Origin: Cognatundibacterium squillarum
GTDB taxonomy: Bacteria; Pseudomonadota; Gammaproteobacteria; Burkholderiales; Burkholderiaceae_D
Assembly (NCBI RefSeq): GCF_014652435.1
Contig: NZ_BMYU01000008.1
Coordinates: forward strand, 99,380-163,379
DNA length: 64,000 nucleotides
Direction: 5' to 3'
Shown: positions 1 to 64,000 of the stretch, in pieces
Position numbering within the stretch: position 1 is the first letter of the stretch
Layout: every line of letters starts with the position of its first letter
Position numbers and translations under genes: made by a program
Notes under the pieces: generated by a model
The model's input: only the letters and a program-made list of their open reading frames with translations
Told to the model about the DNA's origin: nothing
Database searches by the model: none

Positions 1-18
1 GATTTTTCCGCTGCAACA

Positions 19-50
19 ATACCCTCTCCGTTTTTCGGAGAGGGTATTTT
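19..50 (+). terminator. Intrinsic terminator of an upstream gene outside the window
   Basis: A 12-bp perfect stem (19-30 with 36-47) closes a TTTTT loop and is followed on the + strand by a T-rich tract. The complementary strand has no T-run after the stem, so it ends a + strand transcript that begins before the window. Confidence 0.8.
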
Positions 51-86
51 CATTTTCCTCCGCCTCTTTTTTATTCCCCCACCCCC

Positions 87-113
87 TAAAGTTTTAAAAA
101 AGTCTGTCGTTAG
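87..113 (+). promoter_or_regulatory. Candidate FliA (sigma-28) promoter of fliC
   Basis: TAAAGTTT at 87-94 matches the sigma-28 -35 consensus exactly. After 11 nt comes GTCGTTAG (106-113), which matches 5 of 8 positions of the GCCGATAA -10 element. Flagellin genes are normally class III, FliA-dependent. Two further AAAGTTTT boxes (143-150, 173-180) precede weaker -10 candidates, so the true start site is uncertain. The fliC ribosome-binding site AAGGAG is at 270-275. Confidence 0.45.
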
Positions 114-282
114 ACGGAGTCTTTTTAAAATCTTGAGCAAAAAAAGTTTTATTTATTTACGGCAATTCGCTAAAAGTTTTGAAAATCCTTCCGTTACCTG
201 AAACAACGGCGATGCAAATGTCTGAAATACCTCAGCAAACAGCGCCAGCAGATTCCCACAGATTTCGGTAAGGAGAAACAAA

Positions 283-1767
283 ATGGCTTCCTATATCAAT
301 ACCAATATTTCGTCCCTGAACGCACAGCGTAACCTCTCGATGTCGCAGTCTTCCCTGCAAACTTCGATGCAGCGTCTGTCTTCCGGTCTGCGTATCAACA
401 GCGCTAAAGACGATTCCGCTGGCCTCGCAATCTCCCAGCGTATGACTTCCCAGATCGGCGGCCTCGATCAGGCTGCACGTAACGCCAACGACGGTATCTC
501 TCTCGCGCAAACCGCTGAGGGCGCCCTGTCTCAGGTAACCGCCAACCTCCAGCGTATCCGTGATCTGGCAGTTCAGTCTTCCAATGCAAGTAACAGTGCA
601 ACTGACCGTGCCGCGCTGAATAACGAAGCAACCCAGCTGATCTCTGAGATCAACCGTGTTGCCAGCACAACTAACTTCAACGGCGTGAATCTGCTCGACG
701 GCACATTCAGCGGACAAGCATTCCAGGTTGGTGCTAACAACACCTCGAACGATACGATTACAATCAGCAATATCGCCAGCGCAAAAGCAAATTCGCTGGG
801 CGTCGGCTCCAACTCTTCCTACAGCACATCCGTTGCAGGTGGTGGTAACGTTACAACCAATGCCTTCTCTTCCGGCGACCTGGTGATCAACGGCTACTCT
901 GTCGGTGCATCTTCTGCTGACGGCGTATCGTTCTCTAACTCTTCTGCTTCCGGTATCGCCAAAGCAGCAGCGATCAATGCCATTTCCGGTCAGACCGGTG
1001 TGACAGCAACCGTCGGTTCGACAACCGTGAGTGGTACTGCAGTCACAGCCACTGGCGCAATCGCTGCCGGCGACATCACCATCAATGGCGTAGCTCTGGG
1101 CGCAATCACATCTACCGTATCCGGCGCTCAGCGTGGCTCCGAAGTCGCTGCCGCTGTTAATGCAGTCACCAATCAAACCGGCGTTACTGCAACTTTCGAC
1201 ACAACAACCGGCGCTGTTTCCCTGAGCGCTGCAGATGGTCGCAACATCACCGTCACTCAGTCCACTAATGCTGGTGCAGCCGCCAACAATACCGGTATCG
1301 GCACTTCAGCAACAGGTACAACTAACGTCGCGACATCGAAAGTAACCCTGAACTCTACCAGCTCCGCCGGAATCACCCTGGGTGGCGCAAACGGTCTGAC
1401 TGCTGCCAACCTGACCGGTGGTTACACTTCTGCCTCTGTCACTGTAGGTGCCGGTGTATCCTCCCTGAATCTGACTACTGCAGCTGGGGCGCAGGCCGCA
1501 TTGTCAACGATTGACTCAGCGATCCAGCAAATCTCTACCTCCCGTGCAGCACTGGGTGCGTATCAGAACCGCTTCTCTTCCGCTGTTGTCAGCTTGCAGA
1601 CTAACTCTGAAAACTTAAGCGCTTCCCGCAGCCGTATTCAGGATGCCGACTTCGCAGCTGAAACCGCTTCGATGACACGCTCTCAGGTTCTGCAACAGGC
1701 AGGTACTGCAATTCTGGCTCAGGCTAACCAGTCCCCTAACCAGGTTCTCTCCCTGCTCCGTGGCTAA
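283..1767 (+). CDS. fliC: Flagellin FliC, filament subunit
   Basis: This is the major structural subunit of the flagellar filament, exported through the flagellar type III system and assembled under the FliD cap. It has 494 aa. The conserved N-terminal D0/D1 helices cover about residues 1-140 and the C-terminal D1/D0 helices about 405-494, ending in LLRG. The QRIRDLAVQ segment (90-98) corresponds to the TLR5-contact region of enterobacterial flagellins. The centre is Thr/Ser/Ala-rich and carries two flagellin IN-type motifs (GDLVING near 198 and GDITING near 263), which look like an internal duplication of about 65 residues. AAGGAG at 270-275 sits 7 nt before the ATG. No Cys or Trp is visible, as is usual for flagellins. 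Confidence 0.98.
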
Positions 1768-1798
1768 TAATTAGTCCGGTTAGGTATAAAATGAGAAA

Positions 1799-1826
1799 AT
1801 CCCCCGGCAATTCACGGTCGGGGGTT
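1799..1826 (+). terminator. Weak stem-loop after fliC, possible partial terminator
   Basis: CCCCCG at 1801-1806 pairs with CGGGGG at 1819-1824 around a 12-nt loop. The following bases (TTCTTAC) are only moderately T-rich. It could reduce readthrough from the strongly expressed fliC into flaG, or stabilise the fliC 3' end. Confidence 0.4.
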
Positions 1827-1846
1827 CTTACTTTAAGGATATGATC

Positions 1847-2224
1847 ATGGACATCCGGTCGATAGGCAGCGCCCCACAGTCAGGACCACAGATCAGCAGT
1901 AAGCAAGTCACGTCTGATGCTGCAAACATCAAAGTAAATTTTGCGTCCTCAGCAGCAGAAGTCAGTAAAGAAAAGGATGCCAGCGCGCAGAAATCTCCGG
2001 ATCTGAAACAGGTAAATCAGGCGGTATCTGATATCAATAAGACGATCCAAGCCTTATCTCAGGATTTGCAATTCAGTGTCGATAAAGATTCTAACCGCGT
2101 CGTTGTTAAAATCATCGACCAGCAGACCAATAAAGTTCTGCGTCAGATCCCGAGTGAAGAAGCGCTTGAAATCTCGAAATCACTCGGTAAATTGCAGGGT
2201 TTACTGATCAAACAAGAAGCCTGA
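1847..2224 (+). CDS. flaG: FlaG family flagellar protein
   Basis: FlaG proteins influence filament length in several polar flagellates; the mechanism is not settled. The product has 125 aa: a variable Ser/Lys/Ala-rich N-terminal half and the conserved FlaG domain over the last 70 residues (LSQDLQFSVDKDSNRVVVKI, then RQIPSEEAL). The gene lies between fliC and fliD, its usual place. An in-frame ATG exists at 1841, but AAGGA at 1835-1839 is only 1 nt from it and 7 nt from the ATG at 1847, so 1847 is preferred. Confidence 0.92.
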   Translation: MDIRSIGSAPQSGPQISSKQVTSDAANIKVNFASSAAEVSKEKDASAQKSPDLKQVNQAVSDINKTIQALSQDLQFSVDKDSNRVVVKIIDQQTNKVLRQIPSEEALEISKSLGKLQGLLIKQEA

Positions 2225-2322
2225 AAGACAATTCGCGCGAATAGACGGGATTTCCCCCCTTTTTACCGCGATTTGAATTCATGCCAGATTTGATACAGTA
2301 GTGACCAGTAAAGGAGAAATTC

Positions 2323-4341
2323 GTGGCAACTATTCAGTCAACTGGTGTCGGATCAGGATTAGACGTTTCAGGTATCATCAGCAAACTGATGGCTGCTGAA
2401 AGTGCTCCACTGATCAAACTGGCACAAAAACAAGCCAGCTATCAAGCCGACCTGACTGCATACGGAAGTCTGCAGGGCTCTCTTAGCAGTTTACAGTCCT
2501 CTCTCTCTGTTCTGAACAACCCCAGCACCTTCAAAACACTGACTGCGAATGTCGGCGACAACAGCATCTTCAATGCGACAACAAGTAGCACTGCATCAGC
2601 AGGTAGCTACAATATTTCCGTTTCACAACTTGCTCAGGCACAAACAATTTCCACCCCAGGTCAGGCAAGCACAACGGGAACGATTGGCGCCGGCACATCG
2701 ACGACACTGACATTTCAGTTCGGCACCATTTCAGGCGGAACATCAACTGGCGGCGTGTATTCAGGAGCAAGCTTTACCCAAGATGCTGCGCAGGCTTCCG
2801 GTACCGTAACGATTGACAGCACCAATAATTCGCTTCAAGGTATTCGAGATGCAATTAATAATGCCAAAGTTGGTGTGCAGGCATCAATTGTTGGCGATGG
2901 CAGTGCCACTCCCTACCACCTGGTACTGACATCAGCGAAAACCGGACAAACTTCCAGCATGAAAATCTCTGTTACAGGAGATGCAGCACTCCAGAGTTTG
3001 TTGTCTTACGATCCAGCGGGAACACAAAATCTGACAGAACTCACAACCAGTCAGAATGCAAAACTGACTGTCAATGGCATTGCCGTCAGCAGTGCCAGCA
3101 ACAGCGTCAACACCGCAATTCAGGGCGTAACACTGAACGCGTTTAAGGTTGGTTCAACAACATTAAATGTTAGCAATAACACCAGCAACATACAAAGTGC
3201 AGTGACAAGTTTCGTGTCTGCATATAACAGTCTTCAGTCAACAATGGGAACTGTGACTGCTTATAATCCGACCACAAAAGCAGCAGGCGCCTTGCTGGGT
3301 GATTCCACAACACAAACGATTCAAAATCAGATTCGCAGTACCTTGTCTTCGGCAGTAAACGGACTCGGTGGCAATCTGACATACCTTGCACAAGTTGGCA
3401 TCAGCTTTCAGCGCGATGGCACACTCGCCGTTGACAACAGCAAACTCCAGACCGCTTTAACCAGCAACTTTTCTGAGCTGGCGGGTTTATTTACTGCCGC
3501 AGGTAAGAGTACCGACAGTCTGGTCAGTTTTGTAGGCTCAACCAATAATTCAACACCAGGCACTTACCCAATAAAAATCACTCAAATGGCGACGCAGGGT
3601 GTGCTGACAGGCGATCTTGATCTGAGTACAGGGCCAACGACCATCGCTTCAGGCACCAGCATTAAAGTAACCATTGACGGCATTTCTGCTGATGTGGGCT
3701 TGACCGCCGGTAGCTATACAGCCTCCAGCCTGGCATCAATGATACAAGCAGCAGTGAATGGAACCAGTGCATTCAGCTCAGCTGGCCTCTCGGTCAGTGC
3801 ATCTATTACTGGCTCCGGCTTCCTGAGCATGACCTCCGCCAGCTATGGCAGTAATTCAAAAGTAACGCTTGCAGACAAAGCTGGAACTTCAGTTTCGCAA
3901 CTATCCGGAACTGTCACAACAGGTAGTGCTGGAATGAATGTCGCGGGAACAATTAATGGAGTCGGGGCGACCGGTTCAGGGCAAATCCTTACCGGATCAT
4001 CCGGCACCAGCGTAGAAGGGCTACAAGTCCTGGTTACAGGTGGCTCAACGGGTGACCGAGGCTCCATCAGTTTTTCAAAAGGCTATGCCCACAATCTGAA
4101 CCAGACTCTGAGCGGCATACTGGGAACAAAAGGAACTCTCAGCAATGCGACTGAAGGAATTAACAGTTCAATCAAAGATCTTCAAAAACAAAGTGAAGTA
4201 ATCAGCAAACGTCTGACACAAGTTCAAGCAAGATATCAGGCTCAATTTGCCGCACTGGATAAAGTGATTGCAAATTTAAATGCAACACAATCGTATTTGA
4301 CGCAACAAATCAATGTACTGAATGGTTCGTCCACTAAGTAA
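2323..4341 (+). CDS. fliD: Flagellar filament cap protein FliD (HAP2)
   Basis: FliD forms the cap at the filament tip and helps exported flagellin fold into place. The N-terminal FliD domain (SGLDVSGIISKLMAAESAPL, about 12-31) and the C-terminal coiled-coil domain (about 590-672, ending in YLTQQINVLNG) are both clear. At 672 aa it is much longer than the enterobacterial protein (about 470 aa); the extra length lies in the Ser/Thr/Gly-rich middle, which includes a flagellin IN-like motif near residue 246 (LTVNGIAV). It starts with GTG, 6 nt after the strong site AAGGAG. fliS follows 24 nt downstream. Confidence 0.96.
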   Translation: MATIQSTGVGSGLDVSGIISKLMAAESAPLIKLAQKQASYQADLTAYGSLQGSLSSLQSSLSVLNNPSTFKTLTANVGDNSIFNATTSSTASAGSYNISVSQLAQAQTISTPGQASTTGTIGAGTSTTLTFQFGTISGGTSTGGVYSGASFTQDAAQASGTVTIDSTNNSLQGIRDAINNAKVGVQASIVGDGSATPYHLVLTSAKTGQTSSMKISVTGDAALQSLLSYDPAGTQNLTELTTSQNAKLTVNGIAVSSASNSVNTAIQGVTLNAFKVGSTTLNVSNNTSNIQSAVTSFVSAYNSLQSTMGTVTAYNPTTKAAGALLGDSTTQTIQNQIRSTLSSAVNGLGGNLTYLAQVGISFQRDGTLAVDNSKLQTALTSNFSELAGLFTAAGKSTDSLVSFVGSTNNSTPGTYPIKITQMATQGVLTGDLDLSTGPTTIASGTSIKVTIDGISADVGLTAGSYTASSLASMIQAAVNGTSAFSSAGLSVSASITGSGFLSMTSASYGSNSKVTLADKAGTSVSQLSGTVTTGSAGMNVAGTINGVGATGSGQILTGSSGTSVEGLQVLVTGGSTGDRGSISFSKGYAHNLNQTLSGILGTKGTLSNATEGINSSIKDLQKQSEVISKRLTQVQARYQAQFAALDKVIANLNATQSYLTQQINVLNGSSTK

Positions 4342-4365
4342 CGCATTAACAAAGAGGAACTCAAC

Positions 4366-4815
4366 ATGTTCGGATCCGCATCTTCGGGCGTGAGCGCATA
4401 TTCAAAAATCGGCGTTGAAACCGGTGTACTGGCTGCGTCGCCACACAAACTGATCGTCATGTTATTTGACGGAGCGATCGTTGCTCTCGGAAATGCATTA
4501 TCACAAATGCAATCCAGCGACATCCCCGCCAAAGGTAAGTCAATCTCGAAAGCGATTGCAATTATCGACAATGGATTGCGAGCCAGCTTAGATAAGAGAA
4601 TTGGCGGCGAAATTGCATTAAACCTCGATTCCCTATATGAGTACATGAGTCGCCAGTTGCTGTTAGCAAATCTGAACAATGACGAAGCTAAAATTACTGA
4701 AGTACAAAATCTGCTGCGCGATTTGAAGAGTGCATGGGAAGCCATTTCTCCGGAAGGAGCAAAAAACACTGCCAGCACAACAGCGCCCACCCCAACACAA
4801 ACCATTGAGGCCTGA
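4366..4815 (+). CDS. fliS: Flagellin export chaperone FliS
   Basis: FliS is a cytosolic helical-bundle chaperone that binds the C-terminal D0 region of flagellin and prevents premature polymerisation before export. The 149-aa protein shows the family pattern: an N-terminal Y.K..VETGVLAASPHKL-type region, LIVMLFDGAI, and SRQLLLANLNND. A Thr/Pro-rich tail (about 130-149) extends beyond the usual length of about 135 aa. The AGAGGAA site lies before the ATG. It is followed by fliT after 2 nt, so the filament chaperones are co-expressed with the cap gene. Confidence 0.96.
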   Translation: MFGSASSGVSAYSKIGVETGVLAASPHKLIVMLFDGAIVALGNALSQMQSSDIPAKGKSISKAIAIIDNGLRASLDKRIGGEIALNLDSLYEYMSRQLLLANLNNDEAKITEVQNLLRDLKSAWEAISPEGAKNTASTTAPTPTQTIEA

Positions 4816-4817
4816 TA

Positions 4818-5144
4818 ATGATCGAAGGTACTGAAATCGTTACGATGTATGAACATGTCGCGACCATTACCGCACAAATGCTGAATGCAGCAAAAGAACG
4901 TGACTGGGAAAAACTATCCTTACTAGAAGATGACTGTACGCGAGAAGTGGATAGAATACGGGCTTACGATTCTGTGACACCACTTACTCCGGAACTCAGA
5001 CAAAGAAAAGTGCGTGTCATTCAGCAGATTCTGGCGGATGACAGGCAAATCAGAGATATCACAGAACCCTGGATGGCGGAATTACAGCAATTAATGCGCA
5101 GTTCATCAACCAGTCTGAAGCTCAATAAAACCTACGCCGTTTAG
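4818..5144 (+). CDS. fliT: Flagellar chaperone FliT
   Basis: FliT-type proteins are small helical chaperones for the cap protein FliD; in enterobacteria FliT also modulates FlhDC. The 108-aa protein has the FliT-like pattern MLNAAKERDWEKLSLLEDDC and a C-terminal helix rich in I, R and Q (VIQQILADDRQIRDI). The start at 4818 follows the fliS stop by 2 nt, with GAGG at 4807-4810. A second in-frame ATG at 4845 would give a 99-aa product. Sequence identity in this family is low, so the call also rests on position right after fliD-fliS. Confidence 0.88.
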   Translation: MIEGTEIVTMYEHVATITAQMLNAAKERDWEKLSLLEDDCTREVDRIRAYDSVTPLTPELRQRKVRVIQQILADDRQIRDITEPWMAELQQLMRSSSTSLKLNKTYAV

Positions 5145-5145
5145 T

Positions 5146-6171
5146 ATGCCCCGCCTCGACAGTCTATATACCCAGATCAGCGCTGTCGGGGCGCTTTCTG
5201 CAACGCCCAAAATTCAGGCGAATCTGCACGATACTACCCTGCTGTTTTCACAACTGCGTCAGGGGCAGGTATTCAGTGCTGAAGTCATCAGCAAAACTGA
5301 GCATTCCACTTATTCAATACGCATCGGACAGCAAATGATAGAGTTGCCGCTGCAAGAAGAATTGAACTCTGGGGATACTTTACAGATACGGCTGACAAGT
5401 CATACTCCAGAAGTGCAGATAACCGTTCTACCTTCAAAATCATCACACGCAGAACCTCATCTGTTTCAACTCGAACACCTGAACGGGAAGATTTTCTTCC
5501 GCGAATTAAATCTACCGTCCGGTTCACCACCCCCGACGGCAACAAATTCGAGTATTGCGGATCTCAGCCCCGCAGCATATCTGCTGGATCAACTGACAAA
5601 TGAAGTACGCGCCTCAAAGGAAAGTGCTGTCACGCATTTAACTGACATACAGTTTAATCCCGGAGAGCGCGAATCGATACGTCGCCACCTTGAACTTGCA
5701 CTCAGGCACAGTGGACTATTTTTCTTTTCACATGTGAAAAAATATGTTGAAGGGCAATTTCCGGAAACCAACCTTTCACTTGATATGTCAGCAATACGCC
5801 GGGAAGAATCTCCGCTACCAGAGACATTACTTAAACAACAAATTACTGTACTTGAAAATAATGTCGTTCATTTAAAGTTTGCCGCTCCGGAAACTGTCGA
5901 AATCCAGTGGAAAATACAACGCGATAACCATGCGGGGCAAAATGCGACGCCTGCCGAAAGAATTGAAACCTGGCAATCAGAAATGCAACTCTCATTCCCC
6001 GCACTGGGAACAGTTTTGGTTAAATTGATGCTTTTTGGCAACAATTTATCGATGCAATGCACTCTTCCGAAAGGTCCTTCGGATGCCCTGCAAAAGGAAC
6101 TTCCAACATTACAATCCAGGTTGCGTAATGTCGGACTGAATGCACAAATTCATGTTGATGAGCTGCCATGA
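5146..6171 (+). CDS. FliK-like protein with a C-terminal hook-length-control domain
   Basis: The 341-aa protein has a C-terminal Flg_hook-type domain (about 260-340) with WQSEMQLSFPALGTVLVKLM and a terminal LNAQIHVDEL. That domain is found in FliK, the molecular ruler that switches export specificity. The N-terminal half (about 30-110) resembles a beta-rich, OB-like segment and lacks the long low-complexity ruler of true FliK, which is encoded separately at 13236. It starts 1 nt after the fliT stop, and its TGA overlaps the next ATG by 4 bp (ATGA), so translation is probably coupled to the FlhB-like gene. Its biochemical role is not known; pairing with a partial FlhB suggests an accessory export function. 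Confidence 0.75.
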   Translation: MPRLDSLYTQISAVGALSATPKIQANLHDTTLLFSQLRQGQVFSAEVISKTEHSTYSIRIGQQMIELPLQEELNSGDTLQIRLTSHTPEVQITVLPSKSSHAEPHLFQLEHLNGKIFFRELNLPSGSPPPTATNSSIADLSPAAYLLDQLTNEVRASKESAVTHLTDIQFNPGERESIRRHLELALRHSGLFFFSHVKKYVEGQFPETNLSLDMSAIRREESPLPETLLKQQITVLENNVVHLKFAAPETVEIQWKIQRDNHAGQNATPAERIETWQSEMQLSFPALGTVLVKLMLFGNNLSMQCTLPKGPSDALQKELPTLQSRLRNVGLNAQIHVDELP

Positions 6172-6491
6172 AAAATGCTGAAGAATTGAAAAGCGCCGTA
6201 GCACTAGCTTATCAGGAAGGAGAGTTTGCACCAAAAGTCGCAGCGAAAGGTAAGGGGCTTATTGCTGAGCAAATCATCGAATTAGCAAAGCAGCACGGTG
6301 TGCATGTGCATGAGTCAAAAGAACTTGTAGGATTACTCATGCAAGTTGACCTTGACGATCACATCCCTCCCGCGTTGTATACGGTTGTTGCAGAACTGTT
6401 AGCTTGGCTTTACCATATAGAAGCAGAGCAAGCTGCGGGCAAATCCCCAATTAGTCCCCGCGAAGGCCCGGGAAATCCAGATAAAACATAA
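6168..6491 (+). CDS. FlhB C-terminal-domain-like protein (FhlX/YlqH type)
   Basis: The 107-aa protein matches the cytoplasmic C-terminal domain of the flagellar export switch FlhB (VALAYQEGEFAPKVAAKGKG, about 11-30, then IIELAKQHGVHVHESKELVG). It has no membrane segments, and the autocleavage motif NPTH, normally just before this region, is absent; the residues there read ELKSAVAL. Such orphan FlhB-C proteins are known in many flagellates and can partly substitute for the cleaved FlhB fragment in some species. It overlaps the FliK-like gene by 4 bp. The tail after about residue 90 is Pro/Gly-rich. Confidence 0.85.
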   Translation: MKNAEELKSAVALAYQEGEFAPKVAAKGKGLIAEQIIELAKQHGVHVHESKELVGLLMQVDLDDHIPPALYTVVAELLAWLYHIEAEQAAGKSPISPREGPGNPDKT

Positions 6492-6502
6492 CAATAGCGA
6501 AT

Positions 6503-7261
6503 ATGCCTTTGTCACCAACTTTTGGCACCGAAAATCTGAGTCCGTTTCAGGTTGAGTCACGGCGCGAAATTATTTCATTGCTCAAAGGATTGCAAAACAG
6601 CAATCAATTAATCAGCATGCTGATTAATGGCGGATCTGAGGTATTTATCACTTCTATTCTCGAAGTTGATGAACAAAATGATACTGTGATTATCGACAGT
6701 GCACCGGACAATATGGCGAACGAGCGTATTGCCCAATCCGATCGCGTTTCTTTTGAAGGATTGCTCGATAAAATAGGCATTCAGTTTGCAGCCGGAAAAA
6801 TTACCCGCGTCAGCTTTGAAAATCGCCCTGCACTGCAATTCAGTATTCCGGGTAGCCTGATCAGATTACAGCGCAGAGAATATTATCGTATCAACACACC
6901 ACTCTCTACGCCAATCAAAGTCAGCATTCCCGCGGATATTGATGGTCGCATCGTTGTGCTGCATCTCACTCTGGTTGATATCAGTTGCGGCGGCATTGCC
7001 ATTCTTGATGAAAAGAAAGTACTGGATTGTACAGTCGGAAAAACGTATGAACACTGCCACCTGGATTTACCAAGCACCGGACCCATCACTGTGACTTTGC
7101 AAATCAGAAATTCTCAGGAGCTAGTATTACTGAACGGAAAAACCAACCGTCGTATCGGCTGTCAGTTCATCAATCTTTCCAACTCGGTACTGAGTGGCGT
7201 ACAGCGCTACATTATGAAACTTGAGCGCGAGCGGAACTCGCGCCTGAATGGCATTCGTTAA
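6503..7261 (+). CDS. ycgR: YcgR-type c-di-GMP-binding flagellar brake protein
   Basis: YcgR binds c-di-GMP and slows or biases the motor by contacting FliG/FliM or MotA. The 252-aa protein has an N-terminal YcgR domain (about 15-115) and a C-terminal PilZ domain (about 120-240). Both PilZ signatures are intact: RxxxR at R125-R129 (REYYR) and DxSxxG at D159-G164 (DISCGG), so ligand binding is expected. It lies 11 nt after the FlhB-like gene, so motility control is coupled to late flagellar expression. An HD-GYP phosphodiesterase candidate is at 48278-49510. Confidence 0.93.
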   Translation: MPLSPTFGTENLSPFQVESRREIISLLKGLQNSNQLISMLINGGSEVFITSILEVDEQNDTVIIDSAPDNMANERIAQSDRVSFEGLLDKIGIQFAAGKITRVSFENRPALQFSIPGSLIRLQRREYYRINTPLSTPIKVSIPADIDGRIVVLHLTLVDISCGGIAILDEKKVLDCTVGKTYEHCHLDLPSTGPITVTLQIRNSQELVLLNGKTNRRIGCQFINLSNSVLSGVQRYIMKLERERNSRLNGIR

Positions 7262-7266
7262 ATACG

Positions 7267-7617
7267 TCAAATCTGCATATTCATAATGTCATGATATGCA
7301 GATACCAGCTTATTTCTCACCTGCACAGTAGTCTGAAACGAAATACTCGCTTTTTGCGCCGAGATCATAACATCTGACAAACTGACTTTGTCATCCCCCA
7401 GAGCAAACTGTTCGCCTAGCTTTTTCGATGCACTCTGAGCACTGTTAACTTGATCAAGTGAAGCTTTCAGGGCTTCAGCAAAATCAATTTTCGGTGCCTC
7501 AGCCGGCGTTACAGTATTTCGAACAGGCGGCTGTACGCCTTCCATCTTTGCAGCAGCTGCACGGATTTGCGCCATCATCGCCGTGATCTGACTGCGGTCT
7601 ATACCATTTATCGACAT
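7267..7617 (-). CDS. fliE: Flagellar hook-basal body adaptor FliE
   Basis: FliE links the MS-ring to the proximal rod. The C-terminal half has the classic pattern VSLSDVMISAQKASISFQTT and ends in AYHDIMNMQI. The start at 7617 gives 116 aa, in line with the family (about 105-115). AGGAG lies 6 nt upstream of this ATG on the minus strand. A longer frame from 7656 would add 13 residues with no ribosome-binding site and no family support. It is divergent from fliF, with 255 bp between the start codons that must hold both promoters. Confidence 0.95.
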   Translation of the reverse strand: MSINGIDRSQITAMMAQIRAAAAKMEGVQPPVRNTVTPAEAPKIDFAEALKASLDQVNSAQSASKKLGEQFALGDDKVSLSDVMISAQKASISFQTTVQVRNKLVSAYHDIMNMQI

Positions 7618-7872
7618 TGTCGCTCCTGATTGTTCAGAACTGCCGCTACGTATCAAATTGCGGTTTTCTGAACGATAAGTTATCAGGTTCTTTTTTTCTT
7701 ATTCAGAGGAATAAACAGGTAATTACCTCCTTTATCGCGGCATTCAAAAACCGCATTTGGTACAAAATGTGGGTAACGGGTAAGAGTCGGCATATAGCGC
7801 TGATAGCAGCACCGGCAACGAATTGACGAGCACGTAAAATAATGACAATACTCACGGTAAATGAGGTGAATA

Positions 7873-9657
7873 ATGGCAACGGCTGATACAAGTATTTCTC
7901 CGGAGCAAATGCAAGAAACTCCTGACGAAACGCCGAAAATTTTCGGGATTCGCCAGACGCCAGGTATCCGGATGGCAATGCTATCCGGAGGAGCAGCACT
8001 GGTTGTTGCTCTGATGGCGGGTATCTGGCTGTGGAGCCAGCAGCCCGATTACAAAGTGTTATTTTCGAACTTCAACGACCGTGACGGAGGCGCAATTGTC
8101 GCCTCGTTACAGCAAATGAACGTCCCGTATAAATACTCAGAAACAGGTAACGCCATCCTTGTGCCCGCAGCACAAGTGCATGACGCTCGCCTTAAACTGG
8201 CATCGCAAGGCTTACCAAAAGGCGGCAATGTTGGTTTTGAACTAATGGAAAATCAGAAACTCGGCATTTCCCAGTTTCTGGAGCAAGTAAATTTCCAGCG
8301 CGCTCTTGAAGGCGAGCTTGCCCGTTCAATTCAGGCGCTGGCATCCGTACAAACAGCCCGGGTTCACCTTGCCATTCCGAAACAATCCGTCTTTATCCGA
8401 GATCAGCAAAAACCAACTGCATCTGTATTGCTGAATCTTTATCCAGGCCGCAATCTCGATATTCCGCAAGTCAGTGCAATTGTGCATTTGGTTGCCAGCA
8501 GTGTCCCGGATCTGCCAACCGCAAATGTGTCTATTGTTGACCAAAATGGAAATTTGTTATCCGACCCGGCACGACTTGCGGCGAATCAGGAAAAAAATAA
8601 ACTGGATCCGGCTCAACTCAAATACATCAAAGACTATGAAGAAGGCATTGTAAAGCGGGTTGAATCGATTATTGCCCCGATAGTCGGTACGAATAATGTG
8701 CATGCACAAGCAACTGCAGATATTGACTTCTCACGCTCTGAACAAGCCGCTGAAAGCTATCGCCCCAATTCACCTCCTGAGGCATCTGCCATACGCAGCC
8801 AGCAGTCGAGTGAGGTTTACAACAAAAACGATGGCCCGTCCGGTGTACCGGGTGCGCTGACCAATCAGCCACCCGCCCCTGCGACCGCGCCATTGGTCAC
8901 CGGGAATGCTACAACAGCCTCGGGGGCGGCGGCGAACGGTGTCGTACATAAAGATTCGACTGTGAATTACGAAGTCGATAAAACAGTGCGATATACCCAG
9001 CAAGCGATGGGTGGCGTAAAACGACTGACGGTTGCTGTTGTCGTCAATTACAAAAATGAAGTCGACAAAAACGGCAAAAGCACTCCGCGTCCTCTGACAG
9101 ATCAGGAAAAAGAACAAATCACCGCTCTGGCAAGAGAGGCAATGGGTTACAACAAAGACCGTGGCGACTCTATAAGTGTTGCGAACAGCCTGTTTATCCC
9201 GGATGAAAAAGAGACGGTGGATACACCGCTGTGGAAACAGCCGGAGATGCTGACTATCGCAAAAGAGCTTGGTAAATATCTGCTGATGGCAATCGCTTTT
9301 GCCTACCTGTTCTTTGGATACCTGCGCCCTATCCTCTATAAAATGATGGGACGAGACCTTGCGAAAGAGAAGGCGGAAAAAGAAGCGAAGGCAAAAGCAG
9401 AAACCGAGGCTAAACTCGCAGCAGAAGCGGCAGCCAAGGCAGAGGAAGAAGAACGCAAAGCGGCGGCTGAAGAAGATGGCGCCGACATTGATGATGACGG
9501 ATCAGTGGTCGAATTATCCGGTGACGGCATGGATGCACAAGAAGGCCACAAACCACAATCGATTTACGAGCAGAACCTTGCACTTGCCAGAGAACTGGCG
9601 ATGAAAGATCCGAAAATTGTGGCGCAGGTTATTAAGAAATGGGTGAACAATGAGTGA
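7873..9657 (+). CDS. fliF: Flagellar MS-ring protein FliF
   Basis: FliF builds the inner-membrane MS-ring on which the rod, C-ring and export gate assemble. The 594-aa protein has a first membrane helix near residues 36-55, the periplasmic ring-building YscJ-like domains (about 60-440) with EGELARSIQALASVQTARVH, and a second membrane helix near 465-490. A long charged Ala/Glu/Lys helix (about 497-535) and the C-terminal FliG-binding segment (about 565-594) follow. GAGGTG precedes the ATG. Its last 8 bp overlap fliG. It opens the fliFGHIJK operon. Confidence 0.98.
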   Translation: MATADTSISPEQMQETPDETPKIFGIRQTPGIRMAMLSGGAALVVALMAGIWLWSQQPDYKVLFSNFNDRDGGAIVASLQQMNVPYKYSETGNAILVPAAQVHDARLKLASQGLPKGGNVGFELMENQKLGISQFLEQVNFQRALEGELARSIQALASVQTARVHLAIPKQSVFIRDQQKPTASVLLNLYPGRNLDIPQVSAIVHLVASSVPDLPTANVSIVDQNGNLLSDPARLAANQEKNKLDPAQLKYIKDYEEGIVKRVESIIAPIVGTNNVHAQATADIDFSRSEQAAESYRPNSPPEASAIRSQQSSEVYNKNDGPSGVPGALTNQPPAPATAPLVTGNATTASGAAANGVVHKDSTVNYEVDKTVRYTQQAMGGVKRLTVAVVVNYKNEVDKNGKSTPRPLTDQEKEQITALAREAMGYNKDRGDSISVANSLFIPDEKETVDTPLWKQPEMLTIAKELGKYLLMAIAFAYLFFGYLRPILYKMMGRDLAKEKAEKEAKAKAETEAKLAAEAAAKAEEEERKAAAEEDGADIDDDGSVVELSGDGMDAQEGHKPQSIYEQNLALARELAMKDPKIVAQVIKKWVNNE

Positions 9658-10645
9658 TGATGGCGTACAAAAAGCCGCAACATTTATGCTGGCTTTAGGC
9701 GAGGATGGCGCTGCGGAAGTCATGAAGTTTCTTGGCCCGCGTGAAGTTCAAAAAATCGGTGCCACCATGGCAACGATTGGTCCGATCCCGCATGAAAAAA
9801 TTGCGAAAGTCCTCGAAGAATTCAAGTCTGAGGCCGATATGAGTTCATCTGTCGGCCTTGACTCAGATGACTATATTCGCAATGTTCTGACAAAAGCACT
9901 GGGTGACGACAAGGCTTCATCGCTGCTGAACAGGATTCTCGGTGGTAAGGATGCCAGCGGCATTGAAAGTCTGAAATGGATGGATGCACAGTCTGTTGCT
10001 GACCTGATCAAGAATGAACATCCGCAAATTATCGCCACTATTCTCGTTCACCTTGAAAGTGATCAGGCTTGTGAAATCCTGAATCATTTCTCTGAGCGTC
10101 TCAGGAATGATGTTGTATTGCGGATCGCAACACTGGACGGCATTCAGCCGACCGCTTTGCGGGAACTGAACGACGTCTTAACAAAACTGTTAACAGGCAA
10201 TGAAAGTCTGAAGAAAAAATCGATTGGTGGCGTGCGCGCTGCTGCGGAAATTCTGAACTTTATGAGCGGAGAAAATGAAGCTTCCGTTATGGACAATCTG
10301 CGCAAGTACGACAATGACATGGCTGAGAAGATCATGGATGAAATGTTTGTCTTCGACAACATCATGGATATCGATGACAAAGGCATTCAGCTATTGCTGC
10401 GCGAAGTTCAGTCTGATTCTCTGATCGTTGCACTGAAAGGTGCAAGCCAGGAAATGCGTGAAAAGATTTTCCGCAATATGTCTGCCCGTGCAGCGGAAAT
10501 GATGCGAGAAGACCTCGAGTCTAAAGGCCCTGTCAGACTTTCTGAAGTTGAAACGCAGCAGAAACAGATTCTGATTGTTGTACGCCGCCTCGCGGATGAG
10601 GGTCAGATCATGCTGGGTTCAAAAGGCGATGACGCTTATGTCTAA
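9650..10645 (+). CDS. fliG: Flagellar motor switch protein FliG
   Basis: FliG is the rotor torque ring: its N-terminus binds FliF, its middle binds FliM, and its C-terminal charged helix meets MotA. The 331-aa protein has the standard length. The EHPQ motif that contacts FliM is at 123-126. The C-terminal domain (about 195-331) contains the torque helix (FVFDNIMDIDDKGIQLLLRE), followed by MSARAAEMMREDLE. Both ends overlap neighbours by 8 bp (ATGAGTGA with fliF and ATGTCTAA with fliH), implying translational coupling across MS-ring, C-ring and export genes. Confidence 0.98.
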   Translation: MSDDGVQKAATFMLALGEDGAAEVMKFLGPREVQKIGATMATIGPIPHEKIAKVLEEFKSEADMSSSVGLDSDDYIRNVLTKALGDDKASSLLNRILGGKDASGIESLKWMDAQSVADLIKNEHPQIIATILVHLESDQACEILNHFSERLRNDVVLRIATLDGIQPTALRELNDVLTKLLTGNESLKKKSIGGVRAAAEILNFMSGENEASVMDNLRKYDNDMAEKIMDEMFVFDNIMDIDDKGIQLLLREVQSDSLIVALKGASQEMREKIFRNMSARAAEMMREDLESKGPVRLSEVETQQKQILIVVRRLADEGQIMLGSKGDDAYV

Positions 10646-11372
10646 TATTATCCGAGACCCATCGCCGGGTGTTTTCCGCAAATGGGAATTCACCGGCTTC
10701 GGTCAACCTGCAATATCAACAGCAACGCAGTCGGAAGTGCTGTCCTCGATCACCAGTGAGCCAGCCCAGCAGTTTGCGGAGCCGGAACCCGAACCTGCGC
10801 CGCCTGCTGTCACAGAAGAAGAGCTGAATGCAATTCGCGAACAAGCACGTCAGGCAGCATACGAAGATGCATATCGCAGCGCTTATGAGCAAGGCCTGAT
10901 CGAAGGCCGTGACGCGGGATATAAAGAATTGCAGGAAACCATTGCAGCGGAACAGCAAGCCCTACAGGCACTTGCTGAAAATATGTCGCAACAGTTCAGT
11001 GCATTTACTTTGCAGGCAGAAAAAGACATTCTTGCACTCAGTCTGGATATCGCAGAAATGATTCTGAAAACCAGTCTTCAGCTGAATCCGGAATCTATTC
11101 TTCCGGTGGTGAGGGATGCAGTCGCGCAAATTCCGGTCACACAAAAAAATATCGAAATTCAGGTAAATCCTGATGATGCGACACAAGTCAGCGAAGCATT
11201 GCTGCATGGTATTCAGCAACTCGGATGGCGCGTGGTTGCAGACCCTAACCTGAGCAGAGGCGGATGCGTCATTGAAACTCCCAGTAATGTGATTGACGCC
11301 AGCATAGAAACCCGATGGCAGCAGGTACAGGCTGCTATTCACCACAGTATGAATGCTGCAGGCGCACCATGA
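10638..11372 (+). CDS. fliH: Flagellar export ATPase regulator FliH
   Basis: FliH dimers form the stator of the export ATPase FliI and dock it to the C-ring via FliN. From the ATG at 10638 the product has 244 aa. It has an N-terminal Phe/Trp-containing segment (GVFRKWEF) typical of FliN binding, a Glu/Ala-rich coiled-coil stretch (about 50-110) with GxxxG-like spacing ([15 protein letters not shown]), and a conserved C-terminal FliH/VATPase-E-like domain (about 120-235). Longer frames back to 10575 run through fliG and lack support. The C-terminus overlaps fliI by 4 bp (ATGA). Confidence 0.93.
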
Positions 11373-12748
11373 ATACTGTCAATGAACGCTGGAGCAATCT
11401 GATACAGTCGACAAGGCGGCAACTCGACGAGGTTGAAGGTGCCACGATTGCAGGACGGGTTACCAAAGTCACAGGACTGGTAATGGAAGCCGTCGGCTTG
11501 CGCCTGCCCGTTGGAAGTGCTTGCAGCGTACATCTTGCCGCAGATCAGTCGATTGATGCAGAGGTCGTCGGTTTTGACGGCGACAAATTATTCCTGATGC
11601 CGCATTCAGATCTGGGTGGGGTTACACCCGGTGCACCGGTCTTTCCTGAGCAACCGGTCACGAAATCCGGTGGATCCGGTGCAAAACAAATTGACCGTAC
11701 ACGAAAACTACCTGTCGGTTTTCAATTACTGGGGCGCGTTGTTGACGGTAACGGAAGACCGCTTGATCAGCACGGACCGCTCGATCAGTCAGTCAGCGCA
11801 CCATTGGGTGCACGCATTTATAACCCACTGGAGCGCGCCCCAATCAAAGACACACTGGATGTCGGCGTACGTGCAATTAATGCCATGCTGACCGTCGGTC
11901 GTGGTCAGCGTCTTGGCCTGTTCGCCGGTTCCGGTGTTGGTAAGAGCGTATTGCTGGGCATGATGGCCCGTTACACTGAAGCAGATGTGATTGTTGTCGG
12001 ACTCATCGGCGAACGGGGACGCGAGGTTAAAGAGTTTATCGAGCAGATTCTTGGCGAAGAAGGACTTGCGAGATCCGCCGTTGTTGCTGCACCTGCCGAT
12101 GCCCCGCCACTGCTGCGACTTCAGGGTGCGGCGTATGCGACAACAATTGCGGAATTTTTCCGTGATCAGGGATTGAACGTTCTGCTGATTATGGATTCGC
12201 TGACCCGCTATGCCATGGCACAGAGGGAAATTGCACTGGCTATCGGTGAACCACCTGCAACGAAAGGCTATCCACCTTCCGTTTTTGCAAAATTGCCGGT
12301 TCTGGTTGAACGTGCTGGTAACGGAAAAGAAGGTGGTGGATCAATTACTGCTTTTTACACTGTCCTGACCGAGGGCGATGATCAGCAGGATCCGATTGCA
12401 GACTCTGCACGTGCGATTCTTGACGGTCACTTTGTTCTCAACAGACGCCTTGCTGAAAGTGGTCACTATCCGGCAATTGATATTGAACAATCGATCAGCC
12501 GGGCAATGCACAGCATTACCACACCCGATCATCAGCAACTTTCACGCAAGCTCAAGCAATTGTATTCGCGCTATGAACGCAGCCGCGACCTGATCAGCGT
12601 GGGTGCCTATGTACCGGGATCAGATCCGCAGGTTGACGAGGCGATACGGCTTTATCCGAGAATTACCGCTTTCCTGCAACAAGGCATTCATGAGCGATCC
12701 GGCATAACGCAGAGCTTGGGGGAACTTCAGGCTCTGTTCGAAGGATAG
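11369..12748 (+). CDS. fliI: Flagellum-specific export ATPase FliI
   Basis: FliI is a hexameric F1-beta-like ATPase that unfolds and delivers export substrates at the base of the flagellum. From the ATG at 11369 it has 459 aa, the family norm. The Walker A motif GSGVGKS starts at G187, with K192 as the phosphate-binding lysine. [13 protein letters not shown] and [18 protein letters not shown] (Walker B region) follow. The ATG overlaps the fliH stop by 4 bp; a longer frame from 11315 would lie inside fliH and is not needed. Confidence 0.98.
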
Positions 12749-12781
12749 AAACAGCAGAAACCAGGCTAGACTGAAAAAACG

Positions 12782-13231
12782 ATGGCACAACAATCTGCAA
12801 TTGCGACGCTGATTGAGCTGGCGGAAAAAGATGCTGATGAGGCAGCAAAGGTGCTGGGTAAAGCAATCAGTGCCCATGAAGATACCATCAGCAAACTGAA
12901 TCTGTTACTGCAGTACCGCAGTGATTATGAAGCAAAACTGCAAAACATGGCTGCCGATGGGTTAACGATTTCACAATTTTCGAATTTTAATGCTTTTATT
13001 GCGAAACTGGATGAAGCAGTCAACGGACAGCAGATGGTGGTCAGAGATGCAGAGCGACGCGTTGAGCTTGCGAAAAGCAACTGGCAGGCAATTGAAAAGC
13101 GACGACTGTCTTACCAGACCCTGAAAAACCGTGCAGACACCGCGCAGCAACAGAAAGAAGCCAAGCGAGACCAAAAACAGACTGATGACTTTGCATCCAG
13201 GTCTTATCTCAACAAATTAAGAAACGGTTAG
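12782..13231 (+). CDS. fliJ: Flagellar export chaperone FliJ
   Basis: FliJ is a two-helix coiled coil that acts as the gamma-like stalk of the FliI ring and escorts chaperones to the gate. The 149-aa product is almost wholly helical and charged, starting with LIELAEKDADEAAKVLGKAI, and has the expected length. It lies between fliI and fliK with short gaps (33 and 4 nt). FliJ sequences diverge strongly, so position is a large part of the evidence. Confidence 0.93.
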   Translation: MAQQSAIATLIELAEKDADEAAKVLGKAISAHEDTISKLNLLLQYRSDYEAKLQNMAADGLTISQFSNFNAFIAKLDEAVNGQQMVVRDAERRVELAKSNWQAIEKRRLSYQTLKNRADTAQQQKEAKRDQKQTDDFASRSYLNKLRNG

Positions 13232-13235
13232 CATC

Positions 13236-15014
13236 ATGACACCGATCCTGACAGTAGCAAATATGATTGACGGCACAAATGCCCTCAAAAGCAAATCCGC
13301 TCAAAAGAGTGAATTAAACCAGGGATTCGGACAGCAGTTTGCCAGAGCATTGGCAAATACCAAATCACAAAAATCAACCATTGATGCGGTCGGAAACGAC
13401 GATAAAACAATTTCCTCACTCAAAACGCAATCGTCAGATTCTAAGTCGGCGAACTTTGATGCTAAAAAGGATATTGTCGCGACGCAAAACCTGAATTACC
13501 GCAGCAATCAGGATGACATTAGCGCTCCTGCTGGCAAACTTCGCGACAAAAATGTACAGATTAATCCGCTGAAACCGAATACTGAAAATAGTGACAACAT
13601 CGGTACCGGAAAAATTATGGCTGACACCACTGACACAAGCTTGCCTGTCAGGAAAAAGAATGACGACGAAGCTACTGCGTCCGGCGACGTCAGTACAATG
13701 TTACTGGCGTTGCAGTGGATGCACGCCGACCCGGTTAAGCCACCGTCCGGAGACGAAACAAAAAACAATATTGATCCGGGAACTGCGGTAACTGCAGATC
13801 CTTTACCACCGACCTCTCATTCAGAGATGAACATTGGCTCAGACCCGGGAGTTCAGGTGACCGCGGATCCATTGAAGCAATCTGCCGATCCGGCTGTCAG
13901 CTTTGGCACAGATCCCGGTACGCAGGTTACTGCAGACCCGAAATCAGATGCGCGTAACCGTCTGGACAACACAGTTGACCGACATCGTTCACAGCGTAAT
14001 GATGATACTGAAACAACAAGCCAGGGCAGCCCTCTGAATAGCAGTAGTGTTCAGGTACAAAGCATTTCAGGACAAGCCTCTGTTCAACCTACACAGGCAC
14101 AAAGCAGCTTTACGTTACCGGAACTGAACCAGCAACAAAATAAACTGGCAGAACAAGCTGCCCCGACAGCAATTACAAACATTCCGACACAAACAAACAG
14201 TAATTTGCAAGCTGAAGTTGTGCGGGCATTCACTAATGCATCCGGAACCGAAGCTTCTGCGCAGAAAAAAGCCGCTGACCGAAGCACAGCGCAATCTGCT
14301 GATATCGCACTGAAACGCCGGTCCGATACGGAAAAAACTGACGGCACTGAAGCACAGGCGGCTGTGAAAGCTGAAGCAGCACCAACGCCGCTGGAAAACA
14401 AGTTCCGTACGATGCTCGATGAGTTCAGAATACCGAAAACCGAGGTTAATTCACGATCCGGCGATGCGACGACTGAATCCGCAGCAAATACAATCCGTAG
14501 TTTTGGGGACGCAATACGTACGTCTGAGACTTTCCAAACTGCCAGCCAGCAAATTACGCAGCCCAACCGTATTCCGGTGAAAGTCGGTAACGATGGCTGG
14601 AATACTGCAATCGGTCAGCACATGCTGCGCATGAGCGCAGAACAAATGAAAACTGCTGAACTGGAACTGAATCCTCCGGAGCTTGGACCGCTGAAGGTCG
14701 TACTGGACTTGCAAAGCGATCAGTTAAGCACAACTTTCGTGACCGGCTCAGCGCAAGTACAACAGGCGCTGGAAGCATCTGTGCCACGCTTACAGGAAAT
14801 GATGAGTCAGGCTGGTTACCAGTTGAATCAGGTAAATGTGCAAACTGCATTCAGTGACGGGCAACGAGAGCCTCAACAGCAAGCGCAGTTCACCGGCACC
14901 ACGCGCCAAAATGGTTCCGCGTCAGTGAATAGCGAAAGCAACGGCGGTACACCCGACATCGCCGTACAGCGTGCGCAAAACCAGCGCCAAGGCGGCGTTG
15001 ACATGTTTGTGTAA
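13236..15014 (+). CDS. fliK: Flagellar hook-length control protein FliK
   Basis: FliK is secreted during hook growth, measures hook length and triggers the FlhB switch to filament substrates. The 592-aa protein has a long low-complexity, Gln/Thr/Ser/Asp-rich region (about 1-460) that would act as ruler. The compact C-terminal Flg_hook domain (about 470-560) includes the conserved MKTAELELNPPELGPLKVVL and ends in a Gln-rich tail. A 23-residue repeat with VTADP cores sits at about 180-235. It is the last gene of the fliF-fliK run; a second FliK-like protein is at 5146. Confidence 0.93.
   Translation: MTPILTVANMIDGTNALKSKSAQKSELNQGFGQQFARALANTKSQKSTIDAVGNDDKTISSLKTQSSDSKSANFDAKKDIVATQNLNYRSNQDDISAPAGKLRDKNVQINPLKPNTENSDNIGTGKIMADTTDTSLPVRKKNDDEATASGDVSTMLLALQWMHADPVKPPSGDETKNNIDPGTAVTADPLPPTSHSEMNIGSDPGVQVTADPLKQSADPAVSFGTDPGTQVTADPKSDARNRLDNTVDRHRSQRNDDTETTSQGSPLNSSSVQVQSISGQASVQPTQAQSSFTLPELNQQQNKLAEQAAPTAITNIPTQTNSNLQAEVVRAFTNASGTEASAQKKAADRSTAQSADIALKRRSDTEKTDGTEAQAAVKAEAAPTPLENKFRTMLDEFRIPKTEVNSRSGDATTESAANTIRSFGDAIRTSETFQTASQQITQPNRIPVKVGNDGWNTAIGQHMLRMSAEQMKTAELELNPPELGPLKVVLDLQSDQLSTTFVTGSAQVQQALEASVPRLQEMMSQAGYQLNQVNVQTAFSDGQREPQQQAQFTGTTRQNGSASVNSESNGGTPDIAVQRAQNQRQGGVDMFV
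13773..13940 (+). repeat. 69-bp in-frame tandem repeat in fliK
   Basis: Units begin at 13773, 13842 and 13911, exactly 69 bp (23 codons) apart. Each opens with DPG(T/V)(A/Q)VTADP; the third is cut short after the core. The rest of the units has diverged, so this is an old in-frame duplication that lengthens the FliK ruler region. Confidence 0.85.
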
Positions 15015-15112
15015 CAGATCAGCTGGAAAAGCAGGAGGTGGTACGGGTAGAATAAGAGACAAGGAATAATAGCGGATAATGACAGTAAACACCGGTGGCA
15101 ATTAAGGTAAAA

Positions 15113-15139
15113 CAGGAATAAGCACCGGTTTCCTGCTGT
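15113..15139 (+). terminator. Possible stem-loop terminator between fliK and fliL
   Basis: CAGGAA (15113-15118) pairs with TTCCTG (15130-15135) and is followed after 2 nt by GTTTTC. The stem is only 6 bp. If real, it would separate the fliF-K and fliL-R transcripts within the 199-bp gap. No convincing promoter is visible for fliL. Confidence 0.3.
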
Positions 15140-15213
15140 TTTCTGCGGTCTGTAAGATCCGACAATCTACTACACTATCTGAACAGTCTCTGATGAGCTA
15201 AGAAAGGAAGATC

Positions 15214-15723
15214 ATGGCAAAGGCACCTGCCAAAGCTGCGAAAGGCGCTGAAGAAGCACCTGCCGGCGCGGGAAAATCGAAAAAGAAACTAATCATCATC
15301 ATTGCGGCAGCGCTGGTGGTGCTGGGTGCGGGCGGTGGTGGTGCAGCTTTTTTCCTGATGAAAAAAGGCGGCAAAAAAGAAGCTGAGCACAAAGAAGAAG
15401 TCGCGAAACCGAAGGTATTCGTCAATCTCGATCCGTTTACGGTCAATCTGCAATCTACGGACGGTGATAAATATCTGCAACTCACCATGAGCCTGGAAGT
15501 AGAAGGTGACGAAACTGCCGCGGCAATTAAAAATAATATGCCGCAGGTAAAGAGCCGCATTATTCTTTTGCTGTCCAGTAAGCAGGCTGACGAAGTTTTA
15601 TCGCAGGAAGGTAAAGATAAGCTGGTAGAAGAAATTATTGAAAAAGTTTCTGATCCGTTTGTACCGAAAGGTGATCACCAGAAAGTCACCGGTGTGTATT
15701 TCACCTCTTTTGTAGTTCAATAA
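15214..15723 (+). CDS. fliL: Flagellar basal body-associated protein FliL
   Basis: FliL is an inner-membrane protein that forms a ring around the stator and stabilises it under load. The 169-aa protein has a Lys/Ala-rich cytoplasmic N-terminus, one membrane helix (about 25-48), a Lys-rich linker and the periplasmic FliL domain (about 68-169) with VFVNLDPFTVNLQ and YFTSFVVQ at the end. AAGGAAG precedes the ATG. It starts the fliLMNOPQR series; fliM follows 3 nt later. Confidence 0.96.
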   Translation: MAKAPAKAAKGAEEAPAGAGKSKKKLIIIIAAALVVLGAGGGGAAFFLMKKGGKKEAEHKEEVAKPKVFVNLDPFTVNLQSTDGDKYLQLTMSLEVEGDETAAAIKNNMPQVKSRIILLLSSKQADEVLSQEGKDKLVEEIIEKVSDPFVPKGDHQKVTGVYFTSFVVQ

Positions 15724-15726
15724 GCC

Positions 15727-16728
15727 ATGTCTGACAATTTTCTCTCGCAGGAAGAAGTCGATGCCCTTCTGAAAGGTGTTACCGGTGATACCGATGACGC
15801 AATGTCTCAGGAGGATAACTCCGGCGTTCGTCCGTATAACCTTGCCACACAGGAGAGGATTGTCCGTGGCCGTATGCCAACGCTGGAAATCATCAACGAG
15901 CGTTTTGCCCGTCTGGTGCGCATTGGTTTATTCAATTTTTTACGTCGCAGTGCTGAAGTTTCCGTAGGCACCGTACGCGTTTCCAAATACAGCGAATTTA
16001 TCCGTAACCTGGTCGTTCCGACCAATCTGAATCTGGTTCACATGAAGCCGCTGCGCGGCACAGCCCTGATCGTCATGGACCCGGGGCTGGTATTTTTGCT
16101 GGTCGATAATCTGTTTGGCGGCGATGGCCGCTTTCACACCCGTGTTGAGGGCCGTGATTTTACACAGACAGAACAGCGGATTATTCATCGTATTCTGGAA
16201 ATTCTGTTTGAAACTTATTCCAAATCCTGGGAACCGGTATATCCGGTAGAGTTTGAATATATTCGTTCAGAAATGAATACCCAGTTTGCAAATATTGCAA
16301 CACCAAACGAAGTCGTTGTTTCAACTACATTTACCATCGAATTAGGCCCGGTAAGCGGTGAAATGCATATCTGCATGCCCTACTCCATGATTGAACCCAT
16401 TCGCGATTTGCTGACTAGTAGTCTGCAGGGTGAAACGCTGGAAGTGGATAAACGCTGGGTGCGTCTGATGACGCAGCAGATTCAGATTGCAGAAGTAGAG
16501 ATGATTGCCGACTTCGGAACCGCACGGGTCACACTCGGCGATTTGCTGAACATGAAAGTCGGCGACATCATTCCCGTGCATGTGCCGGAAATCATTACCG
16601 CAAAAGTCGACGGTACGCCGGTAATCGAATGCCAGTACGGCGTCTCAAACGGACAATATGCGCTGAAAGTCGATAAATTACTGAGTTCCAGCGTACAGGA
16701 AGTTATACAAGGAGAGAATCATGGATGA
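15727..16728 (+). CDS. fliM: Flagellar motor switch protein FliM
   Basis: FliM binds CheY-P and, with FliG and FliN, forms the C-ring that sets rotation direction. The N-terminal CheY-binding peptide LSQEEVDALL is at about 5-14. The middle CheC-like domain (about 45-240) includes the FliG-contacting GGDGR segment (PGLVFLLVDNLFGGDGRF), and a SpoA domain occupies about 250-325. The 333-aa length is typical. The last 8 bp overlap fliN (ATGGATGA). Confidence 0.98.
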   Translation: MSDNFLSQEEVDALLKGVTGDTDDAMSQEDNSGVRPYNLATQERIVRGRMPTLEIINERFARLVRIGLFNFLRRSAEVSVGTVRVSKYSEFIRNLVVPTNLNLVHMKPLRGTALIVMDPGLVFLLVDNLFGGDGRFHTRVEGRDFTQTEQRIIHRILEILFETYSKSWEPVYPVEFEYIRSEMNTQFANIATPNEVVVSTTFTIELGPVSGEMHICMPYSMIEPIRDLLTSSLQGETLEVDKRWVRLMTQQIQIAEVEMIADFGTARVTLGDLLNMKVGDIIPVHVPEIITAKVDGTPVIECQYGVSNGQYALKVDKLLSSSVQEVIQGENHG

Positions 16729-17158
16729 AAGCGGAGATACAATCTCGGATGATGATTGGAGCGCCGCCATTGCGGAACAGGAGCGTGCCGAAGCCGCTGC
16801 TGCTGCCGCATCTGCACCATCATCTGCCCCGAAAGCAGAGCCGACTGCGGCACTGTTTCAGGACTTCAGCGCGAAGTCGGTTCATGCAGAAACGCAGAAC
16901 GATATCGACTTCATTATGGATATTCCGGTTCAGCTGACCGTTGAACTGGGCCGCACCAAAATCGCGATTAAAAATCTGCTGCAACTGGCACAAGGGTCGG
17001 TGGTAGAGCTTGACGGTCTGGCGGGTGAACCGATGGATGTGCTCGTCAATGGCTGTCTGATTGCGCAGGGTGAGGTCGTGGTTGTGAATGACAAATTCGG
17101 TATCCGCCTGACGGATATCATTACACCGGCTGAACGGATACGTAAACTCAACCGATGA
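16721..17158 (+). CDS. fliN: Flagellar motor switch protein FliN
   Basis: FliN forms the base of the C-ring and docks the FliH-FliI export complex. The 145-aa protein has an acidic, Ala/Ser-rich N-terminal extension (about 1-60) and the conserved SpoA domain (about 65-145) with DIPVQLTVELGRTKI and FGIRLTDIITPAERIRKL. It overlaps fliM by 8 bp and fliO by 4 bp (ATGA). Confidence 0.97.
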   Translation: MDESGDTISDDDWSAAIAEQERAEAAAAAASAPSSAPKAEPTAALFQDFSAKSVHAETQNDIDFIMDIPVQLTVELGRTKIAIKNLLQLAQGSVVELDGLAGEPMDVLVNGCLIAQGEVVVVNDKFGIRLTDIITPAERIRKLNR

Positions 17159-17592
17159 AATTACCTTCAATACTTACTTTCAGCGGACTGGCCCTCACCT
17201 GCCAGTCCGTTTTTGCTGCTGAAGCAGTCAGCACACCGGCAACCGGTTTTCTGCAAATCATGCTCGCGCTGTTATTCGTGATTGCCCTGATGCTGGCACT
17301 GGCATGGGTGATGAAACGCGTTTCCCCGCTGCAGGGTCAGCAGCAACTGGGCATGAAGGTGATCGGCGGCCTGCATCTTGGTCAGCGCGAAAAAATCATG
17401 GTCGTTGAAATCGGTGATCAGTGGCTGGTTCTCGGCGTCACGCCAACGCAGATTTCACGTCTGGAATCCTTGCCACGCCAGGAACACTTGCTGCAAAACG
17501 GAACACCGTCAAACGGCACCGCGTTTCAGAGCTGGTTACAGTCCAGAATCGCCAAACGCGCAGAGCAACAGGATACAAGGAGCAGCAAATGA
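17155..17592 (+). CDS. fliO: Flagellar biosynthesis protein FliO
   Basis: FliO helps assemble the FliPQR export gate. The 145-aa protein has an N-terminal hydrophobic signal-like segment (about 5-22) and a second helix (about 33-52, [20 protein letters not shown]). A cytoplasmic domain follows with [20 protein letters not shown] and [11 protein letters not shown], typical of FliO/FliZ proteins. It overlaps fliN and fliP by 4 bp each (ATGA). Confidence 0.94.
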
Positions 17593-18353
17593 AATCTGTC
17601 CTGAAATCCTGCGCAACGGGTATTGCAGGTTTTGCGGTAATTGCTGCAATGCTGGCATTGCCGGAAGCGGCATTCGCCCAGGCACTGCCGGCGATCACTT
17701 CCACGCCTGCCGGTGGCGGCGGACAAAATTACTCGCTCAGTATTCAGACCCTGCTGTTTCTGACTTCACTGAGTTTTATTCCGGCAGCGGTACTGATGAT
17801 GACCGGATTTACCCGCATCATCATCGTGCTGTCGCTGCTGCGTCAGGCGCTTGGTACACAGTCAGCGCCACCGAATCAGGTTCTGGTTGGTCTGGCATTG
17901 TTTCTGACATTTTTTGTGATGGGGCCGGTGTTCGACAAAATCTATACTGATGCCTATCAGCCGTTCTCGGAAAACAAAATCACCATGACCGAGGCCATGG
18001 AAAAAGGCGCAATGCCGTTGAAAGAATTCATGATGCGGCAAACCCGTCAGAGCGATCTGGCGCTGTACGTCAAACTGTCCGGCACACCGGCATTGCAAGG
18101 CCCTGAACAAGTGCCGTTGCGTATTCTGGTACCGGCCTTCGTGACCAGTGAACTGAAAACCGCGTTTCAGATCAGTTTTGCGATTTTTATCCCGTTTCTG
18201 ATTATTGATATGGTGGTCGCCAGTGTCCTGATGTCGATGGGTATGATGATGGTGTCGCCCTCCATTGTTTCTTTACCGTTCAAACTGATGCTGTTTGTTC
18301 TGGTGGATGGCTGGCAGTTGTTAATCGGCTCGCTGGCGCAAAGCTTTTACTGA
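17589..18353 (+). CDS. fliP: Flagellar export gate protein FliP
   Basis: FliP is the main subunit of the FliP5Q4R1 export channel. From the ATG at 17589 it has 254 aa, with a cleavable signal peptide (about 1-31, ending at AAFAQA). The helices follow, with the family signature [23 protein letters not shown] split over about 75-98, and the C-terminal [20 protein letters not shown] longer frame from 17421 overlaps fliO out of phase and is rejected. The gene is coupled to fliO by ATGA and precedes fliQ by 8 nt. Confidence 0.97.
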
Positions 18354-18361
18354 GGAATGAC

Positions 18362-18631
18362 ATGACTCCTGATACCGTCATGAATATGGGACGCCAGGCC
18401 ATGGAAGTCATGCTGATGGTGTCGGCGCCGCTGCTGCTGGTGGCGCTGGCGGTTGGTCTGATTATCAGTATTTTTCAGGCGGCAACGCAGATTAATGAAA
18501 CCACGCTGTCGTTCATTCCGAAACTGGTCGCCATCTTTATTACGCTGATTATTGCCGGCCCGTGGATGCTGACCATCATGCTCGATTACATGCGGCAAAT
18601 GATCACCGGCATCGCCACGATGGCGGGCTGA
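18362..18631 (+). CDS. fliQ: Flagellar export gate protein FliQ
   Basis: FliQ wraps the FliP-FliR core of the flagellar export gate. The 89-aa protein has two membrane helices (about 16-40 and 50-75) and the conserved SIFQAATQINETTLSFIPKL loop between them. GAGGAATGAC upstream of the ATG can act as ribosome-binding site. It sits between fliP and fliR, with an 8-nt gap before and 7 nt after. Confidence 0.97.
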   Translation: MTPDTVMNMGRQAMEVMLMVSAPLLLVALAVGLIISIFQAATQINETTLSFIPKLVAIFITLIIAGPWMLTIMLDYMRQMITGIATMAG

Positions 18632-18638
18632 TCCCGGT

Positions 18639-19451
18639 ATGATCAGCATTTCCAGCCAGACACTGATCGAACTGGTCACCGGCTTTTTATGGCCGCTGAC
18701 CCGCATCCTCGGTGTACTGGCGATTGCGCCGCCTTTCGGCAACAGCACCATCCCTATGCGCATCAAGCTGATGCTGGGTGTTTCTGTTGCGATGGTCGTC
18801 AGCCCCATGCTACCCAAAATGCCAGAGGTTGATCCGGTTTCGCTGTCAGGCATGGTCATCACTGCGCAGCAACTGGTGATTGGCCTAGCCATGGGCTTTG
18901 TGATGCGTGTCGTATTCGCCGGCATTGAAATGGCGGGCGAGATTGCCGGTATGACGATGGGTCTGGGGTTTGCCACCTTTTTCGACCCACAAACCCACGG
19001 CCGCTCATCGGCGATTGCGCAGTTTCTGGTACTGACCAGTACTCTGCTGTTCGTTGTGGCAGACGGGCATCTGGCGATCATTACCGCCATTGTTGAAAGT
19101 TTCCAGAAAATCCCGGTCACCACCGATGTGAGGCAAGGCTTCGCGTTTTACCGGCTTGCAGTCTGGGGAGAGCAGATTTTCATCGCTGGTGTGAAGCTGT
19201 CTTTGCCTATCGTCGCTGCCCTGCTGATCACCAATATCGCACTTGGTATTCTGACGCGCGCCGCACCGCAGCTGAATATTTTCGGTATCGGCTTTCCGAT
19301 TACCATCAGCGTCGGCTTTTTAGTGCTGACGCTGCTGATGCCGTATCTGACCACGCCGATCCAGCAACTGATCGGCAGCGGCCTCAGCCATATGAGCGAC
19401 GGCGGCAACCCGCGCATCGCCAATCAGCCGCCACCACCACCCAAACCCTGA
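18639..19451 (+). CDS. fliR: Flagellar export gate protein FliR
   Basis: FliR is the single-copy gate subunit that completes the export channel and links to FlhB. The 270-aa protein has about six hydrophobic helices, starting FLWPLTRILGVLAIAPPFGN, and the conserved AGEIAGMTMGLGFATFFDPQ region at about 105-124. The C-terminus is Pro-rich (about 258-270). It is the last flagellar gene of the window; nnr begins 10 nt later. flhB, flhA and flhF are not in the window. Confidence 0.97.
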   Translation: MISISSQTLIELVTGFLWPLTRILGVLAIAPPFGNSTIPMRIKLMLGVSVAMVVSPMLPKMPEVDPVSLSGMVITAQQLVIGLAMGFVMRVVFAGIEMAGEIAGMTMGLGFATFFDPQTHGRSSAIAQFLVLTSTLLFVVADGHLAIITAIVESFQKIPVTTDVRQGFAFYRLAVWGEQIFIAGVKLSLPIVAALLITNIALGILTRAAPQLNIFGIGFPITISVGFLVLTLLMPYLTTPIQQLIGSGLSHMSDGGNPRIANQPPPPPKP

Positions 19452-19461
19452 CGGAGCACCT

Positions 19462-21000
19462 ATGCCCTACCCTTTGATTCCGGCTGCCCATTTGCGCCTT
19501 TATCCGGTTTCTGCGATACGGGCAATGGAGCAAGCCAGCGATAACCAGCAAGCACCGGTCAGCCTGATGGAACGTGCTGCCGCCGCAGCAATGCGTCTGG
19601 TCACAACGCTGATGCCGGAACCCGGCGCCGTGCTGATACTGGCCGGACCGGGAGACAACGGCGGCGACGCCGCGCTGCTGGCCGCCATGCTGGCCAGTGC
19701 CGGTTACAGCGTCGATATTTGCGCCTTGCTGTCCGGTGCCTTATCTGCCGACAGTCAGGCCAGCTGGCAACGCTGCAGCCACAGCAGCGCGCGCCGCATA
19801 CAGGCAGAGCAACTAACCGCCGTACATGGCTATTTTCCATATCAGCTGATCATCGACGGCCTGTTCGGCATCGGTCTGAGTCGCCCGGTCAGCGGCCTTG
19901 CCGCAGATCTGATCCGCGCCGTCAACCGCGCCAGCGAATTGCAAAGAATTCCGGTGATAGCGCTGGATATACCGAGCGGGCTCAGCGCCGACACCGGTGC
20001 CGTGGTTGGCGGTACACAAGGCATTGCCATACGTGCCAGCCACACGCTGAGCTTTCTCGGCAACAAGCCCGGCCTGCACACCGCCGATGCCAAAGACTAT
20101 GCAGGACACGTCATCATCGATTTTCTGGAAGCCAGTGTTTCTGCCGACGTCCGGGAAACCGGTGTGCTGAACTGCGCAAATACCCTGCCTGCGATGCCCA
20201 AACGGGCTGGTAACAGCCACAAAGGCAGTTTCGGTGATGTACTGATTGCCGGTGGCGCTGCCGGTATGAGCGGCGCCGTGCTGCTGGCCGCCCGCACTGC
20301 CCTGTTCAGCGGAGCCGGACGCGTGTATGCAGGCATGCTGGAAGCGATTGCAACAGACTATCTGCACCCCGAACTGATGTGCCGCCCGCTGCAACAGCAC
20401 GTTTTGCAAAAAGAAATCATCGTCGCCGGACCCGGACTGGGCCAGTCTGACAGCGCGGCAACTGAACTGGCACGCCTGATTGCCGCAAACCACACCATGG
20501 TTCTGGACGCTGATGCGCTGAATCTGCTAGCACAGCAAACGCCGCTGCAATCGGCGCTGCAACAGCATACCGCTGAAAAAATCCTGACCCCGCACCCGCT
20601 GGAAGCTGCACGACTGCTGAACTGGACAGTCGCTGAAGTACAGGCAGACCGCATCGCCGCCGCCAGCGAACTGGCGCACCGCTATCAATCCGTGATTATT
20701 CTCAAAGGGGCAGGCAGCGTACTGTGCCAGCCGGGGAATGCCCAGTACCGCATCAACACCAGCGGCAATCCTGCGCTGGCCACCGGCGGCACCGGCGACG
20801 TATTAGCAGGCCTGTGCGGCGCATTGCTGGCGCAAGGCTTAACTGCGTGGGATGCAGCCTGCCTCGCCTGCTGGCTGCACGGCACCGCCGCGGATGACTT
20901 ATGCCTGAACGGCACCGGCCCGGTCGGCCTGACTGCCAGCGAACTGATCCCCGCCATCCGCCGCGCCCTGAACCAGCACATCGCACTGGGCCAGCTGTAA
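19462..21000 (+). CDS. nnr: Bifunctional NAD(P)H-hydrate epimerase / ADP-dependent NAD(P)H-hydrate dehydratase
   Basis: This metabolite-repair enzyme converts damaged NAD(P)H hydrates (NADHX, NADPHX) back to NAD(P)H. The N-terminal YjeF epimerase domain (about 12-215) has GPGDNGGDA at 62-70. The C-terminal ribokinase-like dehydratase domain (about 225-505) has KGSFGDVLIAGG, GPGLGQSD and the nucleotide-binding TGGTGDVLAGL. The 512-aa length fits the fused form. It follows fliR by 10 nt but has no functional link to flagella; readthrough is likely. It converges on cysE through a shared terminator. Codons 223-240 (20128-20181) resemble the dispersed repeat found at 21052. Confidence 0.96.
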   Translation: MPYPLIPAAHLRLYPVSAIRAMEQASDNQQAPVSLMERAAAAAMRLVTTLMPEPGAVLILAGPGDNGGDAALLAAMLASAGYSVDICALLSGALSADSQASWQRCSHSSARRIQAEQLTAVHGYFPYQLIIDGLFGIGLSRPVSGLAADLIRAVNRASELQRIPVIALDIPSGLSADTGAVVGGTQGIAIRASHTLSFLGNKPGLHTADAKDYAGHVIIDFLEASVSADVRETGVLNCANTLPAMPKRAGNSHKGSFGDVLIAGGAAGMSGAVLLAARTALFSGAGRVYAGMLEAIATDYLHPELMCRPLQQHVLQKEIIVAGPGLGQSDSAATELARLIAANHTMVLDADALNLLAQQTPLQSALQQHTAEKILTPHPLEAARLLNWTVAEVQADRIAAASELAHRYQSVIILKGAGSVLCQPGNAQYRINTSGNPALATGGTGDVLAGLCGALLAQGLTAWDAACLACWLHGTAADDLCLNGTGPVGLTASELIPAIRRALNQHIALGQL

Positions 21001-21051
21001 GCCCGTCAGCGCAACCGTCATTGTGCAGCGATCGTCATCTGATCATTTGCA

Positions 21052-21105
21052 AGAGCCAGACTTTCTGCCGACGACCGCCGGATCGGTGTGCCGGAATCCG
21101 CATTT
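21052..21105 (+). repeat. Dispersed intergenic repeat, copy A
   Basis: This 54-bp segment matches 26793-26846 at 46 of 54 positions, with the first 24 bp identical. It lies 63 bp from the terminator stem shared by nnr and cysE. A third, degenerate match (38 of 54) is inside nnr at 20128-20181. Its function is unknown. Confidence 0.8.
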
Positions 21106-21169
21106 GGGGTGTTTTTAGGGGTTTTCTGGGGGAGGTACAGCAAAAGCCCAGACATCCGCCACAAAAACA

Positions 21170-21211
21170 AAAAAACGCCGTTCTCCCCAAGGAAAACGGC
21201 GTTCATTTTTT
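21170..21211. terminator. Bidirectional terminator between nnr and cysE
   Basis: AACGCCGTT (21174-21182) pairs with AACGGCGTT (21195-21203). The + strand continues with CATTTTTTG and the - strand with a run of T, so the hairpin can end both convergent transcripts. Confidence 0.9.
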
Positions 21212-21239
21212 GATGCTAACTGGTTCAGCTGACCGGCGC

Positions 21240-21989
21240 TTAATCCACCAGACTGTTGATCTGATCAATATTCAGCTTTTCGCAGGCGGGCATTTCTTCG
21301 CAGCGGATACCGGCCTGTTCAATCAGCGCTGTCAGTTTTTCGATTTGCTCTTGCTGAGAAACCGCGTGGTCGATCAGTTTATGCAACACTTTAGCGACCG
21401 GATCATCAATGCTTTGGGTGACGCCATAAGCTGCAAACAATTGGGCGCTGCCGGAGTCTGCGGAGGCGGTTTCTTTGCGGATGATATGCGCCGGATTACC
21501 GACGGCGGTACAGCCTGCAGGCACGGGTTTTAACACGACGGAATTCGAGCCGATTTTCGCGCCCTGCCCGACTGTAAAGCCGCCCAGCACTTTGGCACCG
21601 GCACCGACAATCACGCCGGATTCCAGCGTCGGGTGGCGCTTTGCACCGCGTGTCAGCGACGTGCCGCCGAGCGTAACGCCCTGATAAATCGTGCAGTCAT
21701 CGCCGACTTCCGCTGTTTCACCAATCACCACACCGAAACCGTGATCGATAAATACGCGGCGGCCGATGGTGGCGCCCGGATGGATTTCGATACCGGTCAG
21801 CACACGCGCCACATGCGAGATGAAACGTGCCAGCCATTTTAAGCCGCGTTTCCAGCACCAGTTTGCCCAGCGGTGCATCAGGATGGCCTGAAAGCCGGGG
21901 TAACACGTGATCACATCCCAGGCGTTACGGGCGGCGGGGTCACGTTGGATGATACTGGCGATATCTTCGCGCAATTGGCTGAACAACAT
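21240..21989 (-). CDS. cysE: Serine O-acetyltransferase CysE
   Basis: CysE makes O-acetylserine from serine and acetyl-CoA, the first committed step of cysteine synthesis. The N-terminal helical domain (LREDIASIIQRDPAARNAWD) is followed by the left-handed beta-helix hexapeptide repeats (about 65-175), with GIEIHPGATIGRRVFIDHG and the catalytic His/Asp region DHGFGVVIGETAEVGDDCTI split across about 80-105. The start at 21989 matches the family N-terminus. An in-frame upstream ATG (22034) falls inside a stem-loop and is unlikely. The C-terminal extension beyond 185 is common in betaproteobacteria. The gene is last in an rnr-rlmB-cysE row. Confidence 0.94.
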   Translation of the reverse strand: MLFSQLREDIASIIQRDPAARNAWDVITCYPGFQAILMHRWANWCWKRGLKWLARFISHVARVLTGIEIHPGATIGRRVFIDHGFGVVIGETAEVGDDCTIYQGVTLGGTSLTRGAKRHPTLESGVIVGAGAKVLGGFTVGQGAKIGSNSVVLKPVPAGCTAVGNPAHIIRKETASADSGSAQLFAAYGVTQSIDDPVAKVLHKLIDHAVSQQEQIEKLTALIEQAGIRCEEMPACEKLNIDQINSLVD

Positions 21990-22030
21990 AAACAGAGGGA
22001 ATTCGATATTCGGAAAACGACAATAGTAAT

Positions 22031-22057
22031 GCATTCCGGTTTTTGCTGCCGGAATGC
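22031..22057 (-). promoter_or_regulatory. Stem-loop between rlmB and cysE
   Basis: GCATTCCGG (22031-22039) pairs perfectly with CCGGAATGC (22049-22057). No T-run follows on the minus strand, so it is not a standard terminator; it may set mRNA processing or stability between the two genes. Confidence 0.6.
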
Positions 22058-22068
22058 ACGGCAGGCGC

Positions 22069-22800
22069 TTACAGACGCTGGCGACGTGCCTCGTAAAGGC
22101 AAACGCCGGAAGCGACGGAAACGTTCAGGCTTTCTACCGATCCCATCATCGGAATGTTGACCAGATAATCGCAGGTTTCGCGCGTCAGGCGGCGCATACC
22201 TTCGCCTTCCGAACCCATCACCAGCGCAGTACCGATTTTCATATCCGCCTGATAGATAGTTTTTTCTGCGTCATCGGATGTACCGATGACATAGATATCG
22301 CGCTCTTTCAATTCGCGCAGTGTACGTGCCAGATTAGTGACGGTGATGTAAGGCATAGTTTCTGCTGCACCGCTGGCGACTTTGGCGGCGGTTGCGTTCA
22401 GGCCGACAGCACGGTCTTTCGGTGCGATCACCGCGTGTGCACCGGCGCCGTCTGCAACACGCAGGCAGGCACCCAGATTGTGCGGATCGGTAATACCATC
22501 CAGTACCAGCAGCAATGGCGGACCTTCTACTGCATCCAGCAATTCATCCAGCGTGCGTGCCAGCGATACCGGCGCAGCTTTGATCACAACGCCCTGATGG
22601 CGACGGGTACCCACCATGGCAGACAAACGCTGATCGTCAGCATGAATCACGCGCACACCAGCGGCTTTTGCCACCTGCAGCAAATCGCTCATGCGGCGGT
22701 CGTGGCGCTCGGCATCAATGTACAACTCATCCACAGACGACGCTTCAAAACGAATACGGGAAGTAACGGCGTGAAAGCCGAAGGTAAATTTACTTTTCAT
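22069..22800 (-). CDS. rlmB: 23S rRNA (guanosine(2251)-2'-O)-methyltransferase RlmB
   Basis: RlmB is a SPOUT (trefoil-knot) methyltransferase that uses S-adenosylmethionine to methylate G2251 of 23S rRNA. The 243-aa protein has an N-terminal L30e-like substrate-binding domain (about 1-75) and the SpoU domain (about 95-240) with [30 protein letters not shown] and [27 protein letters not shown] precedes the ATG. It lies just downstream of rnr, separated by a perfect hairpin, as in many proteobacteria. Confidence 0.96.
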
Positions 22801-22821
22801 GACAATACTTTCTTAAGACTG

Positions 22822-22843
22822 GCGGTGGCATCCATGCCACCGC
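22822..22843 (-). promoter_or_regulatory. Stem-loop between rnr and rlmB
   Basis: GCGGTGGCAT (22822-22831) and ATGCCACCGC (22834-22843) form a 10-bp perfect stem with a 2-nt spacer. No T-run follows on the minus strand, so rlmB is probably still co-transcribed; the hairpin could protect or process the upstream message. Confidence 0.6.
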
Positions 22844-22853
22844 GCAAAGAGGA

Positions 22854-25325
22854 TCAGCGGCGTTTGCGGCCACTTTTCGCAGAGGATGAACGTGCCACTG
22901 CTTTTTTCTTACTGACCGGTGAAGCCGGTGCTTTGCCCTTGGCAGGGCGGGACTTTTCTGCCGGCGCTGCGACTGCAGCTTTTTTCGGCGTCTGGGCTTT
23001 TTGTTTGTTCGGAACAAACCAGCCTTCATCTTCATCCGTACGTTTCTTTTCAGGACGGCGTTCGCCGCGACGACCGACGGCCGCTGCGCTGGCACCGGCC
23101 AGTGCCAGATCAATACGGCGCGAATCCAGATCGACACGGCTGATCTGGATCTGCACTTTATCCATCAACTGATAACGCTTACCTGTGCGTTCGCCGCGTA
23201 ATTCGTGGCGGGCTTCATCGAACTGGAAGTAATCTGCACCCAGCTCAGTGATATGCACCATGCCTTCGACAAAGATTTCATCGAGCTGCACAAAAATACC
23301 GAACTGAGTAACACCGGTAATCGTGCCCTGAAATTCTTCACCAAGGCGATTGCGCATGTAATAGCACTTCAGCCAGTTTTCGACATCACGCGATGCTTCA
23401 TCGGCACGACGCTCATTCGAAGAGCAATGCAGACCCAGCAACTCCCACATTTCCAGATCATCCGGCGGGCCTTTTTTCGGCTTTTTCTCCGGCTTCACCG
23501 GCGCTTTGGCATTGCGCGAATTCTTGGCAACCGGCACCGCGGTATTCAGCAGACTCAGATCAATCCCGGTCGGCTTATAGGTTTCACCGGCGATAATCGC
23601 TTTGATGGCGCGGTGCGTCAGCAAATCCGGATAACGGCGGATCGGCGATGTGAAGTGGGTGTATGCCTCGTACGCCAGACCAAAGTGACCCAGATTATCC
23701 GGGCTGTACATTGCCTGCTGCATAGAACGCAGCAACATGGTTTGCAGCAATTGCTCGTCCGGACGGCCTTTGATTTTGTTACGCAGCTCAGCATAATCCG
23801 AAGCCTTTGGACTGTCACCACCCGGCAGCGACAAACCAACCTGACGCAGATAATTGCGCAGAGTGGTCAGTTTTTCTTTAGTCGGGCCGGAGTGAACGCG
23901 ATACACACCAAGATGCTTGTAGGTTTGCAGCAAATCGGCAGCGCAAACGTTCGCCGCCAGCATGCATTCTTCAATCAGACGATGCGCATCGTTGCGAACG
24001 CGCGGAATAATCTTCTCGATCTTGCCACCGCTGTTGCAAACGATGTAGGTTTCAGTCGTATCAAAGTCAATCGCACCGCGTGCCTGACGCGATTTCAGCA
24101 AGACCTGGAATACTTCATACAAGTGCTGCAAGTGCGGCACAATCGCTGAACGTTTAGCCGCTTCAGGGCCTTTGGTGTTCCCCAGAATCGCCGCAACTTC
24201 GGTGTATGTCAGACGTGCTGCAGAGTGAATCACCGCTGGATAGAACTGATATCCGTGCATTTCACCGTCTTTGGTGATCACCATGTCGCAGACCAGCGTT
24301 AAGCGTTCCACATCCGGATTCAGCGAGCACAAGCCGTTCGACAGTTTTTCCGGCAGCATAGGAATCACGCGGCGCGGGAAGTACACCGAAGTACTGCGCA
24401 GCAAAGCATCACGATCCAGCGGTTGCCCCGGCTTCACATAATGGCTGACATCGGCAATCGCCACCAGCAAACGGTAAGCCTTGTTACGGCCCAGTTTGAC
24501 CGGTTCGCAATAGACAGCATCGTCAAAGTCACGTGCATCTTCGCCGTCGATCGTTACCAGCGGAATATCGCGCAGATCAACGCGGTCTTTTAAATCTTTC
24601 TTTTGTACGGTGCCCGGCAGTTTTGCGGCGGCATCCAGTGCTGCATCGGAAAACACATGCGGCACGCCGAATTTACGCACTGCAATTTCGATTTCCATAC
24701 CGGGATCATCAATACCCCCCAGCACTTCGGCAATTTTGCCAACCGGTTGCGCATAGCGGCTCGGCTGCTCCAGCAATTCGACACTGACAATTTGTCCGGC
24801 CAGATTTTTTGCCGGCGTTTCTGCCAGCAGGATATCGTGCTGAAAGCGTTTATCTTCCGGCACCACCAGCCACACACCGTTTTCCTGCAGCAGACGGCCA
24901 ACCACGTGGGTATTGGCGCGCTCAGTGACTTCAACGATAGAACCTTCGAGACGCCCTTTTTTATCCGCACCTGCAACGCGCGCCATCACGCGGTCGCCGT
25001 GCAATACCTTTTGCATTTCGCGTTCCGGCAGGAACAGATCGGCACTGCCGTCATCCGGCGTCAAAAATCCGTAGCCTTCGCGATGACTGCTGACCCGGCC
25101 AGAAATTAAGTGATCCTGAGAAGTCAGTTTGAACTGGCCACGACGGTCTTGTCGTACCTGGCCATCACGTTCCATCGCGCTTAGTCGTTTTGACATGCCA
25201 TCTAACTCCTCGGGTTTGACGTTCAGAGCAAGCCCCAGATCTGCAAGGCTCAATGCTTGCTGCGTTTGGCGAAATACGCCGAGAATCTCTTCACGGCTTG
25301 GTATTTGATATGCGTATATTTTCAA
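22854..25325 (-). CDS. rnr: Ribonuclease R
   Basis: RNase R is a processive 3'-5' exoribonuclease that degrades structured RNA and takes part in rRNA and tmRNA-linked quality control. The 823-aa protein has a winged-helix N-terminus (IPSREEILGVF, about 8-65), cold-shock OB domains (EGYGFLTPDDGSADLF), the RNB catalytic domain (about 245-600) with the metal-binding TIDGEDARDFDDAVY, an S1 domain (about 655-740) and a Lys/Ala/Ser-rich basic tail of about 80 residues. A Lys/Pro-rich insert (KAPVKPEKKPKKGPPDD) sits near the end of RNB. The only start near the family N-terminus is TTG at 25325, with a weak purine-rich site. Confidence 0.96.
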   Translation of the reverse strand: MKIYAYQIPSREEILGVFRQTQQALSLADLGLALNVKPEELDGMSKRLSAMERDGQVRQDRRGQFKLTSQDHLISGRVSSHREGYGFLTPDDGSADLFLPEREMQKVLHGDRVMARVAGADKKGRLEGSIVEVTERANTHVVGRLLQENGVWLVVPEDKRFQHDILLAETPAKNLAGQIVSVELLEQPSRYAQPVGKIAEVLGGIDDPGMEIEIAVRKFGVPHVFSDAALDAAAKLPGTVQKKDLKDRVDLRDIPLVTIDGEDARDFDDAVYCEPVKLGRNKAYRLLVAIADVSHYVKPGQPLDRDALLRSTSVYFPRRVIPMLPEKLSNGLCSLNPDVERLTLVCDMVITKDGEMHGYQFYPAVIHSAARLTYTEVAAILGNTKGPEAAKRSAIVPHLQHLYEVFQVLLKSRQARGAIDFDTTETYIVCNSGGKIEKIIPRVRNDAHRLIEECMLAANVCAADLLQTYKHLGVYRVHSGPTKEKLTTLRNYLRQVGLSLPGGDSPKASDYAELRNKIKGRPDEQLLQTMLLRSMQQAMYSPDNLGHFGLAYEAYTHFTSPIRRYPDLLTHRAIKAIIAGETYKPTGIDLSLLNTAVPVAKNSRNAKAPVKPEKKPKKGPPDDLEMWELLGLHCSSNERRADEASRDVENWLKCYYMRNRLGEEFQGTITGVTQFGIFVQLDEIFVEGMVHITELGADYFQFDEARHELRGERTGKRYQLMDKVQIQISRVDLDSRRIDLALAGASAAAVGRRGERRPEKKRTDEDEGWFVPNKQKAQTPKKAAVAAPAEKSRPAKGKAPASPVSKKKAVARSSSAKSGRKRR

Positions 25326-25572
25326 TGAATACTTTTCTGTAATTAATCAGGTTGTTTTATCCGGTTTTCATCAGGAAATCCGGCACTCGCGTTTGCATTT
25401 CTGTTGCAACAATGGCGACTGATCATCAGCCTGAACAAATCTCCTGGCTGAGCAATTTATAAAACTTCGTTAGTTTAACGGAGCATGCCCTGAAGTGCTA
25501 ACACAATCGTTCGCCAATACCTTGATTTAGCAAGGAAAATTATCACTCACGGCAGCATTGCGCGCTTTTTAC

Positions 25573-25601
25573 TTGCTTTTACGAATCTCAACCGCTATTA
25601 T
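25573..25601 (+). promoter_or_regulatory. Promoter of tRNA-Leu copy 1
   Basis: TTGCTT (25573-25578), a 17-nt spacer and TATTAT (25596-25601) lie just before the tRNA. The spacer and -10 differ from copies 2-4, so this is probably the founder promoter. Confidence 0.75.
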
Positions 25602-25615
25602 GTATGACTTCTGTC

Positions 25616-25700
25616 GCCCACGTGGCGGAATTGGTAGACGCGCATGGTTCAGGTCCATGTGCCGCGAGGTGTGGGGGTTCGAGTCCCTCCGTGGGCACCA
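25616..25700 (+). tRNA. tRNA-Leu (anticodon CAG), copy 1
   Basis: This 85-nt gene has the long variable arm of tRNA-Leu, an encoded CCA, acceptor stem GCCCACG/CGTGGGC and T-loop GGTTCGAGTCC. The anticodon stem CATGG/CCATG closes the loop TTCAGGT with anticodon CAG, reading CUG. It is identical to copies 2-4. Confidence 0.97.
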
Positions 25701-25708
25701 AAATTCAA

Positions 25709-25739
25709 AACCCGGTTAATGCAAATTAACCGGGTTTTT
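25709..25739 (+). terminator. Intrinsic terminator of tRNA-Leu copy 1
   Basis: A 12-bp perfect stem (25709-25720 with 25725-25736) with a GCAA tetraloop ends in a T-run. The same hairpin follows every copy of the array. Confidence 0.93.
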
Positions 25740-25852
25740 CGCTTTCTTAGCCAGATATTTCCCGACAATTGCCGTTTTACACCAACCCGAACACCAGCCG
25801 CAAACACAGCAAGCGCATAAGCTGCCGCAAAATCGCACAGACTTAGCGTATC

Positions 25853-25881
25853 TTGCTTTTTACCCCAGCCTCCCCTATAAT
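25853..25881 (+). promoter_or_regulatory. Promoter of tRNA-Leu copy 2
   Basis: TTGCTT (25853-25858) and a perfect TATAAT (25876-25881) are separated by 17 nt. The tRNA begins 14 nt after the -10. Confidence 0.9.
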
Positions 25882-25895
25882 CTCGGTCTTCTGTC

Positions 25896-25980
25896 GCCCA
25901 CGTGGCGGAATTGGTAGACGCGCATGGTTCAGGTCCATGTGCCGCGAGGTGTGGGGGTTCGAGTCCCTCCGTGGGCACCA
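25896..25980 (+). tRNA. tRNA-Leu (anticodon CAG), copy 2
   Basis: Identical in sequence to copy 1, including the encoded CCA; it starts 280 bp after copy 1. Confidence 0.97.
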
Positions 25981-25988
25981 AAATTCAA

Positions 25989-26019
25989 AACCCGGTTAAT
26001 GCAAATTAACCGGGTTTTT
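25989..26019 (+). terminator. Intrinsic terminator of tRNA-Leu copy 2
   Basis: Same 12-bp stem, GCAA loop and T-run as after copy 1. Confidence 0.93.
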
Positions 26020-26124
26020 CGCTTTCCGAGCCGGATATTTCCCGGCAATTGCCGCTTTGTGCCAAGCCGAACACCAGCCGCAAGCGCAGCAAACCCGCAC
26101 AAAATCGCACAGGCTTAGCGCATC

Positions 26125-26153
26125 TTGCTTTTTACCCCATCCTCCCCTATAAT
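26125..26153 (+). promoter_or_regulatory. Promoter of tRNA-Leu copy 3
   Basis: TTGCTT (26125-26130), 17-nt spacer, TATAAT (26148-26153), as for copy 2. Confidence 0.9.
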
Positions 26154-26167
26154 CTCGGTCTTCTGTC

Positions 26168-26252
26168 GCCCACGTGGCGGAATTGGTAGACGCGCATGGT
26201 TCAGGTCCATGTGCCGCGAGGTGTGGGGGTTCGAGTCCCTCCGTGGGCACCA
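26168..26252 (+). tRNA. tRNA-Leu (anticodon CAG), copy 3
   Basis: Identical to copies 1 and 2. The spacing from copy 2 is 272 bp because the spacer is 8 bp shorter. Confidence 0.97.
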
Positions 26253-26260
26253 AAATTCAA

Positions 26261-26291
26261 AACCCGGTTAATGCAAATTAACCGGGTTTTT
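26261..26291 (+). terminator. Intrinsic terminator of tRNA-Leu copy 3
   Basis: Same hairpin and T-run as after the other copies. Confidence 0.93.
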
Positions 26292-26405
26292 CGCTTTCCG
26301 AGTCGGATATTTCCCGGCAATTGCCGCTTTGTGCCAAGCCGAACACCAGCCCCAGGCACAGCAAGCGCATTTAACCGCCGCAAAGTCGCACACACCTCGC
26401 GCATC

Positions 26406-26434
26406 TTGCTTTTTACCTCATCCTCCCCTATAAT
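26406..26434 (+). promoter_or_regulatory. Promoter of tRNA-Leu copy 4
   Basis: TTGCTT (26406-26411), 17-nt spacer, TATAAT (26429-26434). Confidence 0.9.
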
Positions 26435-26448
26435 CTCGGTCTTCTGTC

Positions 26449-26533
26449 GCCCACGTGGCGGAATTGGTAGACGCGCATGGTTCAGGTCCATGTGCCGCGA
26501 GGTGTGGGGGTTCGAGTCCCTCCGTGGGCACCA
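26449..26533 (+). tRNA. tRNA-Leu (anticodon CAG), copy 4
   Basis: Identical to copies 1-3; 281 bp after copy 3. Sequence similarity to the array stops right after its terminator. Confidence 0.97.
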
Positions 26534-26541
26534 AAATTCAA

Positions 26542-26572
26542 AACCCGGTTAATGCAAATTAACCGGGTTTTT
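26542..26572 (+). terminator. Intrinsic terminator of tRNA-Leu copy 4
   Basis: Same 12-bp stem, GCAA loop and T-run; it marks the right end of the repeated unit. Confidence 0.93.
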
Positions 26573-26792
26573 CGTTTTACGCCCCACGTTGTCGTTGCCT
26601 CATCACAAGCACAGAACACGCTGCACGCCACCGGAATCGCAGATCAGGCTAAGCCAAAAATTCCAGCCAATTGCAAACCTCCGCCAGACACATACTTACC
26701 CAACCCATTTACCACACAAAGAGCTAGCGCACGCGCACAGAACCTCGCCATCCATTCAGGACTATGCCGCAATCCGCATTCATTACTTTCGG

Positions 26793-26846
26793 AGAGCCAG
26801 ACTTTCTGCCGACGACAGACAGATCGCTATGCAGAACTCCGCATTT
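26793..26846 (+). repeat. Dispersed intergenic repeat, copy B
   Basis: This segment matches 21052-21105 at 46 of 54 positions, the first 24 bp being identical. Like copy A it lies about 60 bp beyond the terminator of a minus-strand gene, in the same orientation. Confidence 0.8.
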
Positions 26847-26906
26847 AAGGCATTTTCAGCCTATCTTAGCCCTCTCCCCCACTCCTCCCAACACAGAAGA
26901 AGGCAC

Positions 26907-26944
26907 ATAAAAAAACGCCATTGCACATCAGTGCAATGGCGTTT
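26907..26944 (-). terminator. Intrinsic terminator of the purA-phosphoribosyltransferase transcript
   Basis: A 14-bp perfect stem (26913-26926 with 26931-26944) with a 4-nt loop is followed on the minus strand by a long T-run. It lies 38 nt after the stop of the minus-strand gene. Confidence 0.93.
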
Positions 26945-26981
26945 GAACCCTTGTGTAACCGGTGATCAGTTACAGGTCAGA

Positions 26982-27521
26982 TTATTGCTCACCTTTTTTA
27001 ATCCAGGCAGCCAGCTGATTCGGACGAATACTGTCGTACTCTTCGAACGGCTGATGAATCCACGGATTGGTTGGCAGGTAGTCCAGATAGTATTCCGGCT
27101 CAACGGTTGAACAGGCTTTGTACCAGATCACCGCAGATTTCACTTCCGTAACACCCTGATAGTTTTCGCGCAAATGTTTCAGAACGCGCTCCAGCGTCAC
27201 ACCGGAATCCACCAGATCGTCGACCACCAGAATGCGACCTTGCAGGCTACCCTTGCTCATAGAGATGTGCTTACTGATATCCAAATCACCCTGCACGGTA
27301 CCCGCTTCAGCGCGGTAAGAGCTGGTAGACAAAATAGCCAGTGGCACGTCAAAAATGCGGGAGAACACATCGCCCGGGCGCAAGCCGCCGCGCGCGAGGC
27401 ACAATACCTGATCAAACTGCCAGCCCGACTCATGCACTTTGAGTGCAAGCTGCTCGATGGAGCGATTATACGACTCCCAGGATACCCATAAATGCTTGTC
27501 AGTCGAGTCTGGTAAGCTCAT
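26982..27521 (-). CDS. Purine phosphoribosyltransferase family protein
   Basis: This type I phosphoribosyltransferase (179 aa) probably salvages a purine base with PRPP. The PRPP-binding motif RILVVDDLVDSGVTLE lies at about 95-110, and an upstream LARGGLRPGDVFSR segment fits the substrate/PRPP loop. The C-terminal YYLDYLPTNPWIHQPFEEYD resembles the hood of xanthine/guanine (Gpt-like) enzymes. It lies 28 nt downstream of purA, with AGGAAAGATGAG before the ATG, which supports a purine role. The preferred base (hypoxanthine, guanine or xanthine) cannot be told from sequence. Confidence 0.88.
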   Translation of the reverse strand: MSLPDSTDKHLWVSWESYNRSIEQLALKVHESGWQFDQVLCLARGGLRPGDVFSRIFDVPLAILSTSSYRAEAGTVQGDLDISKHISMSKGSLQGRILVVDDLVDSGVTLERVLKHLRENYQGVTEVKSAVIWYKACSTVEPEYYLDYLPTNPWIHQPFEEYDSIRPNQLAAWIKKGEQ

Positions 27522-27548
27522 AACAATCTCATCTTTCCTTGTTTCTTA

Positions 27549-28865
<1,317 letters not shown>

Positions 28866-30017
28866 TTAGTCCACATTTTGAAGAATCCATTGACCTTCGC
28901 TGCAAACAAGACTTTGCTTGCATTCGAATTCGTCCTGCTCATTTTCGTGCCCCGGCATCACCTGAATCACAATTTCACCCTGATCACGCAATTCCCGGAT
29001 ACGGGCGCGCAAAGCAGGGTCATTGCCCCAGGGAGCACGAATGGCGGGTTTTCTTTCAGCAACCGGCATCAGACGTGCCAGCTCACGCAAATCGAGCGAA
29101 AAGCCGGTTGCCGGACGCGCACGACCGAACGCCTCGCCAACATGATCATAACGACCACCCCTGGCGACAGCATTCGGCAAACCATCCACAAATACGCTAA
29201 ACATTACACCACTATGGTAATGATACCCTCTTAGGTCCGAGAGATCGACAGTTACGTGCTCTTTTCCGGCAATTTCGCCCAGATATTGCAAGTCATTTAA
29301 CGCATTCTGGATGCCTGTCGTACGCGGCAAAATCTGCGCCGCTTTCTCAATCACACTCAGATCGCCGTACAGGGAAGGCAATGCCAGCAATGCGTCACGA
29401 ACCACCGGCTCATATGCCACAGAAATTGATTGCAAGCCCGGAACATCCTTTGATTCCAGCAAAGAAAACAAGATATCCTCATCCCGCTTAGCAACCGGAT
29501 CCAGCTGGAGAATTGCCTTCAGCACACCGACGTGGCAAAGATCAATTCTGACGGCTTTCATACCAATTAACTCAAGACTGGACAACACCAGCTCCTGAAT
29601 CTCAGCGTCTGCCTCCAGCCCGGCGTGGCCATATATTTCTGCGCCGATCTGAAACGGCTCACGGGTTGCATGCAAGCCTGAAGGCTCCGTTTGCAGCACG
29701 CTACCGGCGTAACAGAGCCGCGTAACGCTTGCACGGTTAAGCAAATGGGCATCAATTCGCGCAACCTGTGTAGTCATGTCAGCACGAATACCCATGCTGC
29801 GACCGGAAACCTGATCTACAAGTTTAAAGGTGCGCAAATCCATATCTTTGCCCGCACCCGTTAACAAGGACTCCAGATACTCCAGCATCGGGGGCACAAC
29901 CATTTCGTAGCCATATACGCGGAATCTGTCCAGAAAACTGCGGCGCAGCTCTTCGATTTTTCGCGCCTCAGAAGGCAATACATCAGCAATTTTTTCAGGA
30001 AGCAGCCATGTTGGCAT
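28866..30017 (-). CDS. hisZ: ATP phosphoribosyltransferase regulatory subunit HisZ
   Basis: HisZ is a histidyl-tRNA-synthetase-like protein that forms a complex with short-form HisG and gives it histidine feedback control. The 383-aa protein has the class II fold segments [37 protein letters not shown] and [17 protein letters not shown]. It lacks the C-terminal anticodon-binding domain of true HisRS, which is encoded at 36945. Its presence implies that hisG elsewhere in the genome is the short form. The start codon follows the hflC terminator by about 30 nt. Confidence 0.95.
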
Positions 30018-30047
30018 GACAAATACCTAATAATCAGAAAAAACAAT

Positions 30048-30078
30048 CAAAAAGCGACCCATACAAAGTATGGGTCGC
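30048..30078 (-). terminator. Intrinsic terminator after hflC, directly upstream of hisZ
   Basis: GCGACCCATA and its complement (30054-30063 with 30069-30078) form a 10-bp stem with a 5-nt loop, followed on the minus strand by TTTTTG. It ends only 30 nt before the hisZ start, so hisZ needs readthrough or a promoter inside the hflC end. Confidence 0.92.
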
Positions 30079-30101
30079 CGCATCAGAACAATCAGGAAAA
30101 A

Positions 30102-30992
30102 TTACTTAGACTTCGCCGGTTGTGCAGCTGTACCACTACCTTTGAAATAGCGGAAAAAGTCAGATGCCGGATCGACGACCAGCAAGTCAGATTTATTTTT
30201 AAAGCTTGAACGGTAGGCTTCCAGGCTTTTATAAAATTTATAAAACTCCGGATTCTGACCAAATGCCTGCGCGTAAATCTGCGATGCTTCCGCATCACCT
30301 GCACCGCGAATCTCTTCAGACTGACGGTTAGCATCCGCGAGAATCACCATGCGCTGACGATCTGCATCCGCACGGATTTGCTCTGACTCCGCCGCACCGG
30401 TTGAACGCAACTCATTAGCAACACGGGTACGCTCAGCACGCATACGATCATAAACGGAGTTATTAATCTGCTCGACATAATCAACACGCTTCAGGCGAAC
30501 ATCAATAATCGACACACCAATCTGACGAGCATCTTCACTGACACGCGCCTTGATCGAGTCCATCACTTTCGCACGTTCACCCGAAATAACATCACGAATA
30601 GAATGCTTAGTGATGACTTCGTTCAGTGCTGCTTTTACGATTTGAGAAAGGCGCTCTTCCGCACGCTGGTTCTTATCACCAAAACTCACGAAATATACTT
30701 TCGGATCAGAAATGCGCCATTTCACGTACGAATCGACCAGGATATTTTTCTTTTCCGCAGTAATAAAACGATCAGCCTCAGATGAGTCGATTGTCAGAAT
30801 GCGTTTATCGAAAAAAACAACGTTCTGAATAAGCGGCCACTTAGGGTGCAACCCCGGTTCACTGACGACAGATTTCACTTCACCAAATGAAAACACAATC
30901 GCATATGATTTCTGATCAACAACAAATACCGACGAAGACAAAGCAATCAGCGCCAGGAAAAATCCGGACAATACCACCATCACTCGATTCAT
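30102..30992 (-). CDS. hflC: FtsH protease modulator HflC
   Basis: HflC pairs with HflK in a large periplasm-facing cage that surrounds and regulates the membrane protease FtsH. The 296-aa protein has an N-terminal membrane anchor (about 4-24) and a SPFH/band-7 domain (about 25-200), with DSYVKWRISDPKVYFVSFGD and a coiled-coil region (ERTRVANELRSTGAAESEQI). The ATG overlaps the hflK stop by one base (TAATG). The C-terminal tail is longer and more Ala/Lys-rich than the core. Confidence 0.97.
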   Translation of the reverse strand: MNRVMVVLSGFFLALIALSSSVFVVDQKSYAIVFSFGEVKSVVSEPGLHPKWPLIQNVVFFDKRILTIDSSEADRFITAEKKNILVDSYVKWRISDPKVYFVSFGDKNQRAEERLSQIVKAALNEVITKHSIRDVISGERAKVMDSIKARVSEDARQIGVSIIDVRLKRVDYVEQINNSVYDRMRAERTRVANELRSTGAAESEQIRADADRQRMVILADANRQSEEIRGAGDAEASQIYAQAFGQNPEFYKFYKSLEAYRSSFKNKSDLLVVDPASDFFRYFKGSGTAAQPAKSK

Positions 30993-32203
30993 TATCGTCC
31001 CTCCCTCTCACGAACATCACGCGCCCTAGCATCTTTCGGTGCTTTAATTTCAACGCCCTGTACTGGATCGTGTGATGCACCGGGCACCGCGGCGGCAGCC
31101 TTGCCGGAGTTAACAGCCTCCTGGCCGTTCATCATCTTATCAAGCGGAATGTAAACCATGTTATTTCCCGATTTACTATCCATCATCACCTTACTGGTGC
31201 TGGCAAAAATTTGCTGCATTGTTTCCAGATACATACGATCACGGGTAACGGCAGGCGCCTTCTGATACTCGGCAAGCACTTGTTTGAAACGGGATGCATT
31301 ACCCTCAGCATTGGCAACCACTTTTGCACGGTAGCCCTCGGCCTCCTGAATAATACGGGAAGCCTCACCTTTTGCCTTAGGAATCACCTCATTCGCATAA
31401 GCCTGACCTTCGTTCTTCTGACGCTCTTTATCCTGGCCAGCCTTAACCGCATCATCGAACGCCGCCTGTACTTGCTCGGGCGGTTGCACGCCCTGCATAG
31501 TGACATTCGTCACTAAAATACCAGCCTGATAGCGCTCAAGAATCTGCTGCATTAATGAAGCCACATCGAGAGAAACTTTGTCACGTCCTTCGTACAATAC
31601 GAAGTCCATTTTATTCTTCCCGACAACCTCACGGACGGCTGTTTCAGCCACCTGGCGAATCAGATCTTCGTCCTGATCACGATTATTGAACAAAAACTCA
31701 GAAGCGCTCTTCAATTTGTATTGCACAGCAAACTGCACGTCGACGATATTCTCATCATCCGTCAGCATTAATGCTTCTCTTGGTTGCTTCGACTTTGAGG
31801 ATGAACGGTACCCTACTTCAATAGTACGCACTTTCGACAAATTAACGATTTCATGTTGCTGAACAGGATAAGGAATACGCCAGTTCATACCCGGACTTGC
31901 GGTACCTGTGAACTTTCCGAAGGTCGTAATCACCGCGGTCTGCCCTTCCTGCACGATGAATACACCACTTACCAGCCATACACCGGCAATTAAAGCAGCC
32001 ACCAACCCGGCTCCGCGCATGCCGGAATCGGAACCACCTCCCTGCGGAGCAGATCCGTTTTTTCCGGAAAGCAATGCATTCCAGCGCTGTACCGCATCAC
32101 GCCAGATCTGATCCAGATCCGGAGGAGAGTCTGCGCCCTTGTTTTCATTTTTCTTGTCACCGTTGCGGGAATCGTTACCCCATTTCGGATCGTTCAGTGA
32201 CAT
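30992..32203 (-). CDS. hflK: FtsH protease modulator HflK
   Basis: HflK is the partner of HflC in the FtsH-regulating complex. From the ATG at 32203 the product has 403 aa. It starts with the family-typical MSLNDPKWGN, a Gly/Asn-rich cytoplasmic segment, one membrane helix (about 68-88), the SPFH domain with VRTIEVGYRSS, the helix QAAFDDAVKAGQDKERQKNE and a C-terminal tail. An in-frame ATG at 32239 would add 12 residues (MLPSIRNKLKAI); neither start has a strong ribosome-binding site. hflX ends upstream and hflC overlaps by one base. Confidence 0.95.
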   Translation of the reverse strand: MSLNDPKWGNDSRNGDKKNENKGADSPPDLDQIWRDAVQRWNALLSGKNGSAPQGGGSDSGMRGAGLVAALIAGVWLVSGVFIVQEGQTAVITTFGKFTGTASPGMNWRIPYPVQQHEIVNLSKVRTIEVGYRSSSKSKQPREALMLTDDENIVDVQFAVQYKLKSASEFLFNNRDQDEDLIRQVAETAVREVVGKNKMDFVLYEGRDKVSLDVASLMQQILERYQAGILVTNVTMQGVQPPEQVQAAFDDAVKAGQDKERQKNEGQAYANEVIPKAKGEASRIIQEAEGYRAKVVANAEGNASRFKQVLAEYQKAPAVTRDRMYLETMQQIFASTSKVMMDSKSGNNMVYIPLDKMMNGQEAVNSGKAAAAVPGASHDPVQGVEIKAPKDARARDVREREGR

Positions 32204-32261
32204 GATCGCTTTGAGCTTGTTGCGAATCGAAGGTAACATGCTGAATCTTTTCAAAGTAAAT

Positions 32262-33389
32262 TCAGTGGGATAAAAAACGGATATCAGCCTCATCTTCAGA
32301 AGTTTCATCTGACTGAGCTGCATATTTTTCCGCAGCAAACCCGGCAATGGCGGAACGCAATTCCGACAAACCATCACCTGTACGGGCGCTTACCGACACG
32401 CGCGCGATTCTACCACAGTCATCCAAAACAACTTCCGGCGAGCCGCCTGAGAGATCTATTTTGTTATAGACGAGAAGTTGCGGAACAGATTCTGCACCAA
32501 TTTCCGCGAGAACGTGATTCACCTGCTCAATCTGATCTGTACGACTGGAGCTTGCTGCATCAATCACATGCAGTAACAAATCTGCATGTATCGTTTCTTC
32601 CAGCGTTGTACGAAATGCAGCGACAAGCTGATGCGGCAGCTCCCTGACGAATCCGACGGTGTCTGAGAGAACAACATTTCCGACATCCGGCAAATAAAGG
32701 CGTCGCGAAGTCGTATCGAGGGTGGCAAACAATTGATCTGCAGCGTAGGCGCCTGCCTTGGTCAATGCATTAAACAGTGTCGACTTACCCGCATTGGTAT
32801 AGCCGACAAGTGAAACCGTAAAACCATTGTTTTTGTTTCGCGCTCTACGCTGAGTTTCCCGCTGCTTCTGCAACTTACCAAGCCGGGATTTCAGCATTTT
32901 CACGCGTTCACCCAGCAGTCGGCGGTCTGTTTCAAGCTGTGTCTCACCTGGACCGCGCAATCCAATACCACCTTTTTGCCGCTCAAGATGAGTCCATCCG
33001 CGAACGAGACGAGTAGCAAGATGCTGCAACTGAGCAAGCTCAACTTGCAGTTTACCCTCATGACTTTTTGCCCGCTGCGCGAAAATATCCAGAATCAGGC
33101 TTGTTCGGTCAACAACACGAACCTTCAGCACTTTTTCCAGATTTCTTTGCTGCGCCGGCGACAGTGCGTGATTGAAAATAGCAATTTCAGCCTGGCAAAG
33201 CACAATCAGATCAGATACTTCCTGTGCCTTACCTGAGCCGATGAAAAGTGCTGCATCAGGTCCGGATCGTTTGCAAGTTACCGCGTCATAGTCCCTGACA
33301 CCTGCTGACTTTGCAAGTAACACAAGCTCTTCAAAACTTGCTGCAAAATCAACACCCCCAAAATCGACGCCTACTAAAACTGCGCGCAT
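32262..33389 (-). CDS. hflX: GTPase HflX
   Basis: HflX is a ribosome-associated GTPase that splits or rescues stalled 70S ribosomes, notably under heat stress. The 375-aa product has the N-terminal HflX domain with the glycine-rich region (GWTHLERQKGGIGLRGPGET), a coiled coil, and the G domain with Walker A GYTNAGKST and DTVGFVRELP. NKID is the G4 motif. An in-frame GTG at 33401 could add 4 residues; 33389 (MRAVLVGVDFG) matches the family start. It sits between hfq and hflK, the classic order. Confidence 0.96.
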   Translation of the reverse strand: MRAVLVGVDFGGVDFAASFEELVLLAKSAGVRDYDAVTCKRSGPDAALFIGSGKAQEVSDLIVLCQAEIAIFNHALSPAQQRNLEKVLKVRVVDRTSLILDIFAQRAKSHEGKLQVELAQLQHLATRLVRGWTHLERQKGGIGLRGPGETQLETDRRLLGERVKMLKSRLGKLQKQRETQRRARNKNNGFTVSLVGYTNAGKSTLFNALTKAGAYAADQLFATLDTTSRRLYLPDVGNVVLSDTVGFVRELPHQLVAAFRTTLEETIHADLLLHVIDAASSSRTDQIEQVNHVLAEIGAESVPQLLVYNKIDLSGGSPEVVLDDCGRIARVSVSARTGDGLSELRSAIAGFAAEKYAAQSDETSEDEADIRFLSH

Positions 33390-33425
33390 TTCGGGAAGCA
33401 CTCAATAGATACAATACTCACAAAT

Positions 33426-33662
33426 TCACTCTGCTTCGGAGTCGGAATTAATATTTACTGCGCGAGCAGGAACGACTGTAGAAATCGCGTGTTTGTAAAC
33501 CATTTGCGTTACGGTGTTACGCAACAAGACGACATACTGATCGAATGATTCGATATGCCCCTGCAGCTTAATTCCGTTCACCAGATAAATCGAAACAGGA
33601 ATATGCTCTTTACGCAATGCATTCAGGAATGGGTCTTGTAACAATTGCCCTTTGTTGCTCAT
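33426..33662 (-). CDS. hfq: RNA chaperone Hfq
   Basis: Hfq is a hexameric Sm-like protein that pairs small RNAs with mRNAs. The 78-aa protein has the Sm1 region ([20 protein letters not shown]), the core [19 protein letters not shown] and the Sm2 motif [10 protein letters not shown]. The short C-terminal tail is normal for betaproteobacteria. GGAG lies 6 nt before the ATG. The leader holds a stem with a U-rich loop (33698-33724) that could serve autoregulation. Confidence 0.98.
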
Positions 33663-33697
33663 ATCAGCTCCATTTTTTAGTTGTGTTCAGGAGTTGG

Positions 33698-33724
33698 GGG
33701 TACATTTTAAAAAATCAAGTACCC
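33698..33724 (-). promoter_or_regulatory. Stem-loop with U-rich loop in the hfq leader
   Basis: GGGTAC (33698-33703) pairs with GTACCC (33719-33724). Read on the minus strand, the loop includes TTGATTTTTTAAAAT. It lies between a TATAAT (33739-33744) and the hfq start, and no T-run follows, so it is not a terminator. A U-rich loop could bind Hfq itself. Confidence 0.5.
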
Positions 33725-33738
33725 ACGCATTGACTCTT

Positions 33739-33744
33739 ATTATA
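33739..33744 (-). promoter_or_regulatory. Candidate -10 element of hfq
   Basis: A perfect TATAAT reads on the minus strand about 75 nt upstream of hfq, in the 99-bp der-hfq gap. No good -35 is present at 16-18 nt. Confidence 0.4.
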
Positions 33745-33761
33745 GATTTTTGCAAAAGAAC

Positions 33762-35111
33762 TTAGTCACGCTCTTTATCAAAAGGATTTTTACCGTTCCG
33801 CATCTCAATACGAAGTGGCGTTCCGATTAACGAAAAGGTATCACGGAAATGCTTTTCGAGGTAGCGTTTATAGCTATCACTGATTGCCTCCAAAGAATTT
33901 CCGTGGATAACAATCACCGGAGGATTCTGACCACCTTGATGCGCATAACGCATTTTCGGACGTATAGACCCTTTTCGTTTAGGTTGCTGGTGTTCAACTG
34001 CCTCCTGCAACGCACGCGTCAGCTTCGGCGTCGGCAATTTTGCCATTGCTGCTGCATAGGCAGAGTCAACCGACTTCAGCAAAGGTCCGATACCAGTGGA
34101 TTTCAGAGCCGAAATAAAGTGAAATTTAGCAAACGTCAGGAAATTGAGCTTTCGTTCAATATCGATTTTAATTTCGTCCCGCTTATCGCTGTCAAGCCCG
34201 TCCCATTTGTTGATGGCAACCACTAAAGCGCGACCAGACTCAAGGACAAACCCCGCGATATGCGCATCTTGTTCAGAAATATCCTGCTGCGCATCAAGCA
34301 TCAACACAACAACATTCGCCTCCGAAATCGATTGCAATGTCTTTACAACAGAGAACTTCTCAATAGCCTCAAACACTTTGCCACGCCGCCGAATACCGGC
34401 GGTATCGATCAGCGAATATGGCTTACCATCTCGCTCAAAAGGAATCTCAATGGAATCTCGCGTCGTCCCCGGCATATCAAATGCAATAACCCGCTCTTCA
34501 CCAAGCAAAGTGTTGACCAGAGTAGACTTACCGACATTCGGGCGACCTACCAGAGCGATTCTTACGCCACGTTGATTTTCGTCTTCCTCTGGGTCTTCTT
34601 CCAGCTCAGGGCGGCTCTTGAAAGCAAAATCGATTGCCTCACGAACCAGATCATTTACGCCATCGCCATGCGCAGCAGAAATGACGTAGGGATCTCCCAT
34701 TCCCAATTCATAAAAATCTGCAGTAACTGACGTATACTTCATCCCTTCTGCTTTGTTAACTACCAGCATCACTGGACGATTACTTTTTCTCAGATAATCA
34801 GTAATTGTTTTATCATGCGGCGTCAGTCCCTGACGTCCATCTACAATAAAAACGACGACATCAGCTTCAGCAACTGCCTGTTTGGTTTGTTTCGCCATCT
34901 CATGAACAATACCTTCTTTCGCTACAGGCTCAAAGCCACCTGTATCGATCACAAGAAACGGACGATCACCCACCCTCCCCTCACCATAGTGACGATCACG
35001 GGTCAAGCCTGGTAAATCTGCAACGAGTGCATCTCGCGAACGGGTAAGCCGATTAAACAGCGTAGACTTTCCGACATTTGGTCGCCCAATAAGTGCAATA
35101 ACCGGCTTCAT
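33762..35111 (-). CDS. der: Ribosome biogenesis GTPase Der (EngA)
   Basis: Der has two tandem G domains and a KH-like domain and helps mature the 50S subunit. The 449-aa protein shows two copies of [10 protein letters not shown] (about 8 and 189), DTGGFEP and [11 protein letters not shown] as G3 motifs, NKAEG and NKWDG as G4, and a C-terminal KH-like domain (about 355-445) with [20 protein letters not shown]. It follows bamB by 18 nt, the usual proteobacterial pairing. Confidence 0.98.
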
Positions 35112-35129
35112 AAATTTCTTATTAAATAC

Positions 35130-36275
35130 TTATTCAATACCGACGGACACAACAGATCCGCCTTTTGTTTGTAAAATCAAGCGAGACCCTGCAACAACCG
35201 GATTGCCGAGAACAGCACTGCCATCCGTCGCTAACCTTGCTGCAAACGAGCCATCTTCTCTTGATAAAAAATGGATATAACCTGCAAAATCACCTAAAGC
35301 AACCACGTTGCCGAAGGAAACCGGCGAACTTAATCCCCTGTGAAGTAATTTATCGTTTTTCCATGCGCTTGCCCCACCTTCTCTGGAGTAAGCTGTCACA
35401 ACACCATTTACATCGGCAGCGAAGACAAACCGCTCATCAGCGCTTGCACCAACTTCACTGGAAACTGGCTTTACCCATCGCTGGACTCCAGTCTGCGCAT
35501 CAAAACAACCTACGCGTCCCTGATAAGTCACCGCACAAACGATTTTTCCTACAACGGATGGGATACCCATCACATCTGCGACACGCTCTAATTCAGTAGC
35601 GCCTTTTGGTTCCCCGACAACTGCATCCCATTTAATCGCGCCATTGGCAAGAGAAACGGCGGTCAGTTTTCCGCCAGGTAAAGCCGCAATCAGACTATCG
35701 TTAACCACCGTCATACCGGAAGCAGCACGGAGCGTAAGACTAGGCAAAGGCCGCTCTACCATCCACTTGCGCGTACCATTTGCAACATCAAGAGCAATAA
35801 TCTTGTTCTCATTTGTCCTTACGATCACGGTGCCGGAATTTATCAATGGAATCGAAAGGATTTCGCTTGACTCAGAAACAGACCATTTCACAGCACCGTC
35901 AACCGAAGACAATCCTACAATCTTACCTTTTTCGCCAGCAACGACTAACAATCCATCGCCAGCGGCAATACCTGCTGTCAAACGGGAACCAGCATTCACC
36001 TTCCAGAATTGCCTGCCAGTGACCACATCAAACTTAACAACACTGCCATCGGCTGCAGCCGCATAACCCGTACCACCATCAATTGCAGGAACAAAAAAGT
36101 AATTTTCACTGCGACCAACGGACAACGACCACTGCTGTTTCACAGACATTGATTGCTTCACCTCGATCAGGTCAGCAGGTTTTTTCGATTCTGTTTTTGA
36201 GAACGGATTCCATGAAGAACAACCTGTTAAAGCCAAGCCAACAACTAACGGGATTATTTGTACGAGCAAACGCAT
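35130..36275 (-). CDS. bamB: Outer membrane protein assembly factor BamB
   Basis: BamB is an outer-membrane lipoprotein of the BAM complex that assembles beta-barrel proteins. From the ATG at 36275 it has 381 aa, with a lipoprotein signal ending in the lipobox LTGC (Cys at about 19). It then has repeated PQQ-like beta-propeller blades (DVVTGRQFWKVNAGSRLT, DVANGTRKW, DAQTGVQRW). The longer frame from 36320 would bury the signal peptide and is rejected; GGAAA precedes 36275. It lies between yfgM and der, as in E. coli. Confidence 0.96.
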   Translation of the reverse strand: MRLLVQIIPLVVGLALTGCSSWNPFSKTESKKPADLIEVKQSMSVKQQWSLSVGRSENYFFVPAIDGGTGYAAAADGSVVKFDVVTGRQFWKVNAGSRLTAGIAAGDGLLVVAGEKGKIVGLSSVDGAVKWSVSESSEILSIPLINSGTVIVRTNENKIIALDVANGTRKWMVERPLPSLTLRAASGMTVVNDSLIAALPGGKLTAVSLANGAIKWDAVVGEPKGATELERVADVMGIPSVVGKIVCAVTYQGRVGCFDAQTGVQRWVKPVSSEVGASADERFVFAADVNGVVTAYSREGGASAWKNDKLLHRGLSSPVSFGNVVALGDFAGYIHFLSREDGSFAARLATDGSAVLGNPVVAGSRLILQTKGGSVVSVGIE

Positions 36276-36288
36276 AGAAAATTTCCGA

Positions 36289-36933
36289 TTAAGATTTATC
36301 TGTAGTACCACCGATAGCATCCAGTTTAATCTGGACTAATGGTTTCCCTGCAGATTTATCTTTCATTTTTTCAAGTGCAGTCTGGTAAGCCTTACGGGCT
36401 TCCTCAACTTTCCCTTGTGCAACCAGAATATCCCCTCTGCGATCAGCCTGATCCGCGAGAAATTCTTCCGGGAAATCGGAATTTATCAGTTTAGCGGCAT
36501 CATCAAAAGATTTCTCATCAAGCAAAATTCCGGATAACCTGATTTTTGCCAGAGCACGATATTCTTCATTCTTAGTTGTGCCGACTATCGAATTCAACAA
36601 CTCTTTAGCATGCTTAATATCACCTGAATCATATGCAGACTTCGCAGCGATTAAAACAGTCATTTCAACATAATGACTGGAAGGAAAACGCTCCTTCAAG
36701 TCAGAAGTCACTCGCTGAACCTGCTTATCATCCTTACCAGCGACTGCTTTGTTGAGTTCCTCAAACAAAACAGAAGCTTCTGAGGATTTAGACTGTTGAA
36801 ATGAGTTCCAGTAACTCCAGCCAGCGTATGAACCCAGTCCGGCAATCAGCACCCATGTTGCGATATTTCCATATTGCTTCCAGACAGCTTTAAGATTCGC
36901 CAGCTGTTCCTGTTCTTCTAAATCGTATGCCAT
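36289..36933 (-). CDS. YfgM-like TPR protein, ancillary to the Sec translocon
   Basis: The 214-aa protein has an acidic cytoplasmic start (MAYDLEEQEQLANLKAVWKQ), one membrane helix (about 25-43) and a periplasmic tetratricopeptide-like region (about 48-205), the architecture of YfgM. In E. coli YfgM associates with SecYEG and periplasmic chaperones and also affects RcsB stability. It lies between hisS and bamB, the conserved place for this family, with short gaps (11 and 13 nt). Confidence 0.9.
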   Translation of the reverse strand: MAYDLEEQEQLANLKAVWKQYGNIATWVLIAGLGSYAGWSYWNSFQQSKSSEASVLFEELNKAVAGKDDKQVQRVTSDLKERFPSSHYVEMTVLIAAKSAYDSGDIKHAKELLNSIVGTTKNEEYRALAKIRLSGILLDEKSFDDAAKLINSDFPEEFLADQADRRGDILVAQGKVEEARKAYQTALEKMKDKSAGKPLVQIKLDAIGGTTDKS

Positions 36934-36944
36934 ATCTTTTTCTA

Positions 36945-38294
36945 TTAATGTAAGTGAACGTGTTCAGGATCATCACAGCAGTCATCGCTGGAATCTGTGA
37001 GCTGTCCAATAAGATAATCGACGATTGTCTCCGCGCCGATCAAAACCTGATTAGTTTCAGAGTTTTCAGCCCTAAGGGCCTTAACCGTTAAGTTGCCAGA
37101 AGCAAGCTCATCTTCACCGATGATAACTGCGTATGCGGCACCACTTGCATCGGCCTTCTTCATCTGAGACTTAAAGCTGCCACGGCCATTTATCGTTGAG
37201 CAATGAACAATTGCGTTAATTCCTGCATCACGCATGCGCTCCGCAGCAATAATCGCCTGCAATTGCGCTGCATCGGATTGATGTACAAGGTAAACATCGC
37301 ATTCAGCATTAACAGGCATGTCCGATGAAATTTTCAACAACTCCAGCAAGCGCTCAACCCCCATCGCAAAGCCGCATGCGGGCGTGAATTTTCCACCGAA
37401 TGTCGAAAACAATGAATCATAGCGACCACCGGCACACACCGTACCCTGAGCACCTAATTCATCAGTCACCCATTCAAACACCGTACGGTTGTAGTAATCC
37501 ATGCCGCGCACGAGGCGAGGATTGATTTTAAATGGCACGTTGTTCGCGTTCAAAATAGCCTGTACGCCGTTAAAGTGCGCCATAGACTCTTCACCAAGAT
37601 ATTCAATCAGTTTTGGCGCTGCATTTACCAAAGCCTGCATGGCAGGATTTTTAGTATCTAGAATCCGCAACGGATTAGAGTACAGACGTCGCTTTGCATC
37701 CTCATCAAGCAGCTCGGTGTGTTTTTCGAAATATTCGATCAGCGCTGCTCGGTGACGATTGCGCTCTTCCGCATCACCGATGGAATTAATTTCAAGGCGA
37801 ATATTCTGAAGCCCCAGGTCATCCCATAAACGCTGACACATTAAGATCATTTCGGCATCAATATCCGGACCTGAGAAGCCCAGCGCCTCCGCTCCAAACT
37901 GATGAAACTGACGGTAGCGTCCACGTTGCGGCTTTTCGTGACGGAACATTGGTCCGACATACCATAAACGCTTCGGACCATCATAGACGAGGTTATGCTC
38001 AATAGCCGCACGAACCACGCCAGCGGTACCTTCAGGACGCAAGGTAAGAAGATCTCCGTTCAGAGAATCCTGAAAAGAGTACATTTCCTTTTCAACAATA
38101 TCAGTAACTTCACCTAATCCGCGAGCAAATAATCCTGTCGGCTCGACAATTGGCGTGCGAATTTGCTGAAAACCATAGCCTTTCAGCACAGACTGAACAG
38201 TGTTTTCTAAAATTTCCCAAAGTGGCGCATCACTTGGGAGCATGTCATTCATTCCTTTGACACCAACAATTTTTTCTGCTTTTTTCTCTGACAT
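36945..38294 (-). CDS. hisS: Histidyl-tRNA synthetase
   Basis: HisS charges tRNA-His. From the ATG at 38294 it has 449 aa, with class II motif 1-2 regions ([36 protein letters not shown]), the HisRS-specific [16 protein letters not shown] and motif 3 [12 protein letters not shown], followed by the anticodon-binding domain (about 325-430). A TTG four codons upstream (38306) is possible but less likely. The extreme C-terminus is Asp/Cys/His-rich ([13 protein letters not shown]), an extension beyond the standard domain. Confidence 0.97.
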
Positions 38295-38309
38295 TTGGAC
38301 ACTCAATTT

Positions 38310-39569
38310 CTACACTGAAGGCGACTTGGAATAGTTTTTCACAACATACTCCTGAACGATCTTCTGGAACTCACTTGCAATATTCTCACCACGCAGCGTT
38401 TTGAACTTTACACCATCAACAAACACTGGGGCAGCGGGCGACTCACCCGTTCCGGGAAGACTAATACCGATATTTGCGTGCTTAGACTCACCCGGCCCAT
38501 TGACAATACAACCCATAACTGCAACGTTCATATTTTCCACGCCTGGGAATTGCACTTTCCAGACCGGCATCTGATCACGTAAATATGTCTGGATATTATC
38601 AGCAAGCTCCTGAAATACTGTAGACGTCGTTCTGCCACATCCCGGACACGCGATAACCATCGGCGAAAATTTTCGCAAGCCCATAGTCTGCAAAATCTCC
38701 TGTGCAACATAGACTTCTTTACAGCGGTCGCCACCTGGCTCAGGTGTCAACGAAATCCGAATTGTGTCACCGATACCTTGCTGCATGAGCACAGAAAGTG
38801 CCGCTGTTGAAGCAACGATACCCTTAGAGCCCATACCTGCCTCTGTCAATCCAAGATGTAACGGGTATTGGCATCGGCGGGCAAGTTCTGTGTACACCGC
38901 GATTAGATCCTGAACCGCAGACACTTTACATGAAAGCACAATCTTGTCTGATGCAAGCCCGATTTCTTCAGCTTTAATTGCGCTTTCAATTGCCGAGGTG
39001 ATTAATGCTTCATACATTACGCCTTGCGCTGTCCACGGTTGCTCACGTCGAGCATTCTCATCCATGATACGAGCCAGCAAACTCTGATCTAAACTCCCCC
39101 AGTTCACACCGATTCGAATTGTTTTTTCGTATCGACATGCAATTTCTATCATCTTTGCAAATTGCAGATCTTTCTTTGCTCCCTGGCCAACATTTCCAGG
39201 ATTAATTCTGTACTTTGAGAGTGCTTGGGCGCAGTCAGGAAAATCATTCAGCAGCAAATGTCCGTTGTAGTGAAAATCTCCTACCAGCGGAACATCAATT
39301 CCCATCTTATCCAACTGACTGCGAATTTCAGGTACTGCCTTAGCAGCCTCCGGAGTATTCACTGTTAGTCGAACCATTTCCGAACCAGCGCGGGCAAGCT
39401 CTTTAATTTGAATCGCTGTCCCGATAACATCCGTAGTATCGGTATTCGTCATCGACTGTACGACAACAGGAGCCCCACCACCGATGATCACTTCTTTTTT
39501 GCCGTAACTCACTTTGGCCGCGAGGCGGGGCAAACGTTGGAGCGGTCCCGAAAAAATCTCAGTACTCAT
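38310..39569 (-). CDS. ispG: 4-hydroxy-3-methylbut-2-en-1-yl diphosphate synthase IspG
   Basis: IspG is the [4Fe-4S] enzyme of the non-mevalonate isoprenoid pathway that makes HMBPP. The 419-aa protein has an N-terminal TIM-barrel with [11 protein letters not shown] and [15 protein letters not shown], and a C-terminal domain with the cluster ligands ACPGCGRT and [10 protein letters not shown]. The longer betaproteobacterial form is typical. Its ATG overlaps the rodZ stop by 4 bp (ATGA). Confidence 0.98.
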
Positions 39570-40489
39570 TTATTAATTACCAAATTAGCGACATTCGTTT
39601 CCTTGGAAACAGGAAAACTATAGGGAGAACCTTTAACAAATACATCAACGCCTGCGGCATTGCCAATCTTCATATTCAAGCCATCGGCAATATCAAATTT
39701 TTCTTCACTACCGCTTTTCAGCAACTTGGAGTAAACCACTTGCCCGCTGAAGCCCTTGACCTGAAGCCAGGAATCTTCCCTTGCTCTTACAACAACCTGA
39801 GATTCGACATTAACTTTCAAGCCCTCTGCTGAACCAGATCCAGAAATTTCACCGAAATTAGCAACCGGACTTGCAACTTGATCACGACTCTCATGGGCAC
39901 GGAACGTATCTACTACTGTATCAGCCACCTGACTGGATTTCTCTCTTGATACTTCTGAAATCTTTGATTCCGCCGAAACAGAAGACGAAGCATTAACATC
40001 ATTTAAATTATGATGAAAATAGCCGTTTTTCTCCGCATATTGAAATAGCAAAAAAACAAATGCAATTACCGCGAGAATTGATGCACCCAATAGGTAACGC
40101 CAATTTCCAGAGCCAGATTTGTTTAAAAATCTTGCACTGGAATCAGAAAATGGTGTTGACAATGCTGGCTTTGCATCCCCGATTAAACTAACTGTCGTAA
40201 GCTCTGCAGGAAGCTTGTTGGCTATCTCATCCCAATCTATTCCGACAAACCGAGCATACGACCGGACAAAGCCACGCGCGATTGCTGGCGCGGGAAACTG
40301 AGACCACGAATCAGACTCAATCCAACCAACTTGCCTGATCGATATCTTCAACGCTTCGGCAACATGTTGAGCTGTTTTACTGGCATCTTCACGTCTACTG
40401 CGCAGATACGAACCTAAAGAACTCTCTTGGATTACCCCCGGCTTTTGCACCGTTTCGGAATGAATACCATTGAAACCAGGCTCACTCAT
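39566..40489 (-). CDS. rodZ: Cytoskeleton-associated protein RodZ
   Basis: RodZ anchors MreB to the inner membrane and helps set rod shape. The 307-aa product has an N-terminal Xre-type helix-turn-helix domain (about 27-95, [20 protein letters not shown]), one membrane helix (about 136-155, [20 protein letters not shown]), a Ser/Asp-rich linker and a C-terminal DUF4115 beta domain. The ATG at 40489 overlaps the pilW stop by 8 bp (ATGAGTGA), with AGGGG 7 nt upstream; a TTG one codon earlier is less likely. Confidence 0.95.
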
Positions 40490-41288
40490 CAAATGCCCCT
40501 TTTTGCATTGACAAAAGCTCTTTCGATGATGGATGACGCTTTCTTAGCTGAGCGGCAAGCGAAGAAACAGCAGAGTCATCACCCAACTTACGCTCAATCT
40601 TAATCGCGAGCCACAAAACATCAGCAGCATAAATTTCCTGCTTCAGCACGCGCTGGATATAAAACCTTGCTTGTGAAAACTCACCTCTATCGAAGTAAAT
40701 TTTCGCCAGATTCGCATTTACGCCGGAATGAGAAGGATCAACCTTAAAACCTTGTGCAAAATATTTTTCCGCTAAAGCGGAGTCCTTCAATTTAAGGCTA
40801 CACAAGCCAGCGTTATTCAACGCCAATCCAGGTGTTGGGTACGTAGAATCGGCGATAACACGATCCAATAATTGCAGCCCACGCCTCTCACGGCCGGATT
40901 GACATAAGAACCAACCATAATTATTGAGGGTTTCCGACCTTCCTGGCTCGAGCTTCAGTGCATATTCAAAATTATCTTCTGCCAGCTGCTTTTCGCCCAT
41001 TTCCATAAAAACCAACGCCCTCACAACATAGGCATCCGTATTATCAGGTGCGACGATAAGAGCCTGACGGATTTCGTCCAACGCGACCTTGTACTGTCCC
41101 TGCTGGTAGTAACTTACAGCAAGCTGCAACCGGATTGCTGCGCGACGATGTAGCTCAGCCTTGTCAACGTTTTCCGACTGACTGTCCTTCTCAACATCCA
41201 GTCGCCCCTTTGTTGCGCAACCCGAAAATGAAAATGTTACAGACGCTAAGGTCAAAAACATCAGCATTCCAGCAAGTGTTCGTCTCAA
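40482..41288 (-). CDS. pilW: Type IV pilus biogenesis/stability lipoprotein PilW (PilF)
   Basis: PilW/PilF is an outer-membrane TPR lipoprotein that pilots or stabilises the type IV pilus secretin. The 268-aa protein has a lipoprotein signal with RR near the start and the lipobox FSGC (Cys at about 24). About five tetratricopeptide repeats follow (for example [20 protein letters not shown]). It starts with TTG, overlapping the rlmN stop by 4 bp (TTGA); the next ATG (41267) would lose the positive signal-peptide start. rlmN-pilW-rodZ-ispG-hisS is a conserved order. Confidence 0.93.
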
Positions 41289-42442
41289 GAGGATATCTCC
41301 ACAATTTTCCCGAAATTAGCACCAAATTTAGTCTGGTACTCAGCCATTTTCTGCATTCGCTCCTGAACCCTCGTGCGGTCACGAACATCCCCCGCCAACT
41401 GACCACAGGCAGCATCGATATCATCTCCCCTGGTTTTGCGAATCGTCGTAACCAGGCCCGCATCCAGGAGGATTTGCGAAAATGCTTTGATACGCACGTT
41501 GTTTGAACGCTTGAGACCAGATTCAGGAAATGGATTAAAGGGGATCAAGTTAAATTTGCACGGGACATCTTTTACAAGTGCAATTAACTCCCTAGCATGC
41601 AAATCAGTATCATTTACCCCATCCAACATGCAATACTCAAATGTAATAAAGTCTCTTGGCGCGAATTCCAAATAGCGCTTACAAGCCGCCATCAGCTCTT
41701 TCAGTGGGTACTTTTTATTTAACGGAACCAACACATCTCGCAAAGCATCATTTGACGCATGCAGGGAAACAGCAAGAGCAACGGGACACTCCTGCGCAAG
41801 CTTATCAATCATGGGAACGACACCGCTGGTAGAAACGGTCACCCGACGCCGGGATAATCCGTACGCATTATCATCCAGCATCAATTTTAACGCTGCCACA
41901 GTAGGGTCAAAATTAAGCAGCGGCTCCCCCATTCCCATCATAACTACATTAGTAATTTGCCTATCGCCTTTTGGTCCTGGCTGAACACCCTTCGATCGCC
42001 GCAGTTCAAACTCTGCCATCCAAAGTTGACCAATAATTTCAGACACCGATAAATTACGACTAAATCCCTGTTTCCCAGTTGAGCAAAACCGACAATTGAC
42101 AGCACAACCCGCCTGAGTGGATACACAAAGCGTACCACGAGTTTCCTCGGGGATATAAACCGTCTCCACAGCATTACCCTGACCAACATCGATCAACCAC
42201 TTGCGGGTACCATCAGAAGAAACGTGATCACTTATAGCAGACGGAGCGCGAACTTCGGCACAGCGAGACATTTTCTCACGCAATGACTTTGCAAGATCTG
42301 TCATTCGTGCAAAGTCAGACTCACCGAACTGATGAATCCATCGTTGCAACTGTTTAGCCCGAAATGCTTTTTCCCCCAATTCATCGCAATAAGCTATGAA
42401 TCCAGCCGGATCAAAATCGAGTAAATTAACAGGTGCAGTCAT
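41285..42442 (-). CDS. rlmN: Dual-specificity rRNA/tRNA (adenine-C2)-methyltransferase RlmN
   Basis: RlmN is a radical-SAM enzyme that methylates C2 of A2503 in 23S rRNA and A37 in some tRNAs. The 385-aa protein has the cluster motif CAVNCRFC, the [10 protein letters not shown] segment, and the catalytic Cys region near the C-terminus (DIDAACGQL). GGAGAGG precedes the ATG and is itself bordered by a 9-bp stem-loop (42456-42487). It overlaps pilW by 4 bp. Confidence 0.97.
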
Positions 42443-42455
42443 ACAAAACCTCTCC

Positions 42456-42487
42456 GGCTCACCACCTATATCATTCGATGGTGAGCC
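42456..42487 (-). promoter_or_regulatory. Stem-loop abutting the rlmN ribosome-binding site
   Basis: GGCTCACCA (42456-42464) and TGGTGAGCC (42479-42487) form a perfect 9-bp stem with a 14-nt loop in the ndk-rlmN gap. No T-run follows on the minus strand; the rlmN ribosome-binding site begins immediately after it. Confidence 0.6.
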
Positions 42488-42517
42488 AACAAATTACTAC
42501 ATTACATCCAACTCAAA

Positions 42518-42943
42518 TTAACGAGAGTAGACGTTTAAAGCAGGAAAAAAATATGCAATCTCAACTGCTGCAGTTTCAGCAGCATCGGAACCATGAACAG
42601 CATTTGCATCGATACTGTCTGCGAAATCCGCACGAATAGTGCCTTTTTCAGCTTTCTTAGGGTCAGTCGCGCCCATGAGATCGCGATTTTTCAGAATCGC
42701 GCCTTCACCTTCCAATACCTGAATCATTACAGGACCGGAAACCATGAAGTCGACCAGATCTTTAAAGAATGGACGCTCACGGTGAACAGCATAGAAGCCT
42801 TCTGCTTCAGCACGAGATAACTGAACCATGCGAGCAGCCACTACTTTCAGGCCTGCACCTTCAAAACGGCTATAAATTTGACCGATAACATTTTTTGCAA
42901 CTGCATCTGGTTTAATGATGGATAAAGTACGTTCGATAGCCAT
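42518..42943 (-). CDS. ndk: Nucleoside diphosphate kinase
   Basis: Ndk transfers phosphate from ATP to nucleoside diphosphates through a phosphohistidine. The 141-aa product begins [15 protein letters not shown] and has the catalytic His in NAVHGSDA (His at about 117). The family length supports 42943; a frame from 42955 would add four residues before the ribosome-binding site GGAG. It heads the ndk-rlmN-pilW row. Confidence 0.98.
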
Positions 42944-43064
42944 GAAAAACTCCAATAAAATGAATAAGTTAAGATAAATTCAAAAGAAATCATCCAACCT
43001 TAGATTTTAGCATGAATAGTGGCACAGATAAGATTGAGCGAGAAATTAAGCAATGAACAACCCA

Positions 43065-44396
43065 TTAACGATCAAAAACTGCCATGGATTCGACATGCGA
43101 TGTATGAGGGAACATGTTAACTACACCGGCTGCTTTCATTTTATACCCAGCCTCGGCGACCAGAATCCCTGCATCCCTCGCTAACGTTGACGGACTACAG
43201 GAGACGTAGACGATACGCTTAGGCAACCGGTCAGGCACTTCTCTAGAGATCGCCGCAAGCGCCTGACAAACAGCCTGCGCACCATCTCGAGGCGGATCAA
43301 TCAACATCCTGTCGAAACTCCCCAATCCCAGCAAATCTTTTGCATCTACTTCAAATAAATTGCGAGTTCCAAATGAAACTTTCTCTGCCAATCCATTAGC
43401 AATAGCATTTTCCATTGCTCGCTCAGTTAAGGCCTGACTACCCTCAATACCAACAACCTCTCTGGCAAGCGTAGCTATAGGCAACGTAAAATTTCCGATC
43501 CCGCAAAACAAATCTGCAACACGATCACCAGCCTGAATATCGAGCATTCTTAATGCCCTGGCAACCAGCACACGATTAATCTGATGATTTACCTGAGTAA
43601 AATCGGTGGGTTTAAACGGCATTTTTACGCCAAATTCCGGCAATAAATAATGAAGCTCTGGATCATTTGGATAGTACGGCTCCGCGGAATCTGGTCCTTT
43701 TGTTTGCAACCACCAATAAATCTTATGCCGATCAGCAAACTCCTTCAGCAAAACCTCATCTCTCTCAGTCAATGGAGCCATAATCCTCAACACCATTACT
43801 GTCTTGCCCTCACCGATCGCGAGTTCAATTTGCGGCAACTGCTCAACAATAGACAAAGATGAAATTAAATTACGAAGTGGCATTAACATGCCAGATACAT
43901 GCCGCGGCAAAATCTGACATGTCTCCATATTGGCCACATACCGAGATTTTTTCTCGTGAAATCCAACCAGCACCATCCCCTTTTTATGCACATTCCGCAC
44001 AGACAGCCTGGCCCTGAAGCGATAACCCCAAGTTGGCCCCTGAATCGGACGCAGGATAGTATCAGGGCGAACCTTACCAATATGCTTAAGATTATCTTCA
44101 AGTACCCTTTGCTTTACAGACACCTGCGCTGACGGCTCAAGATGCTGCATGGAACACCCACCACATACCCCAAAAAATTCACACTTTGGCTTCACCCGCT
44201 GTGACGAGGCAACATGCAACTCCGTCAACTCAGCGACCTCAAAACTATTTTTTTTCTTAAATGTACTGAACGAAACTCGCTCACCTGGCAATGCACCCTC
44301 AACAAATACAACCTTTCCCTGACTTCCATCTTCGTTAACCATGTGCCCGACACCACGGGCATCCATATCAAGTGACGAGATATTAATTGCGCTCAT
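43065..44396 (-). CDS. rlmD: 23S rRNA (uracil(1939)-C5)-methyltransferase RlmD
   Basis: RlmD (RumA) uses S-adenosylmethionine to methylate U1939 of 23S rRNA. The 443-aa product has an N-terminal TRAM domain, iron-sulfur ligands in CEFFGVCGGC (plus a later Cys), the SAM-binding DLFCGIGNFTLPIA, and the nucleophile in YVSCSPSTLARD. The ATG at 44396 matches the family; the upstream TTG frame is unneeded. A terminator hairpin sits only 8-32 nt before the start. Confidence 0.96.
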   Translation of the reverse strand: MSAINISSLDMDARGVGHMVNEDGSQGKVVFVEGALPGERVSFSTFKKKNSFEVAELTELHVASSQRVKPKCEFFGVCGGCSMQHLEPSAQVSVKQRVLEDNLKHIGKVRPDTILRPIQGPTWGYRFRARLSVRNVHKKGMVLVGFHEKKSRYVANMETCQILPRHVSGMLMPLRNLISSLSIVEQLPQIELAIGEGKTVMVLRIMAPLTERDEVLLKEFADRHKIYWWLQTKGPDSAEPYYPNDPELHYLLPEFGVKMPFKPTDFTQVNHQINRVLVARALRMLDIQAGDRVADLFCGIGNFTLPIATLAREVVGIEGSQALTERAMENAIANGLAEKVSFGTRNLFEVDAKDLLGLGSFDRMLIDPPRDGAQAVCQALAAISREVPDRLPKRIVYVSCSPSTLARDAGILVAEAGYKMKAAGVVNMFPHTSHVESMAVFDR

Positions 44397-44403
44397 AAAA
44401 ACC

Positions 44404-44428
44404 AAAAGCGGACGACCTACCGTCCGCT
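44404..44428 (-). terminator. Terminator after rpoS, directly before rlmD
   Basis: AGCGGACG and CGTCCGCT (44407-44414 with 44421-44428) form an 8-bp stem followed on the minus strand by TTTTGG. It is in the rpoS-rlmD gap and ends 8 nt before the rlmD start codon, so it may also control rlmD translation. Confidence 0.75.
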
Positions 44429-44490
44429 ACCTTTTGTTAAATAAAATCAGAATTATAGAGAATTAGAGATGGCGAACCAACCAGTGACAC

Positions 44491-45522
44491 TCAAATAAAT
44501 GCATCCCTACCAACCCCGCGTGACAAAAAAGTCCTCTTAAGTTTAATCAAAGCCTCTTGCTGAATCTGGCGGACACGTTCCCTGGTAATACCCATTTCAT
44601 CAGCAAGAGTTTCGAGTGTCGCGGGATCATCATTATCGAGACCAAACCGACGAATCACGACAATTCGCTGCTTATCCGGCAATTTTGATAACCAATCACG
44701 CACTAGTAACGCCATCTCATGATGCTCAGCACGTGAATCAGGCCCATCATCCGCATCACCAGGCAACATATCCATCAAACTTGACTGAGGGTCGTTATCC
44801 AGTGGCGTATCGAGTGATGCAGCGTGCTCGGACAGTGCCAGAATATCTTGAACCTCATCCACCGGCCTATCGACAAGCAAAGCAATATCTTCAAGATTTG
44901 CATCGCGCCCATCACTTCGCTGAGATTCGAGATGATATTTAGCCCGCAATATCTGATTCAACTCCCGAACCATATGCACAGGAAGGCGAATTGTTCGCGC
45001 CTGATTCATGATGGCTCGTTCGATACTTTGCCGAATCCACCAGGTTGCGTAAGTTGAAAAGCGAAAACCTCGCTCCGGCTCAAATTTATCGATCGCATGC
45101 ATTAAACCAAGGTTACCCTCCTCGATCATATCCAGCAGAGCAACCCCACGGTTAATGTAATGCTTCGCGATTGAGACAACCAGCCGCAGATTATGCTCTA
45201 TCATTTTTTGCCGCGCCTGAAAATTCCCCTGTTTAGCCAGGGTTGCGAAGTGCAACTCTTCTGCCGCATCAAATAAAGGTCTGGTTCCTATTTGATTTAA
45301 GTAAAACTGTGTAGTATCCGTAGAAAGCTCTGCTGCCAAAACACTTTTCAATTCATCGATCGGTGCCACAACCGTTGCTGCGGGCTCTGCAGCCTCATCC
45401 GAAGAATCTTCGTCACCGTCTGATTGCTCGCCAGCTTGCTCTAACAACGCAGGATCGTCCAAAAGGGAGTTCTCAACTGAAAACTCCCCCGACTCTGAAT
45501 CATGGTTTGCATTTTTTTGCAT
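44491..45522 (-). CDS. rpoS: RNA polymerase sigma factor RpoS
   Basis: RpoS is the general stress and stationary-phase sigma factor. From the ATG at 45522 it has 343 aa: an acidic N-terminus, region 1.2/2 ([40 protein letters not shown]), region 3, and region 4 with the helix-turn-helix [20 protein letters not shown]. The GTG four codons upstream lacks a separate site; GGTGAT before 45522 may serve. It follows nlpD by 124 nt. In E. coli the main rpoS promoter is inside nlpD; I cannot place it here. Confidence 0.97.
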
Positions 45523-45646
45523 AATTATCACCACAGCAGTTCATCGGTTGGTCAAAGGGTGAACACCCCAGCTTTGTGATGCTTACTTGCAGATGAATCA
45601 TTACTTCGCAATCAGGTACAAATGCCCCTGACAAAACCATACTTAC

Positions 45647-46642
45647 TCAACGCGGCGGCAAGTATTTTGCCGGATCAACTGACTTCCCGTTCAATCTAAT
45701 TTCAAAATGCAGTTTTATAGTATCACTATCGGAATTGCCCATTTCAGCAATTTTTTGCCCCTTAGTGACGTTCTGACCTTCTTTCACAACTATTGTCTTA
45801 TTGTGAGCATACGCTGAGAGCAAATTGTTACTGTGACGCAATATAACCAAATTTCCATACCCTCGAATACCACTACCTACATACATTACTCGCCCAGTGC
45901 CTGCAGCATGAATGTCTTGCCCAAGCTTTCCTAAAAAATCGAGTCCTTTATTTTTTCCCTCATCAAATAATGCCGATGGCTTGGATTCCACTGGCCACAT
46001 CCAGTCAACACTATCAGACTCGACTGGAGGAGAATTTTCGCTCGGCTTTTCAGGATTCTTTGGAGGCGGGGTTACAGCGGTAGAAGGCAAAGTCTGCGGC
46101 GATAAAGACTGCTGCGAATCAACCTTCTGAAGCTCCGCATACGCAACCTCAGAATATGCCCGTTTATCGCCTTTTGGCGCCACCTTATTTGCAGCCCCCC
46201 CACCAACTCCGGTAACACTAGAATTTACCTGTAGCGGCCTCACCTCAGAAACTACCGGACTTGCAACTGGCGCAGTCTGTGCAGCACTAAGAGATGCAAC
46301 GGTTTCCGGAGGTGCAATTTTTAATACTTGATCTACTTTAATATCGTTTGGGTTCTTCAACCCATTCCACAAAACCAGATCTGTATAATTCCGTCCATGA
46401 TCAAGTGCAATTTTATATAGCGTATCACCACGCTTTACAACGTAAGTACCGCGAATTGGCTCCGCAGATTTCGGCTGGCTAGTTTTAACAGTTGGCACAA
46501 TCGGAATCACAACCGATTCTTGTGGAATCATGCTCCCACGCCTATCTTCAACAGGCGCCTGATGCGTCGTCGTTGAACATGCTGACAAAAAAAAGACGGT
46601 CACTACCGCCAATCCTGGAATATATGTATTAAATTTCAGCAT
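45647..46642 (-). CDS. nlpD: NlpD-like lipoprotein with LysM and degenerate M23 domain
   Basis: NlpD activates the cell-division amidase AmiC in the periplasm. The 331-aa protein has a lipoprotein signal (lipobox LSAC, Cys22), a LysM peptidoglycan-binding domain (about 66-109), a Pro/Ser-rich linker and a LytM/M23 domain (about 215-330). Two residues needed for M23 peptidase activity are changed: Asn231 replaces the first zinc His, and Lys310 replaces the first His of HxH. This fits an activator, not an enzyme. It lies between pcm and rpoS as usual. Confidence 0.95.
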   Translation of the reverse strand: MLKFNTYIPGLAVVTVFFLSACSTTTHQAPVEDRRGSMIPQESVVIPIVPTVKTSQPKSAEPIRGTYVVKRGDTLYKIALDHGRNYTDLVLWNGLKNPNDIKVDQVLKIAPPETVASLSAAQTAPVASPVVSEVRPLQVNSSVTGVGGGAANKVAPKGDKRAYSEVAYAELQKVDSQQSLSPQTLPSTAVTPPPKNPEKPSENSPPVESDSVDWMWPVESKPSALFDEGKNKGLDFLGKLGQDIHAAGTGRVMYVGSGIRGYGNLVILRHSNNLLSAYAHNKTIVVKEGQNVTKGQKIAEMGNSDSDTIKLHFEIRLNGKSVDPAKYLPPR

Positions 46643-46672
46643 CCTGAACTTTATATTAAATAACTAACAATT

Positions 46673-47491
46673 TCAGGTCACACCTGATCTCAACGGCACA
46701 AAATGACATTGTTCAATCTCAGTTGAACGCCATTCTGTCTGAGATATTCTCTCAATGAGCTGCAATATTTGTCTCTTTCCTCCGACAGGCGCGACCAAAC
46801 GCCCACCGATCTTTAGCTGCTGCAATAATTCCTCTGGAATCTCAATCCCGGCAGCTGCCAAAATAATGCCATCAAATGGTGCTATTAATTTCAACCCACC
46901 GCACCCATCACCATAATGGAGCCTGATATTTGCTATTCTCAACGGCCGTAAATTACTCTTTGCAAGATCATGTAAAGCCCGGATTCTCTCTATTGAAAAA
47001 ACTTCTTTCGATACAAGCGACAAAACTGCCGCCTGATAGCCGCAACCCGTTCCAACCTCGAGTACGCGGTCCAGATCCTTTCCAGCCCTCATCAACTCAA
47101 TCATTCTTGCAACAATATATGGCTGAGAGATAGTCTGATGATGTCCGATCGGCAGAGATGCATCGATATATGCCTGCCCAACCATTCCAGGCTCAAGAAA
47201 TGCATGACGAGGGATTGAAAGCATGGCATCCAGGACGATCCTATCCTTCACACCAAGCTGCGCAATCCTCTGCACCATCGCTTTGCGCAGCCCTTCGGGT
47301 ACCGGCTCTCGCTCAACTGATGCGACAACAGGAATCGGCGCCATGTTTTTTTGATGCAAATCGCGAATCTGACGGGAATTTTGCATCGCCGTTTGCCCGG
47401 AATACAAGGTATTTGCAATCGCTGAGGGCTTCCCACCCGTCTGTACAACCGACGAAAGTGATAATGGAAAGCGCTTTTCCGGAGACGTCAT
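46673..47491 (-). CDS. pcm: Protein-L-isoaspartate O-methyltransferase
   Basis: Pcm repairs isoaspartyl residues in aged proteins using S-adenosylmethionine. The 272-aa protein has the SAM-binding [18 protein letters not shown] (about 142-159) and the [17 protein letters not shown] substrate region, with GGRLVAPVG near the C-terminus. The first 60 residues form a basic Ser/Gln-rich extension absent from the E. coli enzyme (208 aa). Its ATG overlaps the surE stop by 4 bp (ATGA), so it could also be used as an internal-start form. Confidence 0.95.
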
Positions 47492-48225
47492 AAACTATCC
47501 AATTCCAGATGCCGCAATTGTTCAAAGTGAGTCAAATCAATTTGCAACGGTGTTACTGAAACATATCGGTTTGCCACTATTGCAAAATCCGTATCGAAAC
47601 TACCGTCGTCAACACCACCGGGCGGCCCAATCCAGTACATATCTCGGCCTTTGGGGTCACTCATGCGAATGACTGGCTCAGAGCTGTGGCGCTTCCCCAA
47701 TCTAGCCTTACGCACACCCAGTATTTGGTTTATTGGTTGGTTTGGGATATTAACGTTTAACAGGTATCGTTTACCCAGTTCCGGAAATTGATGCTTAACA
47801 AGCTTAGCGGCGACTTGAGCCGCAGCATCCAGATGCATCCACCCTTTATCAACTTGTGAAAAAGCAATCGATGGAATTCCGAATAAGTAGCCTTCTGTAG
47901 CAGCCGCAACCGTACCGGAATAAAGTGTATCGTCTCCCAGATTTTGCCCCTGATTAATACCGGAAACAACAAGATCCGGCCTGACCTGCATAAGGCTGGT
48001 TAAAGCGATATGAACACAATCGGCAGGGGTACCATTCACAAAGTAAAAACCGTTAGAAGCTTGCTCAACAAAAAGAGGCCTATCTAACGTCAGCGCATTT
48101 GACGCGCCTGACCGGTTTGAGTCAGGTGCGACAACGGTAACATTCGCGAAACTCGAAAGTGCCTGAGATAATGCCAGCAATCCCGGCGCGAGATACCCGT
48201 CGTCATTACTAATCAAAATATTCAT
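47488..48225 (-). CDS. surE: 5'/3'-nucleotidase SurE
   Basis: SurE is a metal-dependent nucleotidase that cleaves nucleoside 5'- and 3'-monophosphates and is linked to stationary-phase survival. The 245-aa product begins [15 protein letters not shown], carrying the DD metal ligands, and has [25 protein letters not shown] and [18 protein letters not shown]. An ATG one codon earlier (48228) is also possible. It starts the surE-pcm-nlpD-rpoS series. Confidence 0.97.
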
Positions 48226-48277
48226 CATTTCAATTTTACATGACGAAAAGGTGGATATTCTAACGACTGAACAGAAA

Positions 48278-49510
48278 TTACGTTGGCTGATGATCCCCTA
48301 ACCAGTAACGGTTTATATCTTTCAACCCCCATTTCGCGGCATCCTCTCGATTTGCAATTTTGTCCTGAACACCCGGCCCTGAAAGATCGATTAATTCTGG
48401 CTGGAGATAACTCATCGACTTAATAGAATAAAAAACTCTAACTTTTGGTGTCAGCAATGATTTTCCCGCCAATTGTTCGACAACGACACCTAATCTTCCA
48501 GACTCCAGCCGAACCAGAGTACCAACAGGATAAATACCAATACTCTTCACAAAAGCCTGAAAAATTTTTTCATCAAAATGGCCTTTACTCCACTCCGCCA
48601 TTTTACGCAGTGACTCTGCAGGACACCAACCCTGCTTATAAGGACGATTTGACGTAATTGCATCGTAAACGTCGCAGACCGCGCCCATTCTCGCAAACAG
48701 GCTGATCTCCTCTCCTTTTAATCCTTTCGGATAACCCGTGCCGTCAATCTTCTCATGATGATGCAAACATACATCTAAAGAAATCTCACTGACACCCTCA
48801 GAATCACGCAACATTTTATATCCCGCGGCAGGATGCTCTTTAACGGAAATAAACTCTTCGTCCGTCAACTTTCCTGGTTTATTGAGGATGTCGCCTGGCA
48901 CCATCATCTTACCGATATCATGCAGCAACCCAGCAACACCTGCCTCACGCGTCTGGTGCTCATCAAGCCCCAGCTGCTTTGCCAACGCAACCATTAATGC
49001 ACAAACCGCAACTGAATGCATGTAGGTGTAATCATCTTTAGTTTTCAGCCTGGCGAGACCAATCAGCGCTCCAGGATTACGCATAACGGAACTGGAAATT
49101 TCTTCAACCAGCTCTTTGGCATTATCGACATTTACCGCTTTGCCCATGCGAGCCTCAGCGAACATGGTATAAACAGCCTCCTTAGACTTATCGACAATCC
49201 GAGATGCTCTGCCAAGCTCCTCTTCCATGCTGGCTGGTACGATAATTCTTGGCGCCGGCACGGTTGCTACAACCTTTGCTTCCGGTGGAGGACTTGATGC
49301 TGGCTCTGACTGTTTGGGCTGATCGATATCAAGACCTTTATCAGTATCAATCCACGCTTCCCTGATACCTGATTTCAGAATCTGTCTGACCTCATCAAGA
49401 TCGGAAATCAAAAAAGATTTTTTCCAGAATGGTGTGCTAATCCACGAACCACAAAGTTCATGGACATACATCCCGACACGCAACTTGGCTACCTGGATCT
49501 TTTTCAACAT
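48278..49510 (-). CDS. HD-GYP domain c-di-GMP phosphodiesterase
   Basis: HD-GYP proteins hydrolyse c-di-GMP. The 410-aa protein has an N-terminal DUF3391 domain (about 4-130) and an HD-GYP domain (about 140-330). Metal and substrate motifs are intact: [46 protein letters not shown] and [13 protein letters not shown]. It has no membrane segment and may be soluble. It lies upstream of surE with a 52-nt gap. It could lower c-di-GMP and relieve the YcgR brake; this is inference. Confidence 0.93.
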
Positions 49511-49617
49511 ACTTCAATCACGATGATACTGACCGACGGCCAGATGTTTCACAAAAGAATCATTTTACAACGGCATTTCTGTTGCTGCCTGAAGGACAAA
49601 CTATTTAATGTTTTGAG

Positions 49618-50406
49618 TCAATCGCATTGTCTCAGTAATACAAACTGCTTAAAAAAATTCTGCATAAGACTGTTCTGAATAAAACTCAGGTTATATGGAT
49701 GCTCTGACACTAACCTTGGGATTTGCATTGCCTCAGGAATTTTATTTATTTCAGACGCGATTTTCCCCCATAGTACCAGCACCGGAGGTTCGGAAGAAAT
49801 GCTCTGCAGATGACACAGAATTTCACGCAAAAATGGCAACCAGGATTTACCATCTTTCGCCGGAGGCACGTCATCCCGGAACACTAGGGAAGCATTCAGT
49901 AACAAAAAACCTTTTTCTATCAGATTATTCTGTAGTTCCGGCAAGGTTCTGATTAATTGGATTCCGGTACTATTTGCTTTCGGCAGTATGCTTGACATTA
50001 CATCACCGGAAGTTTGATTTGCCTGCAACAATCCCTCCGTCACGCAAAGCATTTTAAGAAAATTTCTGAGTGACGTTGCCTTATTAACAGCTTTAGTAAA
50101 ACCCGATTCATCCCGGAGCCATATCTCATCAACCGCACCATCCATGAATGCATAACCGGTTGCACTCTCTGCACGCGGATAAGGCCCTTCGCCAATTAAG
50201 GCGTAACGAATTTCCGCAGGTGAACGCGAAAAAGCAGCAAATATCCTATTCTGGGTGGGTAAATAACTGCTTTCGGCCAAATTACGCAGATAACCGGGAA
50301 ATGAAGTTTCTACCGCCCGCAAACCACGCATAACAGGCATAAGCCATTCTGGATGAACTTTCGATAAAGCATCATCAAGCCCGCGAGGGATTTCAAACTC
50401 TGTCAA
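49618..50406 (-). CDS. Uracil-DNA glycosylase-fold protein lacking the catalytic Asp
   Basis: The 262-aa protein aligns with family 1 uracil-DNA glycosylase by motif order. The water-activating motif GQDPYH is replaced by GEGPYP (72-77), so the catalytic Asp is Gly74. The uracil-recognising Asn is kept (N171 in LLLNAS), a VLVLWGKIA strand follows, and the leucine-loop motif HPSPLS appears as HPYNLS (H236-S241). It starts with TTG directly after the gspC stop (TAATTG), with GGAG 8 nt upstream inside gspC, so it is co-translated with the T2SS operon. Loss of the Asp argues against normal glycosylase chemistry; DNA or nucleotide binding may remain. No role in secretion is established. Confidence 0.7.
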   Translation of the reverse strand: MTEFEIPRGLDDALSKVHPEWLMPVMRGLRAVETSFPGYLRNLAESSYLPTQNRIFAAFSRSPAEIRYALIGEGPYPRAESATGYAFMDGAVDEIWLRDESGFTKAVNKATSLRNFLKMLCVTEGLLQANQTSGDVMSSILPKANSTGIQLIRTLPELQNNLIEKGFLLLNASLVFRDDVPPAKDGKSWLPFLREILCHLQSISSEPPVLVLWGKIASEINKIPEAMQIPRLVSEHPYNLSFIQNSLMQNFFKQFVLLRQCD

Positions 50407-50985
50407 TTAATTTGCTCCCATTACAGCTGGCATGGAAGCAACGGGTACTCCCGGCACGACCATTGGAACATTTTGGGGAGGTGGTGGTGGCGGAACTGCA
50501 CCGGAAATGTTTCGTACAGGATAGTTTGTGACACTTGCACCCGAATTTTCAGCGACTGGAGCAACAATGCCATTAGCCGCAGTCAAATTACCTTGCGGCA
50601 ACTCAATCCTTCGCAAAACCCCGCCTTCAGTAAACTGCACAGATCTCGCTGAAATTTCCCGCACCTGAACACCAGGAACGATATCCTCGCCAACCCGCAC
50701 AGGCTTGGCAGGTTTTCCGTCTGCAACAACCAAGGCAACGCTTGGCAGACCAGCTCGTGACAAAATCACCCCTTTTAACAGGTAGCTGGAGGCTGCATTC
50801 TGCGCAGACTGACTCTCACCAAAAATACTGCCCCACATCCCTGCTGCAGGCTCAAAACTTTGCTGCACAACCGAAGAGGATACGCCACGCGCCTGTCCTT
50901 TAAACATTCGCATACCCCAAACTGCAACGCTTGCACAAAGCAATAAAAAACAACCAAAACTTAACAACACCGGAAGACGCTTCAT
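50407..50985 (-). CDS. gspC: Type II secretion protein GspC (short form)
   Basis: GspC links the inner-membrane platform to the secretin GspD. The 192-aa product has one membrane helix (about 5-27), a periplasmic linker and the homology-region domain (about 64-125: YLLKGVILSRAGLPSVALVV, GKPAKPVRVGEDI, VRRIELP-like end). It then ends in a Pro-rich tail (PPPPPP) where many GspC proteins have a PDZ domain, so the PDZ is absent. The ATG at 50985 has AGGA 6-7 nt upstream. It is the last gsp gene, an unusual place for gspC. Confidence 0.85.
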   Translation of the reverse strand: MKRLPVLLSFGCFLLLCASVAVWGMRMFKGQARGVSSSVVQQSFEPAAGMWGSIFGESQSAQNAASSYLLKGVILSRAGLPSVALVVADGKPAKPVRVGEDIVPGVQVREISARSVQFTEGGVLRRIELPQGNLTAANGIVAPVAENSGASVTNYPVRNISGAVPPPPPPQNVPMVVPGVPVASMPAVMGAN

Positions 50986-50996
50986 CACTATTCCTA

Positions 50997-52214
50997 TCAG
51001 CGCACAAGGGAATTAATTTCAATAATCGGCATCAGAACAGCCAACACAATAACAAGCACAACTACGCCCATCACAAGGATCAATAATGGCTCCAGCATAC
51101 CTGCCATTGCCAGCGCTCTGCGCTCCAGATCCTGCTCCTGGGTGTTAGAAGCACGCTGCAACATCGAAGGCAATTCACCAGTTACTTCACCCGCACGTAT
51201 CATATGAATTAAAACAGGCGGAAAATGCTTACTCGTAGAAAGTGCGCGTGCCAGACTAACACCCTCTCTGACACTATTTGTCGCCTCCTCCACCTGAGCC
51301 TTCATCGCAACATTCGATACAGTTTCACTGCTGGTTTGCAGCGCTTTTAAAATAGGAACACCGGATCCCGTAGTAATTGCCAGTGTTGACGCAAACCTGG
51401 CGGTATTCAGGCTACGCTCAAAACGACCATAAACTGGCGCATTCAGCAACCATTTATGCCACCGTAACCTTACTGTCGGATCACGCAAGGCCATTTTCCA
51501 TCCGAATCCCGCAAGCGCAATTACAATCGCGACAATCCAGCCGCTGCTTCGGACAAAGTCCGAAATTGCCAGCATGGCAACCGTGAGGGCGGGCAACTTT
51601 TGCTTTGTATTTGCAAAAACTGACACAATCTGGGGGACAACATAGGTCAGGAGAAATATAACAATCGCAAACGCAACAACGGTCACAATTGCAGGATAGG
51701 TAAATGCAAGTTTTACTTTCTGCGCAAGTGCATTTCGCCGCTCGATATAGTCCGCCAAACGCGACAATACATTAGCAAGCTGACCAATATGCTCGCCGGA
51801 CGCAACCAGAGCCCGGTAAATATCCGGAAAATCCTGTGGATGCTGTTTAAGCGCATCAGATAATGGGGATCCCGCCATTACTTCTGACCGAACCGCTGCA
51901 ATTAAATCACGAATAAAGGTACGCTCGGCTTGCTCAACTAAGGCGGTCAGAGATTGCTCAAGCGGCAAGCCTGATTCCAGCAAACTGGCAAGTTGGCGGG
52001 TAAACATCGCCAGTTCGACAGTCGACAATTTTTCGGCAAACACGCTGATTCCGGATTTGCCCGACCTGGCATTTTGCTGAATTTGCTCGACATTTACCGG
52101 AACCAACCCTTGTGAGCGCAGATCGCTGCGCGCCGCGCGGGAACTGTCAGCGTTTAAGACGCCTTTGGATATCTGCCCCTGCGCATCTACTGCTTCATAT
52201 CGGAACGCTGGCAC
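50997..52214 (-). CDS. gspF: Type II secretion inner-membrane platform protein GspF
   Basis: GspF is the polytopic platform protein that couples GspE ATPase rotation to pseudopilus growth. The 405-aa protein begins MPAFRYEAVDAQGQISKG and has two T2SSF helical domains (about 70-190 and 275-395), each with a family signature (FTRQLASLLESGLPLEQSL and ARFASTLAITTGSGVPILKA). Three membrane helices are visible (about 170-190, 220-240, 375-398). It starts with GTG; AAAGGA lies 8 nt upstream. It follows gspE by 3 nt. Confidence 0.97.
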   Translation of the reverse strand: MPAFRYEAVDAQGQISKGVLNADSSRAARSDLRSQGLVPVNVEQIQQNARSGKSGISVFAEKLSTVELAMFTRQLASLLESGLPLEQSLTALVEQAERTFIRDLIAAVRSEVMAGSPLSDALKQHPQDFPDIYRALVASGEHIGQLANVLSRLADYIERRNALAQKVKLAFTYPAIVTVVAFAIVIFLLTYVVPQIVSVFANTKQKLPALTVAMLAISDFVRSSGWIVAIVIALAGFGWKMALRDPTVRLRWHKWLLNAPVYGRFERSLNTARFASTLAITTGSGVPILKALQTSSETVSNVAMKAQVEEATNSVREGVSLARALSTSKHFPPVLIHMIRAGEVTGELPSMLQRASNTQEQDLERRALAMAGMLEPLLILVMGVVVLVIVLAVLMPIIEINSLVR

Positions 52215-52217
52215 AAT

Positions 52218-53648
52218 TTAGTCCTTTGTTACACGCAACAATTCTTCCAGCGTAGTCACACCACCCGCCAGCCACCGGTCACCATCCTCACGCATCGTTT
52301 TCATGCCGTCACGCTGAGCTGCCTGCCTGATATCAGCCTCTGATGCCTGATGATGAATTTGCGATCGGATTTCATCTGTAGTTTGCAACAACTCATAAAC
52401 ACCAACACGTCCTGAATATCCAGTGTGCCCGCAATGCTCGCAGCCTGCAGCATGCCAGTGACCGTTTTCTTCATATTTGCAGTGACTACAAAGCTTTCTG
52501 ACCAAACGCTGAGCGACAACCCCTAGCAACGAAGAAGACAACAGAAAAGGCTCGATCCCCATATCCATCAACCGGGTAACAGCTGATGCTGAATCGTTTG
52601 TATGCAGTGTAGCCAGAACCAGATGGCCTGTAAGCGATGCCTGCACTGCAATCTGTGCCGTTTCCAGATCACGAATTTCACCGATCATAATGACATCCGG
52701 GTCCTGGCGAAGAATGGCACGCAGCGCTTTTGCGAACGTCATATCGATTTTCGCATTGACCTGTGTTTGCCCCACCCCTGCCAGCTCATACTCAATCGGA
52801 TCTTCAACTGTCAGTATGTTTGTAGTTCCAGCATTGACTCTGGACAATGCTGCATAAAGCGTCGTGGTCTTACCAGAACCGGTTGGCCCGGTAACCAGCA
52901 CAATTCCGTGCGGCTGTGCAATCAGCTTATCGAATTGCCCAAGAACATCTGTGCTCATGCCAAGATGAGATAAATCGAGACGGCCCGCTTCCTTATCCAG
53001 CAAACGCAACACTGCGCGCTCTCCATGGCCTGTAGGCAATGTAGAAACACGCACATCCACAGGCTTACCGCCGATACGTAAGGTAATACGTCCATCCTGA
53101 GGCAAACGTTTCTCTGCGATATCAAGCTGCGCCATAATTTTGATACGGGAAATCAGTGACGCATGAATTGCCTTCCTTGGACGAACCACATCTCTTAATG
53201 TGCCATCGACGCGAAAACGTACTACCGAAATCTGTTCAAATGGTTCGATATGAATATCAGATGCGCCATCCCGCAATGCCTGCGTCAGGAGTGCATTAAT
53301 CATGCGAATAATCGGCGCGTCGTCAGACGATTCCAGCAAGTCTTCCACTGCCGGCATATCCGACATCAACTTTGCAAGATCCAGATCAGACTCAACCTCT
53401 CCGACCACATCAGCGGCATCACCACCTGAACCGGCATAAGTACGTGCTATCAGAGCAGCAAGTTCTTCGTCAGATAACAACTCATAACGAACTTTCCCGA
53501 ATCGTCTGCCAACTTCAGAAATTGCTGCGGGCGAAGTACCTCGTGCAATATTCAGCACCACAGGAAGTTCCGGCTGACTGCTATCCCGACCTGCGACAAT
53601 CGCATGATCGCGGGCAAATGCAAACGGCAGCAAGCGATATTCCATCAT
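52218..53648 (-). CDS. gspE: Type II secretion ATPase GspE
   Basis: GspE is the cytoplasmic AAA+-like motor of the T2SS. The 476-aa protein has an N-terminal MSHEN-type domain, the Walker A LVTGPTGSGKTTTLY, the Asp box (LTVEDPIEYEL), Walker B (RQDPDVIMIGEIRDLETAQI) and the His box (GHLVLATLHTNDS). A zinc-binding region has two CxxC pairs (CSHC and CEHC). The ATG overlaps the gspD stop by one base (TAATG). It is shorter than the 500-aa E. coli form mainly at the N-terminus. Confidence 0.97.
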   Translation of the reverse strand: MMEYRLLPFAFARDHAIVAGRDSSQPELPVVLNIARGTSPAAISEVGRRFGKVRYELLSDEELAALIARTYAGSGGDAADVVGEVESDLDLAKLMSDMPAVEDLLESSDDAPIIRMINALLTQALRDGASDIHIEPFEQISVVRFRVDGTLRDVVRPRKAIHASLISRIKIMAQLDIAEKRLPQDGRITLRIGGKPVDVRVSTLPTGHGERAVLRLLDKEAGRLDLSHLGMSTDVLGQFDKLIAQPHGIVLVTGPTGSGKTTTLYAALSRVNAGTTNILTVEDPIEYELAGVGQTQVNAKIDMTFAKALRAILRQDPDVIMIGEIRDLETAQIAVQASLTGHLVLATLHTNDSASAVTRLMDMGIEPFLLSSSLLGVVAQRLVRKLCSHCKYEENGHWHAAGCEHCGHTGYSGRVGVYELLQTTDEIRSQIHHQASEADIRQAAQRDGMKTMREDGDRWLAGGVTTLEELLRVTKD

Positions 53649-55837
53649 TACTGTTTTTCCTTTGCGGAATTCGACGCAGGTTTTGCAGCGGATGGGATCA
53701 CCAGCTTACCTTTATCCATTCTGAGTCCCTGATTAACGAATTCCGGACTCAGTGCCGGGGAAATTTGTGTACGCATGTAATCGTAGCGATCCAGCGACAA
53801 CGCTGCTCCCTGCTCCGCTGAGCGGATCACTACCGGGCGCAAAAAGACCATCAGATTTGTCTTACCACGCTTATTCGTCTGATAGCGGAACAGGTTTCCA
53901 ACTACCGGCAGATCACCCAGCAGTGGCACTTTCTCGGCAGCCTCACTGGCACTGTCTTCAATCAGACCACCAAGCGCGAGCACCTCACCATCTTCGATCA
54001 GTACATTCGTTGCGATTGTCCGCAGTTTTGTAATCAGACCTGTAGTGCCAGTAGATACTGAAGTATCAATACTGGAATTCTCCTGGTAAATCGCCAGCTT
54101 CACAGTCCCACCCTCAGAAATTTGAGGTTTCACAGTCAACTTCAGACCAATCTCTTTCCGCTCAATAGTCTGAAACGGATTCACGCCAGCAGAACCGGTA
54201 GACGCGGATGTCGTGAACTGGCCGGTAACAAACGGTACATTCTGGCCAACTGTAATTCTCGCTTCTTCGTTATCCAGCGTCAGCAGATTCGGCATCGACA
54301 AAATATTGGCATTACCCTTACTTTGCAAAGCGTGAGCAACCGCACCCAATCCTAGCTTGCCATTAATATTTTTAAATATACCCAGTGTAAGGCCACTTGT
54401 CGGCGTCGGCGATTTACTTGTCGCAAGACTTAATAAGTTATTTCCGGAGTCGGTAAAGCTGGTTACACCACCAACGCGAATGTTACTTGAGTCATCGCCT
54501 GTCAGTGCTGCCCACTGAACACCCAGCTCGTCCACTTTATCCGCAGAAATCTCAACAATCAGAGCCTCAACATAAACCTGCGCACGGCGGGCATCCAGCT
54601 GGTCGATGACAGCGCGCAAATTACGATAAACAGGCTCGCTAGCCGTGATAATCAACGTGTTGGTCGCAGCATCTGCCTGAATAAACCCTGCACCGCTGCC
54701 ACCAGAAGATGACTGCTGCGAGGATGTCGAAGATTGTGGCAAGCCACCACCGGTTACACCCGTATTAGCGTTTGCCAGCCCCGAACCTGTTTGTGCAGCA
54801 CCGGTGCCTGACTGTGTGTTGCCACCACCCAGCGAAGAACCGAGATTCTGCAATCCGCTGCTTAAGTTTGGTTGCGCACTAGTATCGCCTGTCACAATAG
54901 AACGCAAGGTTGCCGCAAGCTTCACAGCCTCCGCATTTTTCAGATACACAACATGTACGTTCCCAGGCATTTTCGTTGGCTGGTCCAATTTTTCGACCAG
55001 CGACTTCACCAGATTGGCGCGTGCTGCGGAGGGAGCCCGCACCAGAACCGCATTCGTACGCGGATCTGCCATAACAACCGTACGACCAGCTTCCGCACTC
55101 CCGTTGTTTTCAATCAGCTTCGCGACCATCGCTGCCATATCACTGGCAATTGCATGGCGGAGCGGAAGAATTTCAAGATCCGAACTCGGTGGCACATCCA
55201 GCGCAGCAATAATTTTTGCGATGCGTTTCAGATTATCTGCGTAATCAGTAATTACCAGCGTGTTGTTGCCGGGATTTGCAGCCACAGAATTATTCGGCGA
55301 GATCAGCGGCCGGATAACAGTCACAATATTATTGGCCGCTTCATAATTCATTCTGAAAACCTGAGTGACGACCTGATCGCCTTTATTTCCCTCAGATTTT
55401 TCGGTTGTATTCGCGGGGCCGGACTGAAGTTTTGCATCAGTCTCAGGCACAACTTTATAGTATCCGTCGGAATAAACAACTGAATAAGTCTGTAACCGCA
55501 AAGTAGAGGTCAGTAATTTGAACGCCTGATCTCTCGTCAATGGCTTTTCCGATTGCAGTGTAATTTGTCCTTTCACTCTGGGATCAATGATAAATGTCAT
55601 CCCTGTGAAGTGTCCGACTGCTTTTATAACCGATTCAATATCCGCGTTAACAAAATTCAGATCGACAGTGTTCGGTGCTGCCTGCGCCGGACTTTGCGTC
55701 TGAGCAAAAGACGTTGCTGCGGTCATGCAACCAGCGGCCAGTGCCACTGCTGCTGCGATGGCCGATAATTTCAGCTGGTTTGAGCGAGCTTGCTGAGATT
55801 TCATAGTTGCTTTACTTGTCGATTTCATAATTTTCAT
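53648..55837 (-). CDS. gspD: Type II secretion outer-membrane secretin GspD
   Basis: GspD forms the outer-membrane channel of the T2SS. The 729-aa protein has a signal peptide (about 18-46), the N0 domain (VDLNFVNADIESVIKAVGHF), N1-N3 repeats, and the C-terminal secretin domain (about 460-660) with LSMPNLLTLDNEEARITVGQ and VPLLGDLPVVGNLFRY. A Gly/Ser/Thr-rich low-complexity loop of about 60 residues interrupts N3. The ATG overlaps the gspN stop (ATGA); ATGs at codons 4 and 12 are alternatives. No GspS pilotin or C-terminal S-domain is obvious in the window. Confidence 0.97.
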   Translation of the reverse strand: MKIMKSTSKATMKSQQARSNQLKLSAIAAAVALAAGCMTAATSFAQTQSPAQAAPNTVDLNFVNADIESVIKAVGHFTGMTFIIDPRVKGQITLQSEKPLTRDQAFKLLTSTLRLQTYSVVYSDGYYKVVPETDAKLQSGPANTTEKSEGNKGDQVVTQVFRMNYEAANNIVTVIRPLISPNNSVAANPGNNTLVITDYADNLKRIAKIIAALDVPPSSDLEILPLRHAIASDMAAMVAKLIENNGSAEAGRTVVMADPRTNAVLVRAPSAARANLVKSLVEKLDQPTKMPGNVHVVYLKNAEAVKLAATLRSIVTGDTSAQPNLSSGLQNLGSSLGGGNTQSGTGAAQTGSGLANANTGVTGGGLPQSSTSSQQSSSGGSGAGFIQADAATNTLIITASEPVYRNLRAVIDQLDARRAQVYVEALIVEISADKVDELGVQWAALTGDDSSNIRVGGVTSFTDSGNNLLSLATSKSPTPTSGLTLGIFKNINGKLGLGAVAHALQSKGNANILSMPNLLTLDNEEARITVGQNVPFVTGQFTTSASTGSAGVNPFQTIERKEIGLKLTVKPQISEGGTVKLAIYQENSSIDTSVSTGTTGLITKLRTIATNVLIEDGEVLALGGLIEDSASEAAEKVPLLGDLPVVGNLFRYQTNKRGKTNLMVFLRPVVIRSAEQGAALSLDRYDYMRTQISPALSPEFVNQGLRMDKGKLVIPSAAKPASNSAKEKQ

Positions 55838-56616
55838 TTGAATTCTAATGCGATTACGTCTTTTGCACCTTCTTTACGGCGCTGCCCGAGCAAATTCAGC
55901 AAGTTTGCCAATTTTGCTTCCGCATCGTCCTGTGCCCATGCTTTACCCGAAAACTGCAGTCTGCCTCCCTGAATACTGCCAGCTCCGGATAACATCATCG
56001 GACCTTGTTGGGTCTGCAATTGCAGGTTCATCGTCGTACCTTGCAAATCCAGCCTGACCTGATAGCTTCCCAAAGGCCTGACCGGAGATAATCTTGACGA
56101 CATGTCACTCAGGGTAAATACCAGTTGTCCCTGACCATTAAACTGCGTACCCTCCCGGACAAAACTGAGGCTCTTCCAGTGCATATCTAATTTGCCGGAG
56201 GGACCTATAGTATTCAGCGGCGCACCCAGTCCCTGCAATCTCTCAGTCGGCAACAACAATACTGCTTCGCTGACAAACAATGTCGACACATTGCCTGTCA
56301 TCAAGACTGGCTTAGAAAGCGCGTCAGGATTGGTAAGAAGCACTTCGATTTGTCCCAATACCAGCATGGGTGAAATCTTCCAGCTAAAACGTCCCGGAAA
56401 CAGTGGCGTAACAGGTCCGTAATTATCGGCCGCAACACCAACAAACGCTGATCCCGACCAGAACGACCCCTGAACATCGCCAAGACTCAAGCGACCACCA
56501 GTCTGTTTTTCCAGCAGTGCAGATAACCACGCGGCAGGCAAAAAAACAATGATCGTCAGAAAAATGGTTATTAAAGCCGCAAACAACCACAACAGTTTGC
56601 GTTGCCATGACACCAT
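55834..56616 (-). CDS. gspN: Type II secretion protein GspN
   Basis: GspN is an accessory inner-membrane-anchored T2SS protein with a periplasmic beta-rich domain; its exact function is unclear. The 260-aa product has one N-terminal membrane helix (about 9-30), the LSLGDVQGSFWSGSAFVGVA segment and repeated beta strands, matching GspN. The ATG at 56616 has GGGAG 7 nt upstream; a TTG one codon earlier gives a TTGA overlap with gspM. It overlaps gspD by 4 bp. Confidence 0.9.
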   Translation of the reverse strand: MVSWQRKLLWLFAALITIFLTIIVFLPAAWLSALLEKQTGGRLSLGDVQGSFWSGSAFVGVAADNYGPVTPLFPGRFSWKISPMLVLGQIEVLLTNPDALSKPVLMTGNVSTLFVSEAVLLLPTERLQGLGAPLNTIGPSGKLDMHWKSLSFVREGTQFNGQGQLVFTLSDMSSRLSPVRPLGSYQVRLDLQGTTMNLQLQTQQGPMMLSGAGSIQGGRLQFSGKAWAQDDAEAKLANLLNLLGQRRKEGAKDVIALEFK

Positions 56617-57119
56617 CAATTAGCTCCCTGACGAATCTGACGCATTGTAAAACTCACACTGACCTGGCCGGTTTCGGCAAGCCCGGTCAGCTTGGCATCT
56701 TCAACCACAAGACGAAATGATTTTTGCATTTCCGCAACCCATTCCATCACATTTGCGTATGCGGCCGACTGAATTTGCAGCTTTACGGTTCCGTCACTAA
56801 TTGAAAGTGTCTGCGCCTTTAAACCACGGGTTGAGAGCGCACTTTCAATCATTTCTTTTGTAACCGGTTCCACGCCCTGACTAAGCAGGGGTGCCAGCTG
56901 GTTATACTGCACGCTCAGTGCGTTTATTTCTGCCAGTTGTTGTCGCTGCACCGGAATACTTTTTTCCAAGGAAATACGGCCCGTATATGCCGGGTCGATC
57001 GCCAACAAATAGAACAAGGCAACTCCGGCGACAACTGCGCCTGTCGTCAGTGTTTTGCGTTCACGAGGTTCACGCTCAGACCAATATTGTTCAAACTGTG
57101 CCTTCAAGACCGCAATCAT
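56616..57119 (-). CDS. gspM: Type II secretion protein GspM
   Basis: GspM is a bitopic inner-membrane protein that binds GspL and the platform. The 167-aa protein has a short cytoplasmic start with FEQYWSEREPRERKTL, one membrane helix (about 27-43), a coiled-coil stretch and a small ferredoxin-like periplasmic domain (about 90-165). It overlaps gspL by 4 bp. The sequence is weakly conserved but order and architecture are decisive. Confidence 0.92.
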   Translation of the reverse strand: MIAVLKAQFEQYWSEREPRERKTLTTGAVVAGVALFYLLAIDPAYTGRISLEKSIPVQRQQLAEINALSVQYNQLAPLLSQGVEPVTKEMIESALSTRGLKAQTLSISDGTVKLQIQSAAYANVMEWVAEMQKSFRLVVEDAKLTGLAETGQVSVSFTMRQIRQGAN

Positions 57120-58375
57120 TTCTTTCTACCTCCTGCACTGACCTGCCATAATCCCTCATTCTTCTTTTCCAGGACTAAAGCTTGTTCAGCAAGTGCTGCA
57201 CTCAGCGCATCCGCCGGAACAGTGATGCCCGCTTTCACTTTAAACTGGAGCGCTCTTTCTCTGTACTCAATTGTCTCAATCGCCATAGGCTGTGCGCTCA
57301 TCACTTTGTCCCATGCCTGAGCAAAGCGGAAAGTCACTGACGCAAAATCCGTTGATGAAAACTGACCAGCCTGCTGTTGCGCAGACGCCAGCTTCCGTTG
57401 CATTTGCTCCAGAGGAAACTGCACCGGCTCATTCGGGAAAGTAGAACGGAATGTTTCAGTAATTGCTGTTTTCAGGGCTTTTTCTTCCCGTTTAAGACTC
57501 AGCCACTCAATATTTAACGCAACAACATTCACTACAATGGCAGCCCCGCCCAGTATCAGCGCCCATTTCCAGCGCTTCCAGTCAAAAGCTGGCTGCGCTG
57601 CGATTTCAAAGTCTTTCAATAAATCCGGCACGCCGGAATAAATACCTTGCACGCGCTGCATCCAGCTGCCAGCCTGCACATTCCAGGCACCCAATTCAGG
57701 CAATGCTGCCACATCCTGTTTCCAGCGCTCCAGCTCATTTGCCGGCACAACAAGGGTAACCGGCACGCCACTTTCCTGATGCAGCATGATCTGCGCAATC
57801 TGCAATACAGCGGTTGATTCAGTTTGATCAAGCAAGCTTGCAGATATACAACCGGGCCCTGCATTGATAGCCAGACCAATGACATCCTGCCCCGGCTCCA
57901 GCCAGATGATCGCCGGATCACTCTCGGCACGCCCCGCCAGATGAGCAGCAAACGCCGATAATTTATGCACTCCCCATGTACGGCACAAGCCAACGGTTTG
58001 TTGCAACCAGCTTCGGTCCGATACAGCCACAATCGCTTTGCCATCCTTGACCTGACCGGCAGCAAGAACAAGCTCTGCCGCATCCTGACTTAAATACTCT
58101 TCCATCAGATTTGGTAACGCGGCTTTAAAACGTGCCGCATTCATCGGCGGAACACTGATTTCAAAGACAGACACATCACTTGGCGCCAGCAGGAAACGGA
58201 TTTCGCTTGCACCGTGGGCCAGTGCACGAATCTGATTCAGCGCCTGATTTCCCTGCTGCATTAACTGTCCGTCACCTGACATCAGCGCAAATCCAAGCTG
58301 AAGCGTTTCCGCCCATTCAGGGTCTTTAAGTGCCACACTGCGCGGAGGCAAAGAAATATAAAGTAAGTTCGCCAT
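57116..58375 (-). CDS. gspL: Type II secretion protein GspL
   Basis: GspL tethers the ATPase GspE to the membrane. The 419-aa protein has a cytoplasmic actin-like (ASKHA fold) domain (about 1-250), a membrane helix (about 272-292, WALILGGAAIVVNVVALNIE) and a periplasmic coiled coil plus ferredoxin-like domain. It overlaps gspM by 4 bp and follows gspK by 8 nt. The N-terminal ISLPPRSVAL and PNLMEEYLSQD stretches are typical of the family. Confidence 0.94.
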   Translation of the reverse strand: MANLLYISLPPRSVALKDPEWAETLQLGFALMSGDGQLMQQGNQALNQIRALAHGASEIRFLLAPSDVSVFEISVPPMNAARFKAALPNLMEEYLSQDAAELVLAAGQVKDGKAIVAVSDRSWLQQTVGLCRTWGVHKLSAFAAHLAGRAESDPAIIWLEPGQDVIGLAINAGPGCISASLLDQTESTAVLQIAQIMLHQESGVPVTLVVPANELERWKQDVAALPELGAWNVQAGSWMQRVQGIYSGVPDLLKDFEIAAQPAFDWKRWKWALILGGAAIVVNVVALNIEWLSLKREEKALKTAITETFRSTFPNEPVQFPLEQMQRKLASAQQQAGQFSSTDFASVTFRFAQAWDKVMSAQPMAIETIEYRERALQFKVKAGITVPADALSAALAEQALVLEKKNEGLWQVSAGGRKK

Positions 58376-58383
58376 ATAGGTTT

Positions 58384-59385
58384 TTAGTTTTCCCGCAACC
58401 AGAGCACCGTTGTCGATGCATCATCAGCCCGCTCAATCAATGCACTGATATCCAGTGCAGAACGACTCATTTTCACTTTGCCGTTCACAATAAAAAAGCT
58501 GGTCCAGACCTGCAGATCTTTTTCAGTGATTGCTTTCGCTTTATCCGGAAAACGGTTTTGAAAGTCAGCAAGCTGATTGAAATATGCGCGCTCGCGACTG
58601 GCGACGATAACGGCTGCGTCGCTCATGCTGACACCTTCGATGCGGGCGGACAAGACTTCGGCCGGTGCTGTATTAAGATTGACTGCGGTAATACCGCCTC
58701 TTCGTGGTAAAACAGTCACAAACGTACGAAGTTTGTACACCATTTCAGGCGTATAGCCCGGCACCGAAAGTAAGTCATCTACCTGAGTGAACCCGACAAA
58801 TTCGATTTCGTTCTTGTCGCGCTGCACGGATTTTGCGGTCTGACTTGCAGAACTGTCAGGTGCGCCTTTAGGTACAACAGGTACAATCTGCGTCTGCGCA
58901 ATCATGTTTGCAGTGCGTTTTGCCAGTTCAGAAGGCATGCGCAGATTGGAAAGCAACTTAGTATAAACAGCAATCTCGCGAGCATCAGGAATCCCGTCTG
59001 TTGCAAGATTATTCAGGTTGTACATCGATTGCGCATCAACAATCTGTCCTGACAAACTGGCTTCGCTGGCCTCCGTATCCTGTTTGCCGTTTTCAACATA
59101 CTGATCGAGTCGCGTGTCTTCCAGTTTTACTGCCCAGGGTTCCCCCAGATAATCTACTTTACCCGACTGACGTGCATCCTCACGCAAAATCAGCCTGGCC
59201 CAGTCAATCGCTCCCCGGAATATCCACTTTTTCTGCAACTGTAATCGCTGATTTTCGATCGAGCGCACCTGCACCTGCTGCTGCCAGAACAGGCTCGCGA
59301 CGATGGTAATCGCCAGAGTTGTCAGCAACAACGCGGTGACGACGGCAACCCCGTGCTGACGAACTGATTTGGTAATGATGTTCAT
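58384..59385 (-). CDS. gspK: Type II secretion minor pseudopilin GspK
   Basis: GspK is the large minor pseudopilin at the pseudopilus tip. The 333-aa protein has a prepilin-like N-terminus (about 12-32, GVAVVTALLLTTLAITIVAS) without the Phe/Glu5 pair of major pilins, as is usual for GspK. A SAM-like helical region carries LLSVPGYTPEMVYKLRTFVT and NLNTAPAEVLSARIEG. Its ATG overlaps the gspJ stop by one base (TGATG). Confidence 0.95.
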   Translation of the reverse strand: MNIITKSVRQHGVAVVTALLLTTLAITIVASLFWQQQVQVRSIENQRLQLQKKWIFRGAIDWARLILREDARQSGKVDYLGEPWAVKLEDTRLDQYVENGKQDTEASEASLSGQIVDAQSMYNLNNLATDGIPDAREIAVYTKLLSNLRMPSELAKRTANMIAQTQIVPVVPKGAPDSSASQTAKSVQRDKNEIEFVGFTQVDDLLSVPGYTPEMVYKLRTFVTVLPRRGGITAVNLNTAPAEVLSARIEGVSMSDAAVIVASRERAYFNQLADFQNRFPDKAKAITEKDLQVWTSFFIVNGKVKMSRSALDISALIERADDASTTVLWLREN

Positions 59386-60059
59386 CAGGCAGCCCCCAGC
59401 AGAAAGACTTTTACCATCGGTGCCGGACGACTGATCAGTTGCAGCGTCAGCTCCAGCCCCGCGAGTTTGGCTGATTTGGGGCCGGTTATTGCCGGAAAAG
59501 CAGGGTTTGTCAGCACTTGTGACGGATTCTGAATATCATCACCACCGCTGCGCCATCCTGTCTCGCCTGTTTTCCAGGTCCGCATTTGGATGGACTGTAC
59601 ATCTTTCTGTAACACAATCGGTGTCGTTCCGTCGCCATCGCTCATGGCAAGCTCCCAGTCAGCGCGTAAACGCCTGAGTTCGCGGGTCAGCGGCAGTTCG
59701 CGTCGGCTCAGCTGCGCATCCACGACACTGTAAACCACAACCTGATAACGAGTCGGCTGTGCATCATCACTGACGGCACGGATCAGCATCAGCTTATTAC
59801 CACCGGCACTCAGCACACTCTGTCCGGGTAGCAGACTGGCATCCATCAGGTGTGCGCAATCATTTTCAATCTGTGCGAACGCCAGCTGAATGCCGCGACT
59901 TTGTTCCATTTCCTGATTCAGCGCTTGCCGCGAACGGATAATTCCGTCCAGACCGCGCCAGCCAAGTACGGCGATCATTGCCAGAATCGAAATGGCAATC
60001 AGCAATTCGATCAGGGTAAAACCTGAGGAAGAACGACGCAGGCGGTACTCAGAGCGCAT
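59385..60059 (-). CDS. gspJ: Type II secretion minor pseudopilin GspJ
   Basis: GspJ is a tip-complex pseudopilin. The 224-aa protein has the prepilin cleavage motif GFTLIELLIAISIL (about 13-26), with the Glu at position 5 of the mature form, and a long periplasmic beta domain. It overlaps gspI by 11 bp and gspK by 1 bp. The prepilin peptidase GspO/PilD is not in the window. Confidence 0.95.
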   Translation of the reverse strand: MRSEYRLRRSSSGFTLIELLIAISILAMIAVLGWRGLDGIIRSRQALNQEMEQSRGIQLAFAQIENDCAHLMDASLLPGQSVLSAGGNKLMLIRAVSDDAQPTRYQVVVYSVVDAQLSRRELPLTRELRRLRADWELAMSDGDGTTPIVLQKDVQSIQMRTWKTGETGWRSGGDDIQNPSQVLTNPAFPAITGPKSAKLAGLELTLQLISRPAPMVKVFLLGAA

Positions 60060-60441
60060 TCGGCACCACCTGATTCAGTTTGATAATTCGACGGTCAGGA
60101 CGATCCGCCATAAAGACTGACACTTCAACCCGACGGAATGAAGGATTTGGCGTGGGAATCACGCGTTCATGACACATCAGTTGCAACTCAGCCTGCGGGC
60201 ACTCAAAGTCGCGCTCACCAAGCGACGGCCATTCACGTGCCAGCCGGATACTGGCCAGCCGGTTTTCCGCCGACCATGTTGCCATCATCGATGTACGCAG
60301 GTCCGTGCTGTTCTGCGTAAGACTGCCAACAGCTCGCAAGCTGGCACCCAGTGCGGTACCAACAATAAATAAAGCGACCAGAACTTCCAATAATGTGAAG
60401 CCGGTTTGGGTTTGGAGCGATAAACGCTTACTGATCAACAT
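60049..60441 (-). CDS. gspI: Type II secretion minor pseudopilin GspI
   Basis: GspI initiates the tip pseudopilin complex with GspJ and GspK. The 130-aa protein has the motif GFTLLEVLVALFIVG (about 14-28) and the small ASLRAVGSLTQNSTDLR helix typical of GspI. It overlaps gspH by 14 bp and gspJ by 11 bp. Confidence 0.95.
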   Translation of the reverse strand: MLISKRLSLQTQTGFTLLEVLVALFIVGTALGASLRAVGSLTQNSTDLRTSMMATWSAENRLASIRLAREWPSLGERDFECPQAELQLMCHERVIPTPNPSFRRVEVSVFMADRPDRRIIKLNQVVPNAL

Positions 60442-60895
60442 AAAAATGTCCTATGCCATCAGCACGAATACTGACTTTTTCCGCATCAGACTGCAGTGTC
60501 AGTACAAAAGGTTTATCAACCGGCTCGCGGCCAAACACAATACGGAACTGGCCCGGTTGTACCGGCGCAGGTTCCAGTGTCAGCGTAAGCGGGGAAATAT
60601 CGTACTGGCGTTCCCGCAATAAATCATCTTTGAGCGGTATCCAGCGTTGTTCAGAACGTATCAGAAAACGGTAGGCAAACTGGTCCAGTTCAATCGCCAC
60701 CGGCAGATTGCGCAGAATGGCCTCATCCCGCGCCAGTTCCAGTAGCGAAGAGATGCGCTTAGCTTCGCGTTCCAGATGCTGTTTTTTACCGGGCACTGCG
60801 GTGACACTGATCATGCCAAGAATTAACCCGGCAATCACCATGACCACCATCAGCTCAAGCAGCGTGAAACCGCGCTGCTTTGCATTGCGCATCAT
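60428..60895 (-). CDS. gspH: Type II secretion minor pseudopilin GspH
   Basis: GspH joins the tip complex to the major pseudopilin. The 155-aa protein has the prepilin motif GFTLLELMVVMVIAGLILG (about 9-27) and a beta-rich C-terminal domain. A second ATG immediately follows the first. It starts 22 nt after gspG and overlaps gspI by 14 bp. Confidence 0.95.
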   Translation of the reverse strand: MMRNAKQRGFTLLELMVVMVIAGLILGMISVTAVPGKKQHLEREAKRISSLLELARDEAILRNLPVAIELDQFAYRFLIRSEQRWIPLKDDLLRERQYDISPLTLTLEPAPVQPGQFRIVFGREPVDKPFVLTLQSDAEKVSIRADGIGHFYVDQ

Positions 60896-60917
60896 TTGTT
60901 AACCGTCGCTGCCGGAA

Positions 60918-61367
60918 TTACAGATCCCAGTTGCCGATATCGGCGTTATAGCCGTCACCGCCGGGCTGACCATCAGCGCCGTAAGAAAACACGTCGAATT
61001 CACCTTTCAGACCCGGATTCAGATACTGATAAGGATTACCCCACGGATCTTTTGGCAGTTTTTCAATATAGCCTTTCCAGCCGGCTGCTGCCGGACCGGA
61101 TGTAGGACGGGTAACGAGCGCTTGCAAACCCTGTTCGGTCGTCGGATAACGCTGGTTGTCCAGCTTGTATAATTTCAGTGCCTGCGTAATTGAGGCGATA
61201 TCCTGTTTGGCGGCGGTTACTTTGGCATCGTCGGCACGGCCCAGTACTTTCGGCGCAACCAGCGCTGCCAGAATACCGAGAATCACCACGACCACCATAA
61301 TTTCCATCAGGGTAAAACCTGCGGCACGACGACGCTGACGAACTGCTGCTAAACCAGAATTCAACAT
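60918..61367 (-). CDS. gspG: Type II secretion major pseudopilin GspG
   Basis: GspG is the main subunit of the pseudopilus. From the ATG at 61367 it has 149 aa: a short basic leader, the prepilin motif GFTLMEIMVVVVILGILAAL (about 17-36) and the calcium-site C-terminal domain with YPTTEQGLQAL, LPKDPWGNPYQYLNPG and FSYGADGQPGG. GAGGTT lies 8 nt upstream. The longer frame from 61421 has no site and would hide the leader. It opens the gspGHIJKLMNDEFC operon. Confidence 0.97.
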   Translation of the reverse strand: MLNSGLAAVRQRRRAAGFTLMEIMVVVVILGILAALVAPKVLGRADDAKVTAAKQDIASITQALKLYKLDNQRYPTTEQGLQALVTRPTSGPAAAGWKGYIEKLPKDPWGNPYQYLNPGLKGEFDVFSYGADGQPGGDGYNADIGNWDL

Positions 61368-61545
61368 ATATTCAACCTCTAATAAACAAATGACCCGCTG
61401 CATGCAAATCACATACAGCAAAGCGCCCGCAAGTATAAAACGACAATTCCCGTGCAGTGCGTTTTTTCAGGACAAATCATGAAAAAATTTTATCGCTCCG
61501 TCGCGGGTGTCTGAATTTGCCACAAAACTGCAGCGCAGCGCAATA
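61368..61545. other. Intergenic region upstream of gspG
   Basis: These 178 bp must hold the gspG promoter unless transcription enters from the oxidoreductase gene. A TATACT-like -10 reads on the minus strand near 61435-61440 but without a good -35. I see no terminator after the oxidoreductase. Confidence 0.35.
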
Positions 61546-63810
61546 TCAGCGCACCGAGTGGAGCCTCAGTGGCAAATTGCGCAACCGCTGCCCTGTCAGT
61601 ACGGCAAGTGCATTGGCAACTGCCGGTGCAACTGGCGGAACAGCAATTTCTCCGACACCCTGCGGCACATCACCGCCCGGCATCAGCACTGTTTCAATCT
61701 GCGGCAAGTCCGTGATACGCAAGACCGGATAATCGTGAAAATTTGATTGCCGGACTTTACCGCCTTCAATCGTAATCTCACCGAACAATGCCGCACTCAG
61801 ACCAAACACCACGCCAGACTCCAGTTGCTGTTGCACCAGATTCGGATTGACCACCAGTCCGCAATCTGCAACAACACGGATGCGATGCACACGAATCTGG
61901 CCAGCTTGCACAGATACCAGTGCCGCCATCGCCACAACCGATCCAAAACAGGCATGCAATGCAATGCCCCATGCCTGCGACGCCGGCGCAGGCTCCCGGG
62001 TTTCTGCCAGCCGCTTCAGCACTGCCTCGTGGCGACTCCCCGGTTTCAGATGCCGCAAACGAAATTCCAGCGGGGCAACGCCTGCGGCCGCAGCCAGCTC
62101 GTCAATAAAGCACTCTTTAAAAAATGCGTTATGTGAATGCCCCACTGAACGCCAGTAACCTACAGGCACATCCGAATGCACGATGGCATGTGAAATTTGC
62201 TGATTCCTGATCTGGTAGCACAGATCATATTCACCTTCTGCCGTCGACTTATCCGGTCCCATTCCGGGCAAGCCAAGCAAACGCTGCGTGAACTGATGCG
62301 CGATGGATGCGGATGCTGACAGGTTTTCCCATGCAGCGATAGTGCCATCCTCATTCAGCGCCGCATGAAAACGGGCTATCGCTGCCGGACGGTACATGTC
62401 GTGTTGCATATCATCGCTGCGGTTCCAGATTAACTGCACAGGCCTGCCTTTAACCGCCTTTGCAATCGCAATGACTTGCCGCACCATATCTGCCTCCAGT
62501 CTGCGTCCGAATGCGCCGCCGGCAGGTAATTCATGCAGAACAATATTCTTAGCGGGCAAACCGGTCAGATGCTGCGCCAACTTATACACCACCGTTGGCA
62601 CCTGGGTTGCGCCCCACAGCTCCAGTTTGTCATCATGCAGATGCGCGGTAAAACTGACCGGTTCCATCGCCGCATGGGCGAGAAACGGTGCACTGTATTC
62701 AGCCTTCAGAATGCGTCGCCCCTCAGGATTCACCAGAACGCCGCGTGCATCGCCTTTGTAGTGATACACGTGTGCAGCTGCCGGTGTCAGTGCCTGCTCC
62801 AGTTGTGCACGGATTTTTTCTGAACTGAGATCCGGGTCCCCGCCGCGCCAAACGACAGGCAAGGCATCTGCGGCTTGCCGGGCCTGCCAGTAACTATCGG
62901 CGACCACCGCAACGCCCGGATACCCACCCTGACCAACATCTGCAGACACATCCACCACGGCCTGCACACCGGGACGCTGACGGACTGCCGCTGCATCCAT
63001 ACTTGCCAGTTGCTGACCAAAACGCTCCGGCATACGAATCGCGGCAAACAACATGCCCGGCAAGCGCACATCGATGCCAAATGTGGTTTGCGCATGACTC
63101 TTGGCATGCGCATCCAGCCTTTGCTGCGGTTTACCAATCAAACGAAATGCGCTGGCAGGCTTCAGTTGCACAGAACTGATCTGTTGTTTTGCTGCATCCG
63201 CAGCCAGCTCTGCATAGGAAAAGGATTGCTGCTGATACCAGACCCGCCCGTCGCGAGCCGCACAAGCATCCACTGCAACCTTCCAGCGTGCAGCAGCAGC
63301 CTGCACCAGCAAACTGCGTGCAAATGCACCTGCCTCGCGCAAGCCCTGCCACGCGTCGCGGATACCGGATGATCCGCCGGTCAGTTGCAAACCGATTTCG
63401 CGTGCGGTTTTCAGCATCAGCCAGTCTGTCAGACGACGTGACAGACTGTCGTCATCCGGATGAAACGGCAGCATATCCACGACTGCGGTCAGATTGGCGT
63501 AGATCGGGTCCGGCGGCGCATGTTGTACGCGCACTTGTGACAGACTGACTTCCAGTTCCTCGGCAACCAGCATCGCCAGACCCGTATGGATACCCTGCCC
63601 CATTTCGGTTCTGTGTACCATCACAATAATCTGCCCGTCGGGCGCAATCTGCACCCAGCCATTCAGAGCAACCGATTGCGCAGCAGGATCGGAAAAAGCC
63701 GCATGTAAACGCTGACGCGGTGGCAATGCGGCCCAGCCGCATGCAAGTGCGCCACCGGCACCGAGCAAACCCAGTACCAGACGGCGGCGTGGACTAAAGC
63801 CTTGTTTCAT
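61546..63810 (-). CDS. Molybdopterin-binding oxidoreductase large subunit (IorB-like)
   Basis: The 754-aa protein belongs to the xanthine dehydrogenase family, closest in architecture to the isoquinoline 1-oxidoreductase beta subunit: a hydroxylase large subunit using Mo-pterin cytosine dinucleotide. It has a Tat-like signal (SPRRRLVLGLLGAGGALACG, about 6-25), MVHRTEMGQGIHTGLAMLVA, GGAFGRRLEADMVRQ and GVGEIAVPP, with the predicted catalytic Glu at about 721. The substrate is unknown. The usual partner is a small [2Fe-2S] subunit; it is not adjacent, since a DUF1289 gene lies upstream. The start is followed closely by RRR and fits an exported enzyme. Confidence 0.88.
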   Translation of the reverse strand: MKQGFSPRRRLVLGLLGAGGALACGWAALPPRQRLHAAFSDPAAQSVALNGWVQIAPDGQIIVMVHRTEMGQGIHTGLAMLVAEELEVSLSQVRVQHAPPDPIYANLTAVVDMLPFHPDDDSLSRRLTDWLMLKTAREIGLQLTGGSSGIRDAWQGLREAGAFARSLLVQAAAARWKVAVDACAARDGRVWYQQQSFSYAELAADAAKQQISSVQLKPASAFRLIGKPQQRLDAHAKSHAQTTFGIDVRLPGMLFAAIRMPERFGQQLASMDAAAVRQRPGVQAVVDVSADVGQGGYPGVAVVADSYWQARQAADALPVVWRGGDPDLSSEKIRAQLEQALTPAAAHVYHYKGDARGVLVNPEGRRILKAEYSAPFLAHAAMEPVSFTAHLHDDKLELWGATQVPTVVYKLAQHLTGLPAKNIVLHELPAGGAFGRRLEADMVRQVIAIAKAVKGRPVQLIWNRSDDMQHDMYRPAAIARFHAALNEDGTIAAWENLSASASIAHQFTQRLLGLPGMGPDKSTAEGEYDLCYQIRNQQISHAIVHSDVPVGYWRSVGHSHNAFFKECFIDELAAAAGVAPLEFRLRHLKPGSRHEAVLKRLAETREPAPASQAWGIALHACFGSVVAMAALVSVQAGQIRVHRIRVVADCGLVVNPNLVQQQLESGVVFGLSAALFGEITIEGGKVRQSNFHDYPVLRITDLPQIETVLMPGGDVPQGVGEIAVPPVAPAVANALAVLTGQRLRNLPLRLHSVR

Positions 63811-63874
63811 CTGTGGTCTCCGTTATTGTTGTTTTGCACTGCCTGTTGCGGCCGGATGCTGCCGCTGATTTTTC

Positions 63875-64000
63875 TTATGACTGACGACGCGGATAACCTT
63901 CGGCCAGAATGCGGGTCCATACCGCATCTTTTTCAGCCTGATTCATAAACACCCACTGCGCCACCTCGCCGACAGTACGGCCGCAACCACGGCAAATATC
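63875..64000 (-). CDS. DUF1289 family protein, C-terminal part (cut by window edge)
   Basis: On the minus strand, the last 41 codons before the TAA at 63875-63877 read DICRGCGRTVGEVAQW and end in YPRRQS. This matches DUF1289 proteins, small putative metal-binding proteins with conserved cysteines; two of these (CRGC) are visible here. The start lies beyond the window. The function of the family is not established. It is 64 nt upstream of the oxidoreductase gene. Confidence 0.8.
   Translation of the reverse strand, partial: DICRGCGRTVGEVAQWVFMNQAEKDAVWTRILAEGYPRRQS

Follow-up and report, generated by a model that had tools for sequence, protein, structure and literature searches.

A Glu-Gly doublet like that of family 4 on an Ung-like protein next to gspC in Undibacterium: a probable uracil glycosylase without the family 1 Asp

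The gene udgL (49618..50406, minus strand) of the window, the 64,000-nucleotide stretch of Cognatundibacterium squillarum DNA analyzed here, encodes a 262-aa protein with the fold of a uracil-DNA glycosylase (UDG) but without the catalytic Asp of family 1. We consider udgL to be, with a probability of roughly 0.6, a working uracil glycosylase in which a family 4-like doublet is set on an Ung-like scaffold.

The udgL open reading frame is full length and begins with TTG. As the preliminary description of this DNA had stated, this codon directly follows the stop codon of gspC (TAA at 50407-50409; gap of 0), and a GGGAGC inside gspC, just 5′ of the TTG, is a possible ribosome-binding site. The kinship of the protein to UDGs is beyond chance. 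It matched the NCBIfam ung models, all below their cut-offs (for ung, E of 8.7e-15 and 55.2 bits compared to a cut-off of 185.75), and it matched the sequence of PDB entry 5x3g with an E of 6.8e-40. A match to Pfam DUF1547 (E of 0.017, 15.9 bits compared to a cut-off of 25) was taken as chance. An AF2 model computed from the window protein and 40 named loci (L064, L082, L083, and L133 were left out of the 45 rows) had a pLDDT of 89.9 and a pTM of 0.89. Its best solved match was 5x3g, with a Z of 32.2 and 1.9 Å over 245 residues at 38% identity, compared to a Z of 15.5 for E. coli Ung (1eug) and of about 15 to 17 for canonical Ungs generally. The alpha/beta fold of Ung is present in the model, which bears out the UDG fold first proposed from the motif order. 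The record title of 5x3g is UNG from Nitratifractor salsuginis, and two candidates were dropped on this ground, Deinococcus DR_0022 as the closest relative of udgL and BdiUng as the identity of 5x3g. DR_0022 is described in PMC5128194 as a protein of about 15 kDa in which no activity was detected; since 5x3g is not DR_0022, this inactivity has no bearing on udgL.

The active site was compared across 46 homologues, consisting of 17 Gly-form sequences, all from Oxalobacteraceae or the window, and 29 Ser-form sequences from elsewhere. Motif 1, GQDPYH in family 1, is G72-E73-G74-P75-Y76-P77 in udgL (50176..50193, minus strand), and in the alignment, Gly74 falls where family 1 has Asp64, and Glu73 where it has Gln63. 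Both residues of the doublet therefore differ from family 1 (Gln-Asp to Glu-Gly), a point that the preliminary description did not weigh. Some trends were apparent. First, Asp was found at the family 1 catalytic position in none of the 46 homologues; position 74 was always either Ser (29 homologues) or Gly (17 homologues), and the preceding Glu73 was invariant. Second, Tyr76, Phe87 (50146..50148, minus strand), Asn171 (49894..49896, minus strand), and His236 were each present in 46/46, with Phe87 aligned to the uracil-stacking Phe (E. coli F77) and Asn171 to the uracil-reading Asn (E. coli N123). Third, motif 2, HPSPLS in family 1, is E235-H236-P237-Y238-N239-L240 (49687..49704, minus strand), where Glu235 was found in 45/46 and Tyr238 and Asn239 in 46/46. 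Finally, of the named loci, which were the 80 best among 520 relatives, 79 have the sequence GEGPYPR, and the script did not read the remaining one, L131. GEGPYPR was also found in all 29 further loci of the genus, and GESPYPR was found in 30/30 loci outside Oxalobacteraceae. The Gly at the Asp64 position in a GEGPYP beginning at residue 72 and the retained Asn171 and His236, including their numbering, had been anticipated correctly.

Four close Undibacterium pairs, three of which are drawn from one set of three genomes, gave a udgL dN/dS of 0.068 to 0.176; in all four pairs, this is above that of the neighbors tested, yet well under 1. Protein identity to the window's species was 0.44 for gspC and 0.52 for udgL, meaning that gspC diverged more. 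Because Glu73 and the pocket residues are invariant and dN/dS is 0.07 to 0.18, the Glu-Gly/Glu-Ser doublet is a conserved state, not decay. Two other acids were considered and rejected as substitutes: the one near motif 1 at position 80 varies (E in 13, A in 11, Q in 9, and D in 7 of 46), and Asp89 is invariant, but 5x3g also has Asp89 beside its Gln-Asp. Among the 46 homologues, the stretch after Asn171 has no invariant Asn, no conserved equivalent of the family 4 Asn89 was seen, and no Cys is conserved (at most 15/46 in any one column).

N. salsuginis UNG (5x3g and 5x3h; Li et al.) has the fold in common over nearly the whole length, as well as PYPR, D89, NRATSLRN, EHPYN, and the pocket residues. 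It differs in the motif 1 doublet, Gln-Asp there and Glu-Gly or Glu-Ser in the udgL branch, and in the residue after HPYN, His there and Leu, Ile, or Val in the udgL branch. Canonical family 1 Ung is alike in fold and at the Tyr66, Phe77, Asn123, and His187 positions, whereas its GQDPYH and HPSPLS correspond to GEGPYP and HPYNLS in udgL. In a tree with the 17 Gly-form and 29 Ser-form sequences, the udgL branch and 5x3g split from canonical Ung with a support of 100/100; a weakly supported branch (73/7) has the Gly form on one side, and the exact place of 5x3g is unsure. BdiUng of Bradyrhizobium diazoefficiens has GQDPY as motif A. It too belongs to a deviant Ung-like class, one likened to udgL by description, and wider specificity is ascribed to such enzymes in PMC8307549. 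UdgX shares with udgL the Glu at the second place of motif A, although the motif is GEQPG there and GEGPY in udgL, and PMC10359453 credits this Glu with water activation in mutants.

The doublet resembles that of family 4 UDGa of Thermus thermophilus, where motif 1 has the same Glu-Gly, the motif 2 His is present, and the family 1 Asp is absent, as in udgL. According to PMC5387724, UDGa, which has Glu-Gly at these positions and lacks that Asp, is an active enzyme; the E41Q change costs 888-fold and G42D 89-fold, whereas both swapped to Gln-Asp cost only 5-fold. The same source assigns water coordination to Asn89 and has the Glu touching uracil via its main chain. The rest of the protein is different. 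Family 4 has Gly after the Pro of GE(A/G)PG, compared to Tyr in 46/46 of the udgL branch, and neither the Fe-S cluster cysteines of family 4 nor an equivalent of its Asn89 is conserved in this branch. Furthermore, NCBIfam UDG_fam4 was not among the 5 matches of udgL at E up to 10, whereas the family 4 gene of the same genome does match it. Because conserved cysteines are lacking, Tyr follows GEGP, and motif 2 is HPYN, udgL is, as judged by sequence, not a member of family 4, and its doublet is family 4-like while its body is family 1-like. No description of a GEGPYP/GESPYP branch of UDGs was found among the papers listed in the literature search, with most subscription papers lying outside it.

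We propose that udgL, as part of the GE(G/S)PYPR branch, is a monofunctional DNA glycosylase that would remove uracil, and possibly other deaminated bases, in base-excision repair. The flipped-out base would be held by the invariant Tyr76, Phe87, Asn171, and His236, and His236 may stabilize the leaving uracilate, as suggested by its alignment with Ung His187 and family 4 His155. In place of Asp64, the Glu-Gly or Glu-Ser pair would set the loop, and the group that places the water would be Glu73 or another one, by analogy with family 4 UDGa.

Within the genus, 40 of 43 genomes had udgL, and in the family Oxalobacteraceae it was found in 221 of 245 genomes, which represent 37 of 44 genera; the seven genera without a match were g9, g11, g21, g30, g34, g35, and g36. 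A sample of the order gave 12 matches in 300 genomes, namely, all 10 members of the family and two weak matches that were canonical Ungs. At an E of 1e-12, 5/398 genomes of the phylum sample matched. One of these five belongs to another family, and in its order 6/7 genomes matched. The class sample gave 24 matches in 369 genomes; apart from the own genome, these were 23 genomes from 15 families. A Ser-form gene is also carried by a plasmid of Legionella adelaidensis, where it overlaps ubiG by 8 bases (63.6-kb plasmid record, L170:3007-4408). A phage origin was considered and rejected: 29 phage records, all of Flavobacterium phages, matched weakly, one translated protein from these phages has GQDPYP and passes an NCBIfam uracil-DNA glycosylase cut-off, and a search of viral contigs gave no relative. 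An unusual fusion was seen on a plasmid of Streptomyces sp. NBC_00841 (L172:1285-2988), a 567-aa open reading frame in which an ADP-ribosyltransferase domain (PF01129, E of 2.2e-9) is combined with a UDG-like part; the latter has GQNPYP and reaches 62.8 bits with NCBIfam ung, which is below the cut-off.

The Ser form and canonical Ung appear to avoid each other. Canonical Ung scored over its cut-off in 0/29 Ser-form genomes compared to 17/51 class genomes without a udgL match, the 51 having been taken in listed order (p of 1.6e-4, with genomes counted as independent and some incomplete on both sides), and with one genome per family it was found in 0/16 Ser-form genomes (p of 0.007). The Oxalobacteraceae are different. 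There, canonical Ung was found in 30 of 240 genomes, a sample that differs by up to 5 genomes from the 245 searched for udgL, and 25 of these 30 also hold udgL, so that udgL is no plain substitute for Ung in this family. The five with Ung and no udgL were G112, G144, G169, G205, and, by elimination, G248. When the family was pooled, the absence of udgL was not significantly linked to the presence of Ung (p of 0.20 or 0.07 as the two bounds), and the data did not bear out plain replacement within Oxalobacteraceae. In genus g19, the single genome without udgL is the single one with Ung among 17 listed (p of 0.06), and none of the Ung-bearing genera g6, g19, and g40 is among the seven genera without udgL. 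No canonical Ung scored over the cut-off in the own genome, which encodes a family 4 UDG with GEGPG, the same GEG start as udgL motif 1 (L001:1468-2391), and a DNA-deoxyinosine glycosylase (L002:1477-1989).

This company of other UDGs bears on what udgL acts upon. In the own genome it occurs together with a family 4 UDG and in 25 Oxalobacteraceae genomes with canonical Ung, and wider specificity is described for the deviant BdiUng (PMC8307549). These observations would fit a glycosylase that acts mainly on a base other than uracil, e.g., xanthine, hypoxanthine, or hydroxymethyluracil, with the change of doublet giving up speed to gain a broader range or a different lesion. We regard such a shift as unlikely. 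The Asn, Tyr, and Phe that read uracil are unaltered in every homologue aligned, the own genome already has a deoxyinosine glycosylase, and the lack of canonical Ung over the cut-off in the 29 Ser-form genomes points to uracil.

The missing Asp had led the preliminary description to suggest a sensor or decoy. A pseudoenzyme of this kind would bind nucleotides or DNA with uracil or AP sites but not turn them over, and would serve as a damage sensor or shield with no link to secretion. The absence of the family 1 general base throughout the alignment would agree with it, as would the Glu-Ser pair of the 29 Ser-form homologues, which is known here from sequence alone. The step from no Asp to no activity is weakened, however, by family 4 UDGa, which is active without this Asp (PMC5387724), and by the conservation of the pair. 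In addition, the leaving-group His is invariant although mere binding would not need it, and the joint change of both doublet positions is the pattern of a working enzyme rather than of decay. We favor a working glycosylase with a family 4 doublet over a sensor or decoy role, which we consider unlikely.

The gene neighborhood was the basis for a proposed coupling of udgL to type II secretion (T2SS). The genes ahead of udgL are read as a run of gspG to gspN, gspD, gspE, gspF, and gspC, the last of which (50407..50988, minus strand; PF11356, E of 5.5e-6, 26.7 bits compared to a cut-off of 27) is the upstream neighbor in Undibacterium. The downstream neighbor, a DUF3391/HD-GYP-type gene (48278..49510, minus strand), recurs in 28/30 loci of Undibacterium. 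In the 30 of 40 genus matches used for spacing, gspC was directly upstream in 30/30, the own locus included; 14 overlap udgL by 4 bases, 4 have no gap, and the rest range from −17 to +84 to the nearest start. Adjacency to gspC is a genus trait of Undibacterium. Among the 80 named loci, gspC was upstream in 10; nine are Undibacterium by name, and the tenth, the untyped MAG L133, is probably of this genus. A tblastn search for gspF, gspC, the HD-GYP gene, surE, and pcm found none of these in the other 70, where the flanks were short in some cases. The adjacency to gspC therefore stood within the genus and failed outside it, and the proposed functional coupling, which depended on such linkage in relatives, was not sustained.

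In the other lineages, the neighbors are different. In 37 of the 80 loci, udgL is preceded by uvrB in the same orientation, within 300 bases in 35, a repair setting that counts in favor of a glycosylase; in 2 loci, uvrB was downstream on the other strand. iscR was downstream in 55, and neither uvrB nor gspC adjoins udgL in 33. The own-genome uvrB retains its aminotransferase neighbor with no udgL alongside; a convergent gene beside it is read as an S9-type peptidase (L173:276-3546). A likely history is that udgL moved from behind uvrB to gspC, at the end of the T2SS operon, in the Undibacterium line, where, as its adjacency suggests, it is probably read together with gspC. A scan of 49450-51100 for promoter-like sites gave a single one, downstream of udgL, compared to 2.3 expected by chance in this interval. 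This site and the constant, often overlapping gspC might be taken to mean that udgL has a role in secretion or is co-regulated with it for a common function, but the absence of gspC, gspF, and the associated neighbors from the 70 other named loci, the uvrB or iscR common there, and the fold and pocket of a DNA glycosylase make such a role very improbable.

Several observations count against udgL as a working uracil glycosylase. The family 4 UDG of the own genome could do uracil repair alone, an equivalent of Asn89 is not conserved, and canonical Ung and udgL coexist in 25 genomes. The 33 loci with neither uvrB nor gspC adjoining and a dN/dS above that of the neighbors also weigh on this side. 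On a broader scale, we tentatively suggest, with somewhat less than even odds, that the GE(G/S)PYPR proteins are an unrecognized family of the UDG superfamily, which would be Ung-like, have no conserved cysteines, carry the family 4 doublet, and replace canonical Ung in many Gammaproteobacteria and most Oxalobacteraceae. If true, these proteins would be a natural version of the doublet swap made by mutagenesis in Thermus UDGa. Natural relatives have both doublets on one fold, Gln-Asp in 5x3g and Glu-Gly or Glu-Ser in the udgL branch, and the swap is therefore testable without changing family. For genomes that the canonical Ung model scores as lacking Ung, udgL could provide uracil removal.
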